From Syntrophomonas sp. DTU019 (GTDB taxonomy: Bacteria > Bacillota > Syntrophomonadia > Syntrophomonadales > Syntrophomonadaceae), in the NCBI GenBank assembly GCA_001512785.1, contig LFSQ01000021.1, positions 1 to 34,597 of the forward strand: a stretch of DNA of 34,597 bases, in the 5' to 3' direction. The first letter of the stretch is position 1, and each line of letters starts with the position of its first letter. The notes below the pieces were generated by a model, which was not told the DNA's origin, did not search any database, and worked only from the letters and a program-made list of their open reading frames with translations. Position numbers and translations under genes: made by a program. Positions 1-34,597 of the stretch are shown here, piece after piece.

Positions 1-94
1 AAAGAAGGGATTCTCTTTTTTGTTTTCCTTATTCATTCTCCCAGGGTAATTTTACGCTAACCCGGAGCAATCGCCTTAAAGCCTGTATTGCGGA

Positions 95-1492
95 TCAAGC
101 ATCCTGCCTGCTAACCCTTTGCTGCGTGGTGTCGCGCTGCGAAGCGGTCATAAGAGAGATCAGCAAGCCGGTCAGGCTCAGCCCCGCAGCAAACAGATAA
201 GTATGGTGCGAGGCCAGGACATAGGCCTGTTTATAAGGCAGGCTGAGCAGGTTTTTGCTCAACAGCCAGGTTAAAAGGCTGGCCGATAGGGCTATACCCA
301 GTGCATTTCCAAAGTTGCGGATGGTGGCAATGAATCCCCCGGCATAACCGGCTTTGGTCTTGGGAACCGAGCCCAGTATGGAGCTGTTATTGGGCGAGCC
401 GAAGCATCCCATTCCGATGCCGAAAGTCACCAGTCCGGCGGCTATGTGCCAGGGGCTGCTCGCGATATCCATTAAGCTGAAAACTATAAAAGCGATGCTG
501 ACCAGGAAATAGGATATAGAGGTTAAACGGGCCGGGCCGATGCGGTCGGACAGGCTGCCGGCCAGAGGCGCGGTGATGGTCAGACATATGGGGGGTATGG
601 TCATGAACAAGCCGGATTGGTCTGGAGAATAACCCAATACCCGCTCCAAATAAAACGGCAGCAGGAAAAACATGAAGGTTTGCACTATATAGGTGATAAA
701 CCCCATGACATTGCCGAACAAAAAGCTTTTGACCTTGAATAGGGTCAGATCCAAAAGAGCCCGCGGATTTCTTTTTTCAAACCCATAGAAACCCAGCAGC
801 AGTATCATGCCCAGCAGGAAGAGACGCCATTCTATGCCCCCGCTGACCGAAAGGGAAAGCACCAATATTACCGCAGCCAAAGCGAATAAGATGATACCGA
901 TGGGATCGAAGCCGCTCTCACCAGGACTGTGTTCCTGTTGGGGGAGGTAGCGCCAGGCCAGGCAGAAGGCTATAACCCCTATGGGGATGTTTATCCAGAA
1001 AATGACCGGCCAGGCAAAGTGAGCTACCAGAAAACCCCCCAGGGCCGGCCCGGTCATATTGCCGATGCCGACCACGCTCCCGGTCAAACCCAGGGCCTTG
1101 CCGCGCTCCTCCTGCGGGAAGCTGTTGGACACAATGCCCATTCCGGTGGCCATGAGCATACTGGCCCCCACAGCTTGAAACACCCGGGCTGCTGTCAAAC
1201 CGTACAGGGTGGAGGACATGCCACAAAATAACGAGCCCAGGGTAAATCCCAAAAACCCGGCGGTGTAAATCCTGTGGCTGCCGATCCTGTCACCCAGCTT
1301 GCCCAGGAATAAAAGGGTGGCGGTGACAGTCAGCATGTAAGCGGTCACCACCCACTGAATTTGTTGCAAATCAACTCCAAGATCACGGGCAATGGTGGGA
1401 TTGGCTATATTTAGTATGCTTCCGTCGAGAGTGGCCATAAAAATGCCCAGACAGACAATGGCTAAAACCTGCCATTTCGGCGCGATCTTCAA
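95..1492 (-). CDS. MFS multidrug-type exporter (DHA2-like)
   Basis: Predicted proton-coupled drug or metabolite exporter of the inner membrane, 465 residues. The hydrophobic pattern suggests 12-14 membrane helices. The N-terminal LDGSILNIANPTIARDLG stretch matches the helix-1 motif of the EmrB/QacA (DHA2) group. GKLGDRIGSHR matches MFS motif A in the loop after helix 2. GNMTGPALGG matches antiporter motif C in helix 5. The start is TTG (complement of 1490-1492), preceded by an AAGGGTG ribosome binding site. A TATAAT-like -10 box lies on the minus strand around 1548-1553, but I see no good -35. The gene is transcribed alone. Its substrate cannot be read from the sequence; the family assignment is firm, the DHA2 subgroup probable. 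Confidence 0.85.
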   Translation of the reverse strand: MKIAPKWQVLAIVCLGIFMATLDGSILNIANPTIARDLGVDLQQIQWVVTAYMLTVTATLLFLGKLGDRIGSHRIYTAGFLGFTLGSLFCGMSSTLYGLTAARVFQAVGASMLMATGMGIVSNSFPQEERGKALGLTGSVVGIGNMTGPALGGFLVAHFAWPVIFWINIPIGVIAFCLAWRYLPQQEHSPGESGFDPIGIILFALAAVILVLSLSVSGGIEWRLFLLGMILLLGFYGFEKRNPRALLDLTLFKVKSFLFGNVMGFITYIVQTFMFFLLPFYLERVLGYSPDQSGLFMTIPPICLTITAPLAGSLSDRIGPARLTSISYFLVSIAFIVFSLMDIASSPWHIAAGLVTFGIGMGCFGSPNNSSILGSVPKTKAGYAGGFIATIRNFGNALGIALSASLLTWLLSKNLLSLPYKQAYVLASHHTYLFAAGLSLTGLLISLMTASQRDTTQQRVSRQDA

Positions 1493-1616
1493 AAAACACC
1501 CTTCCCCATTTCTCTAAATCATAGCCGGCAAATATGCAGCTTTTATTATTATATAGTATCTGTTCAGGGAAAGAAGCGATCGGGGCCAAATTGATGGCTT
1601 GTGAAAGGCCGGGTAT

Positions 1617-1835
1617 CTTGACGGTTGTGCGGTATGGCGGGTTGGCAAATATGTGGGAGCAGGTCTGTTCTAACCAGAATAGGGTAGTGGTTGCGCAGTA
1701 TGGCGGGCCAGCGAATACGTGGGAATCAGCCTGTTCCAGCCAGGATGTTTAAACGGTTGCGAAGCACTGAGGATCGGTGACTAGGTGGGAACAGGCCTGT
1801 TGTATCCGGGATGTCTTAACGGTTGCGCAGCACCG
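1617..1835. repeat. Tandem 66-bp degenerate repeats at the 3' end of spoIIP
   Basis: The core CGGTTG recurs at 1622, 1688 (as TGGTTG), 1754 and 1820, exactly 66 bp apart each time. Adjacent units are about 60-65% identical across their full length; GTGGGA and CCTGTT are well-conserved landmarks. The fourth occurrence contains the stop codon and last codons of spoIIP (complement of 1816-1835), so the array looks like successive copies of the gene tail plus flanking DNA. On the plus strand the units read as 22-residue repeats, but stops interrupt them and there is no credible ribosome binding site, so I regard them as non-coding. No constant-repeat/variable-spacer structure is present, so this is not CRISPR. 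Confidence 0.8.
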
Positions 1836-2766
1836 CTATCAACGCGTCGCCCATTGCGGTTGCGGCCCTTTCTGCAGACAACAGGTAGTTGCCGTGAGTG
1901 CCTATCTCCAGCAGCAGAGCTGTAGGATACAGATCCTGATTGTAGTTGCCGCGGCCGATGAAAATGCCTCTTAAAAGGCCGGGGTAAAGCGAATCTGCGG
2001 CGGCCTTGACCTGCAGGGCGAAATCGAGATTGGCCTTAAAGTTGGGATTGGAACGGCCCATAACAATCGTTACCCTGGCAGCAGGGATGCCGTTTATAGT
2101 AGTCTGATAAGCGGAGGCCGGAGCCGCGTCCCGGTGGATATCGAAGGCCGCATCAGGGCTCTCGTTCAAAAGCTGCCGGGCCGTGCGCCGCGAGCGGTGG
2201 TAGGCGTTGATATCGTGAGGATTGTGATTGTTCATGCTGTGAGTGACGCTGATGCCGTTGAGCTGGAAGGTTTGAGCCAGTTTGGCACCGACACTGTATA
2301 TATCCCCATGCCCCGGCTTGGAGGCGGTGCCCGAGGTGGGAACATAGGATTCATCGCTGTGAGTATGATAAATCACCACATGAATGTCCTGTGGAGGCGT
2401 TTGCACCGGTATGCTGGGCCCCCAGGCCGGCTGAGCGGCCGTGCTTTCCGCTTCTAATATCGACTTTAGCGGCGAATTGTCAGTGGTTTTCAGCTCAGCC
2501 CAGGCCTGATCATTTTCTACCTTAGTTATCTGATAATGCTGATTCTGCTCGCTGATCCATATATCATCGACATAAAGGGGGATGCCGGTTTCCAGAATAA
2601 CATGGCCGTTTTCATCCCACACCGTGTAGTAGGAAGGTTCCTGCTGATTGTCGCCCAGAGGTTTGGCCTGGGGAGCGTTGATAAGCTTGAGCAGGTAAGC
2701 GCCCATCAGTATTACCAGCAGAATCCCGAAGAATATCAATATATATCGTTTAGCCGTTGTGTCCAT
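1816..2766 (-). CDS. spoIIP: Stage II sporulation protein P (SpoIIP), peptidoglycan amidase/endopeptidase
   Basis: SpoIIP cleaves peptidoglycan as part of the SpoIIDMP complex that drives engulfment of the forespore. The protein has an N-terminal membrane anchor (residues about 8-28), then a variable extracytoplasmic region, then the amidase domain. That domain shows the YHTHSDESYVP metal/catalytic motif, an FDIHRDA motif and a C-terminal LLEIGTHGN motif, all typical of the family. An upstream in-frame ATG at 2793 would add nine residues, but the ATG at 2766 has an AGGCGG ribosome binding site seven bases upstream and is preferred (316 aa). The gene lies downstream of ahcY on the same strand. 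A hairpin hides its ribosome binding site, and its 3' end seeds a 66-bp repeat array. Confidence 0.93.
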   Translation of the reverse strand: MDTTAKRYILIFFGILLVILMGAYLLKLINAPQAKPLGDNQQEPSYYTVWDENGHVILETGIPLYVDDIWISEQNQHYQITKVENDQAWAELKTTDNSPLKSILEAESTAAQPAWGPSIPVQTPPQDIHVVIYHTHSDESYVPTSGTASKPGHGDIYSVGAKLAQTFQLNGISVTHSMNNHNPHDINAYHRSRRTARQLLNESPDAAFDIHRDAAPASAYQTTINGIPAARVTIVMGRSNPNFKANLDFALQVKAAADSLYPGLLRGIFIGRGNYNQDLYPTALLLEIGTHGNYLLSAERAATAMGDALIAVLRNR

Positions 2767-2771
2767 AACAA

Positions 2772-2818
2772 AACCGCCTTTCCTCAATAGCATTAACTAT
2801 TATGGCTGAAAGGCGGTT
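2772..2818 (-). promoter_or_regulatory. Hairpin sequestering the spoIIP ribosome binding site (possible attenuator)
   Basis: Positions 2772-2782 and 2808-2818 form a perfect 11-bp inverted repeat (AACCGCCTTTC / GAAAGGCGGTT). A nested 5-bp stem pairs 2786-2790 with 2797-2801. On the minus strand the 3' arm contains the AAGGCGG ribosome binding site of spoIIP and runs into TTTTGTT just before the ATG. The element could hide the ribosome binding site, or act as a weak intrinsic terminator for the upstream ahcY transcript, or both. Confidence 0.6.
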
Positions 2819-2885
2819 CAGATATGCAGTCGAGCATCTTTTCCCCTCAGGTGGCATCCCGGCTCAAAGGCCGTTATTTATACTA

Positions 2886-4169
2886 TTACAGGTTGGTGTC
2901 CCAACTGGCCAAATAGGCCTCTTGCTCCTCGGTTAAAGTGTCGATATCCACACCGGCGGTTTTCAGTTTAAGCCAGGCGATTTGCCGGTCAATGGCAGCT
3001 GGGACATTATATACGTGGCAGCCTAAATGCTGCCGGTTTTGTATCAGATAAACCAGTGACATGGCCTGCAGCGAAAAACTGAGGTCCATGACTTCGGCAG
3101 GATGGCCGTCGCCGGCTGCCAGGTTTACCAGGCGACCCTCGGCCAAGAGATACAGGCGGCGGCCGTTCTTGAGCTCGAATTCTTCGATATTATTTTTTAG
3201 AATGCGGCGCTTCACAGCCAGGGAATCGAGATCCGGCTTGGAAATCTCCACATCAAAATGGCCGGCGTTGGCCAGTATAGCCCCGTCTTTCATCTGTTCC
3301 ATATGCTCTTGGCGGATTACGTTGATGTTGCCGGTCACGGTGATGAAGATATCCCCCAGGCGAGCCGCTTCCGACATGGGCATGACCCGAAAACCGTCCA
3401 TGATGGCTTCATTGGCCTTAATGGGGTCGATTTCGGTGATAATAACCCTGGCCCCCATCCCCAGGGCCCGCATCGATACCCCTTTGCCACACCAGCCATA
3501 TCCGGCCACAACCACGTTTTTACCGGCCACTACCAGGTTGGTGGTGCGGTTGATGCCATCCCACACCGATTGCCCGGTTCCATAGCGGTTGTCGAAAAGA
3601 TACTTCATATACGCGTCATTGACCGCTATGACCGGAAAGAGCAGGGCATTGTCCCGGTCCATGGAACGCAGCCGCACTATGCCGGTGGTGGTTTCCTCAC
3701 AGGCCCCGATGATGGTCCTGGCCTGTTCCGGCCGTTCTTTGTGCAGCAGGGTGACCAGATCGGCACCGTCATCGATTATGGCATCCGGCCGGGCATCCAG
3801 GGCCAGACCGAGAAAGCGCTGGTATTCGTCGATGGATTCGCCGTGGTAAGCGAAAACCGTGATGCCGCTGTCAACCAGGGCGGCTACTACATCATCCTGC
3901 GTGGAAAGCGGGTTGCTGGCACAGGCTACCACCCTGGCCCCTGCTTTTTGCAGGGTTTGCAAGAGGTAACCGGTTTTGGCCTCCAAATGCAGGCAACAGG
4001 CCACGGTTTTGCCGGTAAGAGGCCGGGATTGACCAAATTCCCGGTTGAGGTGCGATAACACCGGCATATAGCCCATGACCCATTCCAATTTGCGATAGCC
4101 GTCCGGGGCCAGGTTGATGTCTTTGATAACTGATTGACTTTTCGCATTTATTTCTTTAGTCGTACTCAT
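2886..4169 (-). CDS. ahcY: S-adenosylhomocysteine hydrolase (adenosylhomocysteinase)
   Basis: NAD-dependent cytosolic enzyme that splits S-adenosylhomocysteine into adenosine and homocysteine, removing the inhibitory by-product of methylation. At 427 residues it matches the short form found in thermophilic bacteria and archaea. Visible motifs are [11 protein letters not shown] (around 84-93), the [18 protein letters not shown] substrate region (around 184-201) and the NAD-binding glycine motif GYGWCGKG (around 223-230). The C-terminus lacks the Lys-Tyr tail that reaches into the neighbouring NAD site in eukaryotic enzymes. Some short-form homologues act on S-inosylhomocysteine, so substrate identity is not certain. 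The ATG has a GGAGGATGAG ribosome binding site. Confidence 0.93.
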
Positions 4170-4193
4170 AGCTCATCCTCCATCCTGCTAGTC

Positions 4194-4202
4194 ATTATAT
4201 CA
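4194..4202 (-). promoter_or_regulatory. Extended -10 promoter element for ahcY
   Basis: On the minus strand the sequence reads TGATATAAT, an extended -10 box, about 25-30 bases upstream of the ahcY ATG. No well-placed -35 hexamer is seen; a TTGCCA lies 21 bases upstream, which is too far. Confidence 0.5.
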
Positions 4203-4507
4203 CGATTATGGCTATTGCACTGGCAAGAACTGGTCGTTGCATTCGTATATGTTTGTAGCAGGGTTGGCCATAAGGCCTCTTTAGAGCGAAATCTGTAAAG
4301 TGATTGTTGATACCCGGTTTATGGGCAGGTTTTTAGCTCATATATAGCATACCCGATCCTGGCCCGGTTGAAGTAGTGCAGGACAAAAACAAAAAACAGG
4401 TGGTTGGCTTAGCAGCATTTGGGCTGAACGCTTTGCTTCAAACAAAGGTTTTCAGGGTAATGGAAAGGGTTCGGGTTAGAAAAGTCGTTTGGTTGAAATT
4501 TAATGCG
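4203..4507. other. Intergenic stretch without a supported gene
   Basis: This stretch lies between the ahcY promoter and the LexA-boxed promoter. A 63-codon plus-strand frame crosses its right part (4376-4567), but it runs straight through the promoter and LexA boxes and has no ribosome binding site, so I do not call it. Nothing else was recognised. Confidence 0.5.
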
Positions 4508-4550
4508 TTGACAGAACAAATGTTCGCATTTATAATGGGAACAGATGTTC
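4508..4550 (+). promoter_or_regulatory. Consensus sigma-A promoter with two LexA (SOS) boxes
   Basis: TTGACA at 4508-4513 and TATAAT at 4531-4536 are perfect -35 and -10 hexamers with the ideal 17-bp spacer. Inside the spacer, 4514-4525 reads GAACAAATGTTC. Just after the -10, 4539-4550 reads GAACAGATGTTC. Both match the Gram-positive LexA/DinR operator (GAAC-N4-GTTC, B. subtilis consensus CGAACATATGTTCG). Bound LexA would cover the -35/-10 spacer and the start point, giving tight repression lifted by DNA damage. No other pair of such boxes was noticed in the window. Confidence 0.88.
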
Positions 4551-4568
4551 TATCAGGGGGTGAATGAT

Positions 4569-4676
4569 ATGTTTCAGGGTTTGAGCGCACGGGATTTTAT
4601 ACAGGCCTGTCTTGGGGCAGTGGTTTTGGTGGTATTTACTTATCTGCTGTCGGTGGTGTTTTTGTCCCTGGCATAA
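4569..4676 (+). CDS. 35-residue single-pass membrane peptide, probably SOS-induced
   Basis: A 35-codon reading frame starts at ATG 4569, five bases after a strong AGGGGGTGA ribosome binding site and about 25 bases downstream of the double LexA-box promoter. The protein has a short polar N-terminus (MFQGLSARDFIQ) and then one continuous hydrophobic segment from about residue 14 to the end (starting ACLGAVVLVVFTYLL), so it should insert in the membrane. A terminator follows at 4749-4779. I do not recognise the sequence. By analogy, LexA-controlled small membrane proteins include the TisB toxin and the cell-division inhibitor SidA. A division inhibitor or a membrane-depolarising toxin are the natural hypotheses, but neither is shown. 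Confidence 0.78.
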   Translation: MFQGLSARDFIQACLGAVVLVVFTYLLSVVFLSLA

Positions 4677-4748
4677 TAATTCATTCAACAGTATTACCAT
4701 ACATATTTGTTGGGCAATTTTTAAAATAAATACCCGATTAGCTCATTA

Positions 4749-4779
4749 AACAGCAGGCAGACCCCTGTTGTTTTTTTTT
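4749..4779 (+). terminator. Intrinsic terminator of the SOS peptide unit
   Basis: AACAG at 4749-4753 pairs with CTGTT at 4765-4769, and the hairpin is followed by G and nine consecutive T residues (4771-4779). The stem is short but the T-run is strong. It ends the single-gene unit begun at the LexA-boxed promoter. Confidence 0.65.
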
Positions 4780-4925
4780 GCAACCCACCTGTTACCTGTA
4801 AAAAGTTGACAAAAAGGACCGTCCCCAACTGTCAGCTGCCTGTCATTGAAAAGCTGGAGCAGTCGAGGTAAGCTAAAAGAGGTATTCTGGCATAATTTAG
4901 ATGGGCACTGAAAGAAGGGATAACA

Positions 4926-5612
4926 ATGAGGAAAAAGGTTATAGAGATAGCGCCATGTGTCTATCAGGTAGGGGGCGGCAGATTATCCGATGCCGAGGAT
5001 TGCCTGGTATATCTGGTGGAAGATCCTGGTGCCGCCTGCTTGATAGATGCCGGGGCAGGGGGCAGCGTGGCACAGATTTTGGATAATATGGATTACAGCG
5101 GCATAAACCTGGACAATATAAAGACCATTATCGTGACCCACGGACATATCGATCATATCGGAGGACTGGAGGCTTTTAAGGCGGCTCTGGGAGCCAGAGT
5201 CATTGCTCACCACCTGGAACTGCCGGCTATAGAAGAAGGGCGTCCGGAACTCACTGCGGCCCCCTGGTACGGGGTGAAATACCGCGGGGTCAAGGTGGAT
5301 CGGGTCATTTCCGGCGATGAAACCGTGATGATCGGGGAATTGGCCCTGCACTGCGTGCATACCCCCGGACATACCCCTGGCAGCATCGCGGTTTATGTCG
5401 ATATTGGCGGGCAGCGGGTTCTGTTCGGCCAGGATATACACGGCCCGTTTATGAAAGAGTGGGGTTCTGACCTGGCCCAATGGAAGCAGTCCATGGAGAA
5501 ACTGCTGGCTTTGAATGCTGATATTCTCTGCGAGGGGCATTTTGGCATCTATTCTCCGGCCAATCAGGTGAAGGAATATATTCAGGGCTACATACGCCGC
5601 TTTGCTCGTTGA
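4926..5612 (+). CDS. MBL-fold metallo-hydrolase
   Basis: A 228-residue metallo-beta-lactamase-fold protein, probably a cytosolic hydrolase with two zinc ions. The metal-binding signature HGHIDH sits at residues 72-77. The other expected ligands are His149 (TPGHTPG), Asp170 (FGQDIHG) and His205 (CEGHFG), so the active site looks complete. The start ATG follows an AGAAGGGA ribosome binding site. It appears to be transcribed alone, between the SOS unit and a convergent gene. The glyoxalase-II-like arrangement does not reveal the substrate. Confidence 0.88.
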   Translation: MRKKVIEIAPCVYQVGGGRLSDAEDCLVYLVEDPGAACLIDAGAGGSVAQILDNMDYSGINLDNIKTIIVTHGHIDHIGGLEAFKAALGARVIAHHLELPAIEEGRPELTAAPWYGVKYRGVKVDRVISGDETVMIGELALHCVHTPGHTPGSIAVYVDIGGQRVLFGQDIHGPFMKEWGSDLAQWKQSMEKLLALNADILCEGHFGIYSPANQVKEYIQGYIRRFAR

Positions 5613-5756
5613 ACAATAAGCGCTCAGAGGTGATAGGGCCTGATCGTTTTCCAGATAAAACCAGCTATTACCCCATACTAATTAGTACTGTAGATGCTGT
5701 TGCCATAACCGGCCGGGCAGAAAAACTCAAAACCACACCGGTGAAACAGTCCCCCG

Positions 5757-6284
5757 TCACCGCCAGGGTTCGTACCAATAGTAATCCACGGTTTGAATGC
5801 CGAATTCAGTTGCACTGAGATTGCCATAGTAGCCGCCGCTGCCCCAATATATATCGATCCAGTAAGGGGTCGATCCGTAGCGTCCGTAGTATATATCGCC
5901 GGTGTCGATAACCGTAAAGGCTGACATTTCGCGCCCGTGAACCTTAACCGGCTGCTCCAGATATATCATGGTTCCATAAGGAATGATAGGCTGGCGCGGG
6001 TCAGCACCGGGATAAATGGGGTGCACGGCTACTCCGCCGATGTAGTACCTGCCGCCGCTGGAGGGCAGAGCTCCCGAATAATTCAGGTAGGCGGTGGATT
6101 TTTGATCTTTAACCGAAAATTTGACATACCATTGTGCTTCGGCTTTTTCGGCCAGGGGCTTTTGCGGCACTTCTGCAGGCGGCTTTTTACCGGCAATCAG
6201 CCACAATGCCAGCAGCACGATCACTACAGGTATGGCATAGGTCACAATTCTGGTCCAGTCCTCTTTAAAAACCGGTTTGAGCAA
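5757..6284 (-). CDS. Membrane-anchored 3D-domain (RlpA/MltA-like barrel) protein
   Basis: A 175-residue protein with one N-terminal membrane helix (residues about 12-31) and an extracytoplasmic C-terminal domain resembling the 3D domain of resuscitation-promoting factors and lytic transglycosylases. The barrel signatures are VAVHP followed by PIIPYGTMIYL, then TVIDTGD and WIDIYWG. The DTG and IDIY aspartates are present. The first Asp of the usual VAVDP is His, although another Asp follows five residues later. A role in cell-wall cleavage or spore-wall remodelling is inferred. The start is TTG (complement of 6282-6284), set by a perfect AGGAGG ribosome binding site eight bases upstream. That site lies in the loop of a small CACAC/GTGTG hairpin (6290-6304). 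Confidence 0.7.
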   Translation of the reverse strand: MLKPVFKEDWTRIVTYAIPVVIVLLALWLIAGKKPPAEVPQKPLAEKAEAQWYVKFSVKDQKSTAYLNYSGALPSSGGRYYIGGVAVHPIYPGADPRQPIIPYGTMIYLEQPVKVHGREMSAFTVIDTGDIYYGRYGSTPYWIDIYWGSGGYYGNLSATEFGIQTVDYYWYEPWR

Positions 6285-6492
6285 AGCTTCACACCTCCTG
6301 TGTGCTTAATTTGCGCCGTATAAGGCGGTAATATTTAAGGTCTGACCGGTGGAATAACACACCAATAAATTTTGTGACAAAGAGTGCTATATAAATCTGA
6401 GACGGTGTAATATAATGAATTAAAACTGAACGACCCTGATGACGAGGTATTTGTGCTTGCTGAATTTAAGGGGTGGGAATTGAGAATGGCCG

Positions 6493-6524
6493 AAGCCTGC
6501 CTGCACCCCTATGCAGACAGGCTT
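6493..6524 (+). promoter_or_regulatory. Hairpin in the leader of the hydrogenase-maturation operon
   Basis: Arms 6493-6505 and 6512-6524 are a 13-bp inverted repeat with one C/A mismatch and a six-base loop. It lies about 30 bases before the preferred start of the TM1266-type gene and about 75 bases after a TATAAT-like box at 6411-6416. It is not followed by a run of T, so it is more likely a structural leader element than a terminator. If the upstream GTG at 6453 (with a GAGGT ribosome binding site) were used, the hairpin would be inside coding sequence. Confidence 0.45.
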
Positions 6525-6554
6525 TATTGTATGGCGGAAAGGGAGTATGAGTCT

Positions 6555-6806
6555 ATGTCCGACAAGCGCCTGGGGGTAATCGGCATTGTTATAGAAGACC
6601 GCGCTTCAGCGGAAGAGGTCAACCAGATTTTAAGCCAGCACGCGGATATGATTGTGGGCCGGATGGGTATTCCCTATCGGGAAAAAGAGGTTAACGTGAT
6701 CGCTTTGATAGTGGACGGCACCACCGACCAATTGGGCTCGCTGACCGGGCGGCTGGGGACTGTACCCCAGGTTACGGTCAAGAGCGCTCTCACCAAGAGG
6801 CGCTGA
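6555..6806 (+). CDS. TM1266-type regulator of the [FeFe]-hydrogenase system
   Basis: An 83-residue ACT/NikR-like ligand-binding domain protein that commonly stands first in bacterial hydG-hydE-hydF operons; its role is thought to be regulatory but is not proven. The body from MSDKRLGVIGIVIEDR to VTVKSALTK fits the family in length and pattern, with alternating beta strands and the GRMGIPYREKEVNVIALIVDG core. An in-frame GTG at 6453 would add 34 residues. I prefer ATG 6555 because a GGGAG ribosome binding site precedes it and the family is usually about 80 residues. The gene opens a cluster with hydG, hydE and hydF. Confidence 0.8.
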   Translation: MSDKRLGVIGIVIEDRASAEEVNQILSQHADMIVGRMGIPYREKEVNVIALIVDGTTDQLGSLTGRLGTVPQVTVKSALTKRR

Positions 6807-6898
6807 GCCGGGATTACTGCAGACGGCTTAAAAGAATAAAGCATTTTGTGACCCTGACAAGGAGGGCGACTGATTTGAAGGGGGGCGAGTAAAAGTCA

Positions 6899-6943
6899 AT
6901 GGAATATTACTGCCTGCTCTTGTGGAGCAGGCATTTTTGCTAA
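6899..6943 (+). CDS. Possible 14-residue leader peptide overlapping a terminator
   Basis: ATG 6899 opens a 14-codon frame that starts MEYYC and ends with TAA at 6941. A purine-rich GGGGGGCGAG lies about nine bases upstream and could serve as a ribosome binding site. Its codons 5-12 make up the stem-loop of the terminator at 6911-6938, so a ribosome translating it would prevent the terminator from folding. It has tandem Tyr codons near the start, and tyrosine is the substrate of HydG, encoded immediately downstream. This is a candidate only; I do not recognise the peptide. Confidence 0.35.
   Translation: MEYYCLLLWSRHFC
6911..6938 (+). terminator. Intrinsic terminator/attenuator between the TM1266-type gene and hydG
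   Basis: A perfect 9-bp stem (TGCCTGCTC at 6911-6919, GAGCAGGCA at 6925-6933) with a 5-base loop is followed by TTTTT. It lies 36 bases upstream of hydG inside what otherwise looks like one operon. It therefore either lowers hydG-E-F expression relative to the first gene or acts as a regulated attenuator. Confidence 0.75.
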
Positions 6944-6973
6944 TATCACTACTTATCTGGGGAGGAATCCATA

Positions 6974-8431
6974 ATGTTAGCCGCTGTTGCCAAATGGAGA
7001 GATAATGTGATCAAACCGGAGGAGAATGAGCCTTTCCTCAATAAAGGACGCGATTTTATCAATGACAGCCTGATTGAAAACCTGCTGGCAGTCAACCAGC
7101 ATCCCGACCCGGTGAGGATCAGGGAGATAATGGCCAAAGCCCTGGAATTGAATCGCCTGGAATTGGATGAGGCCGCTGTCCTGCTCAACTGTGAGGATGA
7201 GGAACTGTGGGAAGAGATGTATCGTACCGGCCTGCAAATCAAACACAAAGTGTACGGGCGCCGCATCGTCACCTTTGCGCCCCTGTATGTCAGCAATTAT
7301 TGTGTAAACAATTGCACTTACTGCGGGTATCGGGCGGAAAACAAGCATATCCACCGCACCCAGCTGTCCAAAGAGGAGCTGGAGGCAGAAATAAGGGCCC
7401 TGGTTAATCTGGGGCACAAACGATTGATTATGGTATACGGCGAACATCCCAAATCAGATGTAGACTATATTGCGGAGACCATTAAAGTGGCCTATGCCAC
7501 CAAGGAAGGCAATGGCGAAATTCGCCGTGTCAATGTGAATGCCGCCCCGCTCAAGATAGCCGACTATAAAGTCCTGAGGGATGTGGGCATCGGCACCTAC
7601 CAGGTCTTCCAGGAAACCTACCATCACCACACCTATCAGCAGGTGCACCGCAGCATAAAGGCCGACTACCGGTGGAGGCTTTATTCGCTGCACCGGGCTA
7701 TGGAAGCCGGCATCGATGATGTGGGCATAGGAGCCCTGTTCGGCCTTTATGACTGGAAATTTGAGGTCATGGGCTTGCTGGCCCATACCATCGACCTGGA
7801 AAGCAAGTTCGGCGGGGTCGGGCCGCACACCATTTCCTTCCCTCGTCTGCAGCCGGCCGTAAATACCCCCTTTGCAGAACAGAGCCCCTATCTGGTTGAT
7901 GATAGCACTTTCAAAAAGCTGGTTACGGTTATACGCCTCTGTGTCCCCTATACCGGCATGATCATTACCGCCCGGGAGAGGGCCGAGGTGCGCAATGAGG
8001 TGGTAAATGTGGGCTGCACGCAGCTTGATGCCAGTTCCAACATCGGTGTGGGAACATACAGCCAAAAGGAAGTCGACTACAGCAAGCAGCAGTTTATTTT
8101 GGGCGATACCCGCACCCTGGACGAGACTATCAGGGATCTGGCAGAAATGGGCTGGATCACCTCCTTCTGCACCGCCGATTACCGCTGTGGCCGTACCGGG
8201 GAGTGCTTTATGGGTATCGCCAAAAAGGGCAAGATTCACAACCTGTGCATGCCCAATGCCATTCTGACTTTTAAGGAATACCTGTTGGACTATGCCAGCC
8301 CCGAAACCGTCAGGGCAGGGGAGCCGTTGATCGAAAAAGAGCTGCAAGCTCTGCCCAATCCCGAGGTACGCCGGGTGGTACGCGAAATGCTGGACCGCAT
8401 CGAGGCCGGGGAAAGGGATTTGTTTCTATGA
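6974..8431 (+). CDS. hydG: [FeFe]-hydrogenase maturase HydG (radical SAM tyrosine lyase)
   Basis: Radical SAM enzyme that cleaves tyrosine to make the CO and CN ligands of the hydrogenase H-cluster. The 485-residue length fits the family. The SAM cluster motif CX3CX2C is Cys110, Cys114, Cys117 (YCVNNCTYCGY). The TIM-barrel core (for example VFQETYHHHTY) and the C-terminal domain are intact. The C-terminal auxiliary-cluster motif is expected to be CX2CX22C. Here it reads Cys399, Asp402 and Cys425, with spacing exactly preserved but the middle ligand replaced by Asp, and with extra Cys at 405 and 411. Whether this is a known natural subgroup or a loss of function cannot be judged here. The ribosome binding site is GGGGAGG, eight bases before the ATG. 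Confidence 0.93.
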   Translation: MLAAVAKWRDNVIKPEENEPFLNKGRDFINDSLIENLLAVNQHPDPVRIREIMAKALELNRLELDEAAVLLNCEDEELWEEMYRTGLQIKHKVYGRRIVTFAPLYVSNYCVNNCTYCGYRAENKHIHRTQLSKEELEAEIRALVNLGHKRLIMVYGEHPKSDVDYIAETIKVAYATKEGNGEIRRVNVNAAPLKIADYKVLRDVGIGTYQVFQETYHHHTYQQVHRSIKADYRWRLYSLHRAMEAGIDDVGIGALFGLYDWKFEVMGLLAHTIDLESKFGGVGPHTISFPRLQPAVNTPFAEQSPYLVDDSTFKKLVTVIRLCVPYTGMIITARERAEVRNEVVNVGCTQLDASSNIGVGTYSQKEVDYSKQQFILGDTRTLDETIRDLAEMGWITSFCTADYRCGRTGECFMGIAKKGKIHNLCMPNAILTFKEYLLDYASPETVRAGEPLIEKELQALPNPEVRRVVREMLDRIEAGERDLFL

Positions 8432-8467
8432 TAACTGCAGCGGTATGGGCAGAAGGGAGTTGTTTGG

Positions 8468-8749
8468 ATGTCTACTCACCACGTTGAGAATATTCCCGCG
8501 ATAATCGGAAAGATGGTCAGGTTGGAGCAGCAGCTTGGCGCGGCCTATCCCGGCATAAAGCTGCGCTGGGCAAGAATTTACGGCAGGCGTTGGTCGCATT
8601 TGCTGGGCGAGGTGCATGATCCCACCGCTGTTCCGATGAAATTGCAGATAAATAATGAATATGGGGTAATAATCGAAAAACACGAGATATTGGCTATGGA
8701 GGATGTGGAAAATATTGTCGGCCTGCTTAAAGGAGAGTTCGGAGAATGA
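8468..8749 (+). CDS. Unrecognised 93-residue protein between hydG and hydE
   Basis: A small soluble protein with no cysteines, signal peptide or membrane segment. It has a basic central stretch (LRWARIYGRRWSHLLGEV) and a mixed alpha/beta pattern. Its stop overlaps the hydE start by four bases (ATGA), so the two genes are translationally coupled, and it sits in the middle of the maturase operon. Those two facts suggest a role in H-cluster assembly or its control, but I do not recognise a family and will not assign a function. The ribosome binding site is AAGGGAG upstream of ATG 8468. Confidence 0.8.
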   Translation: MSTHHVENIPAIIGKMVRLEQQLGAAYPGIKLRWARIYGRRWSHLLGEVHDPTAVPMKLQINNEYGVIIEKHEILAMEDVENIVGLLKGEFGE

Positions 8750-9810
8750 GGTTCATGGGGTGGGACCTGGAAGCTGTTTTGAGCAGTGCTGATCCCGGCC
8801 TCTTCGGCCAGTTGCTGGCAGCCGCAGAAAAAAACCGGCTGGCTTTTCGGGGAGATGAGGTCTATGTGCGGGGGCTGATCGAATACAGCAACCAGTGCCG
8901 AAGGGACTGCCTGTACTGCGGGCTGCGGGTTTCCAACCGCAGTCTTGAGCGCTATCACCTGCAGGCGGAGGAGATAATAGAGCTGGGCCTGGCCATCTAC
9001 CGGGCGGGGATAACCTCTATAGCCTTGCAGGCCGGGGAAAACAGCAGTGACCGGGAAGTTGAGCGGATAGCCGGGGTAGTCAGCGAACTCAGGGAGAAAA
9101 GCATGCAGGAGAGGCCGCCCGGACTGGGTGTGACCCTGAGCCTGGGGGAAATGACTTACCGGCAGTACAAGCGGCTCTACGATGCCGGAGCGCACCGTTA
9201 CCTGCTGCGCATCGAAAGCAGCGATGTGCAGGTTTTCAAGCGCATCCATCCTCCCCGGCAGGTTTATGAACGGCGCCTGGAATGCCTGCATTACCTGAAA
9301 GATATCGGCTACCAGGTAGGGACCGGGGTTATGATCGGCCTGCCCGGGCAGAGCTACGCCAGTCTGGCTGCCGATCTCAATTTCTTTGTGGAGCAGGACA
9401 TCGACATGCTGGGGATGGGGCCTTATATACCGCATCACGACACCCCTCTGGCCAAAGCCCGGGACTATATCATCCAGGATGCTTTCGGCACCAGTATAAA
9501 GATGATGGCCCTGGCCCGGTTGATGATGCCCGACATCAACATGGTGGTATCAACCGCCCTGCAAAACATTAATCCAGAAGGGCTCAGACTGGGTGTCAAA
9601 GCGGGGGGCAACGTGGTTATGCCGGTTTTTACCCCTCAAGAACACCAGGCCGAATATGCCCTGTACCCCAACAAAGAAACCAAAAGCCTGGAAAGCATAC
9701 GCCTGGAGGTTGAATCCGCCGGCTACCGCTTATGCCTCAGCAAATGGGGCGATTCCCCGCATTACTTTAACAGGCAGTTGGCTGCCGGTAAGAAGGAAGG
9801 CCTGGCCTGA
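8746..9810 (+). CDS. hydE: [FeFe]-hydrogenase maturase HydE (radical SAM)
   Basis: Radical SAM enzyme that processes the HydG product on the way to the diiron subcluster with its dithiomethylamine bridge. The 354-residue length is normal. The SAM cluster motif CX3CX2C is Cys51, Cys55, Cys58 (NQCRRDCLYCGL), followed by the family-typical LQAGENSSDREVERI, LLRIESSDVQVFKRIHP and VMIGLPGQSYASLAADL motifs. There is no cysteine triad near the C-terminus, so the optional second Fe-S cluster seen in some HydE proteins is absent. Translation is coupled to the preceding gene by an ATGA overlap. The gene tail GCCTGGCCTG is echoed 64 bp downstream. Confidence 0.95.
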   Translation: MRFMGWDLEAVLSSADPGLFGQLLAAAEKNRLAFRGDEVYVRGLIEYSNQCRRDCLYCGLRVSNRSLERYHLQAEEIIELGLAIYRAGITSIALQAGENSSDREVERIAGVVSELREKSMQERPPGLGVTLSLGEMTYRQYKRLYDAGAHRYLLRIESSDVQVFKRIHPPRQVYERRLECLHYLKDIGYQVGTGVMIGLPGQSYASLAADLNFFVEQDIDMLGMGPYIPHHDTPLAKARDYIIQDAFGTSIKMMALARLMMPDINMVVSTALQNINPEGLRLGVKAGGNVVMPVFTPQEHQAEYALYPNKETKSLESIRLEVESAGYRLCLSKWGDSPHYFNRQLAAGKKEGLA

Positions 9811-9890
9811 CAAACGAGCGGTATTCGGCTCAGGCAGTACGCCAGGTCAACCACTATGGGATCGCCTGGCCTGGCACACAAGCGATTTAT
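9800..9890. repeat. Two-copy 64-bp repeat of the hydE 3' end
   Basis: GCCTGGCCTG at 9800-9809, which contains the final codons and stop region of hydE, recurs at 9864-9873. Similarity continues for about 27 bases (ACAAACGAGCGG against GCACACAAGCGA). The copy also creates an inverted repeat with GCCAGG at 9841-9846. The pattern resembles the longer 66-bp arrays elsewhere in the window. Confidence 0.5.
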
Positions 9891-9924
9891 AGAGGTGTTG
9901 ACATAGACAAGGAGGCAAGCAAGC

Positions 9925-11175
9925 ATGGGCACTTTAAACGAAACCAGCCGGGGGATGAGGACCGCGATCGCTTTTCTGGGGCGCAGAAATGCCGGCAAAT
10001 CATCGCTGCTCAACGCTCTGGTGGGCTACGACCTGGCCATTGTTTCGGCTACCGCCGGAACTACCTCCGATCCGGTGCACAAAGCGGTGGAAATCAATCC
10101 CCTGGGGCCCTGCCTGGTTATCGATACCGCCGGCCTTGATGACAGCGGCGAGCTGGGCCAAAAACGCATCGACAAGACTATGGAGGTCATCAATGACAGC
10201 GATGTAGGGGTAATAGTGGTTGGAGACGGGCAGTGGACCGGATTCGAGGATGATATAGTAAAACGCCTGCAGGCCCAAAAGCGGCCTTTCATCGTGGCCT
10301 TGAACAAGTCCGATTGTTATGAATACAGCACCCTCAAAAAGCAACTCCAGCAGAAGGGCATTGATGCCGTGGTTACGATGGCTGTCCACACCGAGGGCAT
10401 AAATGAATTGAAGGAAAAAATCCGCTCCCTCAAGCTGGGTGAAAAAGATGAATCTTGGGCTATCGCCGGTGATCTGCTCCAGCCCGGCGATGTGGCAATT
10501 TTGGTGGTACCCATCGATTTGGGTGCCCCCAAAGGGCGCTTGATCCTGCCTCAGGTTCAAACCCTGCGCGATCTGCTGGATCATAACATCCTGGCCCTGG
10601 TAGTCAAGGAGAATCAATTGGCCAATATGCTGGAAAAGCTAGCCTGCCCGCCGGATCTGGTAATCACTGATTCTCAGGTGGTCAATGAGGTGTCCGCCGC
10701 TTTGCCGCCGGATATTCCCCTGACCACTTTTTCCACCCTGTTTGCCCGCTTTAAATCCAGAGGCCTGTTCTGCGCCCTGCTTGAAGGGGTTAAGAAGATC
10801 GAGCAACTCGAGGATGGAGCCCGTATTTTGATAGCGGAAGCATGCACTCATCACGCTATGGCCGATGATATCGGGCGGGTCAAACTGCCCCGCTGGCTGC
10901 GGGAGTATACCGGAAAAAGGCTTGACTTTGAGGTGGCGGCCGGACCGGCCCTAAAACGCGACCTCAGGCAATACGATATGGTCATCCAATGCGGGGGATG
11001 TATGCTCACCCCGACGGTGTACCAGAATCGGGTGAGAGAGGCCAGCAGCCTGGGGGTAGCGATCAGCAACTATGGACTGGTGATCTCTTATATACAGGGA
11101 GTGCTGCCGCGCATCATCAGTCCCTTCCCGGAATTGCGGGATCTGTCGCGCGAATTAACCGGGATTGGGCTTTAA
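9925..11175 (+). CDS. hydF: [FeFe]-hydrogenase maturation GTPase HydF
   Basis: GTPase and Fe-S scaffold that carries the diiron precursor and hands it to apo-hydrogenase. The 416-residue protein begins with a GTPase domain: Walker A GRRNAGKS (19-26), a Thr-rich switch (ATAGTTSDP), DTAGLDD (around 67-73) and NKSD (around 127-130). A dimerisation region and the C-terminal cluster domain follow. The usual cluster motif is CxHx(44-53)HCxxC. Here it is Cys307-Thr-His309, 45 residues, then Gln355-Cys356-Gly-Gly-Cys359, so the second His is Gln. That position is reported to vary between species. The ribosome binding site is AGGAGG, nine bases before ATG. Confidence 0.94.
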   Translation: MGTLNETSRGMRTAIAFLGRRNAGKSSLLNALVGYDLAIVSATAGTTSDPVHKAVEINPLGPCLVIDTAGLDDSGELGQKRIDKTMEVINDSDVGVIVVGDGQWTGFEDDIVKRLQAQKRPFIVALNKSDCYEYSTLKKQLQQKGIDAVVTMAVHTEGINELKEKIRSLKLGEKDESWAIAGDLLQPGDVAILVVPIDLGAPKGRLILPQVQTLRDLLDHNILALVVKENQLANMLEKLACPPDLVITDSQVVNEVSAALPPDIPLTTFSTLFARFKSRGLFCALLEGVKKIEQLEDGARILIAEACTHHAMADDIGRVKLPRWLREYTGKRLDFEVAAGPALKRDLRQYDMVIQCGGCMLTPTVYQNRVREASSLGVAISNYGLVISYIQGVLPRIISPFPELRDLSRELTGIGL

Positions 11176-11290
11176 GGCGGTGAGATCCTCCCACCTTTAA
11201 ATGATTTGGGCTTTCCCGCCAGGAGATGTTGAGCTGCATGCCCTCGCCGGGGGCAGGCATATTGCTGTTGAATACAGGCACAAGGGCTTG

Positions 11291-11299
11291 TGCTATAAT
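11291..11299 (+). promoter_or_regulatory. Extended -10 promoter upstream of the thioesterase gene
   Basis: TGCTATAAT at 11291-11299 is a perfect extended -10 (TGnTATAAT). A TTGAAT lies 20 bp upstream at 11268-11273, which is longer than ideal. The start codon is about 30 bases downstream. This suggests that the thioesterase and DUF3343 genes have their own promoter rather than depending on the hyd operon. Confidence 0.6.
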
Positions 11300-11330
11300 A
11301 TACCTTATTAAACGCAATGGGGGAGTTAAG

Positions 11331-11765
11331 GTGGCTGCAGTGAATGGCGGTATCGACCAAAGATTATTCGATTACCTCTTGCATTCCCTGGGGAAAACCC
11401 CTTACTACCATCTTCTGGGTTTGAAATTGGTACGTTTGTCTCCCGGCCAGTCTGAATTCGAGGTGCTGACTGAAGAGAAGCACTGCAACCCGCTTGGTCT
11501 GCTGCATGGCGGTTTGATCATGTCCATAGCCGATGCGGCCATGGGCAACGCCATTCGCTCCCTGGGGATTACCGGGGTGACCGTAGATATATCGGTTGCG
11601 ATGATAGCCGCCGTACCCCATGGATCGGTGCTGCAGGCTATCGGAAAGGTGAGAAAAGCGGGCAAGACCGTGATTTTTACCGATGCCGAGGTATGGTGTG
11701 AAAACCGCCTGGTGGGGCAGGCTAAAGGCACATTTGTCAACCATGGTCCGGTTGAGTATAAATAA
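11331..11765 (+). CDS. PaaI-family hotdog-fold thioesterase
   Basis: A 144-residue hotdog-fold protein of the PaaI/YdiI type, which hydrolyses acyl- or aryl-CoA thioesters in the cytosol. The family signature is NPLGLLHGGLIMSIADAAMGNA, with the HGG turn followed by the catalytic-helix Asp. A second conserved part is DISVAMIAAVPHGSVLQAIGKVRKAGKT. A longer frame opens at 11226. The GTG at 11331 has a GGGGGAG ribosome binding site five bases upstream and a promoter at the right distance, so it is the preferred start. The substrate is unknown. The next gene starts 14 bases after the stop. Confidence 0.85.
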   Translation: MAAVNGGIDQRLFDYLLHSLGKTPYYHLLGLKLVRLSPGQSEFEVLTEEKHCNPLGLLHGGLIMSIADAAMGNAIRSLGITGVTVDISVAMIAAVPHGSVLQAIGKVRKAGKTVIFTDAEVWCENRLVGQAKGTFVNHGPVEYK

Positions 11766-11779
11766 TACGGGTCGATGTA

Positions 11780-12061
11780 ATGAGCAAAGAACTGGTAAAA
11801 TTGAATGATTTCGGACTGCTCACCTTCGGCACCACCACGCAGGCTTTGAAGGCGGAGAAGGTTTTGCAGCGGGCCGGGGCGGAATTCCTGGTGATTCCGG
11901 TGCCCCGGGAGGTATCGGCCAGCTGTGGGCTGGCGGTAAAGACCCGCATGGAAAACCTGCCCGGCCAGCGGGAGCTGCTGCAACAAGAGCTGGTCCGGGT
12001 GGAAGCAGCCTATCATATCAGGCCCAAAGACAAGGGCCGGGAAGTCATTCTTATCGAATGA
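11780..12061 (+). CDS. DUF3343 protein (putative Se/S carrier-like)
   Basis: A 93-residue protein matching the DUF3343 pattern: an N-terminal beta-alpha unit with TFGTTTQALKAEKVLQRAG, then VIPVPREVSASCGLAV, where the single conserved Cys sits in a SCG context. Members are annotated as putative selenium/sulfur-carrier-like proteins, but the activity is unproven. It follows the thioesterase by 14 bases, and its ribosome binding site is weak, so translation may rely on the upstream gene. The link to the neighbouring Fe-S enzymes is only positional. Confidence 0.75.
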   Translation: MSKELVKLNDFGLLTFGTTTQALKAEKVLQRAGAEFLVIPVPREVSASCGLAVKTRMENLPGQRELLQQELVRVEAAYHIRPKDKGREVILIE

Positions 12062-12164
12062 GCAGTTGAGTTATTGAGGTACAGCTTCAGTTGGGCAAGC
12101 CCACAGGTGTTGTGACGGCAATGAAACCGGGCGATATAAAAGGGGAAGGTTTTCCAAGGGGTAT

Positions 12165-14249
12165 TTGAGGCTCATGGGTTTTGACCGCGAGGCCGTGGCG
12201 GCTTATTTTCAGCCGGGCGGGCCAATGGAACAGCACATCAAACAATACCGGCACCGCGATGAACAGGTCAAAATGGCCGAGGCGGTAGCCGATGCCTTTG
12301 TCAACCAGGAGTTTTTGGTAGCCGAAGTCGGCACCGGGGTGGGCAAGTCCTTTGCTTATCTTTTGCCGGCCATATTATGGACCCTGGAAAGCGGCGAAAA
12401 AGTGGTTATTTCCACCCGCACCCGGGCTTTGCAGGAACAGCTTTTGGAACGTGACCTGCCTGATCTTAAGCCTGTGCTGGAATGCGATTACAGGGTTGCG
12501 GAGGCCAAAGGGCGCGAAAACTACCTGTGCTGGAACCAGTATATTAGCATTCTGGCCGGCAAGCAAACGCTCGATGAGGAGCAGCAGCATTTTATCAGCG
12601 CGATTCTTACATGGGCGGAGAATACCGAAACCGGCGATCGCAAAGAACTGAAGCTCCCCGGCGAGCTCATGCGTCACTGGGGCTTGCTGGCCGCCAGCCG
12701 GCGCAGTTGTGCCCGGGAACTGTGCCGCTACCGCGACAAGTGCTTTCATTTCAAGATGCTGAAAAGGCTGGAAAAAGCCGATATATTGATAGTCAACCAC
12801 TCTTTGCTGCTTTCCGACCTGATGGTTGACAACAGCATCCTGCCGGAGTACCGCTACCTGATCATCGATGAAGCCCATACCTTTGAAAGAGAGTCGTTTG
12901 AAAGGCTGGCGGCGGTATTTTCGCTTGAGGAATGCCAGGACATCCTGCGCATGCTGTACAGCAAGGAGGCCAAACACGAACGCGGCTACCTGCAGTATCT
13001 CAAAGGCCGCTATCCCAACCTGATGCCGGCTTTGAACCAGCTGTCCAGCACGGTATACCGCTGCGGGGAGTATTTGCAGGCCTGTTTTGACGCCATCAAG
13101 CCGGTCAAGCCGCGCGATAACCACGCTTTGGTCCTGGAGCAGCAGGACTTCGACAGCCCCTGGTTTGCCGAGTTGGTCGACCAATATACCGGCTGGCAGC
13201 AGCTTATGAACCTTTTAATTCATCAATGCAGTGAACTCAAAGCGGAGCTCAGCGGGACCGATGAGGAAATGGCGGTAAATGCGGTGCTGCAGTCGCTCCG
13301 GGAGGGTTCGGAAAATGCCTATGTGGTCATGGAGGAATCCCCTGACCGGGCGAATACCATATGTTGGGTAAGCTTTAAAAATGGTCAACCGGCAGCCCTG
13401 TCATCTTCCAGCATTCGCATCGGGGAACTGCTGCATGAGCGCTTATTCAGCAGATTGAAATCCCTGGTGATGGTTTCCGCAACCCTGACCATCGAAGACT
13501 CGTTCAGTTATTTCATCGAGAAAAACGGGCTCAACTGCCTGGACAACCGGGAGCGCGTGCAAACCCTCTTGCAGTATTCGCCTTTCGACTATGATCAACA
13601 GGCCATGCTCCTATCCCTGTACGATATGCCTGACCCAACCTCAGCCGACTTTTCCCGGGCTGTAGCTGCAACCCTGAAAGACATACTACAGGTGACTCAG
13701 GGCCGTACCATGGTGCTCTTCACCTCACGCAGGGAACTGCAGCAGGCTTCGCGGAATTTGCGGGATTGGGCCGAAGAACAGGGCATCTGCCTCCTGGTGC
13801 AGGGCGAAGACGGGGAATTCAAAGCCCTCATGGAAAGGTTTACTCAGGCCCCCAAGACTGTTCTGATGGGCCTGGAGACTTTTTGGGAGGGGGTTGACCT
13901 GAAAGGGGAGATTCTGCAAACCCTGGTCATGGTGCGACTGCCCTTTAGGTCCCCGGCGGATCCTTTTTGCTGTGCCGGAGACCGCTATTTCCGGCTGCAG
14001 AGACGCAGCAGCTTTCAGGGGTTTATGCTTCCTGATGCGGCCGTTCGCTTTAAGCAGGGGGCGGGACGCTTGATTCGCAGTGAAAGCGACCGCGGACTGT
14101 TGATTGTCCTGGATGCCCGCCTGGCCAAGCGCTCTTATGGCCGGGTTTTCAAAAACAGCATTCCCATCAAAAGGGTGGTAACCCTTAAAAGGGCTGAGTT
14201 GCGGGATTTTCTGGCTAAAACGGGAGCCCGTTATTTGACCCCGTGCTAA
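12165..14249 (+). CDS. DinG-family ATP-dependent DNA helicase (XPD-like, Fe-S)
   Basis: A 694-residue superfamily-2 helicase of the DinG/XPD group, which unwinds DNA 5' to 3' and resolves R-loops, D-loops or G-quadruplexes. Walker A is EVGTGVGKS. The Fe-S domain is marked by four cysteines (YLCWNQ, then SCARELCRYRDKC). The Walker B box is IIDEAHTF, and the C-terminal helicase domain carries VSATL, MVLFTSRRE and RFKQGAGRLIRSESDRG. No N-terminal exonuclease domain is present, unlike B. subtilis DinG. The start is ambiguous: TTG 12165 lies only three bases after AAGGGG, while ATG 12174 lies 12 bases after it. No LexA box was found upstream. Confidence 0.88.
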   Translation: MRLMGFDREAVAAYFQPGGPMEQHIKQYRHRDEQVKMAEAVADAFVNQEFLVAEVGTGVGKSFAYLLPAILWTLESGEKVVISTRTRALQEQLLERDLPDLKPVLECDYRVAEAKGRENYLCWNQYISILAGKQTLDEEQQHFISAILTWAENTETGDRKELKLPGELMRHWGLLAASRRSCARELCRYRDKCFHFKMLKRLEKADILIVNHSLLLSDLMVDNSILPEYRYLIIDEAHTFERESFERLAAVFSLEECQDILRMLYSKEAKHERGYLQYLKGRYPNLMPALNQLSSTVYRCGEYLQACFDAIKPVKPRDNHALVLEQQDFDSPWFAELVDQYTGWQQLMNLLIHQCSELKAELSGTDEEMAVNAVLQSLREGSENAYVVMEESPDRANTICWVSFKNGQPAALSSSSIRIGELLHERLFSRLKSLVMVSATLTIEDSFSYFIEKNGLNCLDNRERVQTLLQYSPFDYDQQAMLLSLYDMPDPTSADFSRAVAATLKDILQVTQGRTMVLFTSRRELQQASRNLRDWAEEQGICLLVQGEDGEFKALMERFTQAPKTVLMGLETFWEGVDLKGEILQTLVMVRLPFRSPADPFCCAGDRYFRLQRRSSFQGFMLPDAAVRFKQGAGRLIRSESDRGLLIVLDARLAKRSYGRVFKNSIPIKRVVTLKRAELRDFLAKTGARYLTPC

Positions 14250-14256
14250 ATATTTG

Positions 14257-14285
14257 TCACCTTTTTTGGCAGACAATCATACAAT
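14257..14285 (+). promoter_or_regulatory. Sigma-E-type sporulation promoter for spoVM, flanked by an inverted repeat
   Basis: CATACAAT at 14278-14285 is a perfect sigma-E -10 box (consensus CATACAnT). TCACCTT at 14257-14263, 14 bp upstream, matches the -35 consensus KMATATT at five of seven positions. B. subtilis spoVM is sigma-E dependent. A perfect 10-bp inverted repeat (CCTTTTTTGG at 14260-14269, CCAAAAAAGG at 14287-14296) brackets the -10 and could be an operator or the end hairpin of the dinG-like transcript. Confidence 0.7.
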
Positions 14286-14324
14286 ACCAAAAAAGGCAGT
14301 GTATATTTTAAGGAGGCATAACAA

Positions 14325-14390
14325 GTGCGGGTATATTACATTAAACTCCCGTTTTTCCTGCGCAATCTGTTGAGGAAGATATGGGGCTGA
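14325..14390 (+). CDS. spoVM: Stage V sporulation protein M (SpoVM), spore-coat anchoring peptide
   Basis: A 21-codon gene too short for normal gene callers. In B. subtilis the 26-residue SpoVM is an amphipathic helix that recognises the convex forespore membrane and recruits the coat ATPase SpoIVA. The sequence here has the family core YIKLPFFL, against YTIKLPKFL in B. subtilis. It keeps Tyr4, Ile6, Lys7, Leu8, Pro9, Phe11, Leu12, Arg17 and Gly21 in register; Pro9 is critical for curvature recognition. It ends right after Gly21, without the C-terminal tail. The start is GTG, eight bases after a perfect AAGGAGG, and a sigma-E-type promoter lies upstream. Confidence 0.87.
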   Translation: MRVYYIKLPFFLRNLLRKIWG

Positions 14391-14469
14391 TATTGAGGAT
14401 ATAATGAGATTTCACAGCAGTTAATCGAAGCTGACCAAGCAGCAGGCAGTTTTACAGCATGTAATAAGG

Positions 14470-14511
14470 CAGCCAGCAAAGCCGGGGCGTCCGGCTTGGC
14501 TGGCTGTTTTT
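14470..14511 (+). terminator. Strong intrinsic terminator downstream of spoVM
   Basis: A 16-bp stem with one mismatch (14470-14485 against 14491-14506) and a GGCGT loop is followed by TTTTT. It ends the spoVM transcript about 80 bases after the stop codon. Its 3' arm, GGCTGGCTG plus the T-run, is also the start of the first unit of a 66-bp repeat array. Confidence 0.88.
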
Positions 14512-14715
14512 GGGGTTGTAATTAAACCCTGGCAAGCCTTGCTCTTATCTGCGTACCTGGCCAGGCTGGCTGTTATTGGGGTTTGAATTGATCCCGCGGC
14601 AGTCATCTTTTAATTCAGGTATGCGGCCTGGCTGTCTGTTATTAGAATTGGATTTAACCTTTGCCCGGCCTGCCTCTTATCCAGGTTACCGGTCTTTCTG
14701 GCGGTCGGGGTTGTT
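14498..14715. repeat. Tandem 66-bp degenerate repeats after the spoVM terminator
   Basis: GGCTGGCTG at 14498 recurs at 14564 and, as GGCTGTCTG, at 14630, exactly 66 bp apart. A weaker fourth unit lines up at 14696. The first 26 bases of units one and two match at about 23 positions. The array fills the space between the spoVM terminator and the convergent TIGR04086 gene. It reads as 22-residue repeats in one plus-strand frame but has a stop and no start signal, so it is treated as non-coding. It shares its period with the array at 1617, but not an obvious sequence. Confidence 0.78.
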
Positions 14716-14742
14716 TATTTAGAGAATCTAACTTTGAGGTTA

Positions 14743-15117
14743 TTAAGAGTTGTTGCTCAGTCCGATCCCCAGTATGCCCCCTAAAGCCCCTGACGCCATG
14801 CACAATAACAGATTGTAAATCGAGCTTCTCAAAGTGATCAGGCTGGGATCAACAATAACCGTGGCGATGAGCATCAGTATAAACACCATGATTCCGAAAT
14901 TCAGGCCTCTGACCAGCCCCCGGGTAGCCCGCTCCCGGGCAACATAAGCTGCACCGGCAAAAACACCGATGGCCAGGATTAACGGGGCCAAAAGCCTGAA
15001 GGACTTCTCCGACAGGCTGGTATAATACACCACCACGGCAGCAACTGCCGCCAGAAACAGCGATAACAGGATAGCCCTGGCCAGTCCTTTCAATTCAATG
15101 TTAAAATTCTTCCACAC
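14743..15117 (-). CDS. TIGR04086 family membrane protein (YrzE-like)
   Basis: A 124-residue integral membrane protein with four predicted helices and a short cytosolic N-terminus (MWKNFNIELKGLARA). Length, helix spacing and the charged RERATRGLVRGLNFG loop between helices two and three fit the TIGR04086 family, common in spore-forming Firmicutes and of unknown function. The start is GTG (complement of 15115-15117), nine bases after an AAGGAGG ribosome binding site. It is transcribed convergently to spoVM and divergently from the ZIP transporter gene. Confidence 0.78.
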   Translation of the reverse strand: MWKNFNIELKGLARAILLSLFLAAVAAVVVYYTSLSEKSFRLLAPLILAIGVFAGAAYVARERATRGLVRGLNFGIMVFILMLIATVIVDPSLITLRSSIYNLLLCMASGALGGILGIGLSNNS

Positions 15118-15187
15118 CTTTTCGCACCTCCTTGCTGCACCTTATGAGGTTTCGCCTGTGAATATTCCTATTAATACCAACATTTAC

Positions 15188-15218
15188 AATAAGTGTGGTG
15201 CCTGGTACCACACTTATT
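15188..15218. repeat. Perfect 12-bp palindromic hairpin in a divergent intergenic region
   Basis: AATAAGTGTGGT at 15188-15199 and ACCACACTTATT at 15207-15218 are perfectly complementary around the loop GCCTGGT. It lies between the starts of two divergent genes, so it is not an obvious terminator of either. It could be a regulator-binding palindrome or a REP-like mobile palindrome. Only one copy is present in the window. Confidence 0.65.
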
Positions 15219-15288
15219 TTACAGTGATACTAACCTGGCTGGATGACACATAAGAATTATTATGGGTTGAGCAGTTGGGGGAGTGACG

Positions 15289-15996
15289 GTGCTTGATAAT
15301 GTGATGCTGATGAGTGTTGCGGCCGGCTTTTGCACCACCATCGGGGCGATGGTCTTATTTATGAAGCGCAACTGGAGCAAAGGCAGTCTGGCCGCTTTTC
15401 TGGGCCTGGCTGCGGGTGTAATGGTGGCCGTAGTAATACTGGACATGATGCCCTCGGCTCTGCTAAGCAATTACAAGGCCGCCACTTGGGGAATGGTTTT
15501 GGGCCTGGCGGCGATCTGGTGCAGCGATCGCTGGCTGGGTCAAAAGATGCAAGGCCCGGAAACCCTGCTGGGGCTGGGTTATCTGATAATGCTGGGGATT
15601 GCCATGCATGACCTGCCCGAGGGCATGGCCATCGCCATGGGAGGGGAATTAAAGGCCCGCACCGGCATGGTGATCGCTCTGGCCATCGCCATACATAATA
15701 TTCCTGAGGGCATGGCTATTGCGGCCCCTCTGCTGATGGGAGGACAGCGCCGCCTGTTTATTTTGCTGCAAACAGCCGCCATAGGCCTCATCACCCCCCT
15801 GGGGAGCGCAATAGGCAAGCTCAGCCTGGCTGTGCTGCCACAAATGTTGCCCTGGCTGTTGGGCTTTGCCTCCGGGATAATGCTATATCTGGTTATGTTT
15901 CAGCTCTGGCCGCATGCCTCCGCGCAAAGATCAAGCCGCCGGTGGATAGGCCTGTGTGCCGGCATCTTGATTATTACCCTGGCAACCTTCCTCTAG
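15289..15996 (+). CDS. ZIP family divalent metal transporter
   Basis: Membrane transporter of the ZIP family, which imports zinc, iron or other divalent metals. The 235-residue protein has about eight helices. The two metal-site helices carry the family signatures HDLPEGMAIAMGGE and HNIPEGMAIAAPL. The selectivity for zinc or iron cannot be read from the sequence. A GTG at 15283 is also in frame, but it overlaps the GGGGGAG ribosome binding site (15277-15283). The GTG at 15289 has correct spacing and is preferred. I saw no Fur- or Zur-like palindrome apart from the 15188-15218 hairpin. Confidence 0.87.
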   Translation: MLDNVMLMSVAAGFCTTIGAMVLFMKRNWSKGSLAAFLGLAAGVMVAVVILDMMPSALLSNYKAATWGMVLGLAAIWCSDRWLGQKMQGPETLLGLGYLIMLGIAMHDLPEGMAIAMGGELKARTGMVIALAIAIHNIPEGMAIAAPLLMGGQRRLFILLQTAAIGLITPLGSAIGKLSLAVLPQMLPWLLGFASGIMLYLVMFQLWPHASAQRSSRRWIGLCAGILIITLATFL

Positions 15997-16046
15997 AGGC
16001 GGTTTACATTAACTACCACCGGGGGCGATGCACCTATGCTTTGCTG

Positions 16047-16084
16047 CCCCGTAATATATTAGTGGTTAACAATTTATTACGGGG
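16047..16084 (+). promoter_or_regulatory. Hairpin covering the ribosome binding site of the next small gene
   Basis: CCCCGTAATA at 16047-16056 pairs perfectly with TATTACGGGG at 16075-16084. The 3' arm contributes the GGGGTGG ribosome binding site used by the GTG at 16095. It may gate translation of the small protein, or it may be the terminator region of the ZIP gene; no T-run follows. Confidence 0.5.
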
Positions 16085-16094
16085 TGGTTAAACG

Positions 16095-16280
16095 GTGCGA
16101 AGCGGCTGGATAGGAAAAACCCTCAGCGAACTGCAGGGGGATATCGAAAGATTGAAGGAACAGCTGGTGAATTGTGAAAACAGCGCAGAGCGCGAGCAGC
16201 TGCGCGACAAGCTGAACAAGCTGCGCCGCGTCCGGGCCTGCTATTTGAAATGGATATACGGGTCTTTTGACCGCTTCTGA
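16095..16280 (+). CDS. Small charged coiled-coil protein, unrecognised
   Basis: A 61-residue protein with a long amphipathic helix (LSELQGDIERLKEQL through EREQLRDKLNKLRRV) predicted to form a coiled coil or helical hairpin, and an aromatic tail ending YGSFDRF. The helical hairpin of similar length recalls Spo0E-like phosphatases, but their SQELD motif is missing, so I do not assign it. The start is GTG with a GGGGTGG ribosome binding site that lies inside a hairpin. The reading frame is short and the assignment rests on the ribosome binding site and the regular heptad-like pattern. Confidence 0.6.
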   Translation: MRSGWIGKTLSELQGDIERLKEQLVNCENSAEREQLRDKLNKLRRVRACYLKWIYGSFDRF

Positions 16281-16361
16281 ACAGCGCTGCCTGAGCTCCT
16301 TGCATAAAAGCCCGCCTGCTTATGAACAATAATGGCAACAGAGGCGAAAGGAGCACAAGCA

Positions 16362-16799
16362 GTGAACTGGCTTTTCCTGGGTCTGGCAGCCTTGTCCGGA
16401 GCTGCCATGGCCCTGCAGGGGACTTTTAATGCCGCCCTGGGCAAGGTAATCGGGGTCTGGCAATCCACTCTGGTGGTGCATGTCATCGGGGTTTTGACCG
16501 TAGTAATCATCATAATAGCTTTAGGTGCCGGCTGGCAGACCAACAAGCTGCAGGAGGTTCCCTGGTACGCTTATTTGGGCGGGATCATGAATGTGGTCAT
16601 CATATACGCGGTAGTGCGCACCATACCTCAGATCGGTGTGGGCAATGCCACCACTGCCATAATTGTGGCGCAGATTCTAACCGCATTGATGATCGACAAC
16701 CTAGGGGCTTTTGGCATGAAGCAGTATGATTTCCAGATAAAAGACCTGCTGGGGGTCTTGCTGCTGGCTGCGGGTGCACGGATCCTGCTGATGGATTAG
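16362..16799 (+). CDS. YdcZ/DUF606-type DMT family transporter
   Basis: A 145-residue membrane protein with five predicted helices, the half-size form of the drug/metabolite transporter superfamily typical of the YdcZ (DUF606) family. Visible features are the N-terminal GAAMALQGTFNAALGK, then PWYAYLGGIMNVVIIYAVV and a C-terminal helix ending ARILLMD. Such proteins often work as dimers; the substrate is unknown. A longer frame starts at 16332, but the GTG at 16362 sits eight bases after AAAGGAG and is preferred. The coding tail is duplicated twice downstream. Confidence 0.83.
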   Translation: MNWLFLGLAALSGAAMALQGTFNAALGKVIGVWQSTLVVHVIGVLTVVIIIIALGAGWQTNKLQEVPWYAYLGGIMNVVIIYAVVRTIPQIGVGNATTAIIVAQILTALMIDNLGAFGMKQYDFQIKDLLGVLLLAAGARILLMD

Positions 16800-16930
16800 T
16801 GCGGTGCCGATGGTTTGTATTTGACAGGCTTCTGACGGGTGAACGGATCCTGTTAATTGATTAATATGGGAGACGGTTTGTATATAATAGAGGCCCCTGA
16901 CAGCTGGACGAGATTCTGATGATGGATTGA
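16778..16930. repeat. 65/66-bp tandem repeats carrying copies of the ydcZ-like gene tail
   Basis: ACGGATCCTG at 16778, within the last codons of the YdcZ-type gene, recurs at 16843, and as ACGAGATTCTG at 16908. In each copy the same frame can be read through to a stop: RILLMD-stop, RILLID-stop and EILMMD-stop, with stops at 16797, 16862 and 16928 (periods 65 and 66). The middle copy matches for about 20 bases on both sides of the motif. The array ends against the convergent small membrane-protein gene. Confidence 0.8.
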
Positions 16931-16945
16931 TGCGGCCAGCCAGGC

Positions 16946-17194
16946 CTAGGCTGCTATCTCGAAGCATAGTGCTGCCAGGCCGGTGATAATCGCCAGTATC
17001 AGCAAAGCCAGGCCGACTACCGCACTCCAAAAAGGTCGGGGCAGCAGCTCATAGAAAAGGTCCAGGTAGTAGGCTACCAGGTCCTCTTTTTTTATTTCCT
17101 GCAGTTTGCGGCTGATCTTCAGGTAGAACACAGCCCCGTAGGCAAACAGAATCAAGCCCAACAACAATAGAACCAAGGCGATTTTCAGCAACAT
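16946..17194 (-). CDS. Small two-helix membrane protein, unrecognised
   Basis: An 82-residue protein with hydrophobic helices at about residues 4-25 and 57-80, separated by a charged loop (KISRKLQEIKKEDLVAYYLDLFYELLPRP). The ATG is preceded by GTGAGGAG at good spacing, which supports real translation. It is convergent with the YdcZ-type gene and divergent from addB. Family and function are not recognised. Confidence 0.65.
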   Translation of the reverse strand: MLLKIALVLLLLGLILFAYGAVFYLKISRKLQEIKKEDLVAYYLDLFYELLPRPFWSAVVGLALLILAIITGLAALCFEIAA

Positions 17195-17345
17195 TTACTA
17201 ATCTCCTCACCATTGCGATTACTTATCTATTATATTTAATCCGGCTGATTAATTAAAGAGCAGGATTGATGGTACGGCTATAGCGAGTTCTTGTGCAGTC
17301 AGTCTTAAAAACTGTTCTCACCAAAAAAGGCGGTTGAGAATGCTG

Positions 17346-17422
17346 CTGAGCGCTTTTAGGCCTGCTTGTTGCGCTCAGGAGAAACCAGTATGATAAAAAA
17401 AGTTACTGCTTTAAGGGGATGA
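17346..17422 (+). promoter_or_regulatory. addB leader: inverted repeat and 10-codon upstream frame
   Basis: CTGAGCGC at 17346-17353 and GCGCTCAG at 17371-17378 form a perfect 8-bp stem. An AGGAG immediately follows and precedes ATG 17390. That ATG opens a 10-codon frame (MIKKVTALRG) whose stop, at 17420-17422, lies between the addB ribosome binding site and its TTG start. This looks like a short leader coupled to addB translation. I saw no clear promoter in the remaining 17195-17345 stretch. Confidence 0.4.
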
Positions 17423-17426
17423 GGAG

Positions 17427-20400
17427 TTGGCTATCCGTTACATAATGGGGCGCTGCGGACAGGGCAAGACCCACCGGGTATTGACCGAAATCCAGGCGGA
17501 ACTCAATGCCCGGGGGGATGATCCGCTTATCCTTTTGGTGCCGGAGCAGTTCACCCTGCAGGCCGAGCGGGAAGTGATCAACCGCCTCAACCTCCCCGGC
17601 ATAATGCGGCTTGAGGTGCTGAGCCCCAGCCGCCTGGCCAGCAGGGTATTGAACGAAACCGGCGGGCGCACCAGGGTTCTCCTCAGCCAGGAGGGCCGTT
17701 ATATGGTCTTAAAAAAGGTTATCAGCGCATGTGAGGAGCAGCTTACGGTTTATCGCCAGGCCTGCAGACAGCCCGGGTTTATCGATCAATGCGGTCAAAT
17801 CCTGGCCGAATTGAAAGCATCCGCGGTAGACAGCGATGCTCTTCAGGAATGCGCCGGAAAGCTGTCCGCAGATGCCTTGCTGCATGACAAACTGGCCGAC
17901 CTGGCCTTGATATACCAAGAATACAACGCTTACCTGCAAAACCGCTATGTGGATAGTGAAGATTACTTGAACCTGGTGACCGAGCGCCTCCCGCAATCGC
18001 GCTTTTTACAGCGGGCCAGGGTTTGGATAGACAATTTCACCACCTTTTCGCCCACTACCTTAAAGCTGCTGGAACAGCTCATGAAAGTCGTGCCTGCTAT
18101 GACTGTCAGCCTTACCCTGGAACTGGGGGGCGAGGGCAGGGACCGGGAGATCTTAGCGCTCTCCCGCTATTATTACAACCGCCTGCATGATGCGGCCAGG
18201 CGCGCCGGTCTGGAAGAACATATAATTACCTTGGAGAACCCCGGCCAAAACCTCCCCGCCGAACTGATGCATCTGGAAAAAGAGCTTTATGCTTATCCTC
18301 ACCGTGTTTATAGCGGAGAACCCTCGGCCATTTCCATTGCGGCCCTCCCCGGTCCGCAGGATGAAGTGGAGTACCTGGCCATGGGGATTCTGTCCCTGGT
18401 GCAGCAGGAAAAGATGCGCTTTCGCGATATAGCAGTTATCTGCTCCGACACCGCGGTGTACTCCGGCTTGATTAAAAGGGTTTTTGATGAGTATGGAATC
18501 CCCTTCTTCCTGGACGACAAGCGCAGCATACTGCACCATGCCCTGGTTGAGCTGATGCTGTCCGCACTGGATATACTGGATAAGCATTACCGCCTGGAGG
18601 ATGTTTTGCGCTTCATAAAAACCGGGTTGATGCCTATAGATGCGCGGGATTGCGACCGCCTGGAGAATTATGCCTGGCGTTACAACATAAGGGGCAACGG
18701 CTGGCTGGAAGACTTCAGCCTGGGTGAGGAAGAATTACGCCAGGAGATGAATGTACTCCGCCAGGCCTTGATAACCCCGCTGCAAAAACTGCTGCAAAAG
18801 ATAACAGCCCATCCCAGCTGGACAGAGATGGCCCGGGCCTGGTTTGAGTGGCTGGAAGAGATGCAGATTCCCCGGACCCTGGAAAGCTGGGTGGAGGAAT
18901 TGATCGCTGAGGGACGCTTTGAACTGGCCAGTGAGAACAGCCAGATCTGGAATGTGTTGGTTGAGCTTTTGGACCAGATCGCGGAGATCATGGGGCAGGA
19001 AGTAACTGACCTTAAGCAATTCCGCCAGGTTCTGGAAGCGGGCCTGGCTTGCTCCGAGCTGGGTTTTATCCCTTCAACCGTGGACCAGGTCCTGGTAGGA
19101 ACGGCCACCCGCTCTATAAGCAAGCAAAGCCGGGTGCTGTTCGTGGTCGGGGTAAACGATGGGCTCTTGCCCCGGGGCAGCCTTGCAGAAGGCATACTGT
19201 CGCTGGACGAAAAGGAGATCCTGCAGTCCCATGGCGTAGAGGTAGGGGTCAGAAATGAGCTGCTCGCCATTGAGGAGGATTTCTTAATCTACCAGGCCTT
19301 TAACCAGGCCAGGGAAGCAGTGCGCTTTTCTTACAGCCTGGCCGACGCTGACGGCAAATCGCTGCGGCCTTCATTATTGATCGACCGCTTAAAACAGCTT
19401 TACCCGGGCATTACGGTAAAGCTTGAAAACATGGATCCGGCCCGGGGCGATGAGCGCTACCTGCTGTCAGCCCACAGCAGCTTTAAATACCTGATTGAAA
19501 GCCTGCGCCAGTCCCTGGACGGAAAAGAGGTTTCCCCTCGCTGGCAGGCGGTTTACGACTGGTATAAGCAAGAGCCCGATTGGCAGTTCGCCATCAGCCG
19601 CCTGGAAGAAGCCCTGTTGTTCAAAAACCAGCCGGGAAGGCTTGATAAGTCTCACTTAAAGCGGGTTTACGGCGCTTCACCGCAAACCAGCATATCGCGC
19701 CTGGAGCTTTATGCCGCCTGCCCCTTCGCCCATTTTGTACGCTACGGCCTAAAACCGCTGGAGCGCAAAACCTTTGAGGTCAAAGCCCCGGATATAGGCG
19801 ATTTTTTCCACCAGGCGATACTGCAGTTCGCTCTTGAAATGCGGGAAAAAGGCCTCAACTGGCAGGCCTTAAGCTCGGAACAGTGCCAGCAGCTCATGGG
19901 CGAAGTAGTGGATCAAATGCTGCCCGATTACGGGGAAGGGGTGTTTATGAGCACTTACCGCTACCGCTACCTGGGGCAAAGGCTAAAGAGGATAGGGCAG
20001 CGCGCGGTATGGACCCTGGCCCGGCACCTGCAGGCCGGGGAGTTCAACCCCCTGGGATATGAGCTGCGTTTCGGGGTGGGGGGTACATTCCCGCCGCTGG
20101 TAGTAGAACTGGCCAACGGAGAGATGCTCATGCTGGAGGGGCGCATTGACCGGGTAGATGTCTACCGGCAGGGGAAAGACACCTATGTGCGCATCATCGA
20201 CTATAAATCGGGGTCTCAGGATTTGGACTTAAGCGAGGTTTATTACGGTTTGAACCTGCAGCTGCTCATTTATCTCATGGTGGCTCTGCAGGGAATAAAC
20301 AACGCTCAAGGCAAGAACCGTCCCGGCGGCATTTTCTATTTTCATATCGAAGACCCTTTGATTGAGGCCGACCAGGATGTAATAGCCGAAATCGAGAAAA

Positions 20401-20810
20401 AGATGGCGGCCCGGCTGAGGCTGCGCGGCCTGGCCCTGGAGGACCCCGTTGTGATCCGGGCTATGGACCGCGATATTAAAGGATACTCGCAGGTAGTGCC
20501 GGTGGGCATGAGCGAGGCAGGGGACTTTTACAGTAATTCAGCCTTGTTAAGCCTGGATCAGTTCGAAGTCATCCTGACCTATGTACAGCAATTGATCCGG
20601 GACATGAGCCAGGGCATCATGTCCGGGGATATAGAGATTGCCCCTTATAAAAAGGGGACCAGGCAGGCCTGCAGCTACTGCGATTACCATGCGGTGTGCC
20701 AGTTCGACAGCCTGTTTGCTGCCAATCGCTACCGGCAGCTGGCCGCACTGGATCGCGATCAGCTTATGGAGCGCATCTATACCGACGCGGAGAGGAGGGG
20801 CTCATGGTGA
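17427..20810 (+). CDS. addB: ATP-dependent helicase/nuclease subunit B (AddB)
   Basis: AddB is one half of the AddAB helicase-nuclease that resects double-strand breaks and loads RecA, the Firmicute equivalent of RecBCD. The 1127-residue length is close to B. subtilis AddB. The N-terminus has Walker A (GRCGQGKTH). The C-terminal nuclease domain has the RIDRVDV and IIDYKSG motifs. Its Fe-S staple cysteines are one near residue 770 (YAACPFAHF) and three at the end (CSYCDYHAVC). The start is TTG, eight bases after AAGGGG. The end overlaps addA. Confidence 0.95.
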   Translation: MAIRYIMGRCGQGKTHRVLTEIQAELNARGDDPLILLVPEQFTLQAEREVINRLNLPGIMRLEVLSPSRLASRVLNETGGRTRVLLSQEGRYMVLKKVISACEEQLTVYRQACRQPGFIDQCGQILAELKASAVDSDALQECAGKLSADALLHDKLADLALIYQEYNAYLQNRYVDSEDYLNLVTERLPQSRFLQRARVWIDNFTTFSPTTLKLLEQLMKVVPAMTVSLTLELGGEGRDREILALSRYYYNRLHDAARRAGLEEHIITLENPGQNLPAELMHLEKELYAYPHRVYSGEPSAISIAALPGPQDEVEYLAMGILSLVQQEKMRFRDIAVICSDTAVYSGLIKRVFDEYGIPFFLDDKRSILHHALVELMLSALDILDKHYRLEDVLRFIKTGLMPIDARDCDRLENYAWRYNIRGNGWLEDFSLGEEELRQEMNVLRQALITPLQKLLQKITAHPSWTEMARAWFEWLEEMQIPRTLESWVEELIAEGRFELASENSQIWNVLVELLDQIAEIMGQEVTDLKQFRQVLEAGLACSELGFIPSTVDQVLVGTATRSISKQSRVLFVVGVNDGLLPRGSLAEGILSLDEKEILQSHGVEVGVRNELLAIEEDFLIYQAFNQAREAVRFSYSLADADGKSLRPSLLIDRLKQLYPGITVKLENMDPARGDERYLLSAHSSFKYLIESLRQSLDGKEVSPRWQAVYDWYKQEPDWQFAISRLEEALLFKNQPGRLDKSHLKRVYGASPQTSISRLELYAACPFAHFVRYGLKPLERKTFEVKAPDIGDFFHQAILQFALEMREKGLNWQALSSEQCQQLMGEVVDQMLPDYGEGVFMSTYRYRYLGQRLKRIGQRAVWTLARHLQAGEFNPLGYELRFGVGGTFPPLVVELANGEMLMLEGRIDRVDVYRQGKDTYVRIIDYKSGSQDLDLSEVYYGLNLQLLIYLMVALQGINNAQGKNRPGGIFYFHIEDPLIEADQDVIAEIEKKMAARLRLRGLALEDPVVIRAMDRDIKGYSQVVPVGMSEAGDFYSNSALLSLDQFEVILTYVQQLIRDMSQGIMSGDIEIAPYKKGTRQACSYCDYHAVCQFDSLFAANRYRQLAALDRDQLMERIYTDAERRGSW

Positions 20811-23800
20811 GCAATTGGACCGCTGAACAGCTGCAGGCCATCAACCTGCGCAATCGCAATTTGTTGGTGGCCGCTGCTGCCGGGTCGGGGAAAACCGCGG
20901 TTTTGGTGGAAAGAGTGATTCAGCTCATCCTGCGGGACGAAGTAAATATAGATCAGATGCTGGTAGTTACCTTCACCAAAGCGGCCGCCAGCGAAATGCG
21001 GGAAAGAATCAGTCATGCCCTGATAAGGGCCCTGCATCAGCCCGGCCCGCACCTGCCGCACGTCCGCCGGCAGCTGACCCGTTTGAACCAGGCCCCGATC
21101 AGCACCCTGCATTCCTTCTGCAGCGAGGTGGTGCGGCGCTACTATCACCTGGCAGATGTAGATCCGGCTTTTCGGGTAGCCGATCAAAATGAGGCTGATT
21201 TGATGCGCCTGGAAGCCCTGGATACGGTAATGGAAGCTGCTTATGAAGAATCTGCTCCGGAATTCCTGGGGTTAATTGAGATGTTCTCTTCAGCCCGGAG
21301 CGATCAGGGCTTAAGGGAACTGTTGCTCACTATATATGATTTTGTGCAGAGCCAGCCTGAGCCGTGGCTATGGCTGGAGGAGAAGATACAGGCCTATGCC
21401 GTGGATGCTGCTGCATTGGCCCAAAGCCCCTGGCTGGTAAGCCTAATGGAATCCGCAGCCGTGCAGATAAAGGCAGCCGGCGACCGTTTCAATGAAGCCA
21501 TGAAAATATGTCAACAGCCTGACGGCCCGGCTCCCTACGTGGAGGCTTTGGAAGAGGATTTATACAGTGCCCGGGTACTGGCCGAAGCGCTGTCATCCGG
21601 TCCGGAGGCCTTATATCAGGCCATGCAAACCCTGACCCATCCGCGCCTGCGCACCGTGCGCGGCGGCAATCAAGTGCTGAAAGATACCGCCAAAAGGCTG
21701 CGGGAGGAAGGCAAAGAGCTGTTGCGCTCGCTGCAGAAAAGCCTTTTTAACAAAAGCTTGGCGCAGTGGTGTGAGGAGTTGAATCAGCTCCATCCTTATT
21801 TGCTGCAGCTCAACCGCTTGCTGCAGCAGTTCAGCCGGGAATACCAGAGCCGCAAAAAGGCCAAAGGGGTGCTGGACTTCAATGATCTGGAACACTTCGC
21901 CTTAAAGATACTGCAGGATGCTCAGGCTGCCAGTGAATACCGGCAGCGCTTCCATTATATATTCGTTGACGAATACCAGGACAGCAATCTGGTACAGGAA
22001 GCTTTACTGAACTGCATAGCCAGGGCCGACAATCTCTTCATGGTAGGGGATGTTAAACAGAGCATTTACCGCTTTCGCCTGGCTGACCCGGGACTGTTCA
22101 TGCAAAAGTACCGGCTGTATGAGAACGGGGAAAAAGAGGGCTGCAGCAGGATAGACCTGAAGATGAATTTTCGCAGCCAGCCGGCCATCATCGCTGCGGT
22201 AAATTACGTCTTCGCCAGGATTATGAACCGCCATGTAGGAGAAATAGATTACGATGAAAAGGCTTTTCTCAACCACGGCCTGGCGGTTCCTGAGGTAGCC
22301 CGGGAAGCGGTGAGCGTAACCATAATCGACAAGCAGCCCGCAGGCCTGGATCTGGCAGCTGTAGATGAGAGCAGTGATGCAGTCCGGGAAGCAGGCGTTG
22401 TAGCCGGCATTATACAGGATTTGCAGGGAAAGCCTTATTACGACCAGGCCATAAAAGGGTATCGTCCCCTTAAGTACAGCGATATAGTGGTACTGCTCAG
22501 GGCTACCCATAACTGGAGCCTGGAATTCATGGAGGTCTTTGCTGAAAAGGGCATACCCGCTTACGCGGATGTAAACATGGGGTATTTGGGGGCGGTTGAG
22601 GTGGAAGTGATGCTCAACCTGCTCAAACTGATAGACAACCATTATCAGGATATCCCCTTGCTAAGCGTACTGCGCTCGCCGCTGTTCGCTTTGAGCAGCG
22701 CTGAGCTGGTGGCCATTCGCTTGGAAAAACCGCAAGGGGCCTTCTATGAGGCGTTCGAGGAGTATTGCGCCAACTGCTCTGATCCCCTGGGGGAGAGAGT
22801 CAGGGAGATCAGACAGCAGCTTTCGCGGTGGCGTAAAGAAGCCCGCTATCTTCCCCTGGACCAACTGATCTGGCAGCTCTATGCAGAGACCGGATACTAT
22901 CATTACGTCGCAGCCCTGCCGGGCGGCCCGCAGCGCCAGGCCAACCTGCGCATCCTGGCAGAGCGCGCCCGGCAGTTTGAAAACACTAGCCTGCGCGGCC
23001 TGTATAGCTTCATCAGGTTTATCGAGGCCTTAAGGTCATCCCGGCGTGATCTGGAGATGGCCAGAGTTCTGGGGGAAAACGACAATGTGGTCAGGGTGAT
23101 GAGTGTTCACAAAAGCAAAGGCCTGGAGTTCCCGGTGGTAATTGTGGCCGGACTGGGCAGGCCGTTCAACCTGGCTGACAGCAAAGCCCCCATGGTCTTG
23201 CACAAAGAGCTGGGCATCGGCAGCCGCTATGTCAACCTGACTACGCGCCGCCGCAGTGAGAGCATCGCCGCTGTGGCCATTAAGGAGCGCCTGCGCCTGG
23301 AAAGCCTGGCGGAAGAGATGCGCATACTCTATGTAGCCATGACCCGGGCTCAGGCTCGCCTGTTTATGGTCGGCACCGTCAATAACCTGGATAAAAAGGC
23401 GGCTGTTTGGGCAAGGCCGCAGGGGAGCTATGAGCTGTCGCAGGCCAAAGGGATTATGGACTGGTTGGGCCCGCTGTGGATACAGCACCCTGATGGGCAG
23501 GCCCTGCGGGAGTACCTGGAAGAGCCCCCGGCCTCACTGCCGGGCGATGAGGAGGTGCCTTTTAACATTACCGTGCTCAAGAGCAGTGAACTGCTTTTGA
23601 GCGAGCAGGAAAGCCAGGCCAGGCAGGAAGAGGCTTTGGCCCGCATAGCCGCGAGCCGGGATGCAGGGGATGCGCACCTGGAGGATCATATCCGGGAACG
23701 CCTCAGTTGGCGATACCCTTATGCAGGCGCGGTGGTACTGCCTTCAAAACTGACGGTAACGCAGCTCACAAAGGGCGGCCTCACCGGGCAGGAAACCGCC

Positions 23801-24388
23801 GCAAGTATAATTCCCAGCCTCAATAAGCGACCCATATTCATGAGCCGTGCTGCTGAAGCCGGGATTTCAGATTTAACTGCAGCGCAGCGGGGCAGCATAC
23901 TGCATTATGTGATGCAGCAGCTGGATTTGCGGAATGTCGGCTTGACCGGCCTGCAGTCGCAGGTAGAGGCCATGGTGAAAGCGGAAATGCTGACCGAACT
24001 GGAGGCTGCCAGTATAGATATAGATAAGATCGAAAGATTTTTCCTGTCCCCGCTGGGAAGGCGCATTTTAGCCGCACGCAGGGTATTTCGCGAAGCAGGG
24101 TTCAATCAGCTGGTAAAAGCCGGGCAGCTTTTGGAAAATGCACCTGAACCGGAGGAAAAGATGCTTTTGCAGGGAGTAATCGACCTCTATTTTGAAGAGG
24201 ACGACGGACTGGTGGTGGTGGACTACAAAACCGACCACATAACCGCTCATAATAAGCAGCATTTGATTGAGCAATACCGCCCCCAGGTAGCAGCCTATTG
24301 CCAGGCCCTGGCAGCTATCAGCGGTCAGGTCGTCAAAGAGGGCTTTATCTATTTCCTCAACAGTGCCGAAGCGGTTCGGGTGGTATAA
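20804..24388 (+). CDS. addA: ATP-dependent helicase/nuclease subunit A (AddA)
   Basis: UvrD-like superfamily-1 helicase and nuclease subunit of AddAB. The 1194-residue protein has the Q-motif WTAEQLQAI, Walker A (AAAGSGKTAVL), the DEYQDSN Walker B box, the SVHKSKGLEFPVV motif, the LYVAMTRAQ motif, and a C-terminal nuclease site (GVIDLYFEEDDGLVVVDYKTDH). An upstream in-frame ATG at 20696 would add 36 residues lying within addB. The ATG at 20804 has an AGGAGGGG ribosome binding site and overlaps the addB stop by seven bases, so translation is coupled and a one-to-one subunit ratio is expected. Confidence 0.95.
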   Translation: MVSNWTAEQLQAINLRNRNLLVAAAAGSGKTAVLVERVIQLILRDEVNIDQMLVVTFTKAAASEMRERISHALIRALHQPGPHLPHVRRQLTRLNQAPISTLHSFCSEVVRRYYHLADVDPAFRVADQNEADLMRLEALDTVMEAAYEESAPEFLGLIEMFSSARSDQGLRELLLTIYDFVQSQPEPWLWLEEKIQAYAVDAAALAQSPWLVSLMESAAVQIKAAGDRFNEAMKICQQPDGPAPYVEALEEDLYSARVLAEALSSGPEALYQAMQTLTHPRLRTVRGGNQVLKDTAKRLREEGKELLRSLQKSLFNKSLAQWCEELNQLHPYLLQLNRLLQQFSREYQSRKKAKGVLDFNDLEHFALKILQDAQAASEYRQRFHYIFVDEYQDSNLVQEALLNCIARADNLFMVGDVKQSIYRFRLADPGLFMQKYRLYENGEKEGCSRIDLKMNFRSQPAIIAAVNYVFARIMNRHVGEIDYDEKAFLNHGLAVPEVAREAVSVTIIDKQPAGLDLAAVDESSDAVREAGVVAGIIQDLQGKPYYDQAIKGYRPLKYSDIVVLLRATHNWSLEFMEVFAEKGIPAYADVNMGYLGAVEVEVMLNLLKLIDNHYQDIPLLSVLRSPLFALSSAELVAIRLEKPQGAFYEAFEEYCANCSDPLGERVREIRQQLSRWRKEARYLPLDQLIWQLYAETGYYHYVAALPGGPQRQANLRILAERARQFENTSLRGLYSFIRFIEALRSSRRDLEMARVLGENDNVVRVMSVHKSKGLEFPVVIVAGLGRPFNLADSKAPMVLHKELGIGSRYVNLTTRRRSESIAAVAIKERLRLESLAEEMRILYVAMTRAQARLFMVGTVNNLDKKAAVWARPQGSYELSQAKGIMDWLGPLWIQHPDGQALREYLEEPPASLPGDEEVPFNITVLKSSELLLSEQESQARQEEALARIAASRDAGDAHLEDHIRERLSWRYPYAGAVVLPSKLTVTQLTKGGLTGQETAASIIPSLNKRPIFMSRAAEAGISDLTAAQRGSILHYVMQQLDLRNVGLTGLQSQVEAMVKAEMLTELEAASIDIDKIERFFLSPLGRRILAARRVFREAGFNQLVKAGQLLENAPEPEEKMLLQGVIDLYFEEDDGLVVVDYKTDHITAHNKQHLIEQYRPQVAAYCQALAAISGQVVKEGFIYFLNSAEAVRVV

Positions 24389-24448
24389 ACTGCCTGATGA
24401 CAGCAAGCCGCTACAGCAAGCGTATTCTGACTAAAAGGTGAGTGATTT

Positions 24449-25312
24449 ATGCATTATAAAGTTCGTGAAGTCCGGCAGTCATGGGATTGGGTTCTGCTGC
24501 TTTTCATGCTCGTGGTTTCAGCAGGGGTTATAGGGCTTACTTATCAGCTCCCCGATAAGACTATTTTTATTTTAATTGTGATAACGATGACCGGCCTGAC
24601 CGGCTATATTTACTATGCTATCCGGGCGGTCCGGAACCTCACTTATGAAGTGGACAGGAAAGGCATAACAATAAATTATGGCTTTAAAACCCTGTTGATT
24701 CCTTATGAGGACATACTATCCATAGAGGTCAAACCGCGGGCCGGCCTGAGCCGCCTGGCGGGTAATGATTGGCCCGGTTCCTACAGCGGTTATTTCACCG
24801 AGAGGGGAGAGCAGAGGATGGCGGTGGTCTATGCCACCGAACTGAAGGACCTGATTAAGATTCAGACCAGGGAGCTCAACTACTTCATCTCGCCGCAGAA
24901 TAATGAGCGTTTCATGGAAAAAGTCCGGCAGTACTGGACCCCGCCGCGAGTAAGTGAAACCGCGCTTCAGCAGGCCCGTCGACCCCATCTGTGGCAGACC
25001 GGTCCAGGCCTTGCACTCCTGGCCCTTAACCTGATCGCCCTGGGGCTGGCGGCGGCTTATATATATCATCTTTCCCAGACAGTGGAACAGCTACCCCTGC
25101 ACTATAATTACCGGGGCGAAGTGGACCGGTACGGCTCCCCCGCGGAGCTCTATTTTACCCTGGTCACGTCGGTGATAATACTGCCTATAATAGTATTCAT
25201 CAGCGATATGATGACCCGGCGCGGGGTCCCTTCTCGGGAAGCAGCCCGGCTGTTGTGGATCCCCCTGTCTTTAACCGCTTTTATGGCCGTGCTTATCCTC
25301 AGCCTGGTTTAG
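24449..25312 (+). CDS. PH-domain and DUF1648-like membrane protein
   Basis: A 287-residue membrane protein. Two N-terminal helices (about residues 15-60) lead into a bacterial PH-like beta domain (NLTYEVDRKGITINYGFKTLLIPYEDILSIEV). Two or three C-terminal helices follow, with the DUF1648-type motif LPLHYNYRGEVDRYGSP between them. The combination resembles proteins in which a PH domain senses or scaffolds membrane components, but no function is established. It is 60 bases after addA and may have its own ribosome binding site (AAAAGGTGAG). Confidence 0.72.
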   Translation: MHYKVREVRQSWDWVLLLFMLVVSAGVIGLTYQLPDKTIFILIVITMTGLTGYIYYAIRAVRNLTYEVDRKGITINYGFKTLLIPYEDILSIEVKPRAGLSRLAGNDWPGSYSGYFTERGEQRMAVVYATELKDLIKIQTRELNYFISPQNNERFMEKVRQYWTPPRVSETALQQARRPHLWQTGPGLALLALNLIALGLAAAYIYHLSQTVEQLPLHYNYRGEVDRYGSPAELYFTLVTSVIILPIIVFISDMMTRRGVPSREAARLLWIPLSLTAFMAVLILSLV

Positions 25313-25408
25313 TGTTTATTCCCACCAGGATTTGAGGTAAAATGTTTTTGTATGTTTTCATCATTGTTATTGCCCAATCTTATGGTTTAATTATAGAAAG
25401 GAGCAGAC

Positions 25409-25615
25409 ATGACTGAAAAACCGGAAACTGGCGAAGAACAGCACGACCCCGGCAAATTGGAGCTTATCGCCCATCGCTCTTTCAAATCCAACCCGGAACT
25501 GGTATATATCATTGATTTTCTCAACAAAAACCTGAAAAGCAAAAGAGTTATGTTTGGCCTGAGCAAAGATAAAAACAATGCCGATAACATGGTAATAAAG
25601 ATTTACGAGTTTTAG
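25409..25615 (+). CDS. YpmA-like DUF4264 protein
   Basis: A 68-residue soluble protein. The C-terminal part, ELIAHRSFKSNPELVYIIDFLNKNLK followed by MFGLSKDK and VIKIYEF, fits the small YpmA/DUF4264 family of spore-forming Firmicutes, whose function is unknown. The ATG has an AAGGAG ribosome binding site. The stop is only 11 bases upstream of the signal peptidase start, so the two are probably co-transcribed. Confidence 0.72.
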   Translation: MTEKPETGEEQHDPGKLELIAHRSFKSNPELVYIIDFLNKNLKSKRVMFGLSKDKNNADNMVIKIYEF

Positions 25616-25626
25616 AGGTTGAAAAC

Positions 25627-26175
25627 ATGAACAAAGAGGTTGTTAGCTTTATCAAGGAAACCGTGAGCATTGTAGTGATAGCCTTTGTACTGGCCATGAT
25701 CCTCAGGGCTTTTGTCATCGAAGGCAGAATCATCCCATCTGGATCTATGCTGCCTACCATACAGCTGCAGGACCGGGTTATGGTCAATAAATTCATCTAT
25801 CATTTTAAAGAGCCCCAGCGCGGAGATATAGTAGTGTTCGATCCGCCCGAAGAGCTGCACAGCAAATGGGACTATATCAAGCGGGTTATCGCTCTTCCCG
25901 GTGAAAAAGTAGAGGTTAAAAAGGGAAGAGTATACATAAATGATCAGCCCTTAAAGGAGCCATACCTGAACGAAGCGATCGATTACGAATTTGGCCCGGT
26001 GGTGGTGCCGGATAATGCGCTGTTCGTAATGGGCGACAACCGCAACGAGAGTTATGACAGCCACCGCTGGAACACCTGGCTGACCAGGGATCGCTTAAAA
26101 GGCAAAGCCATATTCATCTATTGGCCTGTAGACCATATAGGATTGTTGGAGCGTGGAGTGGAGTTTGGCCAATAA
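25627..26175 (+). CDS. lepB: Signal peptidase I
   Basis: Membrane-bound serine protease that removes signal peptides from exported proteins. The 182-residue Gram-positive form has a single N-terminal membrane helix (residues about 11-30). The nucleophile is Ser40 in the PSGSM motif (box B), and the general-base Lys85 is in YIKRVI (box D). The box E motif GDNRNESYDSHRWN is intact. The start lies 11 bases after the YpmA-like gene. The surE gene follows 34 bases after the stop. Confidence 0.95.
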   Translation: MNKEVVSFIKETVSIVVIAFVLAMILRAFVIEGRIIPSGSMLPTIQLQDRVMVNKFIYHFKEPQRGDIVVFDPPEELHSKWDYIKRVIALPGEKVEVKKGRVYINDQPLKEPYLNEAIDYEFGPVVVPDNALFVMGDNRNESYDSHRWNTWLTRDRLKGKAIFIYWPVDHIGLLERGVEFGQ

Positions 26176-26209
26176 GGCAGTATTTGACACATTTAACAGG
26201 TGCGACAAA

Positions 26210-27001
26210 ATGAGAATCTTATTGACCAATGATGACGGCATTCATGCCAGCGGGCTGCATGCCCTGATCAAGGAATTGAAATCCATAGCGGAGATATATG
26301 TGGCCGCTCCTGACAGGGAGCGCAGCGGCACCGGTCATTCCATAACCGTATTTGACCCCATCAAGGTAATGCCGACCAGAATTGAAGGAACCAGCGCGGC
26401 CTGGATTGTAGGCGGCACCCCGGTGGACTGTGTCAAGCTGGCCTTAAGCCGGTTGATTGCAGAGAAGGTGGATATAGTGGTTTCCGGGGTGAATCACGGG
26501 CCCAATCTCGGTACTGATGTGCTTTATTCGGGTACAGTGTCCGCGGCTGCTGAAGGGGTGATACTGGGTGTTCCGTCCATAGCCGTATCCTTGAACGATT
26601 ATAAAGCGGAGATGGACGCCGGTTTTGCGGCCCTTTTCACCCGCAATCTGATCCGCACTGTTACCCGGAAAGGAATCGCTACCACCACACTGGTCAATGT
26701 CAATATACCGGCCCTGGAACCGGATAAGATCAAAGGCATACGCATTACCCGGCTGGGGGTGCGCAATTATGACAATCTCTTTGAAGAGCGCAAAGACCCG
26801 CGGGGAAACACCTATTACTGGATGGGTGGGGGCGTGGTACAGGAAGACCAGGAGCCTGACAGTGACGTTATGGCCGTAGAAGAAGGCTATATCAGCATCA
26901 CCCCCATCAGCCTGGATTTGACAGATTATAAGCTTATGGAGGAGTACCGGCAGACTTTTGCGCGTTATCTGGATTTCTTCTCCCGGGGAGATAAAACATG
27001 A
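26210..27001 (+). CDS. surE: 5'/3'-nucleotidase SurE
   Basis: Metal-dependent phosphatase that removes phosphate from nucleoside monophosphates and is linked to stationary-phase survival. The 263-residue protein begins with the metal-binding LLTNDDGIHASG. It then shows the expected PDRERSGTGHSIT, GTPVDCVKLAL and SGVNHGPNLGTDVLYSGTV motifs. A longer frame opens at 26153 inside lepB, but ATG 26210 with an AGGTG ribosome binding site gives the normal family N-terminus. The stop overlaps the next gene start (ATGA). Confidence 0.94.
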   Translation: MRILLTNDDGIHASGLHALIKELKSIAEIYVAAPDRERSGTGHSITVFDPIKVMPTRIEGTSAAWIVGGTPVDCVKLALSRLIAEKVDIVVSGVNHGPNLGTDVLYSGTVSAAAEGVILGVPSIAVSLNDYKAEMDAGFAALFTRNLIRTVTRKGIATTTLVNVNIPALEPDKIKGIRITRLGVRNYDNLFEERKDPRGNTYYWMGGGVVQEDQEPDSDVMAVEEGYISITPISLDLTDYKLMEEYRQTFARYLDFFSRGDKT

Positions 27002-27261
27002 TCGCGGTGAGCTTAATAATCAATACGGCCCTGTTTTTTATTGTGCTGAACCTGGGCTATTATCGCCGTCGCCGCCAGAATCCCGGTTATCCGGAAAAAC
27101 CCTTTCATCAGCTTTACCTTTTCCCCCTAGCCCTGGGGATAGTTTTTACACTTATCGTGGACTCCTTCCGCGGCATTGTTTTTCATCAGCTGTTGATTTT
27201 CCTGGCTGCAGCCCTGCTGTTATACTGGATATTTTATGTGCTGGCAGCCCCAAAACGCTGA
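26998..27261 (+). CDS. Small membrane protein coupled to surE
   Basis: An 87-residue protein with a helix at residues about 3-20, a basic loop (YYRRRRQNPGYPEKP) and two further hydrophobic segments ending YWIFYVLAAPKR. Its ATG overlaps the surE stop by four bases, so it is translated by coupling. I do not recognise a family. Confidence 0.68.
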   Translation: MIAVSLIINTALFFIVLNLGYYRRRRQNPGYPEKPFHQLYLFPLALGIVFTLIVDSFRGIVFHQLLIFLAAALLLYWIFYVLAAPKR

Positions 27262-27341
27262 AAAATAAAAAAATTTTGCCTATAGGGTAAAATTATTGTA
27301 CCATTTTAACGTATAAGAATAAGCGAGGAGGTTATTGTTGA

Positions 27342-29387
27342 ATGAAGGTTTACCCCACCAGTAAAATCCGTAACATAGCTTTGGTCGGTCACGGAGGTAC
27401 CGGGAAAACCTCTCTGGCTGAAGCCATGCTTTTCAATACCGGGGCAACCAAGCGGATGGGGAAAGTAGACGACGGCAATACCGTATCTGACTACCTGCCG
27501 GAGGAGATAAAGCGGAAGATCACTATCAGTACTGCGCTGGTACCCTGTGAATACCGGGATCACAAAATAAATGTGCTCGATACCCCAGGCTTTGCTGATT
27601 TCTATTTTGAGGTGGTTGGAGCTGCGCGGGTAGTCGACAGTATGGTAATGACGTTTTCCGCCAACGCTGGTGTTGAAGTGCAAACCGAAGTGGCCTGGGA
27701 AGATTTTCCCCAGATGCCCAAGCTGGCCTTCATCAACAAGATGGACCGTGAAAATGCTGACTTTTTCAAGGTAATCGAGCAGATGAAGAGCACCTTCTCT
27801 GACCATATCATTCCCGTACAGCTGCCCATAGGGGCGGAAGACAAGTTCAGAGGCGTAGTAGACCTGATCAGGAATAAGGCCCTCATCTTTGAAGCCGGCA
27901 GCGGCAAATATACCGAAGAGGAAATCCCGGCTGACATGATGGATGATGTGGAAACATACAAAGAAGCCCTCAAAGAGGCTGCGGCTGAGGCCGACGACGA
28001 CCTCTTGATGAAATACCTGGAAGGCGAGGAATTAACTGATGCTGAGATAATGGACGGCATCAAAAAGGCTGCCGCAGCCGGTTCGGCGGTATTCGTATTC
28101 TGCGGCTCGGCAATTAAAAATATCGGCATACAGCCCCTGATGGATTTCATCGTCGATTGCGGTCCGCATCCTCAGGACAACCCCATGGTAAAAGGCAAAG
28201 ATGTGGAGAACGAGCCTTTCCTGGCCCAGGTTTTCAAGACTATTGCCGACCCCTATATCGGCCGCATGACCATGTTCCGTATCTTTACCGGCAAGCTCAA
28301 AGCCGAAAGCGTGATATTCAACAGCACCAAAGAGCGTGAAGAGAAGATATCGCAGATCCTGGTGATGACCGGTAAAGAGCAGGCAGCGGTGCCTGAGGCC
28401 AATGCCGGCGATATAGTGTCAGTCGCCAAACTGGCTACTACCGGTACGAGCGACACCCTGACCACCAAAGGCAATGCGGTGGTATTGGATCCGATTCAAT
28501 TCCCCGTACCAACCCTGGGCATGGCGATTGAGCCCAAGAGCAAAGGCGACGAGGATAAACTGAGCGGCGCCATAACCAGAATAATGGAAGAAGACCCCAC
28601 CATTCGAGTGGAGAAGAATGCCGAAACCAAGCAGACCATACTCAAGGCCATGGGTGACAGCCATGTGGACATTATATTGGATAAACTGTCCCGCAAATTC
28701 GGGGTCGATGTTGTCAGCCGGGAGATGCGCATCCCTTATCGCGAAACCATTCGCGCCACAGTAGAGGCCGAAGGCAAGCACAAAAAGCAGACTGGCGGCC
28801 ACGGGCAGTATGGCCATGTGTGGATAAGATTTGAACCCACAGAAGAACATTTCGTCTTTGAGGAGAATGTGTTCGGTGGGGCTGTACCCCGCAACTACTT
28901 CCCGGCGGTTGAAAAAGGCCTGGTGGAGGCTATGGAAGAAGGGGTTTTGGCAGGATACCCGGTAACCAACGTCAAGGCCACCCTGTATGACGGGTCCTAC
29001 CATTCAGTGGACTCCTCGGAAATGTCCTTCAAGCTGGCGGCTCGCCTGGCTTTCAGGAAGGGTATGGAGTCTGCCAAACCGGTCCTGTTGGAACCCATAT
29101 ACAATGTGGAAGTGGAGGTTCCCGAGGCCAACATGGGCGACATCATCGGCGACCTCAACAGCCGGCGCGGCCGGGTGATGGGCATGGAACCGGCCGGCAA
29201 AAAGCAGGTTATCAAAGCGCAGGTGCCCCTGGCCGAGATGGCCAAATACACCATAGACCTGAAATCGATGACTCAAGGGCGCGGCAAATTCCGCATGGAG
29301 TTTTCCCACTACGAAGAGGTGCCGGCTCAAAATGCCGAGAAGATCATCGAAAAGGCCAGACGTGAAAGGGAAGAAATGGAGAAGTAA
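27342..29387 (+). CDS. Elongation factor G-like translational GTPase
   Basis: A 681-residue EF-G paralogue. The GTPase domain has GHGGTGKTS (around 15-23), the switch-II LDTPGFADF and the NKMD specificity motif. Domain II, the QTGGHGQYGHV motif of domain IV and the C-terminal domain V follow. The switch-I end reads KRKITIS in place of the ERGITI of canonical EF-G, which places it with the second EF-G group often annotated as elongation factor G-like. No tufA, rpsL or rpsG is adjacent, which also argues against the housekeeping fusA. The ribosome binding site is GAGGAGG. Confidence 0.88.
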   Translation: MKVYPTSKIRNIALVGHGGTGKTSLAEAMLFNTGATKRMGKVDDGNTVSDYLPEEIKRKITISTALVPCEYRDHKINVLDTPGFADFYFEVVGAARVVDSMVMTFSANAGVEVQTEVAWEDFPQMPKLAFINKMDRENADFFKVIEQMKSTFSDHIIPVQLPIGAEDKFRGVVDLIRNKALIFEAGSGKYTEEEIPADMMDDVETYKEALKEAAAEADDDLLMKYLEGEELTDAEIMDGIKKAAAAGSAVFVFCGSAIKNIGIQPLMDFIVDCGPHPQDNPMVKGKDVENEPFLAQVFKTIADPYIGRMTMFRIFTGKLKAESVIFNSTKEREEKISQILVMTGKEQAAVPEANAGDIVSVAKLATTGTSDTLTTKGNAVVLDPIQFPVPTLGMAIEPKSKGDEDKLSGAITRIMEEDPTIRVEKNAETKQTILKAMGDSHVDIILDKLSRKFGVDVVSREMRIPYRETIRATVEAEGKHKKQTGGHGQYGHVWIRFEPTEEHFVFEENVFGGAVPRNYFPAVEKGLVEAMEEGVLAGYPVTNVKATLYDGSYHSVDSSEMSFKLAARLAFRKGMESAKPVLLEPIYNVEVEVPEANMGDIIGDLNSRRGRVMGMEPAGKKQVIKAQVPLAEMAKYTIDLKSMTQGRGKFRMEFSHYEEVPAQNAEKIIEKARREREEMEK

Positions 29388-29417
29388 TTCCACTTTACAA
29401 GTTTACAAACAATCGCG

Positions 29418-29445
29418 GTGCCGCGGGTAAAACCCGCGGCACTTT
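29418..29445 (+). terminator. GC-rich terminator between convergent genes
   Basis: A perfect 10-bp stem (GTGCCGCGGG at 29418-29427, CCCGCGGCAC at 29433-29442) with loop TAAAA is followed by TTT. It is 30 bases after the EF-G-like gene. The T-run is short, but the stem is very stable. Confidence 0.75.
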
Positions 29446-29998
29446 AAGCATCTACCCGGGCGAAGCCCCAGTCCTGCCATTGCCAGGTAGAGCGGGTGGC
29501 AGGATAGGGGAATGTTGAACGTTCTTTTATTTCCAGAGATACCTGCTGGGCATTGTCGGTTATGGCCGAGATGTCAGCAATGGGAGGGTCAATGGCCGAA
29601 GAACACCATACCGCTCTCATCCTTCCCGCCTGCAGGCGGTACATGAAGAGGTGGCAGCTGTAAGCCCGGTCTGCTGACTGCCAAAACGGCCTGACATCCC
29701 CAAAACTGCCGTGTTTCCATAAGACCATCAACAGCTCGTCAACACCGTCATTATCGGCGTCAGCCAGCAGTATCCGCTCAATTTCCCACTCTGCCGGTGT
29801 TTGCCAGATCATTTGCCGGCCTTCCCAAACCGTAAGCTGCTTGTTTACCAGATGATAGCTTTCTAGGATCCCGTTAAGATCAGTATCTCTCGATATGAGC
29901 ACATTTTCTGGCTCCGCTGCCGAGATTTGCCCCCCGATGAAACCCACAGCAAAGCACAGCAGGAATATGGCGGCCAGTCTAATCATGCTGCTGCTCAT
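29444..29998 (-). CDS. Secreted protein with FG-GAP/VCBS-like calcium motifs
   Basis: A 184-residue protein with an N-terminal signal or anchor helix (AAIFLLCFAVGFIGGQ, cut near ISAAEP). Two Asp-rich loops, SRDTDLNGILESY and LADADNDGVDELL, resemble calcium-binding loops of FG-GAP/VCBS beta-propeller repeats. Only one to two repeats are present, so it is not a full propeller. Its start lies within the end of the DUF3160 gene (20-bp overlap), so the two form a translationally coupled pair and probably act together outside the cell. Confidence 0.62.
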   Translation of the reverse strand: MSSSMIRLAAIFLLCFAVGFIGGQISAAEPENVLISRDTDLNGILESYHLVNKQLTVWEGRQMIWQTPAEWEIERILLADADNDGVDELLMVLWKHGSFGDVRPFWQSADRAYSCHLFMYRLQAGRMRAVWCSSAIDPPIADISAITDNAQQVSLEIKERSTFPYPATRSTWQWQDWGFARVDA

Positions 29999-32180
29999 TT
30001 TCCCACGGCATGATGATGCGGCATGAACCGTCTATTGCAAAAACCCTGGTCCATTCCGGGGGTGGCGGGGCCTGCCGGTTTTCCAGCATCTGTCTCCATT
30101 TTTCATCAGTCAGGCGGTCGGTTGCCGGCCAGGGGAATTCATAATGGCTGTAAACCCCGCCTTTTACAATGCGCAGCCTGCCATCCACCGGAACCACGGC
30201 ATAAATGGACTGCACATAGCCATTGCCTTCTTCCAGGACCAGATCCGGTGGGGCGGTAGCTACATCAGCCACCAGCATGGCCGGATTGTCGTTCAACAGC
30301 TTGGAGCGCCCCCCTTCCTGGTCCTGCAGGGTTTCCATCCAAAAGTGCTCCAGCTGGCCGCCAATGCTGCGGATAAGCTCATATTCTTCCTCAGTCAGGG
30401 GCTGGTTTTGCAGCTCTTTTTCCGATATGGTCTTTAAGCTTAAGGCCAAAGTCTCCATCAGCTGCAGGCTTTGCTCATCTCGCTCGGAAATCAGCCCCCG
30501 GCTTTTAAGCCCTTCACGGGTCATGGCGGCCAGGGAAGCCAGATTGGCGTAGCAGTGCGGATCAGGCTCAACATAGCCGCGGTCATCGATTTTATCATCG
30601 TAACCGCCGCCCATTTCCGCATAAACCTGTTTGCTGTAAAGGATGGTGTCATGCTTCAATTCGGTCCAGCTGCCCAGGAAAGTATTCAGGCTCTTGCGGG
30701 CCCAGGCCTGATTGAGCATGAAGCTGGGGTAGCCCTGGGTTTTTTCCGCTACTACCGATTTTAAGGTTTTCATCCAGCTCCAGTACAGGTTGTGATGCCA
30801 GAGCGAAGCATCCAAACCGGCTATATGCTCTTTTATGCGCTGCATATTCTGGGGATAGTTTTTATACTGGGTTTCACCCTCCGCCTCCAGGATCCGATAG
30901 GCTTCTTCTGATCCCATAGCCGCCGGAATATCCAGCCCTTTGGGCAGCAGGCGGCGTTCGCCGGCCGGGTTTTCTTCCACTTCGCGATATACCAGGCGTT
31001 GAAATATATCGGCATCGATAGTATAGCGCTGCCCCATAAAGCGGAATCCCTTTACTTCCTGTTCCCGGTCGGGTTGTATATTGGCATCGAAGATCGGGAT
31101 GGAGTTGATTTTAGGGCCTTCTAAGTCCCTGGCTTGCGATAAGAACTGCTGCCACCTGTCATTGTCGCTTATCAGGGTATTAAGGCTGCTCTCAGCGCCG
31201 TAAACCTTGTCCAGCAGTTCGGAGTAAGCTATGCAGCCGGGGTCATCGCTTTCCCCCACGAAAAAGCTGGTAGTCTGGTAGATTTTATCCCATGATGACT
31301 GGTTGGAGCCGTTCCTCAAAGCCAGGGTCATCAATACCGCCGACCTGGTCTCGTCTTCATTCTTCAGCCGGAAAGTCATGCGCCCGTACCACATCATGTT
31401 CTGAAAGTAGGATTCGAGATTCTCGCTGCGGGTATAATGACCGCGGGGGATGTATTGAGTGTAGTCCTCCTTTAAGGATTCCAGCGGGTCAGGTGTTGAA
31501 CCCATGGCCATCAGCGGTGAGGTGGCGGCCTGATTGTGTTCCTGGATGAGCTTCAACTCCGCCTCAACTACATCTTTCACCTCCTGAGGGATCTTCACAC
31601 TGGGATCCAAAAGGCGGCTGCCTACTGCAAAAAAGGCCATATTGCGGCGGGCGGCATTTTCCCAGGGGGTATTTTTCAAGGCTTGATATTGTTGCTGCGA
31701 GGCCGCCAGCATACCCTGGTTGAGCTGCTGCAGTTCATTGCGCAGGTAATTCTCCTCCGCGCTTTTTAAGAGATGTTCAAAAAACAGGTGGTAGTTATGC
31801 AGCATGGCATCAGTGGTGACAAAATTGGGTATGCCATCGTAGCGGTTAATTTCATAAAGCATGAAGAATTCCTGATGCATTTGCGGCAGGACCACAAAAC
31901 CGTTTTTGGCCAGCAGGGCCTGAGCCTCAGGTGAAAATTCAAAGCGCCCCCGGTTCTCTACATTGCTGAGGTCGGCCTTAACCTGATAAGGTGCTACTTG
32001 CGGTTTAACCTGTACGGTTACCTCACGATAAGGTGCAAATTCGGCGGCTTGAGCCACACCAGCCGGCCCGAACTTCTCGTGCAGCAGTTCCTTACTGCTG
32101 GGAGTGCAGCCGCTAAGAATCGTGGTTAACATTAAAACGACCAGCAGCACGCTGATTGACTTGATGTGAATGGCCTTCAC
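29979..32180 (-). CDS. DUF3160 lipoprotein
   Basis: A 733-residue exported lipoprotein. A 24-residue signal peptide ends in the lipobox LSGC with Cys25. The long helical body has the DUF3160 motifs FVTTDAMLHNYHLFFEHLL near residue 120 and SWTELKHDTILYSKQ near residue 500. The function of the family is unknown. The start is GTG (complement of 32178-32180) with a GGGGAGGGG ribosome binding site. The downstream partner gene overlaps by 20 bp. Confidence 0.83.
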   Translation of the reverse strand: MKAIHIKSISVLLVVLMLTTILSGCTPSSKELLHEKFGPAGVAQAAEFAPYREVTVQVKPQVAPYQVKADLSNVENRGRFEFSPEAQALLAKNGFVVLPQMHQEFFMLYEINRYDGIPNFVTTDAMLHNYHLFFEHLLKSAEENYLRNELQQLNQGMLAASQQQYQALKNTPWENAARRNMAFFAVGSRLLDPSVKIPQEVKDVVEAELKLIQEHNQAATSPLMAMGSTPDPLESLKEDYTQYIPRGHYTRSENLESYFQNMMWYGRMTFRLKNEDETRSAVLMTLALRNGSNQSSWDKIYQTTSFFVGESDDPGCIAYSELLDKVYGAESSLNTLISDNDRWQQFLSQARDLEGPKINSIPIFDANIQPDREQEVKGFRFMGQRYTIDADIFQRLVYREVEENPAGERRLLPKGLDIPAAMGSEEAYRILEAEGETQYKNYPQNMQRIKEHIAGLDASLWHHNLYWSWMKTLKSVVAEKTQGYPSFMLNQAWARKSLNTFLGSWTELKHDTILYSKQVYAEMGGGYDDKIDDRGYVEPDPHCYANLASLAAMTREGLKSRGLISERDEQSLQLMETLALSLKTISEKELQNQPLTEEEYELIRSIGGQLEHFWMETLQDQEGGRSKLLNDNPAMLVADVATAPPDLVLEEGNGYVQSIYAVVPVDGRLRIVKGGVYSHYEFPWPATDRLTDEKWRQMLENRQAPPPPEWTRVFAIDGSCRIIMPWENEQQHD

Positions 32181-32484
32181 CCTGACCCCTCCCCTTTATT
32201 AGCTTATCTATGCTACGCTTAAAAAACGATTTCCTGACAACTGGATTTCGATAATCCATTTGTTCAATATAAGAATTGATTTACATTATTTAGGATATAC
32301 TACATAATTAGGTTAACGAAAAGGTTTAATTACCCAATATGATTTAACCTGGCTTTCTGATCTATAGCGGGTTTGTTTTTATGAATGCTTGGCCTGATTC
32401 TAAAAGTTTATCTGTGGATAAACGCTTACACCTTGAACACTATTCTTACGGTCTGGCCGGTTATTTTTATTACGGAGTGGACTA
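32181..32484. other. Intergenic region with a promoter toward the MntA-type gene
   Basis: TTTACA (32280-32285), a 17-bp spacer and CATAAT (32303-32308) make a good sigma-A promoter reading toward the antitoxin gene. A TGTGGATAA (32413-32421) equals a DnaA box, but it stands alone. A 34-codon frame (32381-32485) ends at the antitoxin start but has no ribosome binding site, so I do not call it a gene. Confidence 0.5.
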
Positions 32485-32898
32485 GTGATGCATCTTAGTA
32501 CGGATCAAATTGAAAACATAAAGAAATTCTTGATTAGCAAAGTGGATCCCTATCTGATCATTATCTTTGGTTCAGCAGCCCAAGGGCGCATGAACCCTGA
32601 CAGTGACATTGACGTGGCCTATTTAAGTCATCATCGGGCTGTATCAGCTTATGACCTCTATATGCTCGCTCAGGAGATGGCAGGCATTGTAGGTCGAGAC
32701 ATACACTTAATAGACTTGCAACAGGCCTCGACGGTTTTGCAAGCCCAGGTTGTTTCCCGAGGAACAGTCATTTTGGATCTGGAACCACAAAAAAGGCAGG
32801 AGTTTTTCATATTAACGCTAAAACAATATGCCCGCCTGAATGAAGAACGAAAACCAATTCTGGCCAAGGCCAAAGAGAGGGGACGCATTTATGCCTGA
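32485..32898 (+). CDS. mntA: MntA-type nucleotidyltransferase antitoxin
   Basis: A 137-residue minimal nucleotidyltransferase. In type VII toxin-antitoxin systems MntA adenylylates the HepT RNase on tyrosine and so neutralises it. The signature GSAAQGRMNPDSDIDVAYLS supplies Gly29-Ser30 and the metal-binding Asp41 and Asp43. A third Asp is likely in GRDIHLIDLQQAS. The C-terminal helix (TLKQYARLNEERKPILAKAKERG) is intact. GTG 32485 is seven bases from GGAG; ATG 32488 is equally possible. The expected hepT partner begins with an overlap but is truncated to a remnant, so this antitoxin appears orphaned. Confidence 0.82.
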   Translation: MMHLSTDQIENIKKFLISKVDPYLIIIFGSAAQGRMNPDSDIDVAYLSHHRAVSAYDLYMLAQEMAGIVGRDIHLIDLQQASTVLQAQVVSRGTVILDLEPQKRQEFFILTLKQYARLNEERKPILAKAKERGRIYA

Positions 32899-32968
32899 TG
32901 ATATAACTCTTAACAAGGCCAAAACAAAACCAGAAAGCCAGATTATCGCAGGGATAATCTGGCTTTAA
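32891..32968 (+). pseudogene. Truncated hepT toxin remnant
   Basis: A frame starting at ATG 32891 overlaps the mntA stop by eight bases, the usual mntA-hepT arrangement. Its first codons give a HepT-like start (DITLNKAKT, compare the typical D-I-x-x-N-K-x-x-T). After about 13 residues the similarity stops at a perfect 14-bp palindrome, and a stop codon follows at 32966. Nearly the whole RNase domain, including the RX4-6H active site, is missing. The remainder is not seen downstream to the window end. Confidence 0.62.
32934..32966. terminator. Perfect 14-bp palindrome at the hepT breakpoint
   Basis: AAAGCCAGATTATC at 32934-32947 and GATAATCTGGCTTT at 32953-32966 are perfectly complementary around GCAGG. 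It lies between mntA and the convergent Cys-rich gene and may serve as a bidirectional terminator, although the T-runs are short. It marks the exact point where hepT similarity ends, so it may also be a recombination scar. Confidence 0.55.
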
Positions 32969-32995
32969 AACTTCCCGGTATTGCGGATCGTCCGT

Positions 32996-34462
32996 CTATA
33001 CCAAACACCCGAATACTACCTTGTCGATCGCAACCGCAATATTCTGACTGCTTGGTTTGGTGAACAGCAGCCGGGCTGCTGCGGTGCCGAAAGGCGCAGG
33101 TTCGGTGATACCGGTATAAACGAACCAATTCGGCCTGCCGCCAGTAACTAAGCAGGTTAAGCTCATCCCTAAACCAATTTGCATTCCGTTCTTATCCAAC
33201 CATAAAACCTGGATCAGCATCTGAGGAGTCTCGGATCCGCCCCCGTTTGATATAAACCCCAGCCCGCAATTAAACAAAAAACACCTGCCAACAGCATTTA
33301 CCAGGGGTATATCCTGAAACAGTGAACCCCCGGTATCAGCCGCCAGGGCGTCCACATTGCCTTCGTAGATATTGTTTCCGGCAAATAGGCTTACATTGTC
33401 ATGGATCCAGTTATCCAGACCTTCTATGAAGCTGGGATTTTTCACTAAATTATTAGTAGCTGTCCTGGCAAAAATAACCTGGTCAATGGTTAAAGTAGTT
33501 CCTTCGGTAACAAACACGCTGAAAAAAATCCGTGCTTTGAAGGCCCCCAATGGAGCAGGGCCGGTGATATCCAGATAAGATAAATAGTTTTCCTGAGCTG
33601 CTAGAGTCTGAGCAGGTATTTCGAGGTAGAGACCAGTACCACCTGTCGGTGTCGGATTGTCTAACGCATCAAGCCAACGTACCTCAACAGACAAAGAGGC
33701 CTCTCCGTTGGCAGAAGCGGCAAAACTCAGCAAAAATGTGGAGTTCTTGGGAAAGTGGCCGATTAATACGTCTTGGTACATAGTATCGGCCCGAGTAACC
33801 TGTGCCTTGCCACCGCCTGCAAAAGGCAGCGCATAACTGGAATCAAATGAAGCTGTTGTCCATTGATTCAAGCCGGCTTCAAATCCTGGATTTTGGAGCA
33901 GATTGATGCTGCTTACGGGAGTGAGAATCACCTGATCTATCAAGATCATATCAGAGCTACTTCCCTTTGCTTTGCTAAATTGCAGTCTGGCCCAGGCGGC
34001 ATTGGCAGGGGGGCGATCGGTGATATCGAAGTAGGTCAGGTCAATGCCGGTAATCCTGCCGTTTTTGATAAAAAGGCTTAAACCAGTGCCGATAATGTTA
34101 CGACTGGCGTCCAGCCATAACACCTCTGCCAATAAATCGCCGTTGAACTGGTTGCTGGTAGGCGATACCGCATTAAAGCTCAGCAACAAAGGCATGCAAT
34201 TCAGTTTGGACAGAGATATATCCTGATACATGTTGGCTTCACCCGGTCCCAATCTGGCTGCCTGAGTTCCTTCAAAGGGTATGCCTTCATTAGTCGTGAC
34301 ATTATGAGTTTCCCATTGGCTCAAGTCAGTTTCAAAGCTGGGGTTCTGCACCAGATTATTGCACCTGCCACATGCTTTGGAGGGGGTCAATCCGCACCAC
34401 TGGCGGCAGGGGTAAGCCTTGCAATAACTGCAGAAATAAGGATGGCAGCGTTGCCTTATCAT
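32996..34462 (-). CDS. Cys-rich protein with three tandem surface-type domains
   Basis: A 488-residue protein without a signal peptide. The first 34 residues hold seven cysteines (6, 11, 14, 19, 23, 31, 34). Three domains of about 146 residues follow at 36-181, 187-332 and 338-485. They open with NLVQNPSFETDLSQW, NLLQNPGFEAGLNQW and NLVKNPSFIEGLDNW, and each carries a conserved VLWLD or VRWLD strand and an IDQVI or IDKVV strand at the end. They look like jelly-roll carbohydrate-binding or NTTRR-F1-like domains found in spore-surface and tandem-repeat proteins of Firmicutes. A spore-coat role with disulfide or metal cross-linking is an inference. The ATG has an AAAGGGTG ribosome binding site. 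Confidence 0.72.
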   Translation of the reverse strand: MIRQRCHPYFCSYCKAYPCRQWCGLTPSKACGRCNNLVQNPSFETDLSQWETHNVTTNEGIPFEGTQAARLGPGEANMYQDISLSKLNCMPLLLSFNAVSPTSNQFNGDLLAEVLWLDASRNIIGTGLSLFIKNGRITGIDLTYFDITDRPPANAAWARLQFSKAKGSSSDMILIDQVILTPVSSINLLQNPGFEAGLNQWTTASFDSSYALPFAGGGKAQVTRADTMYQDVLIGHFPKNSTFLLSFAASANGEASLSVEVRWLDALDNPTPTGGTGLYLEIPAQTLAAQENYLSYLDITGPAPLGAFKARIFFSVFVTEGTTLTIDQVIFARTATNNLVKNPSFIEGLDNWIHDNVSLFAGNNIYEGNVDALAADTGGSLFQDIPLVNAVGRCFLFNCGLGFISNGGGSETPQMLIQVLWLDKNGMQIGLGMSLTCLVTGGRPNWFVYTGITEPAPFGTAAARLLFTKPSSQNIAVAIDKVVFGCLV

Positions 34463-34597
34463 TGCTATTCACCCTTTCTATGCTTATATTTCCACATTAT
34501 TCCGAGGTAGAAATATTGGTTACGTTAGTCGGGAACCGATCAAGTCCAATATTATGTGTAAAATTCCTCTGGTCATGGCAGTGACTCTTTGAGCTAG
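34463..34597. other. Upstream region of the Cys-rich gene, nothing recognised
   Basis: AT-rich sequence reaching the window edge. No convincing sigma-A, sigma-E or sigma-K promoter and no reading frame with a ribosome binding site were seen. Confidence 0.4.

Follow-up and report, generated by a model that had tools for sequence, protein, structure and literature searches.

The window, by which we mean the whole stretch of DNA analyzed here (34,597 nucleotides of contig LFSQ01000021.1 from Syntrophomonas sp. DTU019), carries hydG together with hydE and hydF on the same strand. HydG is the enzyme that starts the assembly of the [FeFe]-hydrogenase metal center. The genes around it are as follows:

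6453..6806, + strand: TM1266-family putative hydrogenase-system regulator, upstream of hydG (TIGR03959, 115 bits, cut-off 60.8)
6974..8431, + strand: hydG, radical SAM maturase of 485 aa (TIGR03955 score and match of the AF2 model to 4wcx)
8468..8749, + strand: small conserved ORF of 93 aa in the hydG-hydE interval (no family matched)
8746..9810, + strand: hydE (TIGR03956, 292 bits, cut-off 254.6)
9925..11175, + strand: hydF (TIGR03918, 497 bits, cut-off 325.55)

Further along the window, we noted a putative Se/S carrier-like protein (PF11823; 11780-12061, + strand), two genes 3' of hydF, and a large DUF3160 protein (788 bits; 29979-32180, - strand).

The small ORF (8468-8749) has no relative in Pfam, NCBIfam, or PDB; by gene order, its counterpart may be T. 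maritima TM1268. Homologs with a common core of approximately G.RW....G lie directly 3' of hydG in 47 of 153 loci from several phyla. They were found at 43 of the 81 loci whose HydG lacks the canonical second cluster cysteine (C402, see below) versus 4 of the 72 canonical loci; however, their distribution follows phylogeny, and we therefore rejected a link to ligand type and draw no evidence about the cluster from this ORF. The S. wolfei homolog, SWOL_RS05185, was co-cloned in a published reconstitution (PMC5626996).

The product of hydG scored 526.1 bits against the TIGR03955 HydG profile, passing the curated equivalog cut-off of 312.15, and 273.7 bits against the ThiH profile, under the ThiH cut-off of 380. 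A Foldseek search with its AF2 model (pLDDT 94.3) returned 4wcx HydG as the best PDB match (TMq 0.91, 51% identity over 462 columns); the model and the search also place in the protein a C-terminal domain that is absent from ThiH, with a 4WCX-like fold. Model confidence is lowest in the loop at residues ∼401-410 (mean pLDDT 75). The nearest solved structures are 4WCX and 4RTB. The residues considered below are located as follows, with conservation given for the 166 HydG proteins that we collected:

7301..7324, + strand: radical-SAM CX3CX2C motif, C110/C114/C117 (invariant)
7784..7786, + strand: H271, which aligns with the conserved His in 4WCX HydG (invariant)
8168..8170, + strand: C399, first auxiliary-cluster cysteine (invariant)
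8177..8179, + strand: D402 (GAT), at the canonical second-cysteine position (C79/G69/D18)
8186..8188, + strand: C405, proposed relocated second ligand, CX5CX19C (0/79 with C402, 77/87 without)
8204..8206, + strand: C411, probably non-ligand (C/Y/H/K/R/D among relatives)
8246..8248, + strand: C425, third auxiliary-cluster cysteine (invariant)

We take H271 to be the equivalent of the histidine that has been reported as a ligand of the dangler iron.

In the translation of 6974-8431, the auxiliary-cluster motif reads SFC399TAD402YRC405GRTGEC411, followed by FMGIAKKGKIHNL between C411 and C425, and then by MPNA. This bears out, codon by codon, the preliminary description, in which CX2CX22C was said to be replaced by C399-T-A-D402 and C425 with the 22-residue spacing kept and with further cysteines at 405 and 411. 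The spacing from 402 to 425 is also that of 4WCX in the alignment. The literal CX2CX22C is thus missing at D402, and C399, C405, and C425 are present with C402 absent, the combination that defines the CX5CX19C subgroup. A sequencing error at 8177-8179, raised earlier as a possible explanation, can be excluded because GAT is at least two bases away from any Cys codon (two from TGT) and because many independent genomes have a codon of the same class there. CTADYRC is shared by the nearest isolates, Syntrophomonas zehnderi, S. wolfei subsp. methylbutyratica, and Thermosyntropha lipolytica, each sequenced independently, and is also found in others and in genomes G023, G036, G014, and G145.

To describe how residues 402 and 405 vary, we used all 166 distinct HydG proteins collected, a set that is enriched for window-like sequences. 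Residue 402 was Cys in 79, Gly in 69, and Asp in 18, and nothing else. By residues 402 and 405 together, the set fell into 79 proteins with C402 and a residue other than Cys at 405, 59 with Gly402 and C405, 18 with Asp402 and C405, and 10 with Gly402 and no Cys at 405. C402 and C405 never occurred in the same protein (0/166): C405 was seen in none of the 79 HydGs with C402 and in 77 of the 87 without it, including all 18 with Asp402. C399, C425, H271, and C110/C114/C117 were invariant throughout. C411 varied even between close relatives, and we rejected it as a cluster ligand for want of conservation across the 166 proteins. The earlier suggestion of reassigned ligands therefore holds for C405 and falls for C411. 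Since C402 was absent from 87 of 166 HydGs, in a sample enriched for window-like sequences, the literal CX2CX22C is not universal.

We also surveyed the phylum with a degenerate DNA pattern in which positions 402 and 405 were left free, applied to an even draw of 299 genomes; a further sub-draw of the same phylum overlaps this survey and adds nothing to the counts. Among 149 motif matches, 131 had C402 and no C405, 7 had Gly402 and C405, 5 had Asp402 and C405, 6 had Gly402 without C405, and none had both cysteines, tallies that are slight undercounts, as the pattern missed a HydG of genome G087 that has Gly instead of Ala at 401. Smaller draws taken from two further phyla agreed with this.

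We placed the HydGs on a FastTree phylogeny from which the motif columns were left out. The starred set containing the window comprises 18 rows (11 with Asp402 and C405, 5 with Gly402 and C405, and 2 with Gly402 and no C405) and is nested in a starred set of 75 rows, all of which lack C402. State changes on the tree number 17 in all, and the presence of C402 changes 5 times; the Asp402 label changes 8 times, at least 6 of which are forced by starred branches. Close relatives can differ in this respect, as do L007 (Asp402) and L008 (Gly402), both of which have C405. The idea that CTADYRC, or Asp402, marks a clade was thus not supported, and we rejected Asp402 as a clade marker: Asp and Gly interchange repeatedly inside a larger Gly/Asp group. 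The exchange of C402 for C405 yields 3-5 independent pairs, each in the same direction or without difference, on which a sign test is not significant and has no power; with so few independent pairs, covariation that is near-perfect in counts is weak in independent events.

Is an Asp402/C405 HydG functional? Losey et al. (2017) obtained hydG, the small ORF, and hydE of S. wolfei by PCR as a single fragment, which they co-expressed in E. coli with hydF and hyd1ABC from the same species (PMC5626996). Active hydrogenase required co-expression of the maturases, and the resulting Hyd1ABC showed activities of 571 U/mg (methyl viologen) and 94.5 U/mg (NAD+) (PMC5626996). Both primers printed in that paper match the S. 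wolfei genome G023. The predicted G023 amplicon of 2,846 bases encodes a 487-aa HydG with SFCTADYRCGRTGGCFMGIAKKGKIHNLC, and this protein has all the motif residues of the window HydG, C411 included. Since maturation took place in E. coli, which is not known to have HydEFG of its own, the Asp402/C405 HydG is functional. The reconstitution speaks for a working pathway and not for the identity of the cluster ligand. Altered chemistry, which the preliminary description had considered, is unsupported, as the S. wolfei HydG, whose motif is identical, yielded a highly active [FeFe]-hydrogenase when combined with HydE and HydF from the same organism (PMC5626996). The preliminary description would have been refuted by a wide HydG subgroup that already carries Asp at this position and is demonstrably active, and this is what we find.

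The genome of the window is consistent with such a role. It encodes [FeFe]-hydrogenase homologs, one of them with intact H-cluster motifs (TSCSPGW/MPCVAKKFE/EVMACPGGCVGGGGQ), so the window HydG has neighboring hydE and hydF genes and a hydrogenase to mature. We looked for a second, canonical HydG, a search that had been proposed as a check, and found none in this genome (92.8% complete); the other match is HydE, under the HydG cut-off.

Ten HydGs have Gly402 with Ala, Ile, or Thr at 405 and hence two of the three auxiliary-cluster cysteines (L109, L144, L125, L023, L030, L035, L055, L068, L148, and L149). Two of them belong to the window's own family (G024 and G229), and Clostridium aestuarii contributes another. 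Of the seven genomes checked, six had no other HydG; hydrogenases were looked for in six of the seven, and all six had [FeFe]-hydrogenases. The seventh case, G087, has two HydGs, one with Gly402/Ala405 and one with C402 in the motif CTGCYRKGRTG (L230, G087:C34). Because six of seven such genomes have no other HydG, C405 is not strictly required in every C402-less HydG. Extra nearby cysteines occur in some of the ten (C390/C394, C419, or C348), and none is common to all. It is conceivable, though we consider it doubtful, that these proteins build the synthon on a cluster held by two cysteines and a non-canonical ligand, in which case the relocation to C405 in the window HydG would be an optional refinement.

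Overall, we consider it very likely that the window HydG is an ordinary functional member of the CX5CX19C subgroup, with its auxiliary [4Fe-4S] cluster on C399, C405, and C425 rather than on C399, C402, and C425. We infer that C405 physically binds the cluster and that the chemistry has stayed the same. The second ligand would have moved by three residues, from C402 to C405, to give CX5CX19C, and position 402, freed of ligand duty, could then have become Gly or Asp. Both residues occur frequently at tight turns. The reaction cycle would presumably be the standard one, with tyrosine cleaved by HydG and CO and CN- delivered to the dangler iron to form the Fe(CO)2CN synthon. We found no spectroscopy of a CX5CX19C-type HydG in the literature searched.

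Three other readings were weighed against this one. The carboxylate of Asp402 could itself replace the cysteine as second ligand, tuning the auxiliary cluster or making it labile; it occupies the very position of the cysteine, the 22-residue spacing is unchanged, and other proteins are known to have [4Fe-4S] clusters with an Asp ligand. However, Asp swaps freely with the non-ligating Gly in close relatives such as L007 and L008 while C405 stays, and C405 is kept in 18 of 18 Asp402 proteins, so that, judged from sequence, Asp402 is an unlikely ligand and we give this reading little credence. Slightly more room has to be left for the view that neither C402 nor C405 is essential and that all C402-less HydGs rely on C399, C425, and a non-Cys or exogenous ligand, with C405 helpful and dispensable. 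The ten Gly402 proteins without C405 argue for it, coming as they do from genomes with [FeFe]-hydrogenases (six checked) and mostly without a second HydG; against it stand the presence of C405 in 77 of 87 C402-less proteins and never with C402, and the extra cysteines near the motif in some of the ten. It, too, appears improbable to us.

The least probable reading, which we regard as very remote, is that the auxiliary cluster has degenerated or been lost, leaving a cyanide-only enzyme or a pseudo-maturase. One canonical motif residue is indeed missing, and King et al. (2006), as cited in PMC9431212, is given there as showing that C. acetobutylicum HydG cannot do without its C-terminal motif. 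Maturation by the motif-identical S. wolfei protein contradicts this reading, assuming that the cloned sequence equals that of the genome (PMC5626996), and all other ligands are invariant in the 166 HydGs. Furthermore, the window HydG is the sole HydG of a genome with [FeFe]-hydrogenases and lies beside hydE and hydF.

The CX5CX19C assignment has a practical side. A large fraction of genuine HydGs escapes the textbook CX2CX22C signature, so genome surveys that insist on it will report HydG as missing when it is present; hydG was unassignable by motif in 5 of 8 acetogens (PMC9431212). The natural shift of the cysteine, and especially those HydGs that have neither C402 nor C405, provide ready-made variants for asking which ligands the dangler-iron cluster needs.

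The form itself is not new, as C-x(5)-C-x(19)-C was described in 2022 as the presumed C-terminal cluster motif of Clostridium autoethanogenum HydG (PMC9431212), where Duffus et al. (2012) is cited for variability of the C-terminal motif. What is new here is the extent of CX5CX19C, the finding that C402 and C405 strictly exclude each other, the interchange of Gly and Asp at 402, and the connection with the reconstituted S. wolfei pathway. By the published motif description, C. autoethanogenum HydG (CLAU_RS03260) shares CX5CX19C with the window HydG (PMC9431212). S. wolfei HydG (SWOL_RS05190) shares with it the motif CTADYRCGRTG.C...C425 and the gene order of hydG, small ORF, and hydE, but S. 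wolfei hydF (SWOL_RS01625) lies elsewhere in the genome whereas hydF of the window follows hydE. The HydGs of Thermoanaerobacter italicus (4WCX) and Carboxydothermus hydrogenoformans (4RTB) share with the window HydG the radical-SAM site, the histidine, and the first and third auxiliary cysteines, and the whole fold is that of 4WCX (TMq 0.91); unlike the window HydG, both have CTAC at 399-402 and no Cys at 405.
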